Source: Alphaproteobacteria bacterium
Lineage (GTDB): Bacteria > Pseudomonadota > Alphaproteobacteria > SHNJ01
Direction of reading: 5' to 3'
NCBI GenBank assembly: GCA_004295055.1
Contig: SHNJ01000017.1
Span: forward strand, 1-64,000
Length of the DNA: 64,000 bases
Made by a program: the position numbers and the translations under genes. The notes beneath the pieces were generated by a model, which was not told where the DNA came from, searched no databases, and saw only the letters and a list, made by a program, of their open reading frames with translations. Within the stretch, counting starts at the first letter, position 1; the number at the start of each line of letters is the position of its first letter. Below are positions 1 through 64,000 of the stretch, one piece after another.

Positions 1-11
1 CAAAACAGGAA

Positions 12-860
12 ATGTGGCAGATTTTGGAAGAATATTTTTCCGATGATCATGCGTTGTTTTGCGAAATTGGCAAAATTGGCCCCGCTGGCCGAAGACAACT
101 TTACCGCGACCTGGATCGGAATATCGTTGCTAAGCCTGAAGTAAAGCCCGCGCCTAAAAACGCTGCCGTTTGTAAGCAGGAACCAGATCCGTTGTTTGAA
201 CCGCAACCGCATATGGATTCTTTTAGCGATAAAGTAAAAGGAAATTTATGGATCGCAACAGCCGGGATTGTATTTATAAACATGTTGGCGGTGACGTTTG
301 TCAAAGCTTGGAATGATTTACCAGTTTGGAAAACCGGTGCGGAAGCGGCCGCCAGATTTATGTCCACGATTACACCCGTATCCGCATCGATTGTTATCGG
401 CGCGGTCGCAAGTTTTGCGGCAGATGCAATAGATCATTTATTATTGCGTGAAACCGATGGGCGTGCTGGGTTGTTTCCTTGGTCGGCAATGCCTTCTTAT
501 CAAGATTATCTTAATGGTAAAACCGCCGCATTGGATCGGTTCAGTTTCCGGCGTTGTTGGAAAGCTGTTTGTATGGGGGCCACTGCTTGTTGGATAGGTA
601 CTGCTGTTGCGCCAAAAATTGGACCCACTGTATCGGATCTTTCTTATGGCGCGATGACCACTAATAATAAATTGGCGAGCCCGGCAGAAACTCCCAAATC
701 GCCAGAAAATTTACCAAAGCCGCAATCCAATCATCTTAAGCCGCGGCTTGTTGCGACAGCCACAATAAAAATTGCTCCAGCGCCTTTGCCCGGTGGGAAA
801 TCTGATTTTTCAATGCAGGCTGCATTTCGGCAAAGGTTTGATCGTACCCGTCAGGTTTAA
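12..860 (+). CDS. Hypothetical membrane protein, possibly truncated at the window edge
   Basis: Unrecognised protein of 282 residues, probably in the inner membrane. Hydrophobic stretches lie at about residues 79-97, 121-140 and 184-202, after a polar N-terminus and before a Pro/Lys/Asn-rich tail. The frame stays open to the left edge and AGGA is only one base before this ATG, so the real start may lie outside the window. The last 40 or so codons run antisense over the 3' end of rdgB (125 bp overlap), which is unusual for a compact genome and lowers confidence in the tail. It resembles in style the small membrane proteins at 2151-3724, but I see no clear sequence match to them. Confidence 0.55.
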   Translation: MWQILEEYFSDDHALFCEIGKIGPAGRRQLYRDLDRNIVAKPEVKPAPKNAAVCKQEPDPLFEPQPHMDSFSDKVKGNLWIATAGIVFINMLAVTFVKAWNDLPVWKTGAEAAARFMSTITPVSASIVIGAVASFAADAIDHLLLRETDGRAGLFPWSAMPSYQDYLNGKTAALDRFSFRRCWKAVCMGATACWIGTAVAPKIGPTVSDLSYGAMTTNNKLASPAETPKSPENLPKPQSNHLKPRLVATATIKIAPAPLPGGKSDFSMQAAFRQRFDRTRQV

Positions 861-1326
861 ACATCGGATCGAATCCAAATCCTTTTTCGCCGCGTACCGG
901 CCAAATCAATTCTCCCCAAACCTCACCGCGAAAATATTTAATCTCGCCACTTGGCAAACATAGCGCCAGTAAACTAACGAAATAGGCGCGACGATCTTTT
1001 GATGCGCCCAGTTCGTCGTGCACGCGTTGCATCGCGGTCATCCAGTTGCGCGGCACGCCAGCCCAATCGGCGGTGTAAACGCCGGGCGCGTTATTCAATG
1101 AAGGTACGCAAATCCCCGAATCGTCGGCCAGTGACGGTAAGCCGGTCGCCTTCATCCCGGCCAGCGCCTTGATCGCCGCATTTTCTTCGAATGTGGTTCC
1201 GGTTTCGGCGGGTTCGATCAGGCGGTAATCGGCCGCCGACAGGATTTCGATTTGCAGCGGCGTCAATAGCGCCTTGAATTCTTGAATTTTGCCGGAGTTA
1301 TGGGTGGCGAGCAGTAATTTCTTCAT
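736..1326 (-). CDS. rdgB: dITP/XTP pyrophosphatase (RdgB/HAM1 family)
   Basis: Cytosolic house-cleaning enzyme that hydrolyses non-canonical purine triphosphates (dITP, XTP) to monophosphates and so keeps them out of DNA and RNA. The N-terminal LLLATHNSGKIQEF motif binds the nucleotide triphosphate. SLADDSGICV and the GFGFDPMF segment are family signatures for metal and base binding, and the SHRAKAL motif is near the C-terminus. Length is 196 residues, normal for the family. I start at the ATG giving MKKLLLATHN; a start five codons upstream is possible but adds residues homologues lack. It lies 7 bp downstream of rph, the usual alphaproteobacterial pair, and is probably co-transcribed with it. 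Confidence 0.96.
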   Translation of the reverse strand: MKKLLLATHNSGKIQEFKALLTPLQIEILSAADYRLIEPAETGTTFEENAAIKALAGMKATGLPSLADDSGICVPSLNNAPGVYTADWAGVPRNWMTAMQRVHDELGASKDRRAYFVSLLALCLPSGEIKYFRGEVWGELIWPVRGEKGFGFDPMFKPDGYDQTFAEMQPALKNQISHRAKALEQFLLWLSQQAAA

Positions 1327-1333
1327 AAAAGTC

Positions 1334-2047
1334 TTAAGCAACGGCCTTGCGTTGCAATTCGATCAATTGTTTGATGCCGTCGCTGGATAATTGCAATAAT
1401 TTTTGCAGATCGTCCGAGGAAAACGGCGCGCCTTCGGCGGTGCCTTGCACCTCGACAATTTTACCCGATGCGGTCATCACAAAATTCGCATCGACCTCGG
1501 CGCCAGAATCTTCGTTATAATCCAAATCCAGCATCGGCGTGCCTTTGATAATGCCGGATGAAATGGCGGCGACTTCCTCGCGGATCGGCCATTTGGAAAT
1601 AAGGCCGGTTTTTTTCAAACCGTTCAGCGCCAAATATAACGCCACATATCCGCCGGTGATGGATGCGGTACGCGTGCCGCCATCGGCCTGAATCACATCG
1701 CAATCAATTTTAATTTGTTTTTCGCCAAGCATGGTCAAATCAATCACCGATCGCAACGCCCGTCCGATCAGCCGTTGAATTTCTTGGGTGCGGCCGGACT
1801 GTTTTCCCTTGGCGGCTTCGCGGTCGGTGCGTTCGTTGGTAGCGCGTGGCAACATGCCATATTCGGCGGTCACCCAACCCTTGCCGGTATTGCGTAACCA
1901 GGGCGGCACCGATGTATCGATGCTGGCCGTGCAAATCACATGCGTATCGCCAAATTTAACCAGGCATGACCCCTCGGCATGTTTGCTAAATCCCGGAATT
2001 AATTCAATTTTTCTAAGCTGGTGGGGCTGGCGGGCGTTATGGCGCAT
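1334..2047 (-). CDS. rph: Ribonuclease PH
   Basis: Phosphorolytic 3'-5' exoribonuclease that trims tRNA 3' ends. The protein has the RNase PH core, including RIELIPGF-like opening residues, the [14 protein letters not shown] phosphate-binding motif, and the [18 protein letters not shown] segment. At 237 residues it has the family length. I chose the ATG giving [10 protein letters not shown]; the open frame extends 38 codons further upstream, but those residues cross the divergent promoter region and are not conserved. First gene of the minus-strand rph-rdgB pair, with a weak ribosome binding site. Confidence 0.96.
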
Positions 2048-2066
2048 GAAAATCGTTTCTGTTAAA

Positions 2067-2094
2067 TTGACAAAAATAAAGGTCTTATTATAAT
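2067..2094 (+). promoter_or_regulatory. Near-consensus sigma-70 promoter for the 2151 gene
   Basis: TTGACA at 2067-2072 and TATAAT at 2089-2094 are both perfect consensus hexamers, separated by 16 bp. It lies between the divergently transcribed rph and the small membrane protein genes and points at the latter. Confidence 0.75.
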
Positions 2095-2150
2095 CTCGCC
2101 AAAGCATAGCAAAATAAATAAGCGCTGCAACTTTATTCGCGGAGGGAATT

Positions 2151-2606
2151 ATGGCCCACACTGTACCTACTGCAAAAGCCGATACCGAGGATTCCGGCCA
2201 CAGCGCTGGATTTTGGTGGGCCTATACCGCCACGGCGGTTGCAGGTTTGGGGGTAATCGCTTTGGCAGGCAATGCGCCTTTTTTGGTTGCCGCCGCTATC
2301 TCCGCCGTTATTTTTCCTAAAGCCATGGAATATGGAGGGCTTGCAGGCGAATTAATCGCAGGACTCGCTTATCATGTGGGTGTTGGTTGCGAAGATGACG
2401 ATGGTGCGCGCGAAGATCATCCCGTTGCCGCAAGAAATGGTAAAATTGCAGGCGGTGTCGCCGCTATTTTGGTGGGTATAAGTGCAGGATTGGTTACCGA
2501 TCATTTTATCCACCCTAAAACTTCAGTAAATTCAACGCATACTGGTGCTGTGGATGCAACCAGTTTCACTGTGGCGCAAGCCTTGATTAATGCGCGGAGT
2601 AAATAA
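2151..2606 (+). CDS. Small hypothetical membrane protein (paralogue A)
   Basis: Unrecognised 151-residue Ala/Gly-rich protein. Hydrophobic segments lie at about residues 22-40, 43-56 and 98-117; an acidic patch (EDDDGARED) sits between the second and third. The start has an excellent ribosome binding site (GGAGGG) and a consensus promoter 56 bp upstream, so it is probably well expressed. Its end abuts the ATG of the next gene. After the last membrane segment comes TDHFIHPK, resembling VDRLMHK at the same place in the next protein, so the two are probably diverged tandem duplicates. Function unknown. Confidence 0.75.
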
Positions 2607-3044
2607 ATGAATTCAGCATTAACCGATCCCGTGGATATTGGCCAACCAATCGCAGATTTAGTTGCAGGCGATTTTTCCACCAAAACCTTTGCCTTTATTT
2701 GTGCCGCCGCTGTTACCATTCCCTCCGCTATTGGTGGCGCAATTGGCGGATGGTCTTGGGCCGCAGGAACAGCGGCTACAATCGTGGTGGCTCCTATTTG
2801 TATTGTTGTCGGTGTTATTGCCGGAAGCGCGGCTTCTAGTATTGGCGAAAAACCGGAAGTCTTGTCCTGCAATGACATTGCGGACAACAGAACGGCGCTG
2901 TTTGCCGTCAGCGGCGCGGCTATCGGCGCATTCGTTGCGGTTGCGCTGGGCTTGGCCGTTGGAATAGGTGTCGATAGATTAATGCATAAAAATAATCCGC
3001 CGCCGGCAAATATTACTATATTAGACCACTCTTATCACCGCTAA
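2607..3044 (+). CDS. Small hypothetical membrane protein (paralogue B)
   Basis: Unrecognised 145-residue protein dominated by small residues (Ala, Gly, Val, Ile). Hydrophobic segments lie at about residues 27-47, 53-76 and 97-122, followed by a short charged tail. The glycine-rich stretches recall glycine-zipper membrane proteins, but this is composition, not family evidence. Its ATG follows the TAA of the preceding gene with no gap, with GGAG inside the end of that gene, so translation is probably coupled. It shares the last-helix and tail pattern with its upstream neighbour. Confidence 0.72.
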   Translation: MNSALTDPVDIGQPIADLVAGDFSTKTFAFICAAAVTIPSAIGGAIGGWSWAAGTAATIVVAPICIVVGVIAGSAASSIGEKPEVLSCNDIADNRTALFAVSGAAIGAFVAVALGLAVGIGVDRLMHKNNPPPANITILDHSYHR

Positions 3045-3085
3045 TTATTCGGTTGGCCTTGTTTGCCAATTAACAGCGTTGGGAC

Positions 3086-3724
3086 ATGAATAACGATACA
3101 ACTTTTAAAACCGTAGAAATTTTCAATAACGGAAACAGCAGTGTGTGCGTCGATTCCAGCGCCACGGCCGGAAGAATTGGCGTCATGCGCGCCATGATGT
3201 TTTTGAATTCGGGCCTTTGGCGCGGCTTTAAATACGGCCTTGCCTGCGTGGCAACTTCTATGGCCGCATGGATACCGGTTATGGGCGCGTATTTCGCAGG
3301 CGCGCTGAATATGGGATCCATGCAAAAACTGATGACTGCATGTTCCAAGATTGGATTTGGGGCCGCGCATGCCGGCGCCGCAACGTTGATTGCGTATAAT
3401 ATTTTTTATGCCGTATTGTCGCTGTGCGCCGGTCGCCCCGCAAGCTCTTTTCCCGTTCGCATGGCGGACAATGCCGGTGACAATGGCAAGGCGCCGGATC
3501 GGGTGCATGTATCAAAATTAATATTGGCAACCGCCAGCGTTTGGGGCGCGGCGGTTTTCTATGCGCCGCCCAGATTGCCATTCCGGCCGTTGCCGCCATT
3601 GCGCGAATATCGGCAACCCTTTAGTCCGCCGGGCCCTAACGACCGCTATGGGATTGGCGCGCCGCCTTTAAGCGCGGCTGTTTATAAAACGCTGGAAACA
3701 GGCCGCGCCAATGGCCGGGTATAA
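3086..3724 (+). CDS. Hypothetical membrane protein with proline-rich tail
   Basis: Unrecognised 212-residue protein. Hydrophobic segments are visible at about residues 50-72, 92-114 and 144-160, then a Pro/Arg/Leu-rich C-terminus of roughly 50 residues. The ribosome binding site is weak. It follows the two tandem small membrane proteins by 41 bp and may be the third gene of their transcript. It ends just before the heat-shock-type promoter of hrcA. A reading frame on the opposite strand exists but has shadow-like composition. Confidence 0.6.
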   Translation: MNNDTTFKTVEIFNNGNSSVCVDSSATAGRIGVMRAMMFLNSGLWRGFKYGLACVATSMAAWIPVMGAYFAGALNMGSMQKLMTACSKIGFGAAHAGAATLIAYNIFYAVLSLCAGRPASSFPVRMADNAGDNGKAPDRVHVSKLILATASVWGAAVFYAPPRLPFRPLPPLREYRQPFSPPGPNDRYGIGAPPLSAAVYKTLETGRANGRV

Positions 3725-3727
3725 GAC

Positions 3728-3756
3728 CTTGCATTAAATAACGGCGATTTCTATAT
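3728..3756 (+). promoter_or_regulatory. Sigma-32 (RpoH)-like promoter of hrcA
   Basis: CTTGCA at 3728-3733 and TCTATAT at 3750-3756, spaced 16 bp, match the alphaproteobacterial heat-shock promoter pattern (CTTG, then CYTATNT). The expected transcription start falls at about 3762-3764, on or next to the hrcA ATG. Confidence 0.65.
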
Positions 3757-3763
3757 TCTTTTC

Positions 3764-4843
3764 ATGATTCCGGAACTTACCGAACGTACCCGCGATATAT
3801 TCCGCCGCATCGTCGATCTGCATTTGCAGACTGGCGAGCCCGTCGGATCGTCCGCGATTGCCGGGTTGCCGGGGATGAATTTGTCGCCAGCTTCGATCCG
3901 CAATGTAATGGCGGATTTGGAAAAATCGGGGTTATTGTACGCGCCGCATAAATCGGCTGGGCGGCTGCCGACCGAAATTGGATTAAAACATTACGTCAAC
4001 GGTATTCTGGAAATCGGCAATTTATCGGTCGATGAACAAACCCGCATCAAAATCCAGTGCCAAAGCAGGGGCAAAAGCCTGCAACAAATGCTGACCGACG
4101 CAACCTCGGCTTTGTCCGGCTTGTCGCGTTGCGCCGGGATCGTGGCCGTGCCGAAGGGCGACAGTTTGTTAAAGCATATTGAATTTGTCACTTTGGCGCC
4201 GGGCAGGGCATTGGTGGTGCTGGTGTTTGAAAATGGCCAAATTGAGAACCGGATGATTGATTTGCCGCTTGGCCTGCCGCCATCATCCCTGATCGAAGCC
4301 GGAAATTATCTCAGTTATCATTTGGTCGGAAAAACGGTCGAAGATGCGCGGCATTTGTTGCGCGAAGAAATGCGCGCTTACAAAGCCGAACTCGATCAAT
4401 TGACCGCAAAAGTGGTCGAGGCCGGCCTTGTCAGCTATATCAACCCGATGACCGCCGGCGATCAGGTGTTGGTGGTGCGCGGCCAGGCCAATTTGCTGGA
4501 TCAAGTGACCGAGGTCGAAGATCTCGCCAAAATACGCCATTTAATGCAGGTATTGGAATCGCGCGATGCGTACATTAAATTATTGGATGCAGCCGCGGGG
4601 GCCGATGGCATGCAAATATTCATCGGGGCGGATAATGAATTATTCTCCCTGTCGGGTTGTTCCTTGATCGCCGCGCCATTTCGCGATCAAAACCGCAAAG
4701 TGATTGGCACGATCGGCATTATTGGCCCAACCCGGATGAATTATGGCCGTATAATTCCAATGGTGGACTATACCGCCAAGGTAATTTCGAATATGTTAGA
4801 ACAAAATTCCGCCGAGCAAGAGGTAAAACATGCAAAAATCTGA
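3764..4843 (+). CDS. hrcA: Heat-inducible transcription repressor HrcA
   Basis: Repressor that binds CIRCE operators of chaperone genes and is kept active by GroEL in other bacteria. The first 80 or so residues form a winged helix (ASIRNVMADLEKSGLLYAPH, then SAGRLPTEIG), followed by the GAF-like HrcA domain and a C-terminal segment with IGIIGPTRMNYGRII, a strong family signature. Length 359 residues is normal. No Shine-Dalgarno is visible and the promoter abuts the ATG, so the message may be leaderless. It overlaps grpE by 14 bp. I find no CIRCE repeat here, so its targets (typically groESL) are presumably elsewhere. Confidence 0.96.
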   Translation: MIPELTERTRDIFRRIVDLHLQTGEPVGSSAIAGLPGMNLSPASIRNVMADLEKSGLLYAPHKSAGRLPTEIGLKHYVNGILEIGNLSVDEQTRIKIQCQSRGKSLQQMLTDATSALSGLSRCAGIVAVPKGDSLLKHIEFVTLAPGRALVVLVFENGQIENRMIDLPLGLPPSSLIEAGNYLSYHLVGKTVEDARHLLREEMRAYKAELDQLTAKVVEAGLVSYINPMTAGDQVLVVRGQANLLDQVTEVEDLAKIRHLMQVLESRDAYIKLLDAAAGADGMQIFIGADNELFSLSGCSLIAAPFRDQNRKVIGTIGIIGPTRMNYGRIIPMVDYTAKVISNMLEQNSAEQEVKHAKI

Positions 4844-5429
4844 TGCTGTAAAGAAAAACGAAAATGCAGCCGAAAACGAAGAAACGCCAAACAACATTTC
4901 GGAATTAAAGCCGGAAATGGGCGATACGCAAAAATTGCAGGGCGAAATCAGCGCGCTGAAAGATCAATTGTTGCGCCAGATGGCGGAATCGGAAAATGCG
5001 CGCAAACGTTTGGAAAAAGACAAAGAAGACGGAATGAAATATGCGGCGGCGAATTTTGCCCGCGATTTGTTGAACGTATCGGACAATCTTCGCCGCACGT
5101 TGGATGCCGCGCAAAAAGAAGACGCGGCCAATCCGGCGATCAAGAATATGATCACCGGCGTTGAATTGACGGAAAAAGAATTGCTGAGCGCCTTTGAAAA
5201 ACACGGCGTCAAAAAAATCGATCCCAAAATTGGCGAGACATTCGATTACAATAAACATCAGGCCATGTTCGAAGTGGAATCCGCCGACAAGCCGGCCGGC
5301 ATCATCATGCAGGTTTTGCAAGCCGGCTACATGATTCATGACCGCCTGCTGCGTCCGGCATTGGTCGGTGTTTCTAAATCCGCCGGAACTCCGCCAGCAG
5401 ATATGCCAAAAGTGGATGTGCAGGCGTAA
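4830..5429 (+). CDS. grpE: Nucleotide exchange factor GrpE
   Basis: Co-chaperone that releases ADP from DnaK. The acidic, flexible N-terminus leads into a long coiled coil (about residues 25-75), then the four-helix bundle and C-terminal beta domain with VLQAGYMIHDRLLRPALVGVS, the classic GrpE signature. Length 199 residues is typical. AAGAGG before the ATG lies inside the end of hrcA, and the 14-bp overlap implies one transcript and translational coupling. Confidence 0.97.
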   Translation: MQKSDAVKKNENAAENEETPNNISELKPEMGDTQKLQGEISALKDQLLRQMAESENARKRLEKDKEDGMKYAAANFARDLLNVSDNLRRTLDAAQKEDAANPAIKNMITGVELTEKELLSAFEKHGVKKIDPKIGETFDYNKHQAMFEVESADKPAGIIMQVLQAGYMIHDRLLRPALVGVSKSAGTPPADMPKVDVQA

Positions 5430-5740
5430 TTACCGCGCCAGCCCCGCCAGGCGCAGCCATTCTATTATAAAATCGGCATAAGACGGCAGCGGTCTTGCTT
5501 CGCATCGCTGCGGTTTTTGCCGCGACAATTGCAAACTGATACCGCGCAATTGATTGACCAATTCCGGATGGGACTGCCAGGTAACCGGATGCCATTACCC
5601 GGTCGCATCTTCGCATTCCACGCGCAACGCATGCGCAGATCCGTGAAAACTCGCCAGCTTTTAATTAAATCGCCGACGTTAAAACCTTCGAACAATCGGT
5701 CCGGTTTTCCCGGCGCGATTTGCACTACGCGGAATGCCAT
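5430..5740 (-). pseudogene. Decayed small gene: one frameshift and one internal stop
   Basis: Read on the minus strand, an ATG at 5740 opens MAFRVVQIAPGKPDRLFEGF. After about residue 32 (SWRVF) the coherent frame shifts by one base near 5643-5650. It then continues as GSAHALRVECEDATG, an in-frame TAA at 5595-5597, and WHPVTWQSHPELVNQL to a TAA at 5430-5432. Total length is 311 bp, one base short of a whole number of codons. The restored protein would be about 103 residues; I do not recognise it. It sits 9 bp after the receiver gene and directly abuts the grpE stop. Sequencing error could explain the shift but not easily the stop as well. Confidence 0.6.
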
Positions 5741-5749
5741 GATTGAAAC

Positions 5750-6250
5750 TTAAGCCGCTCTGCAATATGTCAGCACGTGCCGAATAAGCTCAGGCGCCGC
5801 TTTGGCTGCTAAATCTATTTTGGTGTAAAATTCAATATTGCGGCTATTCATATCGATCCCCAATTTTTCGAAGGCGGATTTCAATATCGAAGCATGCTTC
5901 GATCCCGGTTCAAAAAATGACCCGCGATTGGATAGAATCAATAAGCCCATTTTTTTGTCTTTTAAGCGCTGATGAAAATCGCGCAGTAAAATCAAGGAAT
6001 TTGCTCTGGCCAGTTCACGCTCTTGCGCTTCGCTCAACAAATCTTCTGACGGCATGGTTAAATCCAGAATCGCGAAATCAAAGGGTTGACCGCTGCTCAA
6101 TGCCTGATGCGCGGCGCGCAAACCATCGTAATAAAAAACTTCCGCCCCGGCATTCGCCAGCCAGTCACGATAAGGCCGCGCGGCGGCAATTTCGTCATCG
6201 ATAAAAGCGATTTTGACGCCTTGCAGCGGTTTCGCTGTATTTTTATTCAT
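5750..6250 (-). CDS. Stand-alone response-regulator receiver protein
   Basis: Single-domain receiver of 166 residues without an output domain, so it probably acts by protein contact or in a phosphorelay. The fold is marked by IAFIDDE (acidic pocket), FAILDLTMP (phospho-acceptor Asp), LLILSNRG (conserved Ser/Thr position) and FYTKID (conserved Lys). There is an insertion of roughly 20 residues after the phospho-acceptor strand. I start at the ATG with AGGGAG seven bases upstream; a GTG one codon earlier is possible. It is divergent from dnaK and upstream of the decayed gene. No histidine kinase lies next to it. Confidence 0.85.
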   Translation of the reverse strand: MNKNTAKPLQGVKIAFIDDEIAAARPYRDWLANAGAEVFYYDGLRAAHQALSSGQPFDFAILDLTMPSEDLLSEAQERELARANSLILLRDFHQRLKDKKMGLLILSNRGSFFEPGSKHASILKSAFEKLGIDMNSRNIEFYTKIDLAAKAAPELIRHVLTYCRAA

Positions 6251-6336
6251 CACAGAACTCCCTTGTAATTATATTTCCTTTACAGACATATTTATGGCAG
6301 ATCGCATAAAAATGTCAATTTTATCCCTGGTCTTTC

Positions 6337-6365
6337 CTTGAATCGCAAAATCACCTTTCCTATAT
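6337..6365 (+). promoter_or_regulatory. Sigma-32 (RpoH)-like promoter of dnaK
   Basis: CTTGAA at 6337-6342 and CCTATAT at 6359-6365, spaced 16 bp, closely fit the alphaproteobacterial heat-shock promoter. The predicted leader to dnaK is about 60 nt and carries AAGGAG before the ATG. Confidence 0.75.
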
Positions 6366-6430
6366 GCATAAAAGAACCTATACAGATTTAACTAAATAAT
6401 TGAAAAGTTGAGAGATTATAAGGAGTTATT

Positions 6431-8359
6431 ATGGCACGCGTTATCGGAATCGATTTAGGCACCACCAATTCTTGCGTCGCGGTGATGGAAGGCAAAACGC
6501 CAAAAGTCATCATCAACGTCGAGGGCGCGAACACCACCCCATCGCAAGTCGCATTTCTGGAGTCAGGCGAACGGTTGGTTGGGCAATCCGCAAAACGCCA
6601 AGCCGTGACCAATCCCGACAATACTTTTTACGCCGTCAAGCGTTTGATTGGCCGCAAATACGACGATCCAATCGTCAAAAAAGATTTATCTATGGTGCCA
6701 TATAAAATCGTCAAAGGCGATAATGGCGACGCATGGACGGAATCGCGCGGCAAAAAATACGCGCCGGAACAAATTTCCGGATTCATTTTGCAAAAAATGA
6801 AAGAAACCGCCGAAGCTTATTTGGGCGAAAAAGTTACTGAAGCGGTCATTACCGTTCCCGCTTATTTCAACGACGCGCAACGCCAAGCGACGCGCGATGC
6901 CGGCAAAATCGCTGGCCTAGAAGTTTTGCGTATCATCAACGAACCGACCGCCGCGGCGCTGGCTTATGGCATGGAGAAAAAAGCCACGGGCACGATCGCC
7001 GTGTACGATTTGGGCGGCGGTACGTTCGACGTATCGATTCTTGAAATCGGCGATGGCGTATTCGAAGTCAAGGCAACCAACGGCGACACGTTCCTTGGCG
7101 GCGAAGATTTCGACAAACGCATCATCGACTTTCTGGCCGATCAATTCAAAAAAGATCAAACGGTGGATTTGCGCAACGACAAATTGGCATTACAGCGTTT
7201 GAAAGAAGCGGCGGAAAAAGCCAAAATCGAGCTGTCGTCATCGACCGAAACCGAAATCAATTTGCCGTACATCACGGCCGATGCGTCGGGTCCAAAACAC
7301 TTAACATTGAAGCTGACCCGCGCGAAATTGGAATCCTTGGTCGAAGATTTGATCGAATCGACCATGGAACCATGCCGCAAAGCGTTGAAAGACGCTGGCG
7401 TTACCCCGTCCGATATCAACGAAGTGATTCTGGTCGGCGGTCAAACCCGTATGCCGCGCGTTGTCGAAGCCGTGAAAAAATTATTCGGCAAAGAACCGCA
7501 TCGCGGCGTGAATCCGGATGAAGTCGTTGCCGTCGGTGCCGCCATTCAGGCCGCCGTATTAAAAGGCGATGTCAAAGACGTATTGTTGCTGGATGTTACC
7601 CCATTGTCGCTCGGTATCGAAACGCTGGGCGGCGTGTTTACGCGTTTGATTGAACGCAACACCACGATCCCAACCAAGAAATCGCAAGTGTTCAGCACGG
7701 CCGAAGATAATCAAACCGCGGTAACCATCCGTGTGTTCCAGGGCGAACGCGAAATGGCGGCGGACAATAAATTGCTCGGCCAGTTTGACTTGATGGGCAT
7801 TCCGCCTGCGCCGCGCGGCGTTCCGCAAATCGAAGTCACCTTCGACATTGACGCCAACGGTATCGTCAGCGTGTCGGCAAAAGACAAAGCCACCGGCAAG
7901 GAGCAGCAAATCCGTATCCAGGCCACCGGCGGTTTGTCGGATGCGGATATTAAGAAAATGGTCGATGACGCCAAAGAACATGAAGCGGAAGACAAAAAAC
8001 GCCGCGCCTTGGCCGAAGCGCGCAACCAGGCCGAAGCCTTGATCAACAGTTCGGAAAAATCGCTGAAAGATTTTGGCGATAAAGTATCGGCGGATGAAAA
8101 GCGCGCCATCGAAGACGCGATTGCCGATCTGAAATCGGTCAAGGATGGCGAAGATGCCGCCGCGATTCAACAACGCGCCGAAAAATTGGCGCAAGCGTCC
8201 ATGAAACTGGGCGAAGCCATGTATAAGGCGCAGCAAACCGCCGAAGGATCGCCAACGGGCGATGCTGGCGCGGCTGGCGGCGCGGATGCAAGCAAACCGG
8301 ACGGCGCCGAAAAAGTCGTCGATGCGGAATTTTCGGAAGTAAAAGAAGATAAGCAGTAA
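6431..8359 (+). CDS. dnaK: Molecular chaperone DnaK (Hsp70)
   Basis: ATP-driven Hsp70 chaperone of the cytosol. The nucleotide-binding domain covers about residues 1-380, with [11 protein letters not shown] at the start, the [17 protein letters not shown] and [11 protein letters not shown] phosphate loops, and the linker [19 protein letters not shown]. The substrate-binding domain and helical lid follow, ending in an Ala/Gly/Asp-rich tail with a C-terminal EDKQ. Length 642 residues is standard. The AAGGAG ribosome binding site and heat-shock promoter lie upstream. The dnaK-dnaJ gap carries heptamer repeats. Confidence 0.99.
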
Positions 8360-8362
8360 TCA

Positions 8363-8429
8363 GTAGGCCGTAGACAGTAGACCGATAAGGTTTTTGTTTG
8401 CGGTCTACCGTCTATCGTATACGGTCTAC
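8363..8429. repeat. Inverted arms of degenerate 7-bp repeats between dnaK and dnaJ
   Basis: The left arm at 8363-8383 consists of GTAGGCC, GTAGACA and GTAGACC in tandem. After an 18-bp T/G-rich spacer, the right arm at 8402-8429 reads GGTCTAC, CGTCTAT, CGTATAC, GGTCTAC, the inverse unit. The right arm ends two bases before the dnaJ ATG, occupying the place of a Shine-Dalgarno. The same units recur at 62701-62805. Confidence 0.85.
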
Positions 8430-8431
8430 GA

Positions 8432-9562
8432 ATGTCCAAAATCGATTATTACCAGCTTCTCGAAATTGAACGCACCGCCGACGGTGCCTCGATCAAAGCC
8501 GCGTTTCGTAAAAAGGCGATGGATTGCCATCCCGACCGTCATCCCGGCGACAAAGAAGCCGAAGCCAAATTCAAACAATTAAACGAAGCCTATCAAGTTC
8601 TGTCCGACGATCAAAAACGCGCGGCTTATGATCGGTATGGCCATTCCGCCTTTGAACAAGGTGGATTTGGCGGTGCGGACGGATTCGGCGATTTCTCTTT
8701 CACATCGTCCTTTGCCGATATTTTCGAAGAAATGTTCGGCGATTTCATGGGTGGCCGCCAACGCGGTTCCACCGGCCGCGGCGCCGATTTGCGGTACAAT
8801 ATGGAACTTAGTTTAGAAGATGCGTTCCATGGCAAGGATACGCAAATTCGCGTTCCAGGTTCCGCCACTTGCAACGATTGCAACGGATCGGGTTCGGCCG
8901 ATGGTTCCGCGCCGGCGGCTTGTAATTATTGCCACGGCAGCGGCAAAATAAGATCCAATCAAGGATTCTTTATGGTGGAACGCACCTGCACCGCCTGTAA
9001 CGGTCAGGGCCAAGTGATCGCCAAACCATGTAAAACTTGTTCCGGCGCCGGGCGCGTGCGCAAAGAAAAAACTTTGGCGGTCAATATTCCCGCCGGCGTC
9101 GAAGATGGTACGCGTATTCGTCTTGCCGGCGAGGGCGAACCCGGCATGCGTGGCGGCAATGCCGGTGATTTATACATTTTTCTTGCCGTGCAACCGCACC
9201 GTTTTTTCAAACGCGATGGCGCGAATTTATTCGCCTCGATTCCAATTCCCATGACCACGGCGGCCTTGGGCGGACAGGTGGAAATTCCGACCATCGATGG
9301 CAAGATGCAGAAACTATCCATTCCCGCCGGCGCGCAATTCGGCCAGCAATTCCGGTTAAAGGGCCAAGGCATGAATATCATGCGCGCCAAATCGCGCGGC
9401 GATATGTTCGTCGATTTGCGCATTGAAACCCCAGTGCATTTGAATAAAAAGCAGCAGCAATTATTGAAAGAATTGCAAGACTCGCTGGGCGATAAATCGA
9501 CACCGGAATCCAGCGGGTTTTTTGATAAAATCAAAGATTTTATGGATCAAGACAGTAATTAA
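8432..9562 (+). CDS. dnaJ: Chaperone protein DnaJ (Hsp40)
   Basis: Hsp40 co-chaperone that delivers substrates to DnaK and stimulates its ATPase. The J domain is at residues 1-70 with the HPD motif (CHPDRHPGD), followed by a Gly/Phe-rich linker. The zinc-finger region has four CxxCxGxG-type repeats (CNDCNGSG, CNYCHGSG, CTACNGQG, CKTCSGAG), and the C-terminal substrate-binding domains follow. Length 376 residues is normal. No Shine-Dalgarno is visible because repeat DNA runs up to the start codon; translation may depend on dnaK. Confidence 0.98.
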   Translation: MSKIDYYQLLEIERTADGASIKAAFRKKAMDCHPDRHPGDKEAEAKFKQLNEAYQVLSDDQKRAAYDRYGHSAFEQGGFGGADGFGDFSFTSSFADIFEEMFGDFMGGRQRGSTGRGADLRYNMELSLEDAFHGKDTQIRVPGSATCNDCNGSGSADGSAPAACNYCHGSGKIRSNQGFFMVERTCTACNGQGQVIAKPCKTCSGAGRVRKEKTLAVNIPAGVEDGTRIRLAGEGEPGMRGGNAGDLYIFLAVQPHRFFKRDGANLFASIPIPMTTAALGGQVEIPTIDGKMQKLSIPAGAQFGQQFRLKGQGMNIMRAKSRGDMFVDLRIETPVHLNKKQQQLLKELQDSLGDKSTPESSGFFDKIKDFMDQDSN

Positions 9563-9563
9563 T

Positions 9564-10175
9564 TTATCGCGCATCCCGAGTTATAGGATGAAAGCGCACT
9601 TGTTTCGGGTCGCCTTCTATTTTTCCCCGCACTTTGTTTTTACCACGATTTGCCCAATTATTAACCGTACTGACAGTAACGTCTAAGGCTGCCGCAGCTT
9701 GTTTGTAGCTATAGTTATATCCGTGAATTAAAAGTAATGCATCCTGTTCTTCAGGCGATAGACTCTCAATATAGGCTAAGGTCTTGTCTGCGAGGGGGCT
9801 GCCACCTTTTGTATCGGATTTGCCCAAAAAGCGTCTATGCTTGAATGTTTTTTCTGTATATTTTTTGTTTCTCGTATGTTGCTTGCGTTGTTTTGAAATC
9901 AGGTGTCTTGCAACGGCATAAAACCAAGATAATATACCACTGGTATCTAGTTCTTTAGCTTTACATTGAAAGCGCACCCAGCATTCTTGAGCAAGATCAT
10001 CCGCCCCTATTTGTCCATTTGTCCCAGCATGCTTTTTGACAACGCGAGCAATCCGAATAATATGCGGCCATAATCCTTGGGCAATGGCATTAAAATCTGG
10101 TTTTAATACATTTAATGCAGCTTTTAGCCTCTGCGGAACTTCGTCCTCTGGCCATCTTGATGATGCCATACCCAT
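9564..10175 (-). CDS. ECF-type RNA polymerase sigma factor
   Basis: Group-4-like sigma factor of 203 residues. Region 2 spans about residues 40-110 (ADDLAQECWVRFQ, then GILSWFYAVARHLISKQRKQ). Region 4 spans about 136-185 (LSPEEQDALLLIHGYNYSYK, then a helix-turn-helix ending STVNNWANRGKNKVRGK). There is a basic linker between them. GAGGAA is well placed before the ATG. It is 40 bp downstream of an unknown gene on the same strand and converges with dnaJ with a 1-bp gap. No recognisable anti-sigma factor is adjacent, so the signal it responds to is unknown. Confidence 0.85.
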   Translation of the reverse strand: MGMASSRWPEDEVPQRLKAALNVLKPDFNAIAQGLWPHIIRIARVVKKHAGTNGQIGADDLAQECWVRFQCKAKELDTSGILSWFYAVARHLISKQRKQHTRNKKYTEKTFKHRRFLGKSDTKGGSPLADKTLAYIESLSPEEQDALLLIHGYNYSYKQAAAALDVTVSTVNNWANRGKNKVRGKIEGDPKQVRFHPITRDAR

Positions 10176-10215
10176 TATTTCCTCAAGATTAAAGCCTGGT
10201 ATAGCCTGTAATTAG

Positions 10216-10764
10216 CTATTTTTGCTGACCGTGCGTGCGCCATGCTTCCATTACAACCAAAGAAATAGTAGCTGCTCCAGCAGTAGACGCAAATTTAGCG
10301 GCACCACCACTAGTAGTAGTCTCCAATCTTTTTAATGCAGCCATGATCAAAAGAATATCTTCGTAAACATTTGCGACTGCTCCCGCATTCTCAAATTTCC
10401 CATGTTTTGCGGCGGCCATTAGTGAATCACGGGTAAACTCCAATTGATCGCGCGAATAGCCACAATATTTAAGGCCTTTTTTCACAGCGGCAGTAAAAAC
10501 TTCCCAATTTGTATTGGAACTTGCTTCAGAAAATTCGGATTCTGGCTTTTTGCCCACCAATAATTTTTCATCTTTATCAGCGGTTACGGCTCCATAGGCA
10601 ATAGCATAAGCAGCAAAGGCGCTAAGCAAATTTTTCCCCTGGGCATGATTCAATGCGTCTAAAATATCGGCAACAGTCGCTGCTTCCATAGTGGCCGCCA
10701 GCTTTTTATACTCGGCGGCATCGATCATTTGAATTAATGGTTTTGTATCGGCTGGTGCAGACAT
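10216..10764 (-). CDS. Hypothetical protein encoded with the sigma factor
   Basis: Unrecognised 182-residue, mostly helical protein without a signal peptide. The only hydrophobic stretch is weak and near the C-terminus (about residues 155-172, Gly/Ala-rich). AAGGAG precedes the ATG at good spacing. It lies directly upstream of the ECF sigma factor in a probable two-gene operon, where an anti-sigma factor or regulator would often sit, but I see no zinc-binding HxxxCxxC motif or clear membrane anchor. A regulatory link is inference from position only. Confidence 0.75.
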   Translation of the reverse strand: MSAPADTKPLIQMIDAAEYKKLAATMEAATVADILDALNHAQGKNLLSAFAAYAIAYGAVTADKDEKLLVGKKPESEFSEASSNTNWEVFTAAVKKGLKYCGYSRDQLEFTRDSLMAAAKHGKFENAGAVANVYEDILLIMAALKRLETTTSGGAAKFASTAGAATISLVVMEAWRTHGQQK

Positions 10765-10783
10765 CGGAACTCCTTTTGATTGA

Positions 10784-10833
10784 CCAATACTTTAAGAATA
10801 TATTTCCTATTAATCAACAAATATATTTTTAAC
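10784..10833 (-). promoter_or_regulatory. AT-rich upstream element of the sigma-factor operon
   Basis: About 50 bp of AT-rich DNA upstream of the 10764 start. Read on the minus strand it begins GTTAAAAATATATTT and later has AAATATATTCTTAAAG. It aligns with few gaps to the region upstream of the 28692 gene (28699-28748), so the two genes may share a promoter type. No GGAAC-type ECF promoter is visible. Confidence 0.3.
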
Positions 10834-10896
10834 GGATAATTATATTGTCGCCATTAATCCATTGTTTTTTCTGCCCATTCCCAGCTATAGGAAGAT

Positions 10897-11634
10897 ATGA
10901 AACCAATTTCCATCTGTGTGATTGGCCCGAATGGGCGTATGGGCAAGCAAATTATCGCGGCCGTGCAAAGCGACGCGCGGTTTGCATTGGCCGGAACTTT
11001 GTCACGCGCCAGTCTTGCCAATGATAAGCAAAATATATCCAAATCCGATTTGGTGATTGAATTTACCCGAGCGGAATCGACTGGCGATTGGGCGAAACTA
11101 TGCGCCGAATATAAAAAACCACTCGTGTCCGGCACTACCGGATTAAGTGATGCGCAATTTACGAGCTTGAGAGAAGTCGCGAAAACGATTCCAATTTTTC
11201 ACGCTAATAATATGAGTAAGGGCGTATTCGTCGCCCAGCAACTGGTCGCGCAAGCATCCAGATTATTGGGCGCGGGTTATGCGGTGGAAATTATTGAAAC
11301 CCATCATGCCAAAAAAGTCGATGCGCCATCGGGCACCGCGCTGAATTTGGCCAAGGCGGCGGCGGATGCGCGTGGCCTCGATAAAAGTAAATATATTTAT
11401 GGACGCGAAGGGCAAACTGGCGCGCGGCCAGCCGATCAAATCGCCATTCACGCGCTGCGCGGCGGCGATGTCATTGGCGAACATCATGTGCATTTTCTGG
11501 GATCGTACGAACGGCTGGAAATTACGCACCGCGCCTTGAATCGCGAATTGTTCGCGCGCGGTGCGCTGGATGCGGCTCATTGGCTTTTGAAACAAAAACC
11601 AAGCCTGTATGGCATGGCCGACTTATTGGCTTAA
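10897..11634 (+). CDS. dapB: 4-hydroxy-tetrahydrodipicolinate reductase
   Basis: Reduces hydroxy-tetrahydrodipicolinate with NAD(P)H in the lysine and meso-diaminopimelate pathway, feeding peptidoglycan synthesis. The N-terminal Rossmann motif is IGPNGRMGKQI, VSGTTG is the conserved cofactor-site loop, and ETHHAKKVDAPSGTALNLAK contains the catalytic His-His and Lys residues; GGDVIGEHHV is also typical. Length 245 residues is slightly short but complete. AGGAAG precedes the ATG. It stands alone, unlike the frequent pairing with dnaJ seen in relatives, because the sigma-factor operon is inserted between them. Confidence 0.97.
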   Translation: MKPISICVIGPNGRMGKQIIAAVQSDARFALAGTLSRASLANDKQNISKSDLVIEFTRAESTGDWAKLCAEYKKPLVSGTTGLSDAQFTSLREVAKTIPIFHANNMSKGVFVAQQLVAQASRLLGAGYAVEIIETHHAKKVDAPSGTALNLAKAAADARGLDKSKYIYGREGQTGARPADQIAIHALRGGDVIGEHHVHFLGSYERLEITHRALNRELFARGALDAAHWLLKQKPSLYGMADLLA

Positions 11635-11703
11635 CTATCGCCTTTGTTCCGCCATTTGTCTTTGCCGTAACAACATCAGTCTTACAACTTCGTCTCTAGA
11701 CAT
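11635..11703 (-). CDS. Possible 22-residue micro-protein
   Basis: A short frame reading MSRDEVVRLMLLRQRQMAEQ plus two Arg, starting right after a well-spaced GGAAGG and ending immediately beside the dapB stop. The predicted peptide is one amphipathic, Arg/Gln-rich helix. Upstream DNA is very AT-rich (TAATATTA-like runs) and could hold a promoter. At this length it could be chance. Confidence 0.3.
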   Translation of the reverse strand: MSRDEVVRLMLLRQRQMAEQRR

Positions 11704-11847
11704 ATTCACCTTCCATGCTCTATATAATGTTAATATAATATTATTACTATTTATTAATTATAATATATATAATATTACAATTAATGTCAAGTTACATTTA
11801 TATTAATTTCAATATACGGGTTATGGACGATAGGATATGAGTGGTTT
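11704..11847. other. AT-rich intergenic stretch before nth
   Basis: Strongly AT-rich spacer with overlapping TAATAT/ATATTA palindromes, probably holding promoters for nth on the plus strand and the possible micro-gene on the minus strand. I see no defined element. Confidence 0.4.
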
Positions 11848-12519
11848 ATGCCACCTGTAAAAAAAGCCAAACAGCGCCTGATGAGCTCCGCAGAAATCGA
11901 ACAATTTTTTTCGATTTTACAGGCGGCGAATCCGGAACCTAAGACAGAATTGGAATATAAAAATCCATTTACGCTGTTGGTGGCGGTGGTGTTATCGGCG
12001 CAAGCAACCGATGCCAGCGTCAACAAAGCCACCAAAGATTTATTTAAAAAAATCGATAGCCCACAAAAAATGTTGGTGCTGGGCGAGGCGGGTTTGAAAA
12101 ATTATGTCAAAACCATCGGTCTTTATAATGCCAAGGCAAAAAATATTATCGCGCTGTCGAAGATTCTGATCGATGAATTCGGCGGCGAAGTTCCGCGCAC
12201 GCGCGAAGAATTGGAAAAATTGCCGGGCGTTGGGCGCAAAACCGCCAATGTGGTTTTGAATGTGGTGTTTGGTCAGGCGACCCTAGCGGTCGACACGCAT
12301 ATATTCCGCGTATCGAATCGTACCGGCCTGGCGCCGGGAAAAAATCCGCTGGAAGTGGAATTGAATTTGGAAAAACGCGTTCCGGAAAAATTCAAACGTC
12401 ACGCGCATCATTGGATCATTCTGCATGGGCGCTATATTTGCAAGGCGCGCCGGCCGGAATGTTTCCGTTGCCCGGTTGTAAAACAATGTCAGTATCCGGA
12501 TAGAATTCTAGAAAATTGA
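11848..12519 (+). CDS. nth: Endonuclease III (DNA glycosylase/AP lyase)
   Basis: Base-excision repair glycosylase and AP lyase that removes oxidised pyrimidines. The helix-hairpin-helix LPGVGRKTAN carries the catalytic Lys, and AVDTHIFRVSNR carries the catalytic Asp. The 4Fe-4S cluster motif is complete at the C-terminus, with four Cys spaced C-x6-C-x2-C-x5-C (CKARRPECFRCPVVKQC). Length 223 residues is normal. Ends 3 bp from a convergent gene. Confidence 0.97.
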   Translation: MPPVKKAKQRLMSSAEIEQFFSILQAANPEPKTELEYKNPFTLLVAVVLSAQATDASVNKATKDLFKKIDSPQKMLVLGEAGLKNYVKTIGLYNAKAKNIIALSKILIDEFGGEVPRTREELEKLPGVGRKTANVVLNVVFGQATLAVDTHIFRVSNRTGLAPGKNPLEVELNLEKRVPEKFKRHAHHWIILHGRYICKARRPECFRCPVVKQCQYPDRILEN

Positions 12520-12522
12520 TTA

Positions 12523-12951
12523 TCATCTGCGCCGGGATCGAAAAAGTGAAGATATTTCAAATCGAGTAGCTTGATCAGGTGCCGGTGTTCTTGATTTTGG
12601 TTCTGACACAATAGTTTTGATTTCATCGCCTTCTATAAATTCTCGTATTCTTTGCATCACCATTTCCGGCCGCATATTCCGTTCGATCTGCTCAAGCCGT
12701 TCTTGACGGCGCATAATCATCGCAGCCGCAAACCATGTTGCCGGGGCCGATAAAAATCCCATGACTGCAATATCGAACATAAGCGGAATTTTGAACGCGC
12801 TACCAACGGCAATTCCAACAATCGGCACAGCAAATAAACTCAATCCGCAAGTTATCGCAAGCGCCGTGCCGATTTTTTGTAAACGGGCAATGCGCTTACA
12901 CAACCGTTCCCGGGCGTGGGTAAGTGTGTCAGTAAGGGATCCGGAGTTCAA
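12523..12951 (-). CDS. Hypothetical two-helix membrane protein downstream of bactofilin
   Basis: Unrecognised 142-residue protein with two transmembrane stretches at about residues 28-50 and 58-80, separated by a short turn. A basic helix precedes them (HARERLCKRIARLQK) and a long polar, partly coiled C-terminal tail follows. The start appears to be a TTG placed directly after the bactofilin stop, so translation is probably coupled; no in-frame ATG is available until residue 59. The tight linkage suggests a membrane partner or anchor for the bactofilin, which is inference. Confidence 0.65.
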   Translation of the reverse strand: MNSGSLTDTLTHARERLCKRIARLQKIGTALAITCGLSLFAVPIVGIAVGSAFKIPLMFDIAVMGFLSAPATWFAAAMIMRRQERLEQIERNMRPEMVMQRIREFIEGDEIKTIVSEPKSRTPAPDQATRFEISSLFRSRRR

Positions 12952-13857
12952 TTAGAACCCGCCGGAAGATGTGCCATACAGGCCGCCTTGGCCTTGATAT
13001 CCGCCGCCACGTTGCTGATTATTATTGGCGCGGGTTTGATTGGCTGGTTGCGTTGGCGCTGCGGCGCGCGGCGTGGCCGACAAAGACTGTAAATCGCCGT
13101 TAATTTCGCCGCCGGCATCCACTTGGATCGTGCCATAACGCACCGATCCGGTGATTTTACCGCCTGGCATCACATGCAAGCGGTTGCGCACGGTTAAATT
13201 GCCTTCAAAATTTCCGGCCACCATGGCGTTATCGATTTCGGCATTGCCTTTGAACGTGCCGGATGGCGCGATTTCAATTTGTTTGCAATCCTTCAGGGCC
13301 GCTTGAACGTGGCCTTCGACCACCAGGATATCGCAAGTGGTGATTTCGCCATTCAGCGAAATATCGGGACCGACCACCAAGCGGCGGCCTTCGCCGCCTT
13401 GTTGTTGTCTCGTTTCCAAACGCGTTGGTTGCGGCGCCGGTGCGGCTGGCGCGGGGTTTGCGGCATAAATCGGCGCGGCCGGTTGTTGCTGCGCGGCCGG
13501 TGCAAAATTTGGCGCGTTATTTTGCGGATTGGCATATCCAGCATTGAAAATATTTGGTGCCGGCTGATGGCTGGCTTGGCCGTTGGCGGCTGGGGCTGCA
13601 TTCATCGGAGAATTCTGGAATGTGGGATTGGCTTGGGTCATCGAAGAAACCTCTGCTTTTGCTGGAGTGGGGGAGGGATTAGCCGGTACGGCCTTTACAA
13701 CAGGGGCTGGTTGCGGTCGATTGCCATTTGTATCTGCTTGCGCGGTTGGATTCGCGCCGCCAATGGTGATCGGCGTGGTTTTGGCCAGACTGGCCAAAGC
13801 CTCTTCTTGCAGGTAATTGCCTTGTTCTCCCAAAAGGTCTTGCCTTTTTAAGATCAT
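12952..13857 (-). CDS. Bactofilin-family cytoskeletal protein
   Basis: Polymer-forming scaffold protein. The conserved DUF583/bactofilin beta-helix covers about residues 160-270 (VVGPDISLNGEITTCDILVV, then repeated short strands with a Gly every 5-7 residues, e.g. APSGTFKGNAEI and MPGGKITGSVRYG). The N-terminal 155 residues are an unusually long low-complexity linker rich in Pro, Ala, Gln and Asn, and the C-terminus is Gln/Gly-rich. Most bactofilins are shorter (about 150-200 residues). Upstream GGGAACG is a weak ribosome binding site. Probably in one transcript with the following membrane protein. Confidence 0.88.
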   Translation of the reverse strand: MILKRQDLLGEQGNYLQEEALASLAKTTPITIGGANPTAQADTNGNRPQPAPVVKAVPANPSPTPAKAEVSSMTQANPTFQNSPMNAAPAANGQASHQPAPNIFNAGYANPQNNAPNFAPAAQQQPAAPIYAANPAPAAPAPQPTRLETRQQQGGEGRRLVVGPDISLNGEITTCDILVVEGHVQAALKDCKQIEIAPSGTFKGNAEIDNAMVAGNFEGNLTVRNRLHVMPGGKITGSVRYGTIQVDAGGEINGDLQSLSATPRAAAPTQPANQTRANNNQQRGGGYQGQGGLYGTSSGGF

Positions 13858-13889
13858 ATAATCGTTCCCATAGCAAAATTATGGTTCCA

Positions 13890-13911
13890 AAATTTGATAT
13901 TCATCAAATTT
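13890..13911. promoter_or_regulatory. Perfect inverted repeat in the bactofilin/kinase divergent region
   Basis: AAATTTGAT and ATCAAATTT, nine bases each, flank a 4-bp loop. It lies 33 bp upstream of the bactofilin start in the 254-bp divergent spacer before the kinase gene. It could be an operator or a hairpin. I see nothing else definite in the spacer. Confidence 0.45.
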
Positions 13912-14111
13912 AATAGCAATTGTCCCGTGCAACCAAAACTGTCGTCCTGGCCTTACCCTGTTCTATTTATAATTGGGGGTAATTATGCCTGAAAAAGATA
14001 CGATAGTAAATTAAAAAAATTGGGGGATAGTTTGTGCTTATGCCTTGGGGAAAACATATCTGCCCCTATAATAAGCCGTTAATTTCATCAATAGATCCAA
14101 AGAGTTACTAT

Positions 14112-15104
14112 ATGTCATCCCCTTATGATTTACTCGGTATCGGCAACGCGATTGTCGATGTCCTGGCCTCGATCGACGAGCAATTTATTAGCAAACATAA
14201 CATGCGTAAGGGGGCGATGACCCTGGTCAGCCAGGAAGAGGCGGAACGCATATACAAGGCCTTACCGTCCCCCAAAACCGTTGCTGGTGGCGCGGTTGCG
14301 AATAGTTGCGTTGGCGCAGCGATGCTCGGCAGCCGCGTGGCCTATATCGGCAAGGTTAAAGAAGACGATGTGGGAAATATTTTTGCAAACGACATGCAGT
14401 CGTTGGGCGTACATTTCAAAACCGCCAAAACCGGGGCAGGGCCCAGCACGGCGCGGTCGATGATATGCGTGACGCCGGACGGACAGCGCACCATGAACAC
14501 ATTTCTGGGCGCTTGCACCGGAATCGAAAAATCCGATATCGACGAACATTTGCTGGCCAAATCCAAAATATTTTTTATCGAAGGATATTTGTGGGATGTC
14601 GCCAGCGTGCGTCCGCATTTGCAATTGGCGGCGGGATTAAGCCACGCGGGCGGAAACCGCGTTGCATTGACATTGTCCGATGCGTGGTTGGTGGATAGGT
14701 ATAGGGATGAAATCCGCCGGTTTGTACACGATCATGTCGATATTTTATTCGCCAATGAATCGGAAATAATTTCATTCTACCAAACCGGCGATTTGGATGA
14801 AGCGATTTCCCACATGCGCCGTGATTGCAATCTGGGCGTTATCACCCGAAGCGATCAAGGATCATTGGTGGTGGACCGGAATAACACTATCCCGATCGCC
14901 GCTGAAAAAGTGAATGTGGTCGACACGACCGGGGCCGGCGATTTATACGCCGGCGGATTTTTGTTCGGCCTTGCCGCCGGATATCCGCTGGAACGTTGCG
15001 GCCACATAGCGGCTATTTGCGCCGGTGAAATCATCTCGCATATTGGCGCACGTCCGCAAGCGGATTTGCAAAAACTGGTTCAATCGAAATTGGCGCTAGT
15101 ATGA
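14112..15104 (+). CDS. PfkB-family carbohydrate kinase, adenosine-kinase-like
   Basis: Ribokinase-fold sugar or nucleoside kinase of 330 residues. It opens with LLGIGNAIVDVLA, has the substrate-binding GGAVANSC motif, and the C-terminal PfkB signature VVDTTGAGDLYAGGFLFG with the catalytic Asp. The closest pattern I know is the group annotated as adenosine kinase in alphaproteobacteria, but substrate cannot be fixed from motifs. I use the ATG giving MSSPYDLLGI; an upstream extension of 26 residues is not conserved. Overlaps the next gene by 4 bp. Confidence 0.9.
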   Translation: MSSPYDLLGIGNAIVDVLASIDEQFISKHNMRKGAMTLVSQEEAERIYKALPSPKTVAGGAVANSCVGAAMLGSRVAYIGKVKEDDVGNIFANDMQSLGVHFKTAKTGAGPSTARSMICVTPDGQRTMNTFLGACTGIEKSDIDEHLLAKSKIFFIEGYLWDVASVRPHLQLAAGLSHAGGNRVALTLSDAWLVDRYRDEIRRFVHDHVDILFANESEIISFYQTGDLDEAISHMRRDCNLGVITRSDQGSLVVDRNNTIPIAAEKVNVVDTTGAGDLYAGGFLFGLAAGYPLERCGHIAAICAGEIISHIGARPQADLQKLVQSKLALV

Positions 15105-16378
15105 TCAATAGCAAGGCGCTGCAATTTTACCGCGACCGCAATCTGATCGTTATTTTTTATCTGGGTCTTGCCAGCGGCTTGCCGTTGTTGCTGACGCTTT
15201 CCACCTTGTCGGCCTGGTTGACTGAAACCGGCGTTAATATTAAAACCATCGGTTTGTTTGCGCTGGTTGGGCTGCCGTACAGTTTAAAATTTCTGTGGGC
15301 GCCGCTGAAAGATTCTATTTCCATTCCCGTGCTATCGCGCTTATTGGGCCATCGGCTTAGCTGGCTGTTTGTCACGCAAATATTGCTGGCTGCAAGCGCT
15401 TATGCGCTTAGTTCAATGGATCCGCAGACTCAATTATGGGATATGGCGCTGGTTTGCTTAATGCTGGCGTTTTTTTCCGCCAGCCAGGATATCGTGTCCG
15501 ACGCATACCGGATCGAATTGCAGGAACGCGCGCACGTCATGGGTGCTGGCGCGGCGGTGCATGCGGTGGGATACCGCCTTGGCATGTTGATTGCGGGTGC
15601 TGGCGCGCTATATCTCGCCGATCCTTCGATTTACGGGTATAGCTGGAATTACGTTTACAAAATAATGGCCGTTTTGATGCTGGCGTTGTCCTTTATTTGC
15701 TGGCTTTGTCCTAAATCACGCACGGATTTGGCGCGCGAAGGCAAATTGCAAGTAAGCCTGCGCCAAAGCGTGATCGAGCCGTTGCTGGATTTTTCCCGCC
15801 GGTCGCATTGGATTTGGATCGCCGCTTTTATTTTATTATTCAAACTGGGTGACGCTTTGGCAACCTCGCTCGCAACCCCATTTTACTTGGAATTGCAGTT
15901 TACCAAGGTTGAAATCGCCAATATCACTAAAATCTTCGGGCCCATCGCGTTTCTGATCGGCGGCTTTGCGGGCGGCGAAATGGTGCGGCGGATCGGCATG
16001 ATGCGCAGCCTTTGGATTGGCGGCATTCTGCAATTATTGTCGAATTTTCTATTTTCAGTGCAGGCGATGGTCGGGCACGATTTATGGATGCTAACTGCGA
16101 CCATCGGCGTTGAAAATTTCACCAGCGGAATCGGCGGCGTGGCATTTGTCGCCTATTTATCGGCCTTGTGCAATTTGCAATATACCGCGTCCCAATACGC
16201 GATTCTGACGTCGTTAATGGCGCTGGGGCGGACGGTGTTGTCGTCCGGCAGCGGCTATATGGTCGCCAGTATTGGTTGGGTTTGGTTTTTCGTGGCAACC
16301 GCGGCGGCTGCCGTTCCGGGCCTTGCGATCTTATATTATTTGATGAAACAACTGCCGCCGAAAGAGCAGATTAATTAA
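15101..16378 (+). CDS. AmpG-like muropeptide permease (MFS)
   Basis: Major facilitator protein of 425 residues with about 12 transmembrane helices. It resembles AmpG, which imports GlcNAc-anhydroMurNAc peptides for cell-wall recycling. Seen: YLGLASGLPLLLTLSTLSAW near the N-terminus, PYSLKFLWAPLKD at the first cytoplasmic loop, and ASQDIVSDAYRIELQ in the central part, all typical of AmpG. It starts in an ATGA overlap with the kinase stop, so the two are probably an operon, perhaps linking sugar recycling and phosphorylation (inference). Ends 4 bp past the convergent phoB stop. Confidence 0.88.
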   Translation: MINSKALQFYRDRNLIVIFYLGLASGLPLLLTLSTLSAWLTETGVNIKTIGLFALVGLPYSLKFLWAPLKDSISIPVLSRLLGHRLSWLFVTQILLAASAYALSSMDPQTQLWDMALVCLMLAFFSASQDIVSDAYRIELQERAHVMGAGAAVHAVGYRLGMLIAGAGALYLADPSIYGYSWNYVYKIMAVLMLALSFICWLCPKSRTDLAREGKLQVSLRQSVIEPLLDFSRRSHWIWIAAFILLFKLGDALATSLATPFYLELQFTKVEIANITKIFGPIAFLIGGFAGGEMVRRIGMMRSLWIGGILQLLSNFLFSVQAMVGHDLWMLTATIGVENFTSGIGGVAFVAYLSALCNLQYTASQYAILTSLMALGRTVLSSGSGYMVASIGWVWFFVATAAAAVPGLAILYYLMKQLPPKEQIN

Positions 16379-17070
16379 GCCACTTCGTTCTGATCCAGCG
16401 AATATCCCGCCGAACGGACGGTGCGGATAATATCGTCGCACCCTTCGATATTGATCGCTTTGCGCAGGCGGCGGATATGCACGTCCACGGTGCGCGCCTC
16501 GACATAGACATTTTGCCCCCACACGGCATCCAGCAATTGTTCGCGGCTGAATACGCGCTGCGGGTTTTCCAGGAAATGGCGCAATAAACGGAATTCGGTT
16601 GGGCCCAAATGAATATCGCGCCCGGCGCGCTTGACGCGGAAGGTGGTCGTATCCAGCACGATATCGCCGAATGTTAAAACATCAGCTTCGCTGTTCGGAT
16701 TGCTCCGGCGCATAACGGCGCGAATACGTGCGCTGACCTCGGCGGGGGAAAATGGCTTGGTAATATAATCGTCGGCGCCGGAATTGAGGCCGCGCAACTT
16801 ATCGGCCTCCTCGCCCTTGGCGGTAATCATGATAATCGGCACGTTGCGGAAATCGTTTTCGCGGCGCAATTGACGGCACACTTCGATCCCAGGAATCAAT
16901 GGCAGCATCCAATCCAGCAAAATTAAATCCGGCTTGCTTTCTTTCACCTGGATCAAGGCTTCTTCGCCGTCATGGGCCAAGGTAACGTTGAATCCCTCTT
17001 GTTCCAGATTGTATTTCAGCAAAGTGGCAATGGCGACATCGTCTTCGACGACTAAAATGGACTGTTTCAT
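16375..17070 (-). CDS. phoB: Phosphate regulon response regulator PhoB
   Basis: OmpR/PhoB-family activator of the Pho regulon. The receiver domain is at residues 1-120 with VVEDDVAIATLL, the phospho-acceptor in LILLDWMLP, and ITKPFSP with the conserved Lys. The winged-helix DNA-binding domain is at about 130-229 (LGPTEFRLLRHFLENPQRVF, VDVHIRRLRKAI). Length 231 residues is standard. The start codon overlaps the phoU stop by 4 bp; it is the last gene of the pst-pho transcript. Likely binding sites are seen before pstS and olsB. Confidence 0.97.
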   Translation of the reverse strand: MKQSILVVEDDVAIATLLKYNLEQEGFNVTLAHDGEEALIQVKESKPDLILLDWMLPLIPGIEVCRQLRRENDFRNVPIIMITAKGEEADKLRGLNSGADDYITKPFSPAEVSARIRAVMRRSNPNSEADVLTFGDIVLDTTTFRVKRAGRDIHLGPTEFRLLRHFLENPQRVFSREQLLDAVWGQNVYVEARTVDVHIRRLRKAINIEGCDDIIRTVRSAGYSLDQNEVA

Positions 17071-17825
17071 GATATTTTCTTAATAGTTGAATTGGGACTA
17101 TTGGTATTGACGTTGGCGGGAAGATCAAGACCCGGTTGATTATAAGGCGCGTAATGGCTGGTATCTTCATAATATGGACGCTGTTCCTCCAACCGCTGGC
17201 CGGTAACCCAAAAATGCACCACTTCGGCGATATTGCCGATATGATCGCCAATACGTTCCAGATTTCTGGATATGAACAATAAATGCGTTCCGTCCCCCAC
17301 ATCCATCGGCCGCGCTGTGGTGGTTTGAACAATGTCGGTGAAAATCGTATTGTAAAATTCGTCGATGGCCGCATCCTTGCGCCACACCTGCACGGCCAGT
17401 TCGAAATCCTTGTTGCTGATGGTATTTAAAACCTCGGACAGGGATTTTTTTACCGCGGCGCCCATGCGGGAAATTGCACCACGGATATTCTGCAACTTGT
17501 CGTGGTCCAAAACCGATGATCGTATGGCTATATTCTTGGAATAATCGCCTATGCGTTCCAAGTGCAGGCTGATTTTCATTGTTGAAAATACGGCGCGCAA
17601 ATCGTCCGCCACCGGACTGTATTTCGTTACATACTGAAAACATAAATCGTTTATGGTGCGGTCCAACTGATCCACGCGATGATCCGCGGCATCAACCTTT
17701 TGCACCAATTCCGGATTGTTGCGGGTAAATATTTCCATTGCGGTGGACAATTGCAGTTCCGCATTGCCACCCATTTCCGCAAGCAGTTTAAAAATAGATT
17801 CCTGTTCCTGGAAATGATTGTGCAT
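17067..17825 (-). CDS. phoU: Phosphate transport regulator PhoU
   Basis: Adaptor that couples the Pst transporter to inhibition of PhoR when phosphate is plentiful. It carries two PhoU three-helix repeats with LERIGDYSKNIAIR and LERIGDHIGNIAEV, the metal-cluster E/DxxxD motifs. A C-terminal tail of about 35 residues is Pro/Asn-rich and not typical. The chosen ATG gives MHNHFQEQES; the open frame continues upstream into pstB. It lies 8 bp after pstB. Length 252 residues. Confidence 0.96.
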   Translation of the reverse strand: MHNHFQEQESIFKLLAEMGGNAELQLSTAMEIFTRNNPELVQKVDAADHRVDQLDRTINDLCFQYVTKYSPVADDLRAVFSTMKISLHLERIGDYSKNIAIRSSVLDHDKLQNIRGAISRMGAAVKKSLSEVLNTISNKDFELAVQVWRKDAAIDEFYNTIFTDIVQTTTARPMDVGDGTHLLFISRNLERIGDHIGNIAEVVHFWVTGQRLEEQRPYYEDTSHYAPYNQPGLDLPANVNTNSPNSTIKKIS

Positions 17826-17833
17826 GACGAGTC

Positions 17834-18658
17834 TTATCCGAATCGGCCGGTGATATACCCTTGGGTGCGTTGGTCGCGGGGCGCGTTGAATATTTGCGTG
17901 GTATCGCCGCATTCGACGATTTCGCCCATATGAAAGAATGCGGTGCGTTGCGAAACGCGCGCGGCTTGCTGCATCGAATGGGTTACGATAACGATCGCAT
18001 AATTTTCACGGATATCGGCAATCAATTCCTCGATTCTCGCGGTGGCAATAGGATCAAGCGCCGAACAAGGCTCGTCCATCAGAATCACTTCCGGGTCGAT
18101 CGCAATGGCGCGCGCAATGCACAAACGCTGTTGCTGGCCGCCGGATAAATTGGTGCCGCCGTCGTGCAACCGATCCTTGACTTCTTTCCACAAACCGGCG
18201 CGAATCAAGCTTTGTTCGACAATATAAAACAATTCGTCTTTATCCTGGGTCAGGCCATGAATACGCGGACCATAGGCGACGTTGTCGAAAATAGATTTCG
18301 GAAATGGGTTCGGTTTTTGGAACACCATGCCGACGCGGCCGCGCAATTGCGTTACGTCGACCGATTCGGCGTAAATATTGATGCCGTCCAAATAAATTTC
18401 ACCGCTGACTTCGCAGCCTTCGATCAAATCGTTCATCCGGTTCATGCAGCGCAAAAAACTGGATTTGCCGCAACCGGATGGACCGATCAGGGCGGTAACT
18501 TCCTTGTTGCGAATATCCAGGCTGACGCCATTTAGGGCCAGTTTGGCGCCGTTGCCATAGGTAACGCGTAAATCCTTAACCGCGATTTTGGTTTCGCGCG
18601 GTTCGGAAACCGGCAAAGTGTATATGTTGTTGTTGGTAATTCTAACGACGTTTTCCAT
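17834..18658 (-). CDS. pstB: Phosphate ABC transporter ATP-binding protein PstB
   Basis: ATPase of the high-affinity phosphate importer. Walker A is GPSGCGKSS, the signature motif [16 protein letters not shown], Walker [14 protein letters not shown], and the switch His is in [33 protein letters not shown] is the PstB-typical Q-loop. I use the ATG with GGAG five bases before it; a GTG two codons upstream is possible. Length 274 residues is typical. Sits between pstA and phoU on one transcript. Confidence 0.98.
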
Positions 18659-18697
18659 CCGCACTCCAATCTTTCATTCTGTTTTGCCGGGATTATA

Positions 18698-20014
18698 CTA
18701 CCATTTCTTTTCAAATTTATGACGCAGGTATAAAGCTAACCCATTCATAAATAACAAGAAAATAATCAACAGGACGATACCGGCGGCGGTTTTTTCGACA
18801 AATCCGCGTTCCGCGCTATCGGCCCAAATAAAAATCTGCACCGGCAAAACCGAAGATGGATTTAAAAAACCATCCGGGGTTGAGGTGATAAAGGCAACCA
18901 TGCCGATCATTAATAACGGCGCGGTTTCGCCAAGCGCCCTGGCCATTCCAATGATCGTGCCGGTCATGATTCCCGGCATGGCAAGCGGCAGTATATGATG
19001 AAAAACGGCCTGCACCGGAGACGCGCCAAGCGCCAACGCGCCTTCGCGGATGGATGGCGGCACCGCATCAAGCGATGAGCGCGTTGCGATAATAATGACC
19101 GGCATGGTCATTAATCCCAACACCAATCCGCCCACCAACGGCGCCGATCGCGGCATGCCAAGAAATCCCAAAAATATAGCCAGCCCCAACAATCCATATA
19201 CAATCGATGGAACCGCCGCCAAATTATTGATATTGGTTTCGATGATCGTGGTGAACCGGTTTTTTGGGGCAAATTCCTCAAGATAAATTGCCGCCGCAAT
19301 TCCCAAAGGCAAAGCAAACAAAACTGTCACCAACATAGTCAGCAACGATCCAACCAAACTGGCCAGAATGCCGGCCAATTCCGGTTCCCTGGAATCGCCT
19401 GCGGTGAAAAACCGCCAATTGAAAATTGTTTCCAGAACGCCAGCCGATTGCAACGATTCCACGCGCGATAATTGGATATCGTTTAACCGCCGGTCTATTT
19501 CCGGGGTGCTGCGGTTCAGGCCGTTTTTAACCGCCATGTCGACATCGCTGGATGCCGGGATTTGCAACTGTACGGTTTGTCCCAATTTATCCGGGTTCTT
19601 TTGCATATACTGCCATACATCAGAACTTGCGCCGCGGCTGATAAGTTTTTGCAAATCGCGCGGTTCCGCATCCGGTATTATCTTCTGCAGCGCCGCGACA
19701 ATTGGCGCCTGTAAATCGCCTTTGTATAGATCGGAAAAATTATGCGATTCTTTATATATCTCATCGACATCGATTATGGCCGGATCTAGCGAGACTTCCA
19801 CATTAAGCACGGTTTGATAAATTGCGGTGCGCGCATTCCAACCGATTAAGCTTAGCAACATTACTAGAACCGCGATCGATAAAGTTACCGCCAGTTTTCC
19901 ATACCAACGAAATCGCTTTTCCGCCCGCAAGCGCCGTTGCAAATGCGTGGTTTTTTCCAGCAGTGGCGGCCAGCTCATTGGCTGATGTTTTTTGGAATGC
20001 GTATTTTCTGTCAT
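18698..20014 (-). CDS. pstA: Phosphate ABC transporter permease PstA
   Basis: Inner-membrane permease subunit for phosphate import. The C-terminal half is the binding-protein-dependent permease domain with the cytoplasmic loop EGALALGASPVQAVFHHILP. The N-terminus has one membrane helix (about residues 40-60) followed by a long, probably periplasmic domain of roughly 150 residues, as in the extended PstA form common in alphaproteobacteria. Length 438 residues. Starts just after the pstC stop. Confidence 0.97.
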   Translation of the reverse strand: MTENTHSKKHQPMSWPPLLEKTTHLQRRLRAEKRFRWYGKLAVTLSIAVLVMLLSLIGWNARTAIYQTVLNVEVSLDPAIIDVDEIYKESHNFSDLYKGDLQAPIVAALQKIIPDAEPRDLQKLISRGASSDVWQYMQKNPDKLGQTVQLQIPASSDVDMAVKNGLNRSTPEIDRRLNDIQLSRVESLQSAGVLETIFNWRFFTAGDSREPELAGILASLVGSLLTMLVTVLFALPLGIAAAIYLEEFAPKNRFTTIIETNINNLAAVPSIVYGLLGLAIFLGFLGMPRSAPLVGGLVLGLMTMPVIIIATRSSLDAVPPSIREGALALGASPVQAVFHHILPLAMPGIMTGTIIGMARALGETAPLLMIGMVAFITSTPDGFLNPSSVLPVQIFIWADSAERGFVEKTAAGIVLLIIFLLFMNGLALYLRHKFEKKW

Positions 20015-20017
20015 GAT

Positions 20018-21400
20018 CTACTCATATTGTTCACGGTAGGTGCGTACGATGTAAATGGCCACAAAATTTAAAATCAACGTTACAACAAACAAAACCAATC
20101 CCATGGCAAAGGCCGCCAATGTCGTGGTGCTGGCGAATTCTTGATCGCCGACCAACAATGAAACGATTTGCACCGTCACGGTGGTTACCGATTCCAGCGG
20201 ATTGAAAGTCAGATTTGCGGCCATTCCCGCGGCCATTACCACGATCATGGTTTCGCCGATCGCGCGGGACAATGCCAATAAGCACGCGCCGACAATCCCC
20301 GGCAATGCCGCCGGAATAACCACATGTTTTATGGTTTCCGCCGGCGTTGCGCCAAGGGCCAGCGATCCATCGTGCAAGCTGGTTGGAACGGCATGCAGCA
20401 CATCATCGCTTAGGGATGAAATAAACGGAATCAACATTATGCCCATAGTCAATCCAGCCGCTAGCGCGCTTTCAACTTCGATATTGAGGCCGATTTTTTC
20501 TCCCAGCATGTTTAAGGCCGGGCCGATTAAAAGCGCGGCAAAAAAACCGTATACTACGGTTGGAATTCCCGCCAGCAATTCCAGCACCGGTTTTACAATC
20601 GCGCGCGTTTCCGGCTTGGCGTATTCTGAAAGATAAATGGCGCTTAACAATCCCAGCGGCACCGCCACCAGCAAGGCCAGGGCGGTAATCAATAATGTAC
20701 CGGTAAAAACCGGTATCGCGCCGTAACCGCCGGATGATCCCACCTGGCCGCTGCGGATCGAAACTTGGGGGCTCCAATGGGTGCCGAATAAGAATTCGTG
20801 CAGCGGAATGCGTTTAAAAAATTGGAACGCTTCGAATGCCAGTGACAATACGATGCCCAGTGTCACAAATACTGCCAGAGTGGCGGTCAGCCATAAAAGA
20901 AAAACAATTATTTTGTCTGAAACCGACCGCGCGGATAAATCGGCGCGAATTTTATTGTATCCCACCCATCCAAACGCCGCCGCGCAGGCAATTAAGCCGG
21001 TGACCAGCCCGATGGCGGCCATTTTTTGATAATAAGATAATTTTTGCGCGGCTTCGACCATCCAGGGATCCGGCGTGTGGGCAATCTCGCCGCCATCGGC
21101 CAGAGTTTTAATATCGGAAATGATAAAAGAAATCTTTTCAGGGTTGGATAATGTTTCTACCGGAATTGCGGAATTGATCCATTGCAGTAAAATGTGATGC
21201 GAGCCGGTTTGCCAAAGAATAAAAAACAAGATCGATGGCAGGGCGCTCCACAACAGCACGTACAATCCATAATATCCGGGAACCGACGCTAAATTTGCGC
21301 GCTTGCCGCCGGAAAGGGCGATCGCTTTGGTGCGGCCCATTTTCCAGGAAATGAAAGAAGCAAGAACAACAATGCAAATAAAGTATAAAAATAGGCTCAT
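20018..21400 (-). CDS. pstC: Phosphate ABC transporter permease PstC
   Basis: Second permease subunit of the Pst system. The core permease domain holds the conserved loop DGSLALGATPAETIKHVVIP in the C-terminal half. The first 180 or so residues add extra membrane segments at about 1-20, 45-65 and 125-145, the long form usual in this class. Length 460 residues. The ATG has only a weak GGGG ahead of it. A terminator-like hairpin separates it from pstS, so it is probably expressed at a lower level than pstS. Confidence 0.96.
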   Translation of the reverse strand: MSLFLYFICIVVLASFISWKMGRTKAIALSGGKRANLASVPGYYGLYVLLWSALPSILFFILWQTGSHHILLQWINSAIPVETLSNPEKISFIISDIKTLADGGEIAHTPDPWMVEAAQKLSYYQKMAAIGLVTGLIACAAAFGWVGYNKIRADLSARSVSDKIIVFLLWLTATLAVFVTLGIVLSLAFEAFQFFKRIPLHEFLFGTHWSPQVSIRSGQVGSSGGYGAIPVFTGTLLITALALLVAVPLGLLSAIYLSEYAKPETRAIVKPVLELLAGIPTVVYGFFAALLIGPALNMLGEKIGLNIEVESALAAGLTMGIMLIPFISSLSDDVLHAVPTSLHDGSLALGATPAETIKHVVIPAALPGIVGACLLALSRAIGETMIVVMAAGMAANLTFNPLESVTTVTVQIVSLLVGDQEFASTTTLAAFAMGLVLFVVTLILNFVAIYIVRTYREQYE

Positions 21401-21418
21401 CGATACCCCGTTTATAAA

Positions 21419-21449
21419 GATAAAAGGCGGGGGAGCAATCCCCCGCCTT
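21419..21449 (-). terminator. Hairpin between pstS and pstC, likely partial terminator
   Basis: An 11-bp perfect GC-rich stem (AAGGCGGGGGA at 21424-21434 with its complement at 21439-21449) and a 4-base loop. On the minus strand it is followed by TTTTATCTTT. Such a hairpin would let the abundant binding protein pstS be made in excess over the permeases. Confidence 0.75.
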
Positions 21450-21462
21450 GAATCATAATCGC

Positions 21463-22488
21463 TTACATCGTCAGCGGTTTTGCGCTTAACGCTTGTTCGC
21501 GGATTTGTTTGCGCTCGGTTTTTGGCAGCGGGACAAGGCCTTTGCTGACCAGGTATCCGTTATCGCCAAAAGTTTTTTCCGAAGTAGCTTCGGCAATATA
21601 TTCTTTCAAACCTTTGATCGACGCCAAGTGCGCGTTTTTCACATAGAAATAAAGGCTGCGCGACAATTCGTATTTTCCGGATTGAATTGCGGTCACCGAT
21701 GGCGCGGTTTTATCGATGGTGGCGGCGCGCAAATAATCGCGGTTTTGATCGAGGAAGCTGTAACCGAAAATGCCCAGCAATTTCGGATTCGATTCCAATT
21801 TTTGTACGATTAAATTGTCGTTTTCGCCCGATTCAACAAAAGCGCCGTCTTCGCGCAGCGTGTGGCAAGCTTGTTTAAAGGCTGTTTCGTCGGTTTTTTT
21901 CAATTCCGACAATTCCTTAAATGTTTTGCAACCGCCTTCCATGGCGATTTCCACGAAAGAATCGCGGGTGCCGGAAGATGGCGGTGGGCCCAATACGCTG
22001 ATTTTAATTTTTGGCAAGGATGAGTCGATATCGCTCCAGTTCGTGTATGGGTTGGCGACCAATTTGCCGTTTTGCGGAACTTTTTGCGCCAAGGCCATAT
22101 AAATTTGACGCAAGGTCAAATTGATCGGTTCGGCTTTTTTCGATTGCGCCAGAACGATGCCATCATAACCCAGCTTTACTTCGCTGATCGAAGTAACTCC
22201 GTTTTCATTGCAAGTTTTGAATTCGGTATCTTTCATGCGGCGCGAAGCGTTGGTGATATCCGGATGTTCGCCGCCAATGCCGGCGCAGAACAATTTGATT
22301 CCGGCGCCGGTGCCGGTGCTTTCAACGACGATATCGGTATATTCCGGATTGCGGGACAAATATTCGGCGATTGCGGCGGAAAATGGATAAACGGTCGATG
22401 ATCCGACAACTCGAATTTGATCGCGGGCCATAGCCGGGGTAGTGGCAAGAATGATCCCTGCCAGGATGGTTAGAATAAATATTCTCAT
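21463..22488 (-). CDS. pstS: Periplasmic phosphate-binding protein PstS
   Basis: Captures phosphate in the periplasm and hands it to PstCA. An N-terminal signal peptide covers about residues 1-21 (ending AMA). RVVGSSTVYPFSAAIAEY and VESTGTGAGIKLFCAG are phosphate-binding loops, and GPPPSSGTRDSFVE is the second conserved binding segment. Length 341 residues is normal for the alphaproteobacterial form. GGAG precedes the ATG, and a Pho box lies 44 bp further up. First gene of pstSCAB-phoU-phoB. Confidence 0.97.
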   Translation of the reverse strand: MRIFILTILAGIILATTPAMARDQIRVVGSSTVYPFSAAIAEYLSRNPEYTDIVVESTGTGAGIKLFCAGIGGEHPDITNASRRMKDTEFKTCNENGVTSISEVKLGYDGIVLAQSKKAEPINLTLRQIYMALAQKVPQNGKLVANPYTNWSDIDSSLPKIKISVLGPPPSSGTRDSFVEIAMEGGCKTFKELSELKKTDETAFKQACHTLREDGAFVESGENDNLIVQKLESNPKLLGIFGYSFLDQNRDYLRAATIDKTAPSVTAIQSGKYELSRSLYFYVKNAHLASIKGLKEYIAEATSEKTFGDNGYLVSKGLVPLPKTERKQIREQALSAKPLTM

Positions 22489-22531
22489 GGAAAAACTCCG
22501 TTACAGGTTGGAACAAAGCGTCCCAGCATTT

Positions 22532-22560
22532 ACTACAGTAACATTACGGATTTATGACAA
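22532..22560 (-). promoter_or_regulatory. Pho box upstream of pstS
   Basis: On the minus strand three 7-bp half-sites, TTGTCAT, CCGTAAT and CTGTAGT, are spaced exactly 11 bp apart with AT-rich 4-bp linkers, the arrangement PhoB binds. The first two together closely match the known 18-bp Pho box. Confidence 0.75.
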
Positions 22561-22700
22561 AAACGCCTGTAAATATTGGGGTTTTTTCTTATAAAGAGAA
22601 ATATCAGCCGCATCGGCCTCTGACATAATTTTAGGTCAAAATGTTGCGCGGGTGATTGAAAATTTGACCGGGTGTTCCAATTTCATGGGCGGCGGGGGTT
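22561..22700. other. phoR-pstS intergenic region
   Basis: The rest of the 212-bp gap between phoR and pstS. It holds GGTCAAA at 22634-22640 and its inverse TTTGACC at 22663-22669, 22 bp apart. No reading frame of note. The phoR gene ends here without a clear terminator, so some readthrough into pstS is possible. Confidence 0.4.
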
Positions 22701-24149
22701 TTAATTGTAAATCGGCAGATAAATGGTGAACTTGCTGCCCACATTCTCCTGACTTTCAACAACAAGACAGCCGCGATGGCGGTTCAGGATATGTTTTACA
22801 ATAGCAAGGCCAAGGCCGGTGCCGCCGACTTCGCGCGATCTGGCTTTGTCGACACGATAAAATCGTTCCGTCAGGCGTGGAATATGCTGCGCGGAAATAC
22901 CCATGCCACGGTCAGAAACGCTGACAAAAACCACTTTTTCCTGTGACAATGGAAATTGCGGCGGAATATCGGTGGTTTGTCCGGCTTCGACAATAACGGG
23001 CGTGCCTGGGCGGCCATACCGGATGGCATTGGTCACAAGATTCGATATGACCTGAAACAATTCGTCCGCATCGCCCTGCACTTGCGGCAAATTTTCATCG
23101 GTCTTGATCTGCAAGGTCATGTTTTTTTGTTTTATCTGCATTTGCAGCATTACCGCGATATTGTTCAATACCGGTTCGATTTCCACCGCATCCTCTGGCT
23201 GGTGGTGTTCGCGCATTTCAATGCGCGACAAGGACAGCAAATCCTCGACCAACCGCGACATGCTTTTTGCCTGGGTTTCGATAATTTTCAGAAAATTTTT
23301 CTGCGCCGCTGCATCGTTGCTCGCGGGGCCTTGCAAGGTTTCCACAAATCCCAGCACGCTGGCCAAAGGCGTTCTCATTTCATGGCTGACATTGGCAACG
23401 AAATCCGCGCGCATTTGTTCGGTGCGCTTGATGGTGGTGATGTCGTTCAATGACAGCAACAAAGCGGATTTCCGTTCCTGTAACGTAAAGCCGCGATGTT
23501 GAATCGGCTTTACGCGGGCTTGGAAAGTGCGTTCTACCGGCACGCTTAAATGAACTTCGATATCGTCTTCCTGGCCGGATGCAATCGAACGCTGGCATGT
23601 TTCCAGCAATTGCGGATCGCGCAAAATGGTAATCAGATTTTTGCTGACCAATAAATCCGGAAATAATTCCCGCGCGCTGTTATTGGCGCGCAAAATGTGC
23701 AATTCTGGATCCAGCACCATAACCGGCTCCGGCAGGCTTTCCATTAAATCGGTTTGCGATTGCTGTAACGCCAGCATGGCCTCGGTCGTGGCGCGGGCGT
23801 CTTCTTGCAATTTGGACAAAGTAACGATAACGCCTTGCGCGGCTTCTTCCAGGCTCATATTGCGTTTGAACCGGGGGATACGATCCAGAATTTTCAGTTC
23901 GACCGCCAGGCTAAGAATTTTTTCCCGCACTTTCAGCCATGGGCGGATCATATAAAGTCCTTGAACCGCGATTAACCCCATGACGACATTCAATAATTGC
24001 GCGCAGGGCATCAGGCCTTCGGTACAACTAGGGGCCTTTAACAAGCCGTGCAGAAACAAGCCGGCCAGGGCCAAAAAAACCCATGGATAGGTTTTGTTGA
24101 GTATTTTGCCCAACTTGTTGACGTCGAAATCCCGGACTTTACCTCGCAT
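22701..24149 (-). CDS. phoR: Phosphate regulon sensor kinase PhoR
   Basis: Membrane histidine kinase that phosphorylates PhoB under phosphate limitation. Two membrane helices lie near the N-terminus (about residues 18-37 and 46-66), then a PAS domain (about 130-240, VMVLDPELHILRANNSARE). The dimerisation domain carries the phosphorylated His in FVANVSHEMRTPLASVLGF. The ATPase domain has NLVTNAIRYG, DRGMGI and GGTGLGLAIVKHIL. Length 482 residues. It is upstream of pstS on the same strand. Confidence 0.96.
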   Translation of the reverse strand: MRGKVRDFDVNKLGKILNKTYPWVFLALAGLFLHGLLKAPSCTEGLMPCAQLLNVVMGLIAVQGLYMIRPWLKVREKILSLAVELKILDRIPRFKRNMSLEEAAQGVIVTLSKLQEDARATTEAMLALQQSQTDLMESLPEPVMVLDPELHILRANNSARELFPDLLVSKNLITILRDPQLLETCQRSIASGQEDDIEVHLSVPVERTFQARVKPIQHRGFTLQERKSALLLSLNDITTIKRTEQMRADFVANVSHEMRTPLASVLGFVETLQGPASNDAAAQKNFLKIIETQAKSMSRLVEDLLSLSRIEMREHHQPEDAVEIEPVLNNIAVMLQMQIKQKNMTLQIKTDENLPQVQGDADELFQVISNLVTNAIRYGRPGTPVIVEAGQTTDIPPQFPLSQEKVVFVSVSDRGMGISAQHIPRLTERFYRVDKARSREVGGTGLGLAIVKHILNRHRGCLVVESQENVGSKFTIYLPIYN

Positions 24150-24229
24150 GGCACCTTCGCTATTCTGGCCGAGTCTAAGCAGGGTTTAGGCAAAGCACAA
24201 CATATAAGTATGACCTAGAGGCAGAGTTT

Positions 24230-26875
24230 ATGGCGCAAGCCTTGCGATTATTTCCTGAAATAGAAACCAAATCGGCGGATGAAGGCGCAACGCCGTTGAT
24301 GGCGCAATATTTAAAAATCAAACGGGAATATGCCGATTACCTATTATTTTTCCGTCTGGGCGATTTTTACGAATTGTTTTTTGACGATGCCGTGGCCGCA
24401 TCCGCCGCGCTTGATATTGCCCTGACCAAACGCGGCAAGCATCAGGACAAAGATATTCCGATGTGCGGCGTGCCGTGGCATCAATCCGAAACTTATTTAT
24501 CGCGCTTGATTAACAAGGGCTTTCGTGTCGCGATTTGCGAACAAGCCGGAGAGATTCCATCCGGCAAGCCCGGCAAAACCATTATTGAACGCAAAGTGGT
24601 GCGGGTGATTACGCCAGGAACCGTAACGGAAGAGAATTTATTACAATCGAAGCGCAACAATTTCATGTTGTCGGTTGCCGAAACGCAAGGCCAGTATGCG
24701 CTGGCCTGGATCGATTTATCGACCGGCGAATTTTATCTGCGCGATTGCGATAAATCCAGTTTGGCCAATTTATTATCGGCGATCGAACCGGGCGAGATTA
24801 TATTGCCGGAAAAAATCATGGCGGACGCCGATTTCGCCGCGCTTTGGAAAAATTATGCGGCGATTCTAAGCGTGCAGCCAAATTCGCGTTTTCATGCCGA
24901 CGGGGCAGAAGCGCGATTGCAGCGTTTATATAATGTGCAGACATTGGATGGGTTCGCCGCTTTCTCGCGCCCAGCATTGGCGGCCAGCGGCGCGTTGGTT
25001 GATTATATAGAACTGACGCAAATTGGCGCGCTGCCCATTTTGCAATGGCCGCGTTTGCAACAAAGCAATGAATTTTTGCAAATCGATGGCGCCACCGCGC
25101 GGAATTTGGAATTGCGCAGGCGGCTGGACGGCGAATATACCGGCAGTTTTCTGTCTTGTATTGATCGCACCATTACCGGCGCGGGCGCGCGAATGCTCGA
25201 TACCATGTTGTCGCAGCCTTTAACCGATGTGGCGGCGATCAATGCGCGGCTGGATGTTGTGGAATGTTTTAAAATTAATGCGGAATTGCGGAAAAATATC
25301 CGCGCGCAATTGCGGCTTTGCCCGGATATGCAGCGCGCCTTATCCCGCATTTCTTTAAATCGCGGATCGCCGCGCGATTTAGCCGCTTTACGCGACGGCC
25401 TGCTGGCGTCACTGCAAGTAAAGATTTTGTTGCGTTCTGATAAAAATCCAAATCTGCTTAACGATGTGGCCGCCGACCTTGGCGATCAAAATGGATTGCA
25501 GCAAAAATTGGCGGCGGCGCTGGCGGCGGAATTGCCGATTTTCACGCGTGACGGCAATTTCATCGCGGCCGGATATTCAACCGAACTCGATTATCTGCGC
25601 CAATTGCGCGACGAAAGCCAGCGTTTGATCGCGGGATTGCAGCAAGATTATATTCGCAAAACCGGCGTTGCGAATTTGAAGATCCGGCACAATAATATTC
25701 TTGGATATTATATCGAAGTGCCGCCGAAATCCGCCGATAAAATGGGCGCCGATTTCATTCACCGGCAAACCCTCGCCACAGCGGCGCGGTACACAACGTC
25801 CGCCTTGAATGAAATGGAACAAAAAATATCCAAGGCCGCTGCGCAGGCGCTCGCGATGGAATTGCAAATCTTTGATGAACTGGTCGGCCTGATTAAAAAC
25901 AAGGCTGGCGCCATTCAATCTTGCGCCGCTGCGATGGCGGCGCTGGATGTGTACACGGCACTCGCGTTACTCGCGGAAGAAGAAAATTATATTCGCCCCA
26001 CATTGACCGATGATTTATCGTTCGCGATTGCTGGCGGACGTCATCCGGTGGTGGAACAATCGCTGCGTACCAAGGGCCAGGGATTTATCGCCAATGATTG
26101 CCAATTGCAAAAACCGGATGGGCAATTATGGCTGATCACCGGCCCCAACATGGCCGGGAAAAGCACTTACCTGCGGCAAAATGCCTTGATCGCGATTATG
26201 GCGCAAATGGGCAGTTTCGTGCCGGCATCGCAATGCACCATTGGCGTTACCGATAAAATTTTTTCCCGCGTTGGGGCGGCAGACGATTTGGCGCGCGGCC
26301 AATCGACGTTCATGGTGGAAATGGTGGAAACCGCCACCATCTTGCATCAAGCCACCGTGCGCAGCCTGGTAATTTTGGATGAAATCGGTCGCGGCACCGC
26401 GACATTCGATGGGTTGTCGATTGCCTGGGCGGTACTCGAATATTTGCATGATAAAACTTTGTGCCGCGGATTATTTGCGACGCATTACCATGAACTGACC
26501 GAATTGCAATCGCGCCTCGATCATTTGGCGTGTTACACCATGCGGGTCAAAGAATGGGAAGGCGAAATCGTGTTCCTGCATGAAATCACCAAAGGGGCGG
26601 CGGAACATTCTTATGGTATTCATGTCGCCAAACTGGCGGGATTGCCAGGCGATGTGATCGTCCGCGCCGATCATATTTTGCATCATCTGGAACAGCAAAA
26701 AATTGGCGGCGAAATGGGCGCGATTCCGGAAAAATCCACTATTGCCACCCCGATCATGCCGGATCATATTATGGCGCTGGTCGATGAATTATCATCGCTC
26801 GCCGTCGATGATCTGTCCCCTCGTGCGGCGTTGGATCATTTGGATCGGCTGAAAAAAATGGCCATGAAGAAATGA
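24230..26875 (+). CDS. mutS: DNA mismatch repair protein MutS
   Basis: Recognises mismatches and recruits MutL. The mismatch-binding domain is N-terminal (LFFRLGDFYELFFDDA holds the Phe-x-Glu wedge), followed by connector, core and clamp. The C-terminal ATPase has Walker A TGPNMAGKSTYLRQ, Walker B LVILDEIGRGTATFDGLS and the FATHYHELTEL His loop. Length 881 residues is full length, with a C-terminal dimerisation tail. Its stop is 5 bp from a convergent unknown gene. Divergent from phoR. Confidence 0.99.
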   Translation: MAQALRLFPEIETKSADEGATPLMAQYLKIKREYADYLLFFRLGDFYELFFDDAVAASAALDIALTKRGKHQDKDIPMCGVPWHQSETYLSRLINKGFRVAICEQAGEIPSGKPGKTIIERKVVRVITPGTVTEENLLQSKRNNFMLSVAETQGQYALAWIDLSTGEFYLRDCDKSSLANLLSAIEPGEIILPEKIMADADFAALWKNYAAILSVQPNSRFHADGAEARLQRLYNVQTLDGFAAFSRPALAASGALVDYIELTQIGALPILQWPRLQQSNEFLQIDGATARNLELRRRLDGEYTGSFLSCIDRTITGAGARMLDTMLSQPLTDVAAINARLDVVECFKINAELRKNIRAQLRLCPDMQRALSRISLNRGSPRDLAALRDGLLASLQVKILLRSDKNPNLLNDVAADLGDQNGLQQKLAAALAAELPIFTRDGNFIAAGYSTELDYLRQLRDESQRLIAGLQQDYIRKTGVANLKIRHNNILGYYIEVPPKSADKMGADFIHRQTLATAARYTTSALNEMEQKISKAAAQALAMELQIFDELVGLIKNKAGAIQSCAAAMAALDVYTALALLAEEENYIRPTLTDDLSFAIAGGRHPVVEQSLRTKGQGFIANDCQLQKPDGQLWLITGPNMAGKSTYLRQNALIAIMAQMGSFVPASQCTIGVTDKIFSRVGAADDLARGQSTFMVEMVETATILHQATVRSLVILDEIGRGTATFDGLSIAWAVLEYLHDKTLCRGLFATHYHELTELQSRLDHLACYTMRVKEWEGEIVFLHEITKGAAEHSYGIHVAKLAGLPGDVIVRADHILHHLEQQKIGGEMGAIPEKSTIATPIMPDHIMALVDELSSLAVDDLSPRAALDHLDRLKKMAMKK

Positions 26876-26880
26876 TTTTC

Positions 26881-28692
26881 TTAGCGTCGCCGTTTACTGC
26901 TAATCAATAATGCTAGAACTATGGCACCACCGCCGACGCGGCACCATGGCACCACATCGCTATTATTTTGTAAACTGACCAATGACGCCGCTTTAGCCGC
27001 TGTTTGGATTTGTTGGGTTTTGGCAACCAATTCGGCCGGGGTCATGGCGCTGGGCATGAACCGCGCATTATCGGATTGTACTGTAACTGGGGAAACTCCA
27101 TCGATTTCAAAAAGACGAGTTTGGCCGTTAAATTTGAAAACGATTGGTTTGTCCGACTGGACTTCCACCGGTGTCTTGGGGATTGATTCATAAAATTCTT
27201 GTTGGGCCATTTCGGCTCTTATTCGCGTATAAATTTGGCCAAATAACCCACCGAGTACTGCGCCCATTGTTGTAATAGAAACCCAAAGCAGCGTCTTGGT
27301 TCCAGAAAATGACCATGATGGAATCAATTTGGCTAAACGTTCCCGCATCGTTAATTTGATGCCTAATTGTTTCCGCCAAATTTCCAATATCGGTTTGCCT
27401 TCCCCGATGTCCGTCAATAATCTGTCCGGCAATTTTAAATGCGGTTTATAGAAACCAACAATTTCCCTTTGTTTGGATGGATCGAAACCGATAATATGAT
27501 CAAGATCTATATCCATAAAAGGATTTTTTCTTGAATCTAATCGACGTTCAATTTCATCCGCAAGGACCAAAGCCCCTAAATACTGGCCGCCAATGTCGTT
27601 AGTTTGTGCGGCGGCTATATTTTTTGTTAATTTTCCATAATAAACCGATGCATATACCAATAGTTCGTTTAATCCCATTTTCTTTAATTTATCGCGCGCG
27701 GCAGTATAGGCAGCTTTGGCATCACCGCCCCCATTTTCTTGCAATGATATAGGTTCAATGACAAGGTCGAATTTTACGTCTTTACGGCGAATAGGCGCCC
27801 CGAAGAATTTTTTTATTTCAGGCAACTTCTTGGGCTTAAAAAAATCATCCCCGAATGTTTGGTAATCTAATGGGGTTTGATCATCTGGTTCCGGCATTAA
27901 ATGTACGCCAATGCCAGTTGTTCCGGGTCTTATCGCGCCGCTAAGCCGCATAGCTGGATCTGTTATGGCGCGGCTGACGGACTCTCGAACTTCTGCAATG
28001 CTTCGACGCAGTTGTTCCGGCGTCATTTCGCGCAGCTGTTTTATTTTGTTAGTAATATATTGTGCGTAATATTCCGCTTCCGGATGTTTGCACAAATCTT
28101 TTATCTCTTCCCTTAATAGAAAAGGATCATAAACACCGCCGGCTTTTCCATATAATGCATTAATTAGATTAATGGTCGCGCTTGCGGCCTGCATGGTATA
28201 ATGATCGTTATTGCCCACGTCCAAAAAGGGCGGTGATCGGAATTTTTTGGCGCAGATTAAAGAAAGAAAGGCGAGAGATAATAATACGTCTTCCAAACTA
28301 ATAGTTGGTTCAGGTTTAGCGCTCATCACAAAGCTTGCCATTGTTTGGTGCAACACATAAAAATCCGTTGCCAATTGATGGTGGGTCAATCCATCCAATC
28401 GCTTTGTATATTCGGTAATTTCATGGTTCATACCCCCTAAATCCGCTAAATTTTCGGGGGCTCTGGCGGAGCGTTTCCAAGAATCAGCGCTTCTTTCTGT
28501 ATCTTCTTCACCCCCCATCTCTATGTGGGCAAGTGGAAAACTAATATGAATATGCTGAGTATTTAATCCAACCGGCGGTTTTTCAGCCGCATAAAATCCA
28601 CCCGTAGCCGCGCGCAATTTTTCCTCCTGAATAAATTCAGGCTTAAAAAAATTGTGCGGGATAATAGCTGAACCTTTTTTGTTTCTAAGCAT
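26881..28692 (-). CDS. Large hypothetical protein with C-terminal membrane anchor
   Basis: Unrecognised protein of 603 residues. The first 465 residues are soluble and mostly helical, with no motif I can name. A membrane helix follows at about 467-488 (LWVSITTMGAVLGGLFGQIY), then a 90-residue loop, and a second hydrophobic segment at about 585-598 ending in a basic tail (SKRRR). Without a signal peptide, the N-terminal part is probably cytoplasmic and the loop periplasmic. The ribosome binding site is weak. Upstream AT-rich DNA resembles that before the sigma-factor operon. Confidence 0.75.
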   Translation of the reverse strand: MLRNKKGSAIIPHNFFKPEFIQEEKLRAATGGFYAAEKPPVGLNTQHIHISFPLAHIEMGGEEDTERSADSWKRSARAPENLADLGGMNHEITEYTKRLDGLTHHQLATDFYVLHQTMASFVMSAKPEPTISLEDVLLSLAFLSLICAKKFRSPPFLDVGNNDHYTMQAASATINLINALYGKAGGVYDPFLLREEIKDLCKHPEAEYYAQYITNKIKQLREMTPEQLRRSIAEVRESVSRAITDPAMRLSGAIRPGTTGIGVHLMPEPDDQTPLDYQTFGDDFFKPKKLPEIKKFFGAPIRRKDVKFDLVIEPISLQENGGGDAKAAYTAARDKLKKMGLNELLVYASVYYGKLTKNIAAAQTNDIGGQYLGALVLADEIERRLDSRKNPFMDIDLDHIIGFDPSKQREIVGFYKPHLKLPDRLLTDIGEGKPILEIWRKQLGIKLTMRERLAKLIPSWSFSGTKTLLWVSITTMGAVLGGLFGQIYTRIRAEMAQQEFYESIPKTPVEVQSDKPIVFKFNGQTRLFEIDGVSPVTVQSDNARFMPSAMTPAELVAKTQQIQTAAKAASLVSLQNNSDVVPWCRVGGGAIVLALLISSKRRR

Positions 28693-28830
28693 CTCGTACC
28701 CACTTTAATAAAAATATATCTTTTAAAGATATAAACATATTTTTTAACCCCGTCAATATGAACGAAATCATTTTGATAAAACCTATTTAACCTTCAAAAA
28801 ACCATGAAAATCGAATAACTTAACCGCATT

Positions 28831-30390
28831 ATGGCATTGGGACGTTCGGTTTTCACGGTTGGCGGGTTAACATTTCTATCGCGGCTTTTGGGCATGGTGC
28901 GGGATATGGTTACCGCCGCCTATCTGGGCGCGGGGCCGATTGCCGACGCGGTGTTTGTTGCGTTTCGCCTGCCAAATTTATTCCGGTCTCTTTTTGCCGA
29001 AGGCGCTTTTTCGATCGCTTTCGTTCCAAAATTTACCGACATTCTGACGCGTCAAGGACGCGACAATGCGTTTTTATTCGCTGAACAAGCCATGGCGTTA
29101 TTATTCGGCGCGGTGATGGCGCTTGTAGTGCTTGGCGAAATTATGATGCCGGTTATTATGCGCGTCGTCGCGCCAGGATTTTCCGACGATACCGGACAAT
29201 TTGCCAGCGTGATTGAATTCGCACGCATTACATTTCCATACATATTGTTAATGTCGATGGTGGCGCTGCAAGGCGGCGTGATGAATTCACTTGGAAAATT
29301 TTACGCTTTCGCCGCAAGCCCATGCATCATGAACGTCGTGATGATTATTGCCATGGTGGTGATCACACCCCTAAGCCAATCGGCCGGACACGCCTTTGCT
29401 TTTGGCGTTCTGGCTTCGGGTATCGCGCAATGGGCGTGGATGGCTTATGCCATGCACAGCGATGCGGTAATTCTGCGACCGAAATGGCCGGTATTATCGG
29501 ATGATATGAAAACGATGCTGCGCGCGATTGTCCCCGCAGCATTGGGGTCCGGCGCATTGCAGGTCAATATTTTAATTGGCGTTATGATCGGATCGTTCCT
29601 GCCGATCGGTTCGATTTCTTATTTATATTATGCCGACCGGATCAATCAATTTCCGCTGGGTGTTGTGGGCATCGCCATTGGCACGGTATTGTTGCCCGTT
29701 CTATCCAAACATATCAGCGCCGGCGATGCGGCCGAGGCGGCGCGCCAACAAAATCGAGGTTTGGAAATGGGATTACTGCTAAGCGTGCCGGCAACCATCG
29801 GATTGCTGGTGATTCCATTGCCGGTGATCGATGTGTTATTCGCTCGCGGCGCGTTCGATTATGAAGCCGCGCGTCAAACCGCCTATGCGCTCGCCGCATT
29901 CGCGTTGGGATTGCCAGCCTATGTAATGATGAAGGCCTTAAGCCCTGGATTTTTTGCGCGCGGCGATACAAAAACGCCGGTGAAAATCGCATTCGTCTGC
30001 GTCGCGATTAATACTTTATTGAATTTATTATTGATGGGATTAATGCAGCATGTCGGCATCGCGCTCGGCACATCGATCGCGTCTTGGATCAACGCCTATT
30101 TATTGGCAGCGGCCTTGCAATCCAAAGGATTTTGGCAGGCCGATGCACAATTAAAATCGCGTAGCCTGAAAATATTGATCGCGTCCTTGGTAATGGGCGC
30201 TGTGGTTTGGTTGTTGCAAATGGAATTGGAATCTTGGCTGCTCGGCCATTTCGCGCAAAAATTATTGGCGTTATTAACGCTCGTCGCTGCCGGCGTTATT
30301 GTTTACGGCGCTTTAGTTTTGATTTTAGGCGCGGTGTCGATCGCGGAGTTGCGGACGCTGAGGAAACCGAAATATTCTCAGTCTGATTAA
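28831..30390 (+). CDS. murJ: Lipid II flippase MurJ
   Basis: Integral membrane MOP-superfamily transporter that flips lipid II for peptidoglycan synthesis. It opens with VGGLTFLSRLLGMVRDMVTA (MurJ-typical) and contains RLPNLFRSLFAEGAFSIAF with the conserved Arg residues and about 14 membrane helices; ALSPGFFARGDTKTPV is another hallmark. Length 519 residues is normal. No strong ribosome binding site is visible. Its stop overlaps the stop of a convergent small gene. Confidence 0.97.
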   Translation: MALGRSVFTVGGLTFLSRLLGMVRDMVTAAYLGAGPIADAVFVAFRLPNLFRSLFAEGAFSIAFVPKFTDILTRQGRDNAFLFAEQAMALLFGAVMALVVLGEIMMPVIMRVVAPGFSDDTGQFASVIEFARITFPYILLMSMVALQGGVMNSLGKFYAFAASPCIMNVVMIIAMVVITPLSQSAGHAFAFGVLASGIAQWAWMAYAMHSDAVILRPKWPVLSDDMKTMLRAIVPAALGSGALQVNILIGVMIGSFLPIGSISYLYYADRINQFPLGVVGIAIGTVLLPVLSKHISAGDAAEAARQQNRGLEMGLLLSVPATIGLLVIPLPVIDVLFARGAFDYEAARQTAYALAAFALGLPAYVMMKALSPGFFARGDTKTPVKIAFVCVAINTLLNLLLMGLMQHVGIALGTSIASWINAYLLAAALQSKGFWQADAQLKSRSLKILIASLVMGAVVWLLQMELESWLLGHFAQKLLALLTLVAAGVIVYGALVLILGAVSIAELRTLRKPKYSQSD

Positions 30391-30698
30391 CGATAGCGGG
30401 ACGCCTCGCGTATGGCTTTGTGAGTAATTATTCCACTGACTAACATAATGCCAACCGACTCTGCTGCCAATATACGCATTTTGTTTCTACGAACGATTTC
30501 ATCGGATTTTACCGCAGTAATGGTGGGGGGCTGCTGCTGCGTTTTTTCTACAGTGCCAGAATTTGCGCCAATTGTGGCAACTTCAGATCCAATCCACCCA
30601 GGAACGACCACAAAATTTATCAGGCCCATCAATACTGTGGTGGCGCTACCCAGCAAAATTACCGCTGCTATTACTATTTTTTTAACAGGTACGTTCAT
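30387..30698 (-). CDS. Small hypothetical membrane protein
   Basis: Unrecognised 103-residue protein with two hydrophobic segments at about residues 8-30 and 75-95, a Gln/Pro-rich linker between them, and a basic C-terminus. GTGGAG precedes the ATG at good spacing. It converges on murJ with a 4-bp overlap at the stops. It resembles the other small membrane proteins in this window in layout only. Confidence 0.65.
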   Translation of the reverse strand: MNVPVKKIVIAAVILLGSATTVLMGLINFVVVPGWIGSEVATIGANSGTVEKTQQQPPTITAVKSDEIVRRNKMRILAAESVGIMLVSGIITHKAIREASRYR

Positions 30699-30815
30699 GA
30701 ATAAATCTCCACACGATTTATAAATTGGAAGAAGTTTATATCGTTTCTTTAAAAAAACAATGCTTTTGTTTTAAAAAAATCTTGTGTTCTTCCATTGGGT
30801 TGCTATGACAATTGC

Positions 30816-31817
30816 ATGAATAAACGAATTCTCTCCGGCGTACAGCCAACCGGCAATTTGCATTTGGGCAATTATTTGGGCGCGATCCGCAATTGGGTGC
30901 GGATGCAGGACGACGCGCAATGTTATTTTTGCATTGTCGATTTGCACGCCATTACCGTGCCGCAAGATCCGGTGGCGTTGCGCCGCGCGACCATGGAAGT
31001 CGCCGCCGCCTATATCGCTTGCGGGATCAACGCCGAAAAATCGGCGATCTTTCCGCAAAGCCATGTACCGGGGCACCCGGCGCTGTCTTGGGTGTTATCG
31101 TGCCATACGCCGCTGGGCTGGCTCAACCGTATGACGCAATTCAAGGAAAAATCCGGCAAGCACAAGGATCAGGCGGTCTTGGGCCTTTACGCCTATCCGG
31201 TATTAATGACGGCCGATATTTTATTGTATAAACCCACCCATGTGCCGGTGGGCGAAGATCAAAAACAACATCTGGAATTGGCGCGCGATATCGCTGGCGC
31301 TTTCAACCGGCATTATAACCAAGAAGTCTTTCCATTGCCGGAGCCTTATATTCAGGGGATCGCCGCGCGGGTGATGAGCTTGCGGGATGGCACCAAAAAA
31401 ATGTCGAAATCGGACGAATCGGATTATTCCCGTATCAATATGACCGACGATGCCGATACCATTGCCCAAAAAATCAAAAAAGCCAAAACCGATCCGAATC
31501 CTTTGCCATCGTCGAAAGAAGAATTGGCCAGCCGGCCAGAGGCGGATAATTTGCTAGGCATTTATGCGGCCCTGTCCGATCAAACATTGGAAGCTACCAT
31601 TGCTCAATTTGCCGGCCAGCAATTTTCCGGCTTTAAAAACGCCCTAACCGATTTGGCGGTTGCCAAGATATCGCCCATTACTGCGGAGATGCGGAAATTA
31701 ATGGCGGATGAAACTTATTTGCGCGGCATTTTGAAAAAGGGCGGCGATAAAGCCAACGCCCTCGCGGATCAAACTTTAACCCAAGTATATGATATTATTG
31801 GGTTTTACCCCCGGTAA
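30816..31817 (+). CDS. trpS: Tryptophanyl-tRNA synthetase
   Basis: Class I aminoacyl-tRNA synthetase that charges tRNA-Trp. The HIGH-like motif is [13 protein letters not shown] and the KMSKS motif is [25 protein letters not shown] and [18 protein letters not shown] are TrpRS signatures. The ATG giving [10 protein letters not shown] is preferred; seven extra codons upstream are not conserved. Length 333 residues is standard. Stands alone with about 246 bp of non-coding DNA after it. Confidence 0.98.
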
Positions 31818-32063
31818 TACTATCACTACATTTTATTAATCTTTTATATTCAATCACTTAACTGGGCTTGACGTTATACCTTATATAGGCTATTTCCACG
31901 GTCACAATAATAAGAATATTTCCATCTGGCGTTTCCATCACGGATACGTTATAATGTCTAATAGATGGTTAATAAACAGGGCTTCATATCTTAATAAAGA
32001 CTTAAGACCGACCTATATAAAGCCCGTCCAATAATGGACCACTGCATAGGAAATAGAATAAAA
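31818..32063. other. Intergenic region between trpS and nfu
   Basis: About 246 bp without a gene. A TATAAT lies near 31950, and CTATATAAAG occurs about 40 bp before the nfu start, so one or two promoters are likely. I see no clear hairpin terminator, tRNA or small ORF. Confidence 0.4.
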
Positions 32064-32612
32064 ATGTTTATACAAACCGAATCGACACCGAACCCAGCCT
32101 CCTTAAAGTTTTTGCCGGATGCGGTGGTATTGGAAAACGGCACCGCCGATTACCCGAACGCGGATGCTGCCTCGGCTTCGCCCATGGCCCAGCGCCTGTT
32201 CCAGATCAATGGGGTTAAAGGCGTATTCTTGGGCCATGATTTTATTACCGTGACCAAAGACGCCTCGTATGAATGGCAGACTTTGAAACCGCAAGTTCTG
32301 GCCGCAATCATGGAACATTTATCTAGCAATCAGCCAATCGTGAATGCCGGCGCCGCGCCGCAATTGAACGCCGACCAAGTGGATGAAATTTCCGCGCAAA
32401 TTATCGAATTATTGGAAACCCGGGTCCGGCCGGCCGTGGCCATGGATGGCGGCGATATCGCTTTCGACCGGTTCGAAGACGGGATTGTATTTTTGCATTT
32501 ACGCGGATCGTGCGCCGGATGCCCAAGCTCGACCGCGACATTAAAAATGGGCATCGAAAATATGTTAAAACACTATGTGCCGGAAGTAATCGAAGTCCGG
32601 GCGACAAATTAA
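32064..32612 (+). CDS. NfuA-like iron-sulfur cluster scaffold/carrier
   Basis: Two-domain Nfu protein of 182 residues that carries Fe-S clusters to client enzymes. The N-terminal Nfu_N domain opens with MFIQTESTPNPASLKFLP, typical of mitochondria and alphaproteobacteria. The C-terminal NifU-like domain has GSCAGCPSSTATLK, whose CxxC binds the cluster. An 11-residue extension upstream is possible but homologues start at this ATG. Monocistronic in appearance. Confidence 0.95.
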   Translation: MFIQTESTPNPASLKFLPDAVVLENGTADYPNADAASASPMAQRLFQINGVKGVFLGHDFITVTKDASYEWQTLKPQVLAAIMEHLSSNQPIVNAGAAPQLNADQVDEISAQIIELLETRVRPAVAMDGGDIAFDRFEDGIVFLHLRGSCAGCPSSTATLKMGIENMLKHYVPEVIEVRATN

Positions 32613-32652
32613 TTTTATAAAAAATATATAAAAATCGATTTTGGGGGTAGTT

Positions 32653-33639
32653 ATGATGAAACGCATTAAAAAGATACTGAATGAAAAGGCAGAGCTGCTG
32701 TTGCTGTGCTTTTTGCTGGGTTTTTGCTTAACGCTGATTCAACCGGCTAAATTCCAACCGGTCGCCAGCGTTGCCGAACAATTGGCGCGCGATTTCGCAT
32801 TTCCACCGGCTACCTACCCAACCCAGGGCATTATCACCGTTGCGCATCATGCCGATTTAGACCAGATTTTCTCCGCGCAAGATTATGATTTGCGCCAATT
32901 GCAATCCGGCGGCAATTCGGTTCCAGCAATTTTCTTGACCCGCTTGCCCACCGATTTGCATGAAATCGAAACCGCGCAGGATAAAAAAGACCTTTTTATC
33001 CGTTCGGTTCTGCCGTTGGTATTGTTGGCTAATGACCACATCATCGAATCGCGCAAAAAACTGATCGCCGCTTGGAATAAACAGCGAAGCGGCACCGCTT
33101 TAACCGCCGATGAATTGGAATTTATCGCCAATTTATCCGAAGAATATAATGTGCCGGATCAAGATATGGCGAAACTGGCGATGCGCGTCGATGTGATTCC
33201 GCCATCCTTGGCGATTGCGCAGGCGGCCGAGGAAAGCGGCTGGGGAACATCCCGTTTCACCCGTCATGGCAACGCCCTGTTCGGCCAGCAAGTTTACGGC
33301 AAGCAAAGTGGTGGAATTCTGCCATTGCAGCGTGAGACCGGCCGCCAGCATTTGGTACGAAGTTTCGACAATTTGTTCGGCACCGTTTTGTCTTACACGC
33401 AAAATTTGAATACCCATCCCGCCTATGAAAACTTCCGCCGCATGCGCGCCGGTTTCCGTTATAACCGCCAATATATGGATTCGAACCGTTTGATCGAAAC
33501 CATGAATCGTTATTCCGAACGCGGCGAAAAATATGTACAGACGATTAAACGCATCATCGATGCCAATGATTTGCAATCGCTGGACCGCGCTAAATTAGAA
33601 GCATCGAACACCGATTACTGGCGCCAGCGGATGATTTAA
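32653..33639 (+). CDS. Bax-like glucosaminidase, membrane-anchored
   Basis: Predicted peptidoglycan N-acetylglucosaminidase of 328 residues. A single N-terminal hydrophobic segment (about residues 13-32) should export or anchor it to the periplasmic face. The catalytic-type domain in the C-terminal half has PPSLAIAQAAEESGWGTSRF, with the likely catalytic Glu, then NALFGQQVY and YTQNLNTHPAYENFR, as in E. coli Bax and related enzymes. I use the first ATG of an ATG-ATG pair. Its stop abuts the HAD gene. Confidence 0.88.
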   Translation: MMKRIKKILNEKAELLLLCFLLGFCLTLIQPAKFQPVASVAEQLARDFAFPPATYPTQGIITVAHHADLDQIFSAQDYDLRQLQSGGNSVPAIFLTRLPTDLHEIETAQDKKDLFIRSVLPLVLLANDHIIESRKKLIAAWNKQRSGTALTADELEFIANLSEEYNVPDQDMAKLAMRVDVIPPSLAIAQAAEESGWGTSRFTRHGNALFGQQVYGKQSGGILPLQRETGRQHLVRSFDNLFGTVLSYTQNLNTHPAYENFRRMRAGFRYNRQYMDSNRLIETMNRYSERGEKYVQTIKRIIDANDLQSLDRAKLEASNTDYWRQRMI

Positions 33640-34317
33640 TTGCACGCAAATTTTCTTGATTTTGATTTAATTATTTTTGACTGCGATGGAACGCTGGTAG
33701 ATTCGACGCCAGTGTTTTATCCCGCGCTGGCGGAATACTTGCATGATCTGGGGTTTCCCGGATATAGCGGCGAGCAAGCCGAACGCGAATTTTTTGCCCT
33801 GGCGGTCGTTGATATTTACAAAATTTTGCAATCCAGGAAACCGCTGAATCTTTCCGTGAGCGATTTTATTGAAGACGTAGGGGCGCGTTACCGGCGGGCG
33901 ATGTCCGGCAAGGTGATTGCGGCGCCAGGGATAGAAAATTTGCTGTCCTGTATACAGGATAATGGCGTTACCATGCGTGTGGCTTCGAATGGGGAGATTG
34001 CCAATATCCATGCGGTTCTGCAGTGTGTGGGGTTAAAACGATATTTTGCGGACTCGGCATTGTTCTCAGCCGAGCAGGTCGTCAATCCAAAACCCGCCCC
34101 GGATTTATATCAATTGGCGTCGGCAGGATTCGAAGACAAGAAAATTCTAGCCGTCGAAGATAGCGTCATGGGCATTCGGTCGGCCAAAGCGGCGGGATTA
34201 AAGGTTTGGGGATATACCGGTTTTGCATCCAATGCTGTGAAGGCCGCGCAAGACTTATCTGCCGCTGGGGCGGATTACATTATAGCCGATTTTAATCTTT
34301 ATAATATCGCGGCCTAA
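33640..34317 (+). CDS. HAD-superfamily phosphatase
   Basis: HAD hydrolase of 225 residues, resembling phosphoglycolate phosphatases and beta-phosphoglucomutases. Motif I is IIFDCDGTLVDST (nucleophile and acid-base Asp), motif II has the Ser in RVASNGE, motif III the Lys in NPKPAPDLY, and motif IV is AVEDSVMGIRSA. An alpha-helical cap of class C1 lies between motifs I and II. The start is a TTG immediately after the preceding stop, as no nearby ATG exists. Substrate unknown. Confidence 0.9.
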   Translation: MHANFLDFDLIIFDCDGTLVDSTPVFYPALAEYLHDLGFPGYSGEQAEREFFALAVVDIYKILQSRKPLNLSVSDFIEDVGARYRRAMSGKVIAAPGIENLLSCIQDNGVTMRVASNGEIANIHAVLQCVGLKRYFADSALFSAEQVVNPKPAPDLYQLASAGFEDKKILAVEDSVMGIRSAKAAGLKVWGYTGFASNAVKAAQDLSAAGADYIIADFNLYNIAA

Positions 34318-35315
34318 GGCACGATATATTGTCTTCCAATCCAAAACCAGCGCCTGGTTTCTTTATCCTGCATGGTACAGTTCAAGCGCGCACGGCCTTT
34401 GGTCCAGGGTTTCAACAAATGCAATTCCACCGTTTGTTCTTTAATTTGCATTTTAATTTGATCTTGGTCGGAGGCATAGCAACTCATTGCCGATGGGTCC
34501 ATTCCTTTTGCCAAAGTAATGGAAAAACCAGGCGGATTTTGATCCAAAACGCTGTCTTGTGGACCCTTAATTCCGGCTTGCAGGGGCATCGCACGCGCCG
34601 CCTGTTCAAATCGCGCCGCATCGCCATAATGTTCGTTCAATGAAAAACGCGGCAATTGATATATGTCTTCCTGGCGCGATGTTACGCCGGAATGCTGGCC
34701 AAATGCCGCGATGAAATTAATTCTTTTAACAACAGCGGTGGCGGCATTGCTGAACTCGCCATAAGGATAGGCAAATAGCTTGGGTTCCATACCCAATTCA
34801 TCGGCGAATCTTTTTTGAGATCCGATAATTTCCTGTGCATTTTGCAAGTCGCTTTGCGCGTACATATGGGCATGCGATTTGGTATGGTTGCCGATGGTCA
34901 CAAGGCCGTTTTTCTGCAATTCGCGCAACTGATCCCAGTTCATATATGACTTGCTGTTGCGATCGATATCGTCGGTGGTAACGAACAGAGTGAAGGGAAT
35001 GCCGGCTTTTTTGAATCGTGGCCAAGCTTGTTCGTATACCGATGCGGCGGCATCGTCGACGGTAATGCCCACCGTATAATCCGGCAATTCTTTGCCGGAT
35101 TTTATATACTCTACGATTTTCTCCACCGGCCAGATGGTATAAGGGCCTTGTTTCAGAATTTTGATATGGTCTTCGAATTGGTCCAACGAAATATTGGTCG
35201 ATGGGTAATTATCTTCGCCAAACCGGTGGTACATAAATATAACCGCGTGATTTGCGGCCCATACGGGGCTGCTATAAAATAACACTGTAAAAATAAGGGC
35301 TATTAATTGCCGCAA
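34314..35315 (-). CDS. Secreted polysaccharide deacetylase
   Basis: NodB-family carbohydrate esterase of 333 residues with an N-terminal signal peptide (cleavage after about PVWA). The catalytic motifs are VGITVDDA (Asp pair) and [10 protein letters not shown] (metal-binding His residues). [12 protein letters not shown] is motif 3. The last 90 residues form an extra, probably beta-rich domain. Start is a TTG with AGGTGG just before it. Likely substrates are peptidoglycan or an exopolysaccharide. Convergent with the HAD gene. Confidence 0.9.
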
Positions 35316-35403
35316 ATGCCACCTTTACAAATTGTCTTGCCGGATTACTTGTACTATATCTTTAAGCCTTAATGCCGTTCAACTTGTTTTATGGAGTTTT
35401 TTC

Positions 35404-35994
35404 ATGTCCGCCGCCATTGATAATAAGTCACTAGATATTTTGTTTCGTGAAGCCAGAACCTATAATGGTTGGCAGAAAAAACCGGTTGATTCAAAGTTGT
35501 TGCAAGATATTTATGATCTGTACAAATGGGGTCCGACTTCCGCCAATTGCGAACCGTTGCGCATTGTATTTGTTCAATCGGCCGAAGCAAAAGAAAAACT
35601 GAAATCCTGTTTGCAGGCAGGCAACGTCGATAAAACAATGGCGGCGCCAGTAACCGCCATTCTGGCAAACGATATGGAATTTTATGAAAAATTGCCAAAA
35701 TTGTTTCCGCACGCCGACGCAAGGGCCTGGTTCGTTGGCAATCAGAAATTGATTTCGGATACCGCCTTCCGTAACGGCAGCCTTCAGGCCGCTTATTTTA
35801 TGCTGGCGGCTAGGGCATTTGGGTTGGATTGCGGGGCAATGTCCGGATTCGATCAGGCGAAATGCGACGAAATGTTTTTTGCCGGCACCAGTTATAAATC
35901 GAATTTTCTGTGCAATTTGGGTTATGGCGATAAGGCATCGTTATTCCCGCGCAGTCCCCGCCTCGATTTCTCCGAAGCCTGCAAGATCGTTTAA
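35404..35994 (+). CDS. Nitroreductase-family protein (RutE/HadB-like)
   Basis: FMN-dependent nitroreductase-fold oxidoreductase of 196 residues, matching the length of malonic semialdehyde reductase RutE and related proteins. The opening [19 protein letters not shown], the FMN-binding [18 protein letters not shown] and the later [20 protein letters not shown] are the pattern for this subgroup. GGAG lies 11 bp before the chosen ATG. No pyrimidine-degradation genes are near, so the physiological substrate is unknown. Three bases separate it from tsaB. Confidence 0.9.
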
Positions 35995-35997
35995 ACC

Positions 35998-36660
35998 GTG
36001 GCATTGATTCTGGGAATTCATGTGGATTCAAACGGATGCGCGGTGGCGCTGTCCGATGGCGATGCAATAGTCGCATCCGAATCCGCCTCTTCCCAGCGAG
36101 GCGCCAATGAAAAATTAATACCGATGATCGACGCAGTTCTGGCCGGATCCAAAAAAATCTTGGGTGATATCGATTGGATCGCGGCCAACGTAGGGCCGGG
36201 GTCGTTTACAGGAATCCGCGTGTGTTTATCGGCGGCGCATGGGCTGGCGATTGGGTCCGGCAAGCCGATATTCGGCGTGCCGCATTTATCGGCGCTGGCC
36301 GCCGCGCTTTCTGCGGACGCAATGAAGGGTAAGGGAATTTTTATCGCCGAGCTTTCCGGCAAGGGCGATTTTCATGTTGCCGCCTATGATGACGATTTAA
36401 AACCGATTTTGCCGCCAACCCGTGCCGGCGACTTTTTTACCTATATGCCGCCGCAAGATAGACCTTGGATTTTGATCGGCAATGCCGCTGCGGATGCCAA
36501 GCAAGCGCTTGGGTTTGGCGAAGTTTTATCTTCCGATAAAATGAACCTTGCCGAGGCGGTTTGCCGGTTTGCCGCGCAGAATCTGGATCATGCCAAGCAA
36601 TATCCCGCCAATCCTCTATATTTCCGCGATGCGGATGTAACATTGCGCGCTCCGGATTAA
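35998..36660 (+). CDS. tsaB: tRNA t6A biosynthesis protein TsaB
   Basis: Partner of TsaD and TsaE in making the universal t6A37 tRNA modification. An ASKHA fold opens with LILGIHVDSNGCAVAL, and the family motif VGPGSFTGIRVCLSAAHGLA is clear. Length 220 residues. Starts at GTG, three bases after the nitroreductase stop, and shares the TAATG stop-start with rimI. The tsaB-rimI pair is conserved in proteobacteria. Confidence 0.95.
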   Translation: MALILGIHVDSNGCAVALSDGDAIVASESASSQRGANEKLIPMIDAVLAGSKKILGDIDWIAANVGPGSFTGIRVCLSAAHGLAIGSGKPIFGVPHLSALAAALSADAMKGKGIFIAELSGKGDFHVAAYDDDLKPILPPTRAGDFFTYMPPQDRPWILIGNAAADAKQALGFGEVLSSDKMNLAEAVCRFAAQNLDHAKQYPANPLYFRDADVTLRAPD

Positions 36661-37139
36661 TGCCTAATAAGGATCCCATTACAATTTCCCCGCTGGGTGC
36701 TTTGTCCCCGGATTTCGCCGCGGATGCAGTTTTTGCCATTATTCAAGATGCCATCCCGGACAGTTGGGATTTTAAAACGCTAAAAAATTTACTGGCCAGG
36801 GAACAGGCATTCGGATTTTTAGCCATGCAGAATACTATGGTTATTGGATTTATCGCCGGAACCAAATTATTCGAAGAAAGCGAAATATTGTCTTTTGGAG
36901 TTCTAAAAAAATATCAGGGCCAGGGCATTGGCGAACGGTTATTGAAACATTTCCTAGAAGAATCTAAGGCGGGGGGAGCCAGTAAAATATTGCTAGACGT
37001 GGCGGATGATAATGTTGCGGCTATTGGCCTTTATCAAAAATATAACTTTACCGTTTTCGGGGTGCGCGAACGATATTACGCCAGAGGCGGCCAAAACAGG
37101 GTCAATGCCATATTGATGGCGTTATCCCTGGCTAAATAA
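36660..37139 (+). CDS. rimI: RimI-like ribosomal-protein alanine N-acetyltransferase
   Basis: GNAT acetyltransferase of 159 residues, expected to acetylate the N-terminus of ribosomal protein S18 or similar targets. The acetyl-CoA binding motif A is KKYQGQGIGERLLKHFLEES, and motif B is ALYQKYNF-like (GLYQKYNFTVFGVRERYY), as in RimI. The ATG overlaps the tsaB stop by one base, implying coupled translation. Confidence 0.92.
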   Translation: MPNKDPITISPLGALSPDFAADAVFAIIQDAIPDSWDFKTLKNLLAREQAFGFLAMQNTMVIGFIAGTKLFEESEILSFGVLKKYQGQGIGERLLKHFLEESKAGGASKILLDVADDNVAAIGLYQKYNFTVFGVRERYYARGGQNRVNAILMALSLAK

Positions 37140-37158
37140 GCGCTTGCGCCTGTGGAAA

Positions 37159-37198
37159 CTGTCGCATAAATTACCTAAAACCGTAACATTACTGTCCC
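37159..37198 (+). promoter_or_regulatory. Probable Pho box upstream of olsB
   Basis: Four 7-bp units at exact 11-bp spacing: CTGTCGC (37159), ATTACCT (37170), CCGTAAC (37181) and CTGTCCC (37192), with AT-rich linkers. Units one, three and four match the PhoB half-site CTGTCAT well. CCGTAAC-ATTA-CTGT almost repeats the pstS Pho box. It ends 40 bp before the olsB ATG. Confidence 0.6.
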
Positions 37199-37238
37199 TT
37201 TTGATCGTTATAAAAATAACCAAACAACGGGGACGCCT

Positions 37239-38096
37239 ATGGAAGCTATTCATTATCACGTGACTAAACCTGCTGTCCTTATGCCATTCGCCACGCCCGT
37301 GCCATCGCAATTTTTCGGCACGATGGAGGCGCGCCTGGCATCCGATGAATCGGAAATTCGTGCCGCGCAACAACTGCGCTATAAAATCTTCTACGAAGAA
37401 ATGGGCGCGAAACCAACCCCAGAATTTCAGAAACAAAAACGCGATTTCGATAAATACGACGATGTTTGCGATCACCTGCTGATTTTGGATCATAAGATCG
37501 GCAAGGGTCCGGATGCGATTGTCGCCACCTATCGTTTGATTCGCCAATCCGCCGCGGAGGCAGTTGGCGGTTTTTATTCCACGGCGGAATACGATATTTC
37601 TAAAATCATGCAATTTCCAGGGAACTTGTTGGAACTTGGCCGGTCTTGCGTGCATGAAAAATACCGCACCCGTCCAACCATGCAGTTATTATGGCGCGGC
37701 ATCGCTGGATATGTATTTCATCACAAATTGGATTTGATGTTCGGCTGCGCCAGTTTTCATGGCAATGATGTCATGGCGCACGCGGAATCTTTATCTTATT
37801 TATATCATTATCATTTGGCGCCGGAACGGTTGCGCGCCAAAACGCTGCCTGATTTATATGTCGATATGAATTTGATGCCGAAAGAATCGATCGATCCCAA
37901 GCGCGCATTGATGGCCTTGCCTCCATTGATCAAGGGCTATATGCGGCTTGGCGGATTTTATGGCGATGGCGCGTATATCGACCAGCAATTCAATTCCATC
38001 GATGTTTTTGTGATGGTGCAAACCGATCAAATAACCGACAAATATTTTAAATATTATGAACGCACGACCATTACCAATGGAAGCGAGGAGGAGTAA
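37239..38096 (+). CDS. olsB: Ornithine-acyl-ACP N-acyltransferase (OlsB)
   Basis: GNAT-like N-acyltransferase of 285 residues, predicted to attach a 3-hydroxy fatty acid to ornithine, forming lyso-ornithine lipid. Family features are MEARLASDESEIRAAQQLRY, KIFYEEMGA, LLELGRSCVHEKYRTRPTM and LDLMFGCASFHG. A related acyl-homoserine-lactone-synthase-like family shares the fold, but the following olsA-type gene supports OlsB. GGGG precedes the ATG. A probable Pho box upstream suggests induction in phosphate starvation. Confidence 0.88.
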   Translation: MEAIHYHVTKPAVLMPFATPVPSQFFGTMEARLASDESEIRAAQQLRYKIFYEEMGAKPTPEFQKQKRDFDKYDDVCDHLLILDHKIGKGPDAIVATYRLIRQSAAEAVGGFYSTAEYDISKIMQFPGNLLELGRSCVHEKYRTRPTMQLLWRGIAGYVFHHKLDLMFGCASFHGNDVMAHAESLSYLYHYHLAPERLRAKTLPDLYVDMNLMPKESIDPKRALMALPPLIKGYMRLGGFYGDGAYIDQQFNSIDVFVMVQTDQITDKYFKYYERTTITNGSEEE

Positions 38097-38911
38097 TGGC
38101 GCAAATCCTGGCCGCTTTGCGTTTGATTGTTATCGTTATTATTACCCTGATATTGATGCCGGTGCAGGCGGTATTGGTTTTGCTGTTTCCGAGCCAATAT
38201 AGTTTGATCCCGATTTATTTTCATTCGATGTTATGCAGAATAATCGGCTTTGAAATCGAAGTGCTTGGCCCGGTCAGCCATAAACGCCCGACCTTGTTTA
38301 TTTCCAATCACAGTTCCTATCTCGATATTATTGTTCTCAGCTCTATTCTGCCGGTGTCGTTTGTGGCCAAGGCCGAAATTGCCGGATGGCCATTGTTTGG
38401 CTGGCTGGCGAAATTGCAAAAAACTGTCTTTATCAATCGCCGCCGCAGCGATGCCAAACAACATGTCGATCAAGTATCCAGGGCGCTGCATGCCGGGCAG
38501 AATCTGGTAATTTTTCCCGAAGGAACCAGCAGCGATCACAACCGTATCCTGCCTTTCAAACCGACTTTGCTGCGTGTTGCGGATTACAAAGTTGACGGCA
38601 AGCATATCGATGTTCAGCCTGTATGTATCAGTTTGCTGGGGGTAAACGGTTTGCCAGCCGGAAGATTTGAACGCCCCTATTACGCCTGGTTCGGCGATGT
38701 GGATTTAATCCCGCATCTATGGACTCTTTTGGGTCTTGGCCGGATGCAGATTCGGGTCGAATTTTTTGAACCTATCCGGGCGGATCAATTCGAAAATCAT
38801 AAATCCATGGCGCAATATTGCCAAAACTTGATTTCCTCAGCCCATTCCAAGGCCTTAACCGGGCGGGAGCCATTATCGCTTCCTCCGCAAATTGCGCTGC
38901 AACCCGCCTAA
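38096..38911 (+). CDS. olsA: Lyso-ornithine lipid O-acyltransferase / PlsC family (OlsA)
   Basis: Membrane acyltransferase of 271 residues. One or two N-terminal membrane segments (about residues 7-30) precede the PlsC domain with NHSSYLDI (HX4D catalytic motif) and FPEGTSSD (acyl-acceptor site). Adjacent to olsB with a TAATG overlap and a strong GAGGAGG ribosome binding site, it is most likely OlsA, completing ornithine lipid synthesis. It could also act as a general 1-acylglycerol-3-phosphate acyltransferase. Confidence 0.85.
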   Translation: MAQILAALRLIVIVIITLILMPVQAVLVLLFPSQYSLIPIYFHSMLCRIIGFEIEVLGPVSHKRPTLFISNHSSYLDIIVLSSILPVSFVAKAEIAGWPLFGWLAKLQKTVFINRRRSDAKQHVDQVSRALHAGQNLVIFPEGTSSDHNRILPFKPTLLRVADYKVDGKHIDVQPVCISLLGVNGLPAGRFERPYYAWFGDVDLIPHLWTLLGLGRMQIRVEFFEPIRADQFENHKSMAQYCQNLISSAHSKALTGREPLSLPPQIALQPA

Positions 38912-38987
38912 ACCATTGTCATTCCAAGAAAAATCAAGAGACTGCTGATCTTGACAGGGCAGACGATCCTGCTAGTTTGTCCTCATT

Positions 38988-39022
38988 CCCGGCCCAAATC
39001 GGTGCCGGGTTTGTTATTGTTG
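38988..39022 (+). terminator. Probable terminator after olsBA
   Basis: CCCGGC at 38988-38993 pairs with GCCGGG at 39004-39009 around a 10-base loop and is followed by TTTGTTATTGTT. The miaB start is only 6 bp beyond, so it could also act as an attenuator for miaB. Confidence 0.5.
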
Positions 39023-39027
39023 GGCTA

Positions 39028-40437
39028 ATGACGGAAAAGAAGACCAAAAAATTATTCATTAAAACCTATGGCTGCCAGATGAACGTATACGATTCTGGCC
39101 GCATGGCGGATTTATTGCGTCCATTGGGTTATGAAACCGGCGATTCGCCCGGCGATGCCGATATGATCATTCTGAATACCTGCCACATCCGTGAAAAAGC
39201 CACCGAAAAATTATTTTCCGACCTTGGCCGCTTAAAGCCATTCAAGCAGAAAAAAGAACAACAAGATGGCCGTATGATTCTAGCGGTTGCTGGCTGCGTT
39301 GCGCAGGCGGAAGGCGAGTTGATCGCATCCCGCGCGCCTTATGTCGATATGGTATTCGGTCCGCAAACTTATCATCGCTTACCGCAGATGGTGGCCGAAG
39401 CCAATCGTGCCGCCGGCTTGGTGTTGGATACCGATTTTCCCGCCGAAAGCAAATTCGATCATTTGCCCGAAGAACAGGGCACCAATGGCTCATCCGCATT
39501 TTTGGCTGTACAAGAAGGATGCGATAAATTCTGCACTTTTTGCGTTGTACCTTATACGCGCGGCTCGGAATTCTCGCGCCCAGCCCAGCAAATTTTGGAC
39601 GAAGCCAGGCGTTTAATCGACTCCGGCGTAAAGGAAATTACCTTATTGGGTCAGAATGTGAACGCTTTTCATGGCGACGGTCCGCGTGGCGATACTTGGA
39701 ATCTGGCGCAATTAATTTCGGCTCTTGCCGATATGAACGGATTGGAACGCATTCGATATACCACATCGCATCCATCCGATATGGACGATGATTTGATAAA
39801 TGCGCACGGACAAATCGAAAAACTGATGCCGTATTTACATCTGCCGCTGCAATCCGGTTCCAATAAGATATTGGAAGAAATGAACCGTAAACACACGGTG
39901 CAAAGTTATTTCGATATCATCGAGCGTCTGCGCCGGGTGCGGCCCGATATTGCCTTGTCGTCCGATTTTATCGTTGGATTTCCGGGCGAGAGCGAAAAAG
40001 ATTTCGAAGATACATTGAACGCCGTGCGCCAAGTTACTTACGCCAGCGCTTATTCTTTTAAATACAGCCCACGTCCAGGCACGCCGGCGGGAGCCTATGA
40101 ATCCCAGGTGCCTGAACCGGTAAAAGAAGAGCGTTTGGCCAGATTGCAGTCTTTGTTAACCATTCAACAAACCGCCTTTAACAGCAGCAAATTGGGCGAA
40201 GTTTTGCCGGTTTTGTTCGACCGGGAAGGCAAGCGCGATGGCCAATTAATGGGCAAAACCCCGTTTTTGCAATCGTTATATGTGGACAATGCCAATCCGC
40301 GCCTACAGGGTCAAATTGTCCCCGTTCGCGTGACCGGCGCATTTCAAAATGGCCTCAAAGGTGAAATTCTGCTACAAGAAAAAGATACCATGAACGCGCC
40401 TGTAAACATTTCCTTTCCGCAAGAGGCTGCAATTTGA
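39028..40437 (+). CDS. miaB: tRNA-2-methylthio-N6-dimethylallyladenosine synthase MiaB
   Basis: Radical-SAM methylthiotransferase modifying A37 of tRNAs that read UNN codons. The N-terminal UPF0004 domain has KTYGCQMNVYDS and NTCHIRE. The radical SAM cluster motif is CDKFCTFCVVPYTRG, and the C-terminal TRAM domain covers about residues 380-445. Length 469 residues. I start at MTEKKTKKLF; the open frame reaches 70 codons further up but crosses the olsA end and the hairpin. Overlaps phoH by 4 bp. Confidence 0.97.
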   Translation: MTEKKTKKLFIKTYGCQMNVYDSGRMADLLRPLGYETGDSPGDADMIILNTCHIREKATEKLFSDLGRLKPFKQKKEQQDGRMILAVAGCVAQAEGELIASRAPYVDMVFGPQTYHRLPQMVAEANRAAGLVLDTDFPAESKFDHLPEEQGTNGSSAFLAVQEGCDKFCTFCVVPYTRGSEFSRPAQQILDEARRLIDSGVKEITLLGQNVNAFHGDGPRGDTWNLAQLISALADMNGLERIRYTTSHPSDMDDDLINAHGQIEKLMPYLHLPLQSGSNKILEEMNRKHTVQSYFDIIERLRRVRPDIALSSDFIVGFPGESEKDFEDTLNAVRQVTYASAYSFKYSPRPGTPAGAYESQVPEPVKEERLARLQSLLTIQQTAFNSSKLGEVLPVLFDREGKRDGQLMGKTPFLQSLYVDNANPRLQGQIVPVRVTGAFQNGLKGEILLQEKDTMNAPVNISFPQEAAI

Positions 40438-41450
40438 CCCCCTCCGACAATCAAAACGGCGATACCGCCGTTTCCACTTATTTGCAATTTGATGATAACC
40501 GTTTGCTGTCGATGCTGTTTGGCGAATACGACAAGTATATCAGCCGCATGGAACAGCAGTTGGGCGTCAGCGTCCTGGCGCGAGGCAATCAGATTTTAAT
40601 TTCCGGTTTGGTTGGTCCTGTGGAAATTGCCAAAACCGCGTTGAAAACTTTGTACAAGCGCCTTGAAAAAGGATTGATGATCAGCGTATCCGAAGTCGAT
40701 GCCGCCATGCGCATGGCAAGCGAATCTTCGACGCGCAAGCAATTTACCGACGAAGCGCGCAATGATGGCGCTGCAATCCGGACGCGGCGGAAACAAATAA
40801 CCGCGCGCACGCCAAAACAAGCCGAATATATGAAATTGCTGCAGGAGAATGATTTGACCTTCGGTTTGGGCCCAGCCGGTACCGGTAAAACATATTTGGC
40901 AGTCGCGATGGGTGTATCGTTGCTGATGGATAATAAGGTTGAGCGTATCGTATTGTCGCGCCCGGCCGTCGAGGCGGGGGAACGTTTGGGATTTTTGCCC
41001 GGCGATCTGCGCGAAAAAATCGATCCGTATTTGCGTCCGCTTTATGATGCTTTGTACGATATGATGCCGGCCGATCAGGTGTTGCGCCGCATTGCCAGCA
41101 ATGAAATTGAAATCGCGCCACTGGCATTCATGCGCGGACGGACTTTGTCCAATGCGTTCGTGATTCTGGACGAGGCGCAAAATACCACATCGGTGCAAAT
41201 GAAAATGTTTTTGACGCGCTTGGGCGAGGGATCGAAAATGGCCGTCACTGGCGATTTGTCCCAGGTCGATTTGCCGCGTGGCGTCCGATCCGGTCTCCGC
41301 GATGCGGCCGAAGCGCTGAAAGGCATTGAAGGCGTTGGTTTTTGTCAGTTTGCGGACGCGGATGTGGTGCGTCATCCGCTGGTTACCCGTATCGTTCGCG
41401 CCTATGCAAGTTTCGAGAAGAATATTTACGACAAGTCCGAATCGGCTTAG
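40434..41450 (+). CDS. PhoH-like ATPase (YbeZ)
   Basis: PhoH-family P-loop NTPase of 338 residues, usually linked to YbeY and ribosome or RNA quality control. An N-terminal KH-like region (about 40-85) precedes the ATPase with Walker A FGLGPAGTGKTYLAVAMG, Walker B AFVILDEAQNTT, and SRPAVEAGERLGFLPGDLRE. Start is TTG overlapping the miaB TGA, with AAGAGG before it. Despite the name, it is not shown to belong to the phosphate regulon here. Confidence 0.95.
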   Translation: MTPSDNQNGDTAVSTYLQFDDNRLLSMLFGEYDKYISRMEQQLGVSVLARGNQILISGLVGPVEIAKTALKTLYKRLEKGLMISVSEVDAAMRMASESSTRKQFTDEARNDGAAIRTRRKQITARTPKQAEYMKLLQENDLTFGLGPAGTGKTYLAVAMGVSLLMDNKVERIVLSRPAVEAGERLGFLPGDLREKIDPYLRPLYDALYDMMPADQVLRRIASNEIEIAPLAFMRGRTLSNAFVILDEAQNTTSVQMKMFLTRLGEGSKMAVTGDLSQVDLPRGVRSGLRDAAEALKGIEGVGFCQFADADVVRHPLVTRIVRAYASFEKNIYDKSESA

Positions 41451-41459
41451 TTGTTGATT

Positions 41460-42008
41460 ATGAAACCTAAAACCAAAAAAAGAAAAATCCGGCCCCGATC
41501 GTCTGTGAAGGCATATGTGATTTGTGATGTGGCCGGATGGAAAAAAATATCCGCCGTTGAATCTAAATGCCGCAAATGGGCCGCCGCAGCGGCCAGCGCG
41601 GTTTTAGGGGGATCGCGCGCCGAACTGACAATAGTTCTAAGCAATGACAAGTTATTGAAACGGCTGAATTGCGATTGGCGCGGAAAAAATAAACCGACCA
41701 ATGTTTTGTCTTTTCCAAATTATGACCGCGTTATTGTGAAGGCACTGCAAAAAAAACGCGGGGTAAAAGAGCCATTAATGCTGGGCGATGTGGCGATTGC
41801 CTTGGAAACCGTTAAGCGCGAAGCCAAGACCCAACATAAAACTATCGAAGCGCATTTGGCGCATATGGTGATTCACGGAACCCTGCATTTGCTGGGCCAC
41901 GACCATATGGTCCAAAAACAGGCTAAATATATGGAAACATTGGAAAAAAATATTTTGCGCCAATTCGGTTTTTCTAACCCATATGAATATGGTAAGGTGA
42001 AAAAATAA
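41460..42008 (+). CDS. ybeY: Endoribonuclease YbeY
   Basis: Metal-dependent endoribonuclease for 16S rRNA 3' maturation and ribosome quality control. The zinc-binding HGTLHLLGHDH motif with three His residues and TNVLSFPN are diagnostic. Length 182 residues, with a basic N-terminal extension of about 20 residues (KPKTKKRKIRPRSS). I use the ATG, preceded in frame by TTG codons that could also serve. Nine bases after phoH; conserved phoH-ybeY-corC order. Confidence 0.95.
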   Translation: MKPKTKKRKIRPRSSVKAYVICDVAGWKKISAVESKCRKWAAAAASAVLGGSRAELTIVLSNDKLLKRLNCDWRGKNKPTNVLSFPNYDRVIVKALQKKRGVKEPLMLGDVAIALETVKREAKTQHKTIEAHLAHMVIHGTLHLLGHDHMVQKQAKYMETLEKNILRQFGFSNPYEYGKVKK

Positions 42009-42011
42009 ATT

Positions 42012-42905
42012 ATGATCGATTCCACACCCTCGCAGTCGCTGGTATCCCTGTTTAAAAATTGGCTTTTGCGCAAAATTGGCCGCAGCAAGGCCGAACAGGA
42101 TCTGCGCGAAACTATCGAAGAAATCATCGAAGACCGTGTTGAGGAACAATCCCCAATCGCCGGGGATGAAAAAAAATTATTGGCCAATATTCTGCGGCTT
42201 TCGGGCGTAACGGTGAACGACGTCATGGTTCCGCGATCCGATATTATCGCGGTCGAAGCCAGCCTGCCATTTAACGATATTGTAAAGGCGGTGATCGAAT
42301 CCGGACATTCCCGTTTGCCGGTGTACCGGGAAACTTTGGATGATGTGATCGGAATTGTGCATATCAAGGATGTGTTTTCTTGCTATGCGCAGGAAAAATC
42401 CGCCGATCTGCACCGCTTGTTTTTGCCGCCTTTATTCATTTCGCCAAGCATGCGGGCGCTGGATTTATTATTGAAAATGCGGGTCACGCATAAGCATTTG
42501 GCGCTGGTGGTTGATGAATATGGCGGAACAAACGGTCTTGTCACCATCGAGGATTTGATCGAGGAAATCGTCGGCGAAATCGAAGACGAACATGATGTGG
42601 CGGAGGCGCCGAAATTAATGCCGCGCCCTGATGGAACGGTGTTTGCCGATGCGCGCGCGACGATTGAAGAATTCGAAGACTGGGCAGGCCCAATTTTGGA
42701 TGATGAGGAACGCGAAGAAATTGACACGGTCGGCGGACTTGTATTCGCCCTGATCGGCCGCGTTCCAGGGCGCGGTGAAATTGTCACCCATCCATCCGGA
42801 TTGGAATTTGAAATTATCGATGCAGATCCACGCCGTATTAAGCGGGTGCGGGTAAAGAAAACGCCGCTTGCCACGCCGGAATTGAAAAAAACCGCCGATG
42901 CTTAA
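42012..42905 (+). CDS. CorC/HlyC-type CBS-domain protein (YbeX-like)
   Basis: Soluble protein of 297 residues with two CBS domains (about residues 70-190, with VNDVMVPRSDIIAVEA and SGHSRLPVYRETLDDVIGIV) and a C-terminal CorC_HlyC domain (about 205-285). It lacks the membrane DUF21 domain, so it is the short YbeX/CorC form tied to magnesium or cobalt homeostasis and, by position, to ribosome metabolism and Lnt. It overlaps lnt by 8 bp. Confidence 0.93.
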   Translation: MIDSTPSQSLVSLFKNWLLRKIGRSKAEQDLRETIEEIIEDRVEEQSPIAGDEKKLLANILRLSGVTVNDVMVPRSDIIAVEASLPFNDIVKAVIESGHSRLPVYRETLDDVIGIVHIKDVFSCYAQEKSADLHRLFLPPLFISPSMRALDLLLKMRVTHKHLALVVDEYGGTNGLVTIEDLIEEIVGEIEDEHDVAEAPKLMPRPDGTVFADARATIEEFEDWAGPILDDEEREEIDTVGGLVFALIGRVPGRGEIVTHPSGLEFEIIDADPRRIKRVRVKKTPLATPELKKTADA

Positions 42906-44406
42906 TTTTCATCGCGATAGTATTTTACATCGCGCCGATAAAATCGTGCGGGCATCCGGCCTTAGAAAATATTTTTGTTTGTGGGCGCTTGGCGCAATCG
43001 CCGCGCTAGCCATGCCGCCATTATATTTTTTTCCAGGAATTTTGATCGGATACGCGGCTTTGTATGTATTGCTGGCGCGTTCCGGCAGTGCGCGGGAAGC
43101 GGCTTGGATGGGATTTTTCTTTCATCTTGGCTATTTTATGATCGGACTTTATTGGATAAACGCGGCGTTGCTGGTCGATCTTTCCTTTGCTTGGATGATT
43201 CCTTTGTGCGCGATTGGATTGCCGGCATTGCTGTCTTTATACGGGGCGTTGTTGGGGGGGGCCACCAAACTGACGGCTAAAAAATATTCTTTCGGTACCA
43301 TGCCCCACGCTTTCTGTTTTGTTGCGTTGTTCTTTTTGTGCGAATGGATTCGCGGACATGCTTTAACCGGGTTTCCGTGGAATTTGACAGGATATGGTTT
43401 TGGATTCAGCGATTATTTGGTGCAAACCGCATCGATCGTTGGCGCTTATGGTCTTGGCGCTATTGTCGCTTTTTTTTCAGTGGCGCTGGCTTGCTGGGTT
43501 TTGGGTTGTAAAAGATTGCTGGCCGCATCCGGCGTGTTATTGATTGCCATGGCTGCATTCGGTGTTTGGCGATTGCCAGCCGCGGCAATGGACACGGTGC
43601 CAGATGTACGACTAAGGTTGGTTCAAGGCAATATCGCCCAGGAATTGAAATGGGATCACAAATCAATTCAGAAAAATTTTTATAAATACCTTGATCTTTC
43701 CACGTTGCCGGCGGCTAAGCCGCCAACGCATATCATCTGGCCGGAAACGGCAGTATCTTTCTTGTTGGATAAGAATCCGGAAGCAATGGCCGCTATTCAG
43801 GAAATAGTGCCGGTAAATGGCGCTGTAATTCTGGGGGCGCCGCGCGTGGATTATGCAGACCCGTCGTCTCCCGATCCGGAAATTAAAAATATTTACAATA
43901 GCATTCTTGGAATTGACTCCAATCGTACTATATTATTTTCATACGATAAGTCGCATTTGGTGCCATTCGGCGAATATGTGCCGTTACCCGGATGGTTCGG
44001 TATAAAAAAATTGGTGTCGGGAATTTTCGATTATACTCCCGGTCCGGGACCGCAAACCGTAACGATTGATGGATTGCCGCCATTCAGCCCATTGATTTGT
44101 TATGAGATCATTTTCCCGGGACGAGTCACCGATGGTACCGGTCGCGCGAAATGGTTGTTGAATCTTACCAATGACGGTTGGTATGGCAACACCGCAGGAC
44201 CGTATCAACATTTGGCCGAAGCGCGCATGCGGGCGGTGGAAGAAGGTTTGCCCATCGTGCGTGTGGCGAATACCGGTATAAGCGCGGTAATAGATCCTTA
44301 TGGCAGAACTGTGGATCAATTGCCATTAGGCCAGGGCGGGATTCTGGATATTTCCTTGCCCCAATCGTTACCCACGGCAACCTTTTATACGAAAGTAATA
44401 AAATAA
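42898..44406 (+). CDS. lnt: Apolipoprotein N-acyltransferase
   Basis: Integral inner-membrane enzyme that adds the third acyl chain to lipoproteins. Six or so membrane helices occupy the first 200 residues, and the nitrilase-like domain follows. Catalytic Glu is in HIIWPETAVSF, the Lys region in DKSHLVPFGEYVPLP, and the Cys in PLICYEIIFPG; LLNLTNDGWYG is also typical. Length 502 residues is normal. Overlaps corC. Confidence 0.97.
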   Translation: MLNFHRDSILHRADKIVRASGLRKYFCLWALGAIAALAMPPLYFFPGILIGYAALYVLLARSGSAREAAWMGFFFHLGYFMIGLYWINAALLVDLSFAWMIPLCAIGLPALLSLYGALLGGATKLTAKKYSFGTMPHAFCFVALFFLCEWIRGHALTGFPWNLTGYGFGFSDYLVQTASIVGAYGLGAIVAFFSVALACWVLGCKRLLAASGVLLIAMAAFGVWRLPAAAMDTVPDVRLRLVQGNIAQELKWDHKSIQKNFYKYLDLSTLPAAKPPTHIIWPETAVSFLLDKNPEAMAAIQEIVPVNGAVILGAPRVDYADPSSPDPEIKNIYNSILGIDSNRTILFSYDKSHLVPFGEYVPLPGWFGIKKLVSGIFDYTPGPGPQTVTIDGLPPFSPLICYEIIFPGRVTDGTGRAKWLLNLTNDGWYGNTAGPYQHLAEARMRAVEEGLPIVRVANTGISAVIDPYGRTVDQLPLGQGGILDISLPQSLPTATFYTKVIK

Positions 44407-44451
44407 TTATACGATTGAGAAATTAAGATTTATTTTTGTACATAAAAAAAG

Positions 44452-44509
44452 CTAAATTTAGTTTTACATTCATGACATAATGTACTAAATAAGCACGCTA
44501 TTGCATGCA
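44452..44509. promoter_or_regulatory. Cluster of small palindromes upstream of the XRE regulator
   Basis: Three dyads lie in the 183-bp AT-rich gap between lnt and the regulator gene: CTAAATTTAG (44452-44461), TACATT with AATGTA (44465-44484), and TGCATGCA (44502-44509). They could be operators for the helix-turn-helix protein encoded downstream; this is inference. Confidence 0.35.
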
Positions 44510-44589
44510 TAATTTGTTTGCAACATGTGTTGTTTATGTTGAATATTACACCGATATGCTTTATGACAAAAAAGAGAACCAGAGAAGAT

Positions 44590-45045
44590 ATGACCGTATT
44601 GGCTAAAAACACAAAGAAAGAAGGGCGTGCTACATCCCTTGATGAATATGTCGGTGGACGCGTGCGTATGCGCCGCACATTGATGGGGATGAGTCAGGAA
44701 AAACTGGCGGAAGCACTCGGCATTACTTTCCAGCAAGTACAAAAGTACGAACGCGGCGTCAACCGCGTCGGCGCAAGCCGTTTGTACGATCTCAGCACTA
44801 TTCTTGAAGTTCCGGTCAGCTTCTTTTTTGAAGGCCTGGTGGCCAATCAAAAATCTACAGGCAAAAAATCCAAACTGCGTTTGGGTGTTGCGGCATCAAA
44901 ATCAAAATACACCGCGGAAAAAGAAAGCCACGATCGCGAAATTCTGGAATTGGTTCGGGCCTATAAAGCCATTCCAAACGCCGATATGCGCCGTTCGGTT
45001 CTGGATATGATCCGTTCATTGGCCAAAAAAACCGGCGATCAATAA
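44590..45045 (+). CDS. XRE-family helix-turn-helix transcriptional regulator
   Basis: Regulator of 151 residues. The HTH_XRE domain spans about residues 22-80 (VGGRVRMRRTLMGMSQEKLA, then FQQVQKYERGVNRVGASRL). It is followed by a polar linker and a C-terminal helix (DREILELVRAYKAIPNADMR). Conserved next to lnt and metK in many alphaproteobacteria. I choose the ATG preceded by AGAGAAG; the frame extends upstream to other possible starts (44536, 44563) without ribosome binding sites. Target genes unknown. Confidence 0.9.
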   Translation: MTVLAKNTKKEGRATSLDEYVGGRVRMRRTLMGMSQEKLAEALGITFQQVQKYERGVNRVGASRLYDLSTILEVPVSFFFEGLVANQKSTGKKSKLRLGVAASKSKYTAEKESHDREILELVRAYKAIPNADMRRSVLDMIRSLAKKTGDQ

Positions 45046-45057
45046 GCGTTTAGTCTT

Positions 45058-45122
45058 GGTTTGACTATCCCTTTATCTTCTTATATAAGGGTATCCTTAT
45101 CTATTCTGTAAGGATCAAACCC
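45058..45122 (+). promoter_or_regulatory. metK promoter and leader with sequestered Shine-Dalgarno
   Basis: Two readings of the same DNA. As promoter: TTGACT (45061-45066) and TATAAG (45084-45089) with 17-bp spacing, start about 45096. As RNA: TAAGGAT (45109-45115), containing the Shine-Dalgarno, pairs with ATCCTTA (45093-45099). In a longer transcript GGTTTGA (45058-45064) also pairs with TCAAACC (45115-45121), and CCCTT (45069-45073) with AAGGG (45087-45091), giving a three-way junction that closes two bases before the ATG. The ribosome-site hairpin exists in both readings. Confidence 0.5.
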
Positions 45123-46340
45123 ATGATTTTCGCCCGCTCTCTCGCCAAAAAATTGCTGCCAGCCAATGAAACCGCCTTGAACGATTTCGTGTTTACTTCG
45201 GAATCCGTATCCGAAGGCCATCCTGATAAAATTTGCGATCGTATTTCCGATGCGATTCTGGATGCATTTATGCAGGCTGATCCGCAATCGCGCACCGGCA
45301 TTGAAACGCTGGCGACCACCAACCGCGTAATTTTGGCCGGCGAAGTGCGCGGCCCGGCATCGATCAACAATGCCGATGTGATGACCCATATTGCACGCGA
45401 GACGGTGCGTAAAATCGGTTACGATCAAGAAGGCTTTCACTGGCAACGCATGGACGTGCATTGTTATATCCATTCGCAATCGACCGATATTGCGCAAGGC
45501 GTGGATGCTGGCGGCGGCAAGGACGAAGGCGCTGGCGATCAAGGCATTATGTTTGGCTATGCTTGCAATGAAACCGACGATTTAATGCCGGCGCCGATTT
45601 ACTACGCGCATAAAATTTTGCGCACTTTATCCGAAGCGCGGCACAGCGGCCAATTGGCCGATTTGCGTCCGGACGCAAAAAGCCAGGTCAGCCTGCAATA
45701 TAAAAATGGCCAGCCGACGGGATCTACCTGCGTCGTGGTATCGACCCAACATAAAGACGGCTTGCCAACTCATGCGGTGCGTGAAATGGTTCGCCCAATT
45801 GTACAAAGCGTTCTGCCCGAAGGCTGGATGTGCGATGACAAAGATTTTTATGTCAATCCCACCGGTCGTTTCGTGATCGGCGGTCCTGACGGCGATGCGG
45901 GTTTGACTGGCCGGAAAATTATCGTCGATACATATGGCGGCGCGGCCCCGCATGGCGGCGGCGCGTTTTCGGGCAAGGATCCGACCAAGGTCGATCGCTC
46001 GGCTGCGTATGCCGCGCGTTATATGGCGAAAAACGTCGTTGCGGCCGGATTGGCGGATAAATGCTTGATCCAATTATCCTACGCTATCGGCGTCTCGCAT
46101 CCGTTGTCGGTTTATATCAACACATTCGGCACCGGCCAGGTGGATGAAGTGAAATTGGAAAAAACCTTGCGCGAGTTGGTAAATTTAACGCCACGCGGCA
46201 TCCGAACCCATTTGCAATTGAATCGTCCTATTTACGAACGCACGGCATCGTATGGCCATTTCGGCCGCGATCCGGAACGCGATGGCGGATTTTCTTGGGA
46301 AAAAACCGATCTGGTCGACCAGCTAAAACGCGCGTTTTAA
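45123..46340 (+). CDS. metK: S-adenosylmethionine synthetase
   Basis: Makes SAM from methionine and ATP. N-terminal signature [20 protein letters not shown], the [12 protein letters not shown] loop and the [19 protein letters not shown] motif with catalytic Lys residues are all present. Length 405 residues includes a 20-residue N-terminal extension before the usual start; no other in-frame ATG is close. AAGGA lies eight bases before the ATG inside a predicted hairpin, suggesting translational control. Confidence 0.98.
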
Positions 46341-46341
46341 A

Positions 46342-46355
46342 GGGTTTAGGGTTTA
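46342..46355 (+). repeat. Left heptamer arm: two GGGTTTA units
   Basis: GGGTTTA twice in tandem, starting one base after the metK stop. It is the inverse of the CCCTAAA array at 46754-46788, so the two flank a segment of about 400 bp. Confidence 0.7.
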
Positions 46356-46400
46356 CGGATTTTCCTTGTATAAAATATATTAAATTTTACGCTGAGGCGC

Positions 46401-46787
46401 ATGGCTTCCTCGCGCCCTATAACTCAGCAACATCCTTGCGGTTGCGCCGTTTCTTGCGCCGCTTTCGTCGCGGCGCGGCGGACGGGATCCGATTACGCTT
46501 ACGAAAAATTCAATGGCAAAAAATCCCGGCACCGGAATTTTTTGCGCCGCCCCGGGATCATCATTTATTTGCGCGAAAATTCGGGCGACCGGATCGGTCA
46601 TTATTACGCCCGGGCCGCTCTTGGCTGGATGGACTCCTGGGCCAATTATCCAATGCTTGCTGCAAAAGGCGGCATTATAAAAAAATTGCCTGCCGCCCCG
46701 CTTTGGATTATGTTTCCCCGCGACTGGATCATGGAACCGCGCGCAAATGCCATCCCTAACCCCAAAACCCAAAACCCTAAACCCTAA
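46401..46787 (+). CDS. Doubtful small ORF between metK and trmB
   Basis: A 128-residue frame with a plausible middle part (GIIIYLRENSGDRIGHYYAR, then ALGWMDSWANYPMLAAKGG). The Cys/Arg-rich start looks random and the C-terminus (NPKTQNPKP) is read from the heptamer repeat. GAGG is three bases before the ATG. A 14-bp near-perfect hairpin with flanking A and T runs at 46516-46545 looks like a metK terminator and falls inside it, which argues against a functional gene. It may be a remnant. No family recognised. Confidence 0.25.
   Translation: MASSRPITQQHPCGCAVSCAAFVAARRTGSDYAYEKFNGKKSRHRNFLRRPGIIIYLRENSGDRIGHYYARAALGWMDSWANYPMLAAKGGIIKKLPAAPLWIMFPRDWIMEPRANAIPNPKTQNPKP
46516..46545 (+). terminator. 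Possible terminator hairpin downstream of metK
   Basis: GCAAAAAATCCCG pairs with CGGAATTTTTTGC around a four-base loop with one mismatch. The A run on the 5' side and T run on the 3' side are typical of a bidirectional rho-independent terminator, about 175 bp after the metK stop. Confidence 0.4.
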
Positions 46788-47493
46788 ACTATACGGTCGG
46801 CGCAAAGGCCGTCCGTTGAGTTTGGATTTAAAACAGGCAGTCGAATCGGCCAGCGGACAATATTTTATCGATAAAGATAATATCGCCTCCGCCGCGCCAG
46901 CCGGCATAGATCCAAAATTTTTTTTTAAAATCCTCTCGCCTCTCGCCTCTCGCCCTCCCACTTCCTATTGGCTCGAAATCGGTTTTGGCACCGGCGATTT
47001 TCTCGCCGGACAAGCCGCACAACATCCGGATATTAATATTATTGGCTGCGAGGCATTTGAGAACGGCATCGCCAAAACTATGCAAAAATTATTGGCGCAT
47101 AAAGTTTCCAATGTCCGCATTTACCCGGATGACGTACGGCATTTGCTGCCGAAATTGCAGGATGGGTGTTTAGACCGGGTATTTTTGCTGTTTCCCGACC
47201 CTTGGCCGAAAAAACGCCACGCCAAGCGGCGTTTTGTAAATCCGGATAATGTACGCGAATTGGCGCGGGTGATAAAAAAGGGCGGCGAGTTTTGGGTGGC
47301 GACCGACGATCCCACATATCAGGAATGGGTGCCGGAACAAATGTCGGCGCAAAGCTGGTTTCAACCCAAAAACCCGCCCACAGACGGGTTTTGGCATTTA
47401 ACCGAACCACAGCCTTGGGTTGAAACCAATTACCAGAAAAAGGCCAGACGCGCTGGACGAATCCCTAAATTTGTTGTTTTTTCAAATAGTTAA
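46747..47493 (+). CDS. trmB: tRNA (guanine-N7-)-methyltransferase
   Basis: SAM-dependent enzyme making m7G46 in tRNA variable loops. Diagnostic motifs are LYGRRKGRPLS near the N-terminus, WLEIGFGTGDFLAGQA (SAM-binding), and VFLLFPDPWPKKRHAKRRFV (active-site loop), plus GGEFWVATDDPTY. The N-terminus (SLTPKPKTLNPK) is encoded by CCCTAAA-type repeats. The segment before the SAM motif (SPLASRPP) is encoded by CCTCTCG repeats and looks like an extra linker. No good ribosome binding site precedes the ATG; the true start could be inside the repeat. Length 248 residues. Confidence 0.93.
   Translation: MPSLTPKPKTLNPKLYGRRKGRPLSLDLKQAVESASGQYFIDKDNIASAAPAGIDPKFFFKILSPLASRPPTSYWLEIGFGTGDFLAGQAAQHPDINIIGCEAFENGIAKTMQKLLAHKVSNVRIYPDDVRHLLPKLQDGCLDRVFLLFPDPWPKKRHAKRRFVNPDNVRELARVIKKGGEFWVATDDPTYQEWVPEQMSAQSWFQPKNPPTDGFWHLTEPQPWVETNYQKKARRAGRIPKFVVFSNS
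46754..46788 (+). repeat. Right heptamer arm: five CCCTAAA-type units
   Basis: CCCTAAC, CCCAAAA, CCCAAAA, CCCTAAA and CCCTAAA in uninterrupted 7-bp register. Read in the trmB frame it encodes Pro, Lys, Thr and Asn. Inverse of the GGGTTTA pair at 46342-46355. Confidence 0.85.
46932..46952 (+). repeat. Three perfect CCTCTCG heptamers inside trmB
   Basis: Exact 7-bp unit three times (21 bp), followed by a decayed CCCTCCC. It lies in the trmB coding frame just before the SAM-binding motif. Gain or loss of one unit would shift the frame. Confidence 0.85.
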
Positions 47494-47507
47494 TAAAAAC
47501 ATAGCGT

Positions 47508-47535
47508 TTGCTTTTAGGATACAATATGATATACT
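47508..47535 (+). promoter_or_regulatory. Putative sigma-70 promoter of the 47565 gene
   Basis: TTGCTT (47508-47513) and TATACT (47530-47535) with 16-bp spacing, about 30 bp before the start codon of the unknown gene. AT-rich surroundings support it. Confidence 0.5.
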
Positions 47536-47564
47536 AATACCTGTAATAAGTTCGGGAGGCAAAG

Positions 47565-48494
47565 ATGGGTTTTTGGCAGGATGCAGTAAGTAAAGTGACT
47601 GGCGCGTTGGAATTTATCGGGCTTCGTACAAAAGATCCGGTACTGACCGAGACCGATTTGTTTAACCCTTCTTCTGTCAGTTTGCCGCAACGTAATATTA
47701 ACAGGCTTATTCAAAACGATCTGGCCCCGCTTTTAAAAACCCCGGCTGGGCCTGAACGAGATGCGGCGTTGATGAGATGGATCGACAACTATGACTATAC
47801 GCGAAAAACAGGTAACGAAGAAGGAAGCCTGTCCAAGGATCGCTCCGCCGAAGTGATGAAGATGTTAAGTAGGGCGGGATATAAAGCGGAATATGCCAAT
47901 CCGATTGATCTTGACGTCGCAGCCAAAGTTGGAAATTCCGCCGATTTTGCCGCAAAAGCCATCGGTTACTTTATGCACGGCGTGCAAGGGGGATACAGTA
48001 CCGCCGATGCCACCGAACATCATTATATGAATTTTACTAATTTACGAAACCGGGAAAACGTTGCATCGCGCGGATCTGTAGAAACAAAAACCCAGCAAGC
48101 CGCTATTGAGTTATTGGTTTTTAAAATTCAAGGTAACTTTGATACTATGTCGGCCGCCGATAAAGTAAGTTGGGCCTTACAATATCAGTCCCTAACCCAC
48201 AATCGGCAGGGACTCTTAGACACCAGACGTCAGAATATGATGGAACTCGGTATGCAACTTGCCACCAAAGACGGCGTTTTGCCGCCGGAAAGCGGAGAGG
48301 CAACTTCAGATCAAAAAGCCAATAAGGTTATTTATGATATGGTTTGTGGCCTACAAAAAGGAAATAACGTCAGTTTGCCCACGATCCAATCCACTAAGCA
48401 GTTGGCGCAGGAAATGGGTATTGCAACCACAAAACAAATCGTTACTGGATTGCCGCATGCCGCCCATCAACTGGGGGCAGTACAAAATAACTAA
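47565..48494 (+). CDS. Hypothetical soluble protein between trmB and rimP
   Basis: Unrecognised 309-residue, largely helical protein without signal peptide or membrane segment. It is polar, rich in Ala, Gln, Asn and Thr, with no clear motif; an MGFWQDAVSKVTGALEF amphipathic start is followed by blocks of helix. GGGAGG precedes the ATG and it has its own likely promoter, and strong hairpins follow it, so it is an independent transcript inserted in an otherwise conserved gene order. Confidence 0.78.
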   Translation: MGFWQDAVSKVTGALEFIGLRTKDPVLTETDLFNPSSVSLPQRNINRLIQNDLAPLLKTPAGPERDAALMRWIDNYDYTRKTGNEEGSLSKDRSAEVMKMLSRAGYKAEYANPIDLDVAAKVGNSADFAAKAIGYFMHGVQGGYSTADATEHHYMNFTNLRNRENVASRGSVETKTQQAAIELLVFKIQGNFDTMSAADKVSWALQYQSLTHNRQGLLDTRRQNMMELGMQLATKDGVLPPESGEATSDQKANKVIYDMVCGLQKGNNVSLPTIQSTKQLAQEMGIATTKQIVTGLPHAAHQLGAVQNN

Positions 48495-48522
48495 GCTATA
48501 ATCTTGTAATTACGCGATAATT

Positions 48523-48556
48523 TTTTCCGGCCAAAGGCTTGTTTTTGGCTGGAAAA
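48523..48556. terminator. Hairpin after the unknown gene
   Basis: A 13-bp stem (TTTTCCGGCCAAA with TTTGGCTGGAAAA, one G-T pair) and eight-base loop, 29 bp after the stop. There is no strong T run on either side beyond the stem itself, so it may be a weak terminator or a processing site. Confidence 0.5.
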
Positions 48557-48594
48557 TTATGTATATTCTCTTCATTAAACCAATCAGTTTACTG

Positions 48595-48630
48595 AAAGGT
48601 GGGATCCGAAAGGTTCCCGCCTTTTTGTTT
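48595..48630 (+). terminator. rho-independent terminator/attenuator in the rimP leader
   Basis: AGGTGGGATCC pairs with GGTTCCCGCCT (one T-T mismatch, one T-G pair) around a GAAA tetraloop, followed by TTTTTGTTT. It sits 21-30 bp before the rimP start, so it probably controls readthrough into rimP-nusA-infB; similar leader terminators are known before rimP operons. Confidence 0.8.
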
Positions 48631-48650
48631 ACCCTGATATTTGGAGCAAT

Positions 48651-49160
48651 ATGTTAGAGCCGTTGCAAAACCGCATTCAGCAGATTCTGGAACCCTCGCT
48701 ATCGGCAGAGGGCATTTCCATCGTGCAGGTGCGCCTGATGGGCGGACAAAATCGCCCAACCGTGCAAATCATGGTCGAGCATAGCGACGGCGGCCGGGTC
48801 ACGTTAGATGAATGCGCCAAAGTATCGCGTTCTTGCGGCGCGATTCTGGATGTGGAAGATGCGTTGTCAGGCGCTTATGTGTTGGAAATTTCATCGCCGG
48901 GCATCGATCGGCCGCTGGTGAAACCGGAAGATTATGCAAAGTTTTTGGGACAAATGGCGAAAATTGAAACCCGCCATCTGATCGAAGGCCGCAAGCGTTT
49001 TCACGGCAAATTGGAACGCGCCGATGGTGAATCGGTAACGATTAACCAGGACAATAATTCGGTGGCAATCCCATTGATGGATATTGTCTCGGCCAAACTG
49101 GCGATGAGCGATACCGCGCTCGCCAAGCAGCCGAAAAAAGTGATTAAAAAGAATTCATAG
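48651..49160 (+). CDS. rimP: Ribosome maturation factor RimP
   Basis: Assists assembly of the 30S subunit. The N-terminal domain has VRLMGGQNRPTVQIMVEHSD and DECAKVSRSCGAILDVEDA, and YVLEISSPGIDRPLVKPEDY is the strongest family signature. The SH3-like C-terminal domain follows, ending in a basic tail. Length 169 residues. TTGGAGC precedes the ATG. First gene of the rimP-nusA-infB-rbfA-truB-rpsO operon, below the attenuator. Confidence 0.96.
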   Translation: MLEPLQNRIQQILEPSLSAEGISIVQVRLMGGQNRPTVQIMVEHSDGGRVTLDECAKVSRSCGAILDVEDALSGAYVLEISSPGIDRPLVKPEDYAKFLGQMAKIETRHLIEGRKRFHGKLERADGESVTINQDNNSVAIPLMDIVSAKLAMSDTALAKQPKKVIKKNS

Positions 49161-49179
49161 TTTTTAAAAGAGGTGGAAT

Positions 49180-50691
49180 ATGGAACTCGTTGCAGGACAA
49201 ATCGTACAAGTGGTTGACTCGGTCGCCCGCGAAAAAGGCATCGAAAAAGAAGATGTGTTTGTGGGGATGGAGCAGGCCATTCAAAAAGCCGCCCGCAGCA
49301 AATACGGCTATGACAAAGAAATCCGCGCGGTGATTGACCGTTCCAGCGGCGGTATCAAAGTATATCGCGTTATGGAAATCGTCGAAAATGTCGAAAACCC
49401 ATCCACCCAAGTAACTTTGAAAGACGCGCAGAAACGCGACAAAGCGTTCAAACTGGGTGATTTCGTCACCGACGAATTGCCGCCGATCGATTTCGGCCGC
49501 ATCGCCGCGCAAACCGCGAAACAAGTGATCGTGCACAAAGTGCGCGATGCGGAACGCGAACGCCAATTCAAGGAATTCAAGGATAAAGTCGGCGAAATCG
49601 TATACGGCATTATCAAACGTATCGAGTTCGGCAATTTGATTGTCGATCTGCAACGCGCCGAAGCGATTTTAAAGCGTGACGAAATGTTGCCGCGTGAAAA
49701 CTTCCGCCAAGGCGACCGCGTGCGCGCCTATATTTATGACGTCCGCAAAGAAGTCAAAGGTCCGCAAATTTTCTTATCGCGCACCCATCCGCAATTCATG
49801 GCGAAATTGTTTGCGCAAGAAGTTCCGGAAATTTACGAAGGCGTTATCGAAATCAAATCGGTTGCCCGTGATCCAGGTTCCCGCGCCAAAATCGCCGTGT
49901 TCAGCAATGACAGCAATATCGATCCCGTAGGCGCTTGCGTCGGTATGCGCGGCAGCCGCGTTCAGGCGGTTGTCGGCGAATTGCAAGGCGAGAAAGTGGA
50001 TATCGTTCCGTGGTCCGCCGATCACGCTACCTTGGTGGTAAACGCTTTGGCCCCGGCTGAAGTCGCCAAAGTCGTTTTGGACGAAGACAATAAACGGATC
50101 GAAGTCGTGGTTCCGGATTTGCAATTGTCGCTGGCCATTGGCCGCCGCGGCCAGAACGTGCGTTTGGCCTCGATTCTGACCGGTTGGGATATCGATATCA
50201 TGACCGAATCCGAAGAATCCGAACGCCGGACGCAGGAATTCCAAACTCGTTCTAAATTGTTCATGGAAGCGTTGGATGTGGATGATGTTATTGCCGCATT
50301 GCTGGTTGGCGAAGGCTTTGCCAGCGTCGAGGATGTGGCGGTTGTTCCAATCGAAACTCTAAGCGGTATCGAAGGATTCAGCGAAGAAGTCGCCGGCGAA
50401 TTGCAAGGCCGCGCAAAAGTCTATATCGAAGCGGAAGCAAAACGCCTCGATGCGGAATGGCGCGGTTTGGGCGTAAAAGAAGAAATCGCCAAATTGGATG
50501 GCTTGAATCCGAAAATGCTGGTGGCCTTGGGCAATGCCGGCGTGAAAACGCTGGATGATCTGGGCGATTTGGCAACCGATGAATTGCAGGACATTTGCAA
50601 GGAATTCGGCCTTTCCAAAGAAGCCGCGGAAAAATTGATCATGGATGCGCGGGCGCATTGGTTTGATGCGGATGGGAAAATTAAATCCTAG
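49180..50691 (+). CDS. nusA: Transcription termination/antitermination factor NusA
   Basis: RNA polymerase-binding factor for pausing, termination and rRNA antitermination. Order: N-terminal RNAP-binding domain (1-125), S1 domain (about 135-200, RIEFGNLIVDL), KH domains (about 230-345, DPVGACVGMRGSRVQAV and LAIGRRGQNVRLAS), then two C-terminal helix-hairpin-helix acidic repeats. Length 503 residues is typical of alphaproteobacteria. AGAGGTGG precedes the ATG. The usual ylxR gene between nusA and infB is absent. Confidence 0.98.
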   Translation: MELVAGQIVQVVDSVAREKGIEKEDVFVGMEQAIQKAARSKYGYDKEIRAVIDRSSGGIKVYRVMEIVENVENPSTQVTLKDAQKRDKAFKLGDFVTDELPPIDFGRIAAQTAKQVIVHKVRDAERERQFKEFKDKVGEIVYGIIKRIEFGNLIVDLQRAEAILKRDEMLPRENFRQGDRVRAYIYDVRKEVKGPQIFLSRTHPQFMAKLFAQEVPEIYEGVIEIKSVARDPGSRAKIAVFSNDSNIDPVGACVGMRGSRVQAVVGELQGEKVDIVPWSADHATLVVNALAPAEVAKVVLDEDNKRIEVVVPDLQLSLAIGRRGQNVRLASILTGWDIDIMTESEESERRTQEFQTRSKLFMEALDVDDVIAALLVGEGFASVEDVAVVPIETLSGIEGFSEEVAGELQGRAKVYIEAEAKRLDAEWRGLGVKEEIAKLDGLNPKMLVALGNAGVKTLDDLGDLATDELQDICKEFGLSKEAAEKLIMDARAHWFDADGKIKS

Positions 50692-50715
50692 GATCATCAA
50701 CTAAGGCATGAATCA

Positions 50716-53244
50716 ATGGTTTCGGAAGCAAAAAAGGAAAGAACGTCTGACATGACAGAAGGCACCGACGATAAAAAGAAAAAACCGCTTAGTCTGGGCG
50801 GTTCTCCGTCGCTGACAAAAACCGTGGATGCGGGCAAGATCCGGCAAAGCTTTGCGCAAGGCCGGTCTAAAACCGTTACGGTCGAGGTTAAGCGAAAAGT
50901 CGGCGCGCCTTTAAAGCCAGGCGTGACTCCCGCCGCCGAAGCCGCGCAAGCAGCCGCGCAAATTTCCAAAGAAGCGGAAGCGCAAAAAGCGTTGCAAAAT
51001 CTGACCCGTGAAGAACGCGAAGCCCGTCTGCGCGCTTTGCAAACGGCGTCGCAACAAGGCGAGGATCAGGTATCGGTCCGCCGCAAACTGGAAGAAGAGT
51101 TTGCCCGCCGCCAGGTGGAATTGGAGCAATCGCGCAAAGAAGCCGAAGATGCTAAAAAGCGCCGCGAAGAAGAAGATGCGCGCAAGAAAACCGAATCGGA
51201 CGCCCGTAAAAAAGCCGAAGTGCAGGCCCGTAAGGTGGAAACGCCGCCGCGCCGCGCCGGAGAAGAGGAAGAAGAACCAGCCGCCGCCAAGGCGCCGGGC
51301 AAACATAAACGTCTGGTTAATAAAAAAGAAGAATCCACCGAACCGCGCACTGGCCGCTTGACTTTGCGTGATATTTCGATGGCCGAGGAAGACGCGGTGC
51401 GTGTTCGTTCCATGGCGCAGGTGCGTCGTGCCCGGGAAAAAGAAAAACGTAAAACCACTACCGATGAAGCGCAAAAACAAACTCGCGAAATTATTGTTCC
51501 AGAAACCATCACTGTACAGGAATTGTCCAACCGTATGGCGGTGCGCGGCGCGGATGTTATTAAATCGCTGATGAAATTGGGCGTTATGGCGACGTTCAGC
51601 CAATCAATCGACGCCGACACGGCGGAATTGGTTGTTACAGAATTTGGCCATAAAATCAAACGCGTTGCCGATTCCGACGTTGAAATCGGCATCAAGGGCG
51701 GCGAAGATATCGAAGGCGATTTGTTGCCGCGTCCGCCGGTTGTGACCATTATGGGCCACGTCGATCACGGTAAAACATCGTTGCTTGATGCGATCCGTCA
51801 AACCGAAGTCGCCGCTGGCGAAGCGGGCGGAATTACCCAGCATATTGGCGCATATACCGTAAAGGCTCCATCGGGCCAGCCGATTACATTTATCGACACG
51901 CCTGGCCACGAAGCATTTTCCGAAATGCGCGCGCGCGGCGCCAACGTTACCGACATTGTGGTATTGGTGGTTGCGGCCGATGACGGCGTGATGAAACAAA
52001 CCATCGAAGCGATCAACCATGCCCAGGCGGCCAATGCGCCGATTATCGTTGCGATCAATAAAATCGATAAACCGGGCGCGAATCCGCAACGCGTTTTAAC
52101 CGAATTGCTGTCGCACAACATCGTTACCGAGGCGATGGGCGGCGAAGTTTTGGCGGTCGAAGTATCGGCCAAAGAAAAACGCAATTTGGATAAATTGGAA
52201 GAAGCCATTTTGTTGCAAGCCGAGATTATGAAATTGCGCGCCAATCCAAACCGCAGCGCCGAAGGCGTAGTCATCGAAGCGAAATTGGAAAAAGGCCGCG
52301 GGTCGGTCGCAACCGTTTTGGTGCAAAAAGGCACATTGAAAGTCGGGCAAATTTTCGTCGCTGGCGCCGAATGGGGCCGCGTGCGAGCATTGATCGACGA
52401 TAAAGGTAAAAATACCGTATCGGTTGGTCCAGGCATTCCGGTCGAAGTGGTTGGATTGAACGGCACGCCGACGGCGGGTGACGATTTCGCGGTGGTTGAT
52501 TCCGAAAAACGCGCCAACGAAATTTCCGAATACCGCGTACGCAAAGCGCGCGAAAAACAAAATGTCGCTGGACGCGGCACGCTAACCGACATGTTCGCCA
52601 AAATCAAAGCCGGCGAAGTCAAGGAATTGGGCGTGATCGTGAAATCCGACGTGCATGGATCCTTGGAAGCGATCAAAGGCAGTTTGGAAAAACTGGCCAA
52701 CAACGAAGTCGCCGTAAAAGTTCTAAATTCCGGCGTTGGGGGCATTACCGAATCCGATATCGCCCTTGCTTCAGCCACAGGTTCGCTGGTAATTGGATTT
52801 AACGTCCGCGCCAATGCGCAGGCACGCGATATTGCCAAACGCGATGGCGTCGATATCCGCTATTATTCGATTATTTACGAAATCGTCGATGATGTGAAAC
52901 AGGCCTTGACCGGTATGCTTGCTCCGGAATTGCGCGAAGAAATTATCGGCAACGCCGAAATTCGCGATGTATTCAATATTACCAAGGTCGGCAAGGTTGC
53001 GGGTTGTTATGTCACCACCGGCATCGTTAAACGCGGCGCTGGCGTACGTTTGTTGCGCGATTCCACCGTCATTCACACCGGCACTTTGAAAACCTTGAAG
53101 CGCTTCAAAGATGAAGTCAAAGAAGTCAAAGAAGGTTTTGAGTGCGGTATGGCGTTTGAAAATTACGACGACATCAAGACCGGCGATATTATCGAATGCT
53201 ATGAAACCAAGGAAATGAAGCGCACCTTGGAATCGGTGGCGTAA
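50716..53244 (+). CDS. infB: Translation initiation factor IF-2
   Basis: GTPase that places initiator tRNA on the 30S subunit. The N-terminal IF2 region is long, charged and coiled (about residues 95-235, rich in Arg, Glu and Lys). The G domain has G1 [15 protein letters not shown]3 [16 protein letters not shown] and G4 NKIDKPGA, followed by the C-terminal beta barrels and tRNA-binding domain. Length 842 residues. An internal ATG 12 codons later ([10 protein letters not shown]) is an alternative start. Confidence 0.98.
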
Positions 53245-53253
53245 AAGATAATC

Positions 53254-53661
53254 ATGGCTGGACGCAGTAAATCGCAGAAAAAATCCACGCGCGGCGACCG
53301 CAATTTGCGGGTCGGCGAAGAAATCCGTCACGCGGTTTCGGCGATGTTGATGCGGGGCGAGGTGCATCAATTCGAATCTTATGGAATTGCCATCACCGTT
53401 ACCGAAGTGCGTGTATCGTCCGATTTGCGCCACGCAAATATTTTCGTCATGCCGCTGGGCGGCCAAAAACAAAATGAGATTTTAAAAAATCTCCGAAATC
53501 CGGAAGTCGTCAAGGAATTCCGTATGTTGCTCGCCGATGCGGTTAAATTGCAATTCGTGCCGAATATACGCTTTGAACTCGACACCTCGTTTGACGAAGG
53601 CGATAAAATCACCCGCTTATTGCGCGCGGATGAAGAAAAAAGAAAATCGTCCGAAGAATAA
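53254..53661 (+). CDS. rbfA: 30S ribosome-binding factor RbfA
   Basis: Cold-shock-associated 30S assembly factor of 135 residues with a single KH-like domain. LRVGEEIRHAVSAMLMRGEV, VTEVRVSSDLRHANIFVMPL and the C-terminal IRFELDTSFDEGDKI are typical. Ten bases after infB; followed five bases later by truB. Confidence 0.96.
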   Translation: MAGRSKSQKKSTRGDRNLRVGEEIRHAVSAMLMRGEVHQFESYGIAITVTEVRVSSDLRHANIFVMPLGGQKQNEILKNLRNPEVVKEFRMLLADAVKLQFVPNIRFELDTSFDEGDKITRLLRADEEKRKSSEE

Positions 53662-53665
53662 TTCC

Positions 53666-54610
53666 ATGTCCGCGAATCCCAAACCAAGGCAGCAAAAAAT
53701 TCCGCGCCGTGTTATTAACGGCTGGCTGAATATCGACAAACCCGCCGGCATGACATCGGCGCAAGTGGTTGGCCGCGTGAAATTTCTAACCAAGGCCGCG
53801 AAAGTAGGTCATGCCGGAACATTGGATCCGATGGCGACCGGAATTTTGCCAATCGCATTGGGATCCGCCACCAAAACCATTCCGTATTTACAGGAAAGCG
53901 AAAAATCCTATCGATTCACCGTGAAGTGGGGCGAAGAACGTGATACTGATGATGCCGAAGGCCAGGTGATAAAAACTTCGGATATTCGCCCAACGGCAGA
54001 TCAAATCCACGCGCTATTGCCGAAATATACGGGTTCGATTGAACAAGTGCCTTGCCAATTTTCGGCCGTTAAAGTCGATGGCGAGCGTGCCTATGATCTG
54101 GCCCGATCCGGCGTTGCGGTCGAATTGAAACCCCGCACCGTCGATATTTATGAATTTACCCTGATTTCCGCCGAAACCCCGGATATGGCAGTTTTTGAGG
54201 TTGTTTGCGGCACCGGGACCTATATGCGCGCTCTGGCGCGGGATATAGGCCGAGATCTAGGGTGTTTCGGGCACTTAACCGCTATCCGTAGGCTTTCGGT
54301 CGGCCCTTTTGCTGAAAAAAGCGCGATTTTACTGGATAATTTGAAAGAAATAGGGCATAACCAGCCCTTCGATTCGGGTCTGTTGCCGGTACATGCGGCG
54401 CTGGACGACATCCCAGCTTATGCATGTGATGAGGGGCAGGCAAGAATCTTGCGTCAGGGACAGGCGCTTGTGATTACGAGTCCGAAATATTTTTCGGGCC
54501 CCGTACAACAAGACGATCTGATCCGGGTCATGTTTCGCGATGATTGCATCGCCATTACAAGGCTCGAAGATGGGTATCTGATTCCTGTACGCATTATGAA
54601 TCATCAATAG
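53666..54610 (+). CDS. truB: tRNA pseudouridine-55 synthase TruB
   Basis: Makes pseudouridine 55 in the T loop of tRNAs. INGWLNIDKPAGMTSAQVV opens the catalytic domain, and VGHAGTLDPMATGILPIALG holds the catalytic Asp; CGTGTYMRALARDIG is the second conserved motif. A C-terminal PUA-like region follows. Length 314 residues. I start at MSANPKPRQQ just after the rbfA stop; the longer open frame overlaps rbfA by 125 bp and is not conserved. Confidence 0.97.
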   Translation: MSANPKPRQQKIPRRVINGWLNIDKPAGMTSAQVVGRVKFLTKAAKVGHAGTLDPMATGILPIALGSATKTIPYLQESEKSYRFTVKWGEERDTDDAEGQVIKTSDIRPTADQIHALLPKYTGSIEQVPCQFSAVKVDGERAYDLARSGVAVELKPRTVDIYEFTLISAETPDMAVFEVVCGTGTYMRALARDIGRDLGCFGHLTAIRRLSVGPFAEKSAILLDNLKEIGHNQPFDSGLLPVHAALDDIPAYACDEGQARILRQGQALVITSPKYFSGPVQQDDLIRVMFRDDCIAITRLEDGYLIPVRIMNHQ

Positions 54611-54625
54611 AGGAAAGGGAAAACG

Positions 54626-54883
54626 ATGTCGCAAACTGCACAATTGATTAAACCGGTACAACGTCATGCCAATGACACGGGATCGCCGGAATCCCAAGTA
54701 GCCATTTTAACCTCCCGCATTACGCAAACATCGGCGCATTGCGAAGCCAATCCGAATGACAACCATTCGCGCCGTGGCTTGATCGGCATGGTTAATCGCC
54801 GCAACAAATTATTGAAATATTTAAAAGCTTCCAGCCAAGAACGGTATGAAGCCTTGATTAAGAAATTGGGCTTGCGTAAGTAA
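54626..54883 (+). CDS. rpsO: 30S ribosomal protein S15
   Basis: Primary 16S rRNA-binding protein of 85 residues, slightly shorter than the usual 89. TGSPESQVAILTSRI and HSRRGLIGMVNRRNKLLKYL are the family signature covering the rRNA-binding helices. AGGAAAGG before the ATG. A strong terminator follows, separating it from pnp. Confidence 0.97.
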   Translation: MSQTAQLIKPVQRHANDTGSPESQVAILTSRITQTSAHCEANPNDNHSRRGLIGMVNRRNKLLKYLKASSQERYEALIKKLGLRK

Positions 54884-54905
54884 CCTAATAAGCAAGTATA
54901 TTTCG

Positions 54906-54932
54906 AAAAAGCCGCTTTATAGCGGCTTTTTT
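54906..54932 (+). terminator. rho-independent terminator after rpsO
   Basis: AAAAAGCCGC pairs with GCGGCTTTTT around TTTATA, followed by TTTTTT. Classic form; ends the rimP-rpsO transcript. Confidence 0.9.
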
Positions 54933-55213
54933 ATGATTTTAACCTGCTAAAAACACTATCTTTTTTGGGTAAAATCCCTATAATTGCCCCCGAAACCCAG
55001 TGTGGAAACGACTAGTATAGAAAATAGTCCGGCGGCCTTATGGAAGTGCCTCCTCTCCTTAGATCTCTTGCCCGTTAGGGACAGAGACGTCAAAGTAAGT
55101 GCAAGATCTATCAGAATTCGCACTTTGAACTTTGAAAAGGGTGAGGGGGCTTTTTGCGTTTTTAACGCATGCTTTGTAAAGCGCTGGAAAACATATCAAG
55201 AAAGGAAAAGAAT
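54933..55213 (+). promoter_or_regulatory. Long pnp leader with a large hairpin
   Basis: 281 bp without a credible gene between the rpsO terminator and pnp. The main structure is a 13-bp stem: TCAAAGT-AAGTGC (55090-55102) with GCACTT-TGA-ACTTTGA (55120-55135, three-base bulge). Smaller hairpins at TGCG/CGCA (near 55155-55170) and GCTTT/AAAGC (near 55171-55182) follow. In E. coli a comparable leader stem is cut by RNase III for PNPase autoregulation; the same role here is inference. Confidence 0.5.
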
Positions 55214-57343
55214 ATGTTTCAAGTTTTTAGAAAAGAATTAATGTGGGCCGGGCGCAAGCTGGTTTTGGAAACCGGTAAATTTGCCCGCCAAGCCGATGCC
55301 GCCGTTGTGGCGCGTTATGGCGATACCACCGTGCTTTGCACCGTGGTTGGTGAAAAAACCGCCGATCCGGACAAAGACTTCTTCCCGTTAACCGTCAACT
55401 ATCAAGAAAAAGCATTCGCCGCCGGTAAAATTCCAGGCGGTTACAACAAACGCGAAGGCAAACCATCGGATGCCGAAACCCTGACATCGCGTCTGATCGA
55501 CCGTCCGATCCGTCCATTATTCCCCGAAGGCTTTACCAACGAAGTGCAAGTGGTTTGTACTTTGTTGTCGCATGATATGGAAAATATTTCCGATATCGTC
55601 GCTATCGTTGGTACTTCCGCCGCTTTGTGCTTGTCCGGTATTCCATTTATGGGCCCGGTTGGCGCATCGCGCATCGGTTATATTGATGGTCAATATGTAT
55701 TGAACCCAACCATCACTCAGATGAAAAATTCGAAATTGGATCTGGTTGTCGCGGGTACCAGCGAAGGCGTTCTGATGGTGGAATCCGAAGCGCAAGAATT
55801 ATCGGAAGAAATCATGTTAGGCGCGGTCGAATTCGGTCACAAAGAATTCCAGCCGGTTTTGGAAGCGATTATTCAACTCGCTGAAAATTGTGCGAAACCA
55901 GCATGGGAATTGCCGGCAAAGCCAGCGAACTATGATTCGGTATTGTCGAAATTATCCGGCCTTGCCGAAGCTGGTTTGAAAAAAGCCTATAAAAACACCG
56001 TCAAACAAGAACGTCACAAAGCGATCGATGAAGTTAAGAAAACCGCCTTGGCCGCATTCGAAGGCGATGAAGACGGCGCGAAATTGGCGCCGGCCTTGTT
56101 AACGGAATTGGAATCGCGCATCGTTCGCGGCCAAATTCTGGACACCGGCACGCGTATCGACGGCCGCGATGGCAAAACCGTCCGCCCGATCGTTGCCGAA
56201 GTTGGCTTGTTGCCACGCACCCATGGCAGCGCTTTGTTCACCCGCGGTGAAACACAGGCTCTGGTGGTTGCAACCCTCGGCACTGGCGAAGACGAACAAC
56301 GCATTGATTACATCACCGGCGAAGCGCACGAAAGCTTCATGTTGCATTATAACTTCCCGCCTTACTCGGTTGGCGAAGTTGGCCGTTTGGGCTCTCCTGG
56401 CCGCCGCGAAATCGGCCACGGTAAATTGGCCTGGCGCGCGATTCGTCCATTATTGCCGGCGAAAGAAGCATTCCCATACACGATCCGTATCGTGTCGGAA
56501 ATCACCGAATCGAACGGTTCGTCCTCGATGGCGACCGTGTGCGGTTCCTCGCTCGCCTTGATGGATGCCGGCGTTCCATTGCCGCGCCCCGTGGCGGGTA
56601 TCGCCATGGGCTTGATCAAAGAAGGCAGCAAATACGCGGTCATCTCTGACATTTTGGGCGATGAAGATCATTTGGGCGATATGGATTTCAAAGTCGCCGG
56701 TACCAAAGACGGTATCACTGCCTTGCAAATGGATATTAAAATCACCTCGATCACGGCCGAAATTATGAAAGTCGCGGTCAATCAGGCGAAAGAAGGCCGT
56801 TTGCATATTCTTGGCGAAATGGCCAAGGGCTTGGGCACCGCGCGCGAAGGTGTCAGCCAGAATGCGCCGCGCATTACCACGTTCCAGATTCCGCGCGATA
56901 AAATCCGCGAAGTCATCGGAACAGGCGGCAAAGTTATCCGCGAAATCGTCGAAGTCACCGGCGCGAAGGTGGATATCGAAGATGACGGTACGATCAAAGT
57001 CGCCGCCGTCGATCAAAAAGCCGCAGAAGCCGCGATCCAATGGATCAAGGGCATCGTGGCCGAACCAGAAGTCGGCGTGATTTACCAAGGCAAAGTCGTG
57101 AAAACCATGGAATTCGGCGCATTCGTCAATTTCTTGGGCGCGCGCGACGGTCTGGTTCACATCAGCGAATTGGCCCCGCAACGCGTCAATAAAACCACCG
57201 ACATCGTCAATGTTGGCGATCAGGTTTGGGTCAAGGTTGTTGGATTCGACGATCGTGGCAAAATTAAATTATCCATGAAACAAGTCGATCAAGCGACCGG
57301 CAAGGCGCAAGACGTGCCGAAGAAAGAAAAAGCGGCTAGTTAA
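55214..57343 (+). CDS. pnp: Polyribonucleotide nucleotidyltransferase (PNPase)
   Basis: Phosphorolytic 3'-5' exoribonuclease of the RNA-decay machinery. Two RNase PH domains (about residues 10-140 and 315-535) flank a helical domain. [20 protein letters not shown] and [14 protein letters not shown]-like catalytic regions ([18 protein letters not shown]) are clear. A KH domain ([18 protein letters not shown]) and an S1 domain close the protein. Length 709 residues. AAGGAAAAG precedes the chosen ATG; 15 further codons upstream are open but unconserved. Confidence 0.98.
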
Positions 57344-57362
57344 TTAACGCCGTATCAGGTAC

Positions 57363-57390
57363 AAAGGGCAGGGTAATACCTGCCCTTTTT
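57363..57390 (+). terminator. rho-independent terminator after pnp
   Basis: AAAGGGCAGG pairs with CCTGCCCTTT around GTAATA and is followed by a T run. Twenty bases after the pnp stop. Confidence 0.9.
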
Positions 57391-57411
57391 CTTTTCGGAA
57401 TGGAGACGCCG

Positions 57412-57870
57412 ATGACAAAGATTCAAACCCAATATAAAGATATTTTGGTCACCGCGGTTGAAGGTGAAAATGGCATTGGCGATGTCAAAGTTTTTCTGTC
57501 CAAAGGCAAAAAACCGACTGGTGCGAACGCCAAATTGACCAAGGCGGTCGAAGGCGCCATCAAAGGCAAAATCAATTTCAAAGATCTCGATATGTCCTGG
57601 GCAACGCCATTTCAAGCGCGAGTGTACCGCGAGATGGTAAAAATTAAACCAGGCCGGGTTTTAACCTATGCTGAACTCGCCAAAAAAATCGGCGCGCCAA
57701 AGGCGTATCGCGCCGTCGCATCGGCCTGTGCCAGAAATCAAATCCCGCTGATTATTCCTTGCCACCGTGTTGTTCGCACCGGCGGCGGGCTTGGTGGTTA
57801 TTCGTCCAAAGACGGATTGAAGATGAAAAGATATTTGTTGAATTTGGAAGGCTATAAGGTCGCCGCTTAG
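57412..57870 (+). CDS. Methylated-DNA--protein-cysteine methyltransferase
   Basis: Suicide repair protein of the Ogt/Ada type that removes methyl groups from O6-methylguanine. The active-site Cys is in LIIPCHRVVRTGGGLGGYSS; the DNA-binding helix region TPFQARVYREMVKIKPGRVL with the Arg finger segment is also present. Length 152 residues, with a short N-terminal domain of about 60. I use the ATG preceded by GGAG; an ATG four codons upstream overlaps that site. Followed closely by an MFS gene. Confidence 0.93.
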   Translation: MTKIQTQYKDILVTAVEGENGIGDVKVFLSKGKKPTGANAKLTKAVEGAIKGKINFKDLDMSWATPFQARVYREMVKIKPGRVLTYAELAKKIGAPKAYRAVASACARNQIPLIIPCHRVVRTGGGLGGYSSKDGLKMKRYLLNLEGYKVAA

Positions 57871-57875
57871 TTATT

Positions 57876-61519
<3,644 letters not shown>

Positions 61520-61535
61520 TTATAGGTCAAAATAT

Positions 61536-61570
61536 AGCAAAAAATGGCGTTTTTTACCAAAGAAAACGCC
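61536..61570 (-). terminator. Terminator between recF and gyrB
   Basis: GGCGTTTT (61546-61553) and AAAACGCC (61563-61570) form an eight-bp stem with a nine-base loop. Read on the minus strand, ATTTTTTG follows. It probably ends the dnaN-recF transcript, so gyrB has its own promoter in the remaining 30 bp or inside the hairpin region. Confidence 0.7.
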
Positions 61571-61586
61571 CTAAAATTCCAACGTT

Positions 61587-62756
61587 TTATGAATGGGTTA
61601 TGGGGGTAATTTGAGCGTTTTGGACGGCTAAAATTTGCGCCGATTTCCAATCGCCAAACAGCGCCGCATCCGCTCCTGAAACAAAGGCCTGAATACCTAG
61701 ATTCTCGATCACATTCGCCAGGGCGGCGCGGTGCCGGTCGTCCAAATGCGCCGCCAATTCATCCAGCAATAAAATCGGCGTCTTGCGTTTTTCGGTTATC
61801 AGCAAACGGCTATGGCCCAGAATGATGGCGATTAGGGCAATTTTCTGCTCGCCGGTCGAACAATCCCCCGCCAAACGGTTTTTGCCGATATGAAAGGCGG
61901 TGAAATCATCGCGTCCCGCGCCTTCGCGGGTAGATCTAACCAGCCGGTCACGTTCGCGCGAATCCTTCAGCCGGTCTTGTAACAAAGATACGGCATTATT
62001 ATCGCCCTCAGCCGCAATATCCGCCCAAATCTTGCTTTGTAAATCGAGGCGCAGTTTGGGGAAATCCGGGCCGAATTGGCCGATATGATCGTTAAGTCTT
62101 TCGATATATTCCGCCCGGGCGCGGGATATGGAAATGCTGTTTTCGGCGATTTGCCGTTCCAGTGTACCGATCCATTCTTGGTCGATGCGGCCAAAACTAA
62201 GCAGCCTCAACCGTTCCCTCTGCGCTTTTTCCAGGGCTTGGATATGCTGCAAATGCACCGGGTAAAACGCATAAACCAACCGGTCCAAAAATCGTCTGCG
62301 TTCCGACCTGGATTCAACAAATAACCGGTCCATCGCCGGGGTCAGCCAGGCGATGGTGCAATATTCCGCCAAATCGGTTTGCGCGGATTTTTTTTCGTCG
62401 ATTTGAATTAACCGTTTGCTGCGCGGGGCGGCGCTGTCGGTGCCGGTGCCAATACGGTGGGTGGTGTGCGGCGTCGTTAAATCCGCCACCACGGACCAGC
62501 CAGATTTAATAGATGACGCCAATGCCAACTCGCCCATTTTGGCATTGCGCAAACCACGCCCCGGCGATAACAAAGAAATCGCTTCCAGAATATTGGTTTT
62601 CCCGGCGCCATTCGCACCAGTTAAAATTACCGAACGACCATCTAGGTGTAGATTAAGATCGGCATAATTGCGGAAGTTGGATAATCGCAAAGCGCTTATC
62701 GTAGACCGTAGGCCGTGGACCATAGACGGATTTTGTTGCGGTTTTGTATGAACCAT
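61587..62756 (-). CDS. recF: DNA replication and repair protein RecF
   Basis: SMC-like ATPase that helps load RecA at gaps. ALRLSNFRNYADLNL opens the conserved part, Walker A is TGANGAGKTNILEAI with LLSPGRGLR, and the C-terminal signature and Walker B are CSTGEQKIALIAIILGHSRL and PILLLDELAAHLDD. The first 20 or so residues, including both candidate ATG starts (62756 and 62723), lie in or against heptamer-repeat DNA and look unlike other RecF proteins. No ribosome binding site is evident at either. Length up to 389 residues. Confidence 0.95.
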   Translation of the reverse strand: MVHTKPQQNPSMVHGLRSTISALRLSNFRNYADLNLHLDGRSVILTGANGAGKTNILEAISLLSPGRGLRNAKMGELALASSIKSGWSVVADLTTPHTTHRIGTGTDSAAPRSKRLIQIDEKKSAQTDLAEYCTIAWLTPAMDRLFVESRSERRRFLDRLVYAFYPVHLQHIQALEKAQRERLRLLSFGRIDQEWIGTLERQIAENSISISRARAEYIERLNDHIGQFGPDFPKLRLDLQSKIWADIAAEGDNNAVSLLQDRLKDSRERDRLVRSTREGAGRDDFTAFHIGKNRLAGDCSTGEQKIALIAIILGHSRLLITEKRKTPILLLDELAAHLDDRHRAALANVIENLGIQAFVSGADAALFGDWKSAQILAVQNAQITPITHS

Positions 62757-62805
62757 ATAATCAATCGGTTTGTTTTCGGTCTACTGCTTACAGTCTACCG
62801 TCTAC
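62701..62805. repeat. Inverted arms of degenerate 7-bp repeats between recF and dnaN
   Basis: The left arm (62701-62728) reads GTAGACC, GTAGGCC, GTGGACC, ATAGACG. The right arm (62778-62805) reads GGTCTAC, TGCTTAC, AGTCTAC, CGTCTAC. A 49-bp spacer contains GGTTTGTTTT just before the right arm, resembling GGTTTTTGTTTG at the same place in the dnaK/dnaJ copy. The left arm codes for RecF residues and the right arm reaches the dnaN stop codon. Confidence 0.85.
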
Positions 62806-63917
62806 TAGACCCGCATCGGCATCAGCACGTATAAGCTGGTCGTATCGGCCGGATCTTGAATGATCGTTGGGCTGGCGCCATCCGATAATTTGAATTGCGC
62901 GCCTTCGGAATCGATTTGCTGTGCTATATCCAGTAGATACCGGGAATTGAAACCGATTTCGATCGCATCCGAATCGTATTTCACTTCGATTTCCTCGGTC
63001 GCTTGGCCGGATTCGGCCGATTGTGCCGATAATGTTAAGGCGCCGGCATTCAGACTGAGTTTGATCGCGCGGGATTTTTCCGAAGAAATGGTGGCCACGC
63101 GGTCAACTGCCTCGGCAAACGATTTGCGATCAACGATCAGAATTTTATCGTTATCGGCCGGAATGACGCGTTCATAATCCGGGAATGTGCCATCGATCAG
63201 TTTCGAAGACAGCACGATGCCATCCAAGGCGAAACGGATCTGGGTTTCTGACAAAGAAATCTCGACAGTCGTGGAAACTTCTTCGATTAGTTTACGAATC
63301 TCGCCAATGGTTTTGCGCGGAATGATAACACCCGGAATTTTCGCGGCGCCTTCCGGCAATGGCATTTCGATACGCGCCAAACGGTGGCCGTCGGTCGCAA
63401 CGGCGCGCAATACCGGCACATCGTTCGATTTGGTCGCATGGATATAAATGCCGTTCAGGTAATAACGGGTTTCGTCCTGCAGAATCGCAAAACGGGTGCG
63501 ATCGATCAGGCCGCGCAATTCCGACGCCGGCAATGCAAATTTATGCAGCAATGGTTTGTTATCGTAAGCCGGGAAGTCGCCAACCGGCAATGTGCCCAGC
63601 GTGAAACGGGAACGGCCGGAGCGAATGGTCAATTGCGCATCTTTCAAAGATAATTCAATTTGCGCACCTTCGGGCAATTTACGCACGATTTCATACAGCG
63701 TATGGGCCGGTGCGGTGATGGAGCCATTTTGCGAAATCGATGCTGGCGCGCCTTCGATAATGGTCAAGTCCATATCGGTTGCGGTTAGAAATAATTTATC
63801 TTGTTCCGCTTTCAAAAGAACGTTCGATAAAATTGGAATGGTGTTGCGTTTTTCGACGACGGTTTGCACATGCGCCAAGGCTTTTAATAATGCGCTGCGT
63901 TCAATCGATAATTTCAT
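62805..63917 (-). CDS. dnaN: DNA polymerase III beta sliding clamp
   Basis: Ring-shaped processivity clamp. Three similar domains of about 120 residues; MKLSIERSALLKALAHVQTV opens the first, and the last domain ends with the conserved YVLMPMRV. DGTFPDYERVIP and ATDGHRLARIEMPLP are family marks. Length 370 residues is normal. First gene seen of dnaN-recF(-gyrB); dnaA would be expected a short way beyond the right edge. Confidence 0.98.
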   Translation of the reverse strand: MKLSIERSALLKALAHVQTVVEKRNTIPILSNVLLKAEQDKLFLTATDMDLTIIEGAPASISQNGSITAPAHTLYEIVRKLPEGAQIELSLKDAQLTIRSGRSRFTLGTLPVGDFPAYDNKPLLHKFALPASELRGLIDRTRFAILQDETRYYLNGIYIHATKSNDVPVLRAVATDGHRLARIEMPLPEGAAKIPGVIIPRKTIGEIRKLIEEVSTTVEISLSETQIRFALDGIVLSSKLIDGTFPDYERVIPADNDKILIVDRKSFAEAVDRVATISSEKSRAIKLSLNAGALTLSAQSAESGQATEEIEVKYDSDAIEIGFNSRYLLDIAQQIDSEGAQFKLSDGASPTIIQDPADTTSLYVLMPMRV

Positions 63918-64000
63918 GGAATATTCTCCGCTTTCTAAGGAATCGCGCCTAATCGTTTCCGATAGGTCTGCAACCGGTATTTAGGGCGTTCAAGCGGCTA
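63918..64000. other. Upstream region of dnaN at the window edge
   Basis: 83 bp before the dnaN start, with GGAGAATATTCC next to the ATG giving a GGAG ribosome binding site. I see no DnaA box (TTATCCACA) in this short stretch and no gene. Confidence 0.4.

Follow-up and report, generated by a model that had tools for sequence, protein, structure and literature searches.

The dnaK-dnaJ junction of an alphaproteobacterial genome carries a palindrome of tandem heptamers that is probably one copy of a dispersing element tolerated at gene edges. Elements with this layout are scattered over unlinked gene junctions, lie close to gene borders with a nearly constant polarity, and have been gained and lost between related genomes; the dnaK-dnaJ copy has strong potential to fold. 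The window (the whole 64,000-nucleotide stretch of DNA analysed) belongs to a genome, here called G000, of 1.95 Mb in 37 contigs that is 99% complete; its DnaJ has no more than 61% identity to those of named genomes. We compared it with G001, the only same-family relative available, which is fragmentary and 57% complete and has about 61% protein identity to G000.

Two inverted heptamer arrays occupy the dnaK-dnaJ junction

The element comprises two arrays of heptamers in opposite orientation, separated by a short loop and placed almost flush with the genes on either side.

6431..8359, plus strand: dnaK (HSP70), an ORF identified by Pfam
8363..8383, plus strand: left arm, GTAGGCC GTAGACA GTAGACC, beginning 3 nt past the dnaK stop
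8384..8401, no strand: spacer (loop) of 18 nt, GATAAGGTTTTTGTTTGC, read from the window sequence
8402..8429, plus strand: right arm, GGTCTAC CGTCTAT CGTATAC GGTCTAC, ending 2 nt 5' of the dnaJ ATG
8432..9562, plus strand: dnaJ, an ORF identified by Pfam

The two middle heptamers of the right arm (CGTCTAT and CGTATAC) are variants, and the arm is followed by GA and then by the dnaJ ATG at 8432. A first-pass annotation of this DNA had described the arms, the 18-nt spacer and the 2-nt distance to the dnaJ ATG, all of which we confirmed at 8363-8429. Its suggestion that the region could form a hairpin also held, as the predicted RNA fold of the dnaK-dnaJ spacer has an energy of -32.8 kcal/mol (z = -5.5), equalled by 0 of 200 shuffles.

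Searching the window for GTAGACNGTAGAC with at most two mismatches gave 13 matches, all of them at dnaK-dnaJ and dnaN-recF, where dinucleotide shuffles expect 0.46 +/- 0.76. This shuffle expectation, together with the pattern searches and period scan reported below, ruled out a chance origin of the heptamer arrays. Rfam 15 returned nothing above the gathering score for the element, with only a sub-threshold miRNA match, and we therefore rejected membership of a known RNA family.

Related arrays occur at unlinked junctions

A second copy, at 62700-62806 between dnaN and recF (RecF and DnaN identified by Pfam), has the same two-arm layout and a similar GGTTTGTTTTCGGTC spacer end, in agreement with the likeness first seen between these junctions.

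62700..62727, minus strand: opposite arm of the dnaN-recF element, found by pattern search; within the N-terminal region of the recF ORF if translation starts from the ATG at 62756
62728..62771, no strand: spacer of the dnaN-recF element, read from the window sequence, containing the upstream recF ATG
62772..62806, minus strand: arm after the dnaN stop, GTAGACG GTAGACT GTAAGCA GTAGACC, found by pattern search, with the TAG overlapping the first unit

Judged from the position of the upstream ATG, the recF ORF may begin in the dnaN-recF spacer; an alternative start, TTG, lies just past the arm at 62700..62727.

Across G000, pattern searches found five unlinked GTAGACN sites, with genes named by Pfam: dnaK-dnaJ, dnaN-recF, dut-SH3, ssb-gyrA and secG-pyrG, the last of which is a single arm. 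The further copies that the first-pass annotation had proposed to look for were thus present at ssb-gyrA, dut-SH3 and secG-pyrG, and its picture of a dispersed family at gene ends was supported. Relaxing the pattern to GTNNACN brought in GTGGACN/GTGAACN sites, while a control pattern gave 0. These extra sites lie between a divergent pair of genes that we named by eye as quinone-oxidoreductase-like and DUF1192-like, and upstream of each of two tRNA genes. GTNNACN arrays of four units were confined, across 240 alphaproteobacterial genomes, to G000, G001, G124 and G076 (one match).

The window also holds heptamers of a second unit family.

46341..46356, plus strand: two AGGGTTT units straight after the stop of ORF 45123-46340
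46754..46794, plus strand: array of CCCAAAA/CCCTAAA at the end of the small ORF 46401-46787, whose stop codon it supplies

It is possible that the AGGGTTT units are a distant left arm of the 46754 array. The GGGTTTA/CCCTAAA heptamers at these two places are like the plant telomere repeat. Elsewhere, at 46931-46955, three perfect CCTCTCG units stand apparently within the coding ORF 46747-47493.

We then counted arrays without reference to any unit, by an ab initio autocorrelation scan that sampled 404 kb of G000 and 206 kb of G001 (610 kb). The scan found 45 intergenic period-7 arrays (20 in G000 and 25 in G001) against 3 for the other periods from 4 to 13 together, period 14 being a harmonic of 7. 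Other alphaproteobacteria had 4 such arrays in 638 kb (39 stretches). The units include GTAGACN, GTGGACN, GTTGACN, AGCGTAT, GGTATCN/GGTGTCN, GGGTTTT, AAGTACC, GTCGAGA and CTAACGA, and most of those in the census, GTAGACN among them, lack GGG. Related units recur at unlinked loci, where 256 pairs of arms had units within distance 1, compared with 74 after the units were shuffled, a count that takes in both arms of one element. The GTAGACC unit by which the family was originally defined does not delimit it, as many other units have the same layout, and the first-pass annotation had caught only a minor portion of the phenomenon. Two-arm arrays with still other units were found in G014 (CAGATGT, after a tRNA), G088, G011 and probably G017. 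The CAGATGN two-arm elements of the distant alphaproteobacteria G014 and G088 are at L244 (G014:C19) and at L243/L247 (G088), one of them directly after the 3' end of a tRNA.

Pairing, border placement and polarity are common to arrays with different units

For 62% of the 42 arms in bounded gaps, an inverted partner (12 of 14) was found in the same gap, compared with 1.8% for size-matched other gaps; 14 of the 42 arms were unpaired, single-arm cases. The distance from arm to gene border has a median of 4 nt, versus 12 nt under random placement in the same gap, with borders taken from a simple gene-calling script, so that start codons are approximate. In 27 of 28 paired arms the G-rich strand runs inward from both borders (left arm G-rich in 16/16, right arm C-rich in 11/12).

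Some elements contain others with differing units. At L139/L166 (G001:C33), the L139 palindrome of AGCGTAA units spans to two divergent starts and has a GTTGACG/CTAACGA palindrome in its loop, and at L175 a GTAAGCA palindrome is nested in an AGCGTAT palindrome. REP-like intergenic palindromes enclosed by heptamer arms are present at L192:6084-6250 and L184:1361-1586, as though other elements could land in the loop.

Copies within one unit family are 73-90% alike, and two arms from a single element resemble each other no more than arms taken from separate elements do, which is not usual after a recent transposition. The loops of recF and dut, the two closest copies, have weak homology (P = 0.0125). 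Concerted evolution of an element's two arms was not seen and was rejected.

Orthologous junctions gain and lose elements

We compared junctions between G000 and G001 using reciprocal best hits (61 pairs, median identity 61%). Three successive junctions that are empty in the window are filled in G001.

41447..41460, plus strand: phoH-ybeY junction, empty here (gap of about 0-9 nt); in G001, an AGCGTAT two-arm element
42006..42014, plus strand: ybeY-corC junction, empty here (3 nt); in G001, a GGTTAAC element
42895..42908, plus strand: corC-lnt junction, overlapping here; in G001, a gap that begins with a GTCGAGA-type array

The window has 0, 3 and -8 nt at these junctions, and G001 fills all three with three different units; its likely ybeY start codon is inside one array, and the last residues and stop of ybeY are inside the next. 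An element stands at tuf-rpsJ in G001 alone and at secG-pyrG in G000 alone, and at rpsJ-rplC both genomes have one, with a shared unit and a discernible core. At one divergent junction (L218/L209), G001 has AAGTACC arms and G000 has CCCAAAC arrays. Both genomes have GTGGACN arms at the oxidoreductase/DUF1192-like junction, whose second gene is inverted between them. A comparison of L146 with L165 placed this inversion exactly at the GTGGACN element, suggesting that the DUF1192-like gene was turned by recombination between the inverted arms.

From this comparison of orthologous junctions, we conclude that elements are gained and lost and that some keep their unit over genus-level time. Some can be old and stable, since rpsJ-rplC keeps its unit in both genera. 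Fine insertion borders are unreadable at the completeness and protein identity of G001, and its contig breaks within dnaJ. Base-for-base conservation of the spacers was not seen, in line with the dispersal that the first-pass annotation had proposed.

The arrays could instead have arisen in place, by polymerase slippage that favours 7 nt and hairpin-mediated template switching from arm to arm, with no mobile element involved. Unit number does vary between arms, single arms do exist, and many bacteria have heptamers as their most frequent long simple repeats, with a polymerase cause proposed (cited in PMC4679880). However, recurrence of a unit at unlinked loci is above expectation, arms resemble each other no more within elements than between them, two-arm elements stand at junctions whose orthologous gap measures about 0 nt, and heptamer elements are nested in others with other units. 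Such a local origin is, in our judgement, unlikely.

Arms contribute to the ends of neighbouring genes

The stop codons of dnaN, dut and secG are each a TAG that runs into the first array unit. The SH3 protein encoded 3' of dut has an arm-coded N-terminal stretch that is absent from its G001 homologue. At L147 (G000:C25:21165-21328), a GTGGACA arm at the end of an mnmA-like ORF seems to lengthen the C-terminus, and the opposite arm is a few bases short of a tRNA gene.

The dnaJ gene in the window has no Shine-Dalgarno sequence, and the first-pass annotation had the element replacing it. This did not hold up: a 4-mer Shine-Dalgarno precedes only 43% of G000 genes, starts flush with arms have one in 5 of 16 cases, with no clear difference from the genome, and among 52 dnaJ genes from other alphaproteobacteria a similar simple rule found one in only 6.

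The dnaK-dnaJ spacers of other alphaproteobacteria are mostly 60-180 nt long, and 86% of 51 have an RNA fold with z < -2, versus 35% of the co-directional gaps in G000. Their hairpins are unrelated to the heptamer element. By analogy with these spacers, the dnaK-dnaJ element most likely serves as an intercistronic hairpin, either in dnaK 3'-end protection or in setting the dnaK/dnaJ expression ratio. That a hairpin is present in this spacer of other alphaproteobacteria might also mean that the element is an ordinary intrinsic terminator or attenuator with an incidental heptamer look. This is exceedingly improbable, because the hairpin has no U-run 3' of it, its stem being followed by GAATG, and because the sequence is 7-periodic and common to unlinked junctions, whereas other dnaK-dnaJ spacers are not generally 7-periodic. 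As a full explanation, a terminator or attenuator is contradicted by the shared copies elsewhere.

We also weighed a regulatory network, in which the arrays would be binding sites of an RNA- or DNA-binding protein (a translation or nucleoid regulator) and would be selected at gene borders. It would suit arrays flush 5' of starts and 3' of stops, as well as the rpsJ-rplC unit and core kept in both genera, and it has been proposed earlier for TAACTGA (PMC4679880) and for the paired repeats of Geobacter (PMC2700814). We doubt it nonetheless, as the many dissimilar units have no shared motif obviously readable by one protein, essential-operon junctions have or lack an element or differ in unit, and the neighbouring genes have no evident common function.

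Search for the machinery of dispersal

The mobility suggested in the first pass was supported indirectly, by presence and absence at orthologous junctions, but we found no transposition product or enzyme for it, nor did we identify a duplicated target site, a fixed end of the element or a transposase. The IS200/RAYT-type transposase family PF01797 had 0 members in G000 (99% complete) and 0 in G001 (57% complete), and mobilisation by RAYT/IS200 was rejected on this ground.

Each of the two genomes has a single reverse transcriptase. That of G000 (L294, G000:C6:83573-84082) is a retron type VI enzyme with an upstream HTH gene. That of G001 (L292, G001:C33) lies beside an Avd-like ORF and a repeated segment resembling a variable region and, judged by eye, probably belongs to a diversity-generating retroelement. 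No reverse transcriptase was found in G011 and G017, which carry arrays. With two enzymes of different kinds and two carriers that have none, reverse transcriptase was rejected as the shared machinery.

These results bear on templated end addition, in which a telomerase-like or otherwise templated activity would extend the two 3' ends of an intergenic chromosome break with G-rich heptamers before the ends are joined. This scheme predicts the polarity seen in 27 of 28 paired arms, a common unit for both arms of an element, single arms and nesting. It would also explain why the period is exclusively 7, the unit being dictated by a template that changes. Bacterial reverse transcriptases that make tandem repeats exist (DRT10, PMC12632851), and some units equal plant-type telomere repeats (AAACCCT). 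Against it stand the kinds of reverse transcriptase found and their absence from G011 and G017, and the polarity is equally explained by inheritance from one ancestral palindrome. We consider templated end addition very unlikely.

Discussion

We favor the view that the dnaK-dnaJ element belongs to a family of small non-coding dispersing palindromes, each with a short loop between inverted arrays, two in number, of about 3-5 heptamers. The unit sequence would vary from element to element, with the period of 7, the two arms and the inward G-rich strand staying fixed. Copies would spread genome-wide, by transposition or another form of copying, and persist almost solely at gene junctions; elsewhere long palindromes, often bearing stops, would be purged by selection from a genome that is 88% coding. 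At junctions the arms could provide neighbouring genes with stops, starts or terminal residues and form an intercistronic RNA hairpin, and the dnaK-dnaJ copy may have taken over a hairpin role held by unrelated forms in other alphaproteobacteria.

Several families of small repeats invite comparison. The STRRs of heterocystous cyanobacteria are short intergenic tandem 7-bp repeats, mainly in direct arrays with few fixed units. The elements described here resemble them as short intergenic 7-bp tandem repeats and are set apart, by the general description of STRRs, in that STRRs mainly form direct arrays. REP/REPIN sequences have a conserved, fixed-length consensus together with a Y1 transposase (PF01797, RAYT). 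They too are small, palindromic, intergenic and dispersed, but here PF01797 is absent, arm identities in one unit family are 0.73-0.90, and loops differ. Rickettsia palindromic elements are alphaproteobacterial, form longer families with a conserved consensus, and can enter coding sequence in frame. That entry may be comparable to the N-termini of SH3 and recF (the latter having an alternative start); against their consensus, in a general description, our elements have no clear shared sequence beyond the 7-nt unit.

A close likeness is to Xanthomonas, where GGGAATC heptamers, preferably in four units, form 70-75 convergent inverted pairs per genome in intergenic regions (Rehm et al. 2015, PMC4692102). 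They have a strong bias to lie near or overlapping stop codons and are generally not linked to mobile elements (PMC4692102). Sister species mostly have them at the same junctions, with no pattern or a strongly mutated one in 16% (PMC4692102). Both types consist of intergenic tandem heptamers of about four units, convergent, with the G-rich strand inward. Xanthomonas, however, has one G-run unit per genome, studied as a G-quadruplex former, and mostly keeps its junctions between species, whereas here there are many units, mostly without quadruplex-type G-runs, and junctions gain and lose elements.

In Geobacter metallireducens, class 3 comprises eight pairs of MTYCTGA arrays, each array having five units and facing a partner on the other strand across a loop, in intergenic regions such as that between proBA (PMC2700814). 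The same paper did not identify the paired sites in G. sulfurreducens, the sister species, and reads them as sites of a global regulator (IHF/HU). By that description, class 3 shares with our elements the paired inverted heptamer arrays of variable spacing. It differs in having one heptamer, MTYCTGA, which is absent from our unit census; classes 1-2 are not heptamers, and the available text treats the sites without a gene-border or polarity analysis. The TAACTGA arrays of marine Beggiatoaceae are direct and flush with starts, usually without a Shine-Dalgarno sequence (MacGregor 2015, PMC4679880), sometimes overlap ORF ends, and occur at unrelated and essential genes (PMC4679880). They have a single unit in direct order with one inverted case; our elements are mostly inverted pairs, and TAACTGA is not among their main unit clusters.

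The layout is thus already known in single-unit form in Xanthomonas and Geobacter, and these precedents contradict in part the first impression that no such family existed in this setting. In the literature searched, which was thin on cyanobacterial STRRs and prokaryotic simple repeats, we did not find descriptions of a unit-independent class, a multi-unit repertoire, polarity across units, nesting or junction turnover. Our results suggest that the GGGAATC arrays of Xanthomonas, the MTYCTGA arrays of Geobacter and perhaps TAACTGA form one class, set by layout and not by sequence. Rate and mechanism would be directly testable in close strains of carrier species. If such a class is real, a common and as yet unnamed bacterial generating process would be remodelling essential genes at their ends, along with the codons at which they start and stop and the intercistronic hairpins.
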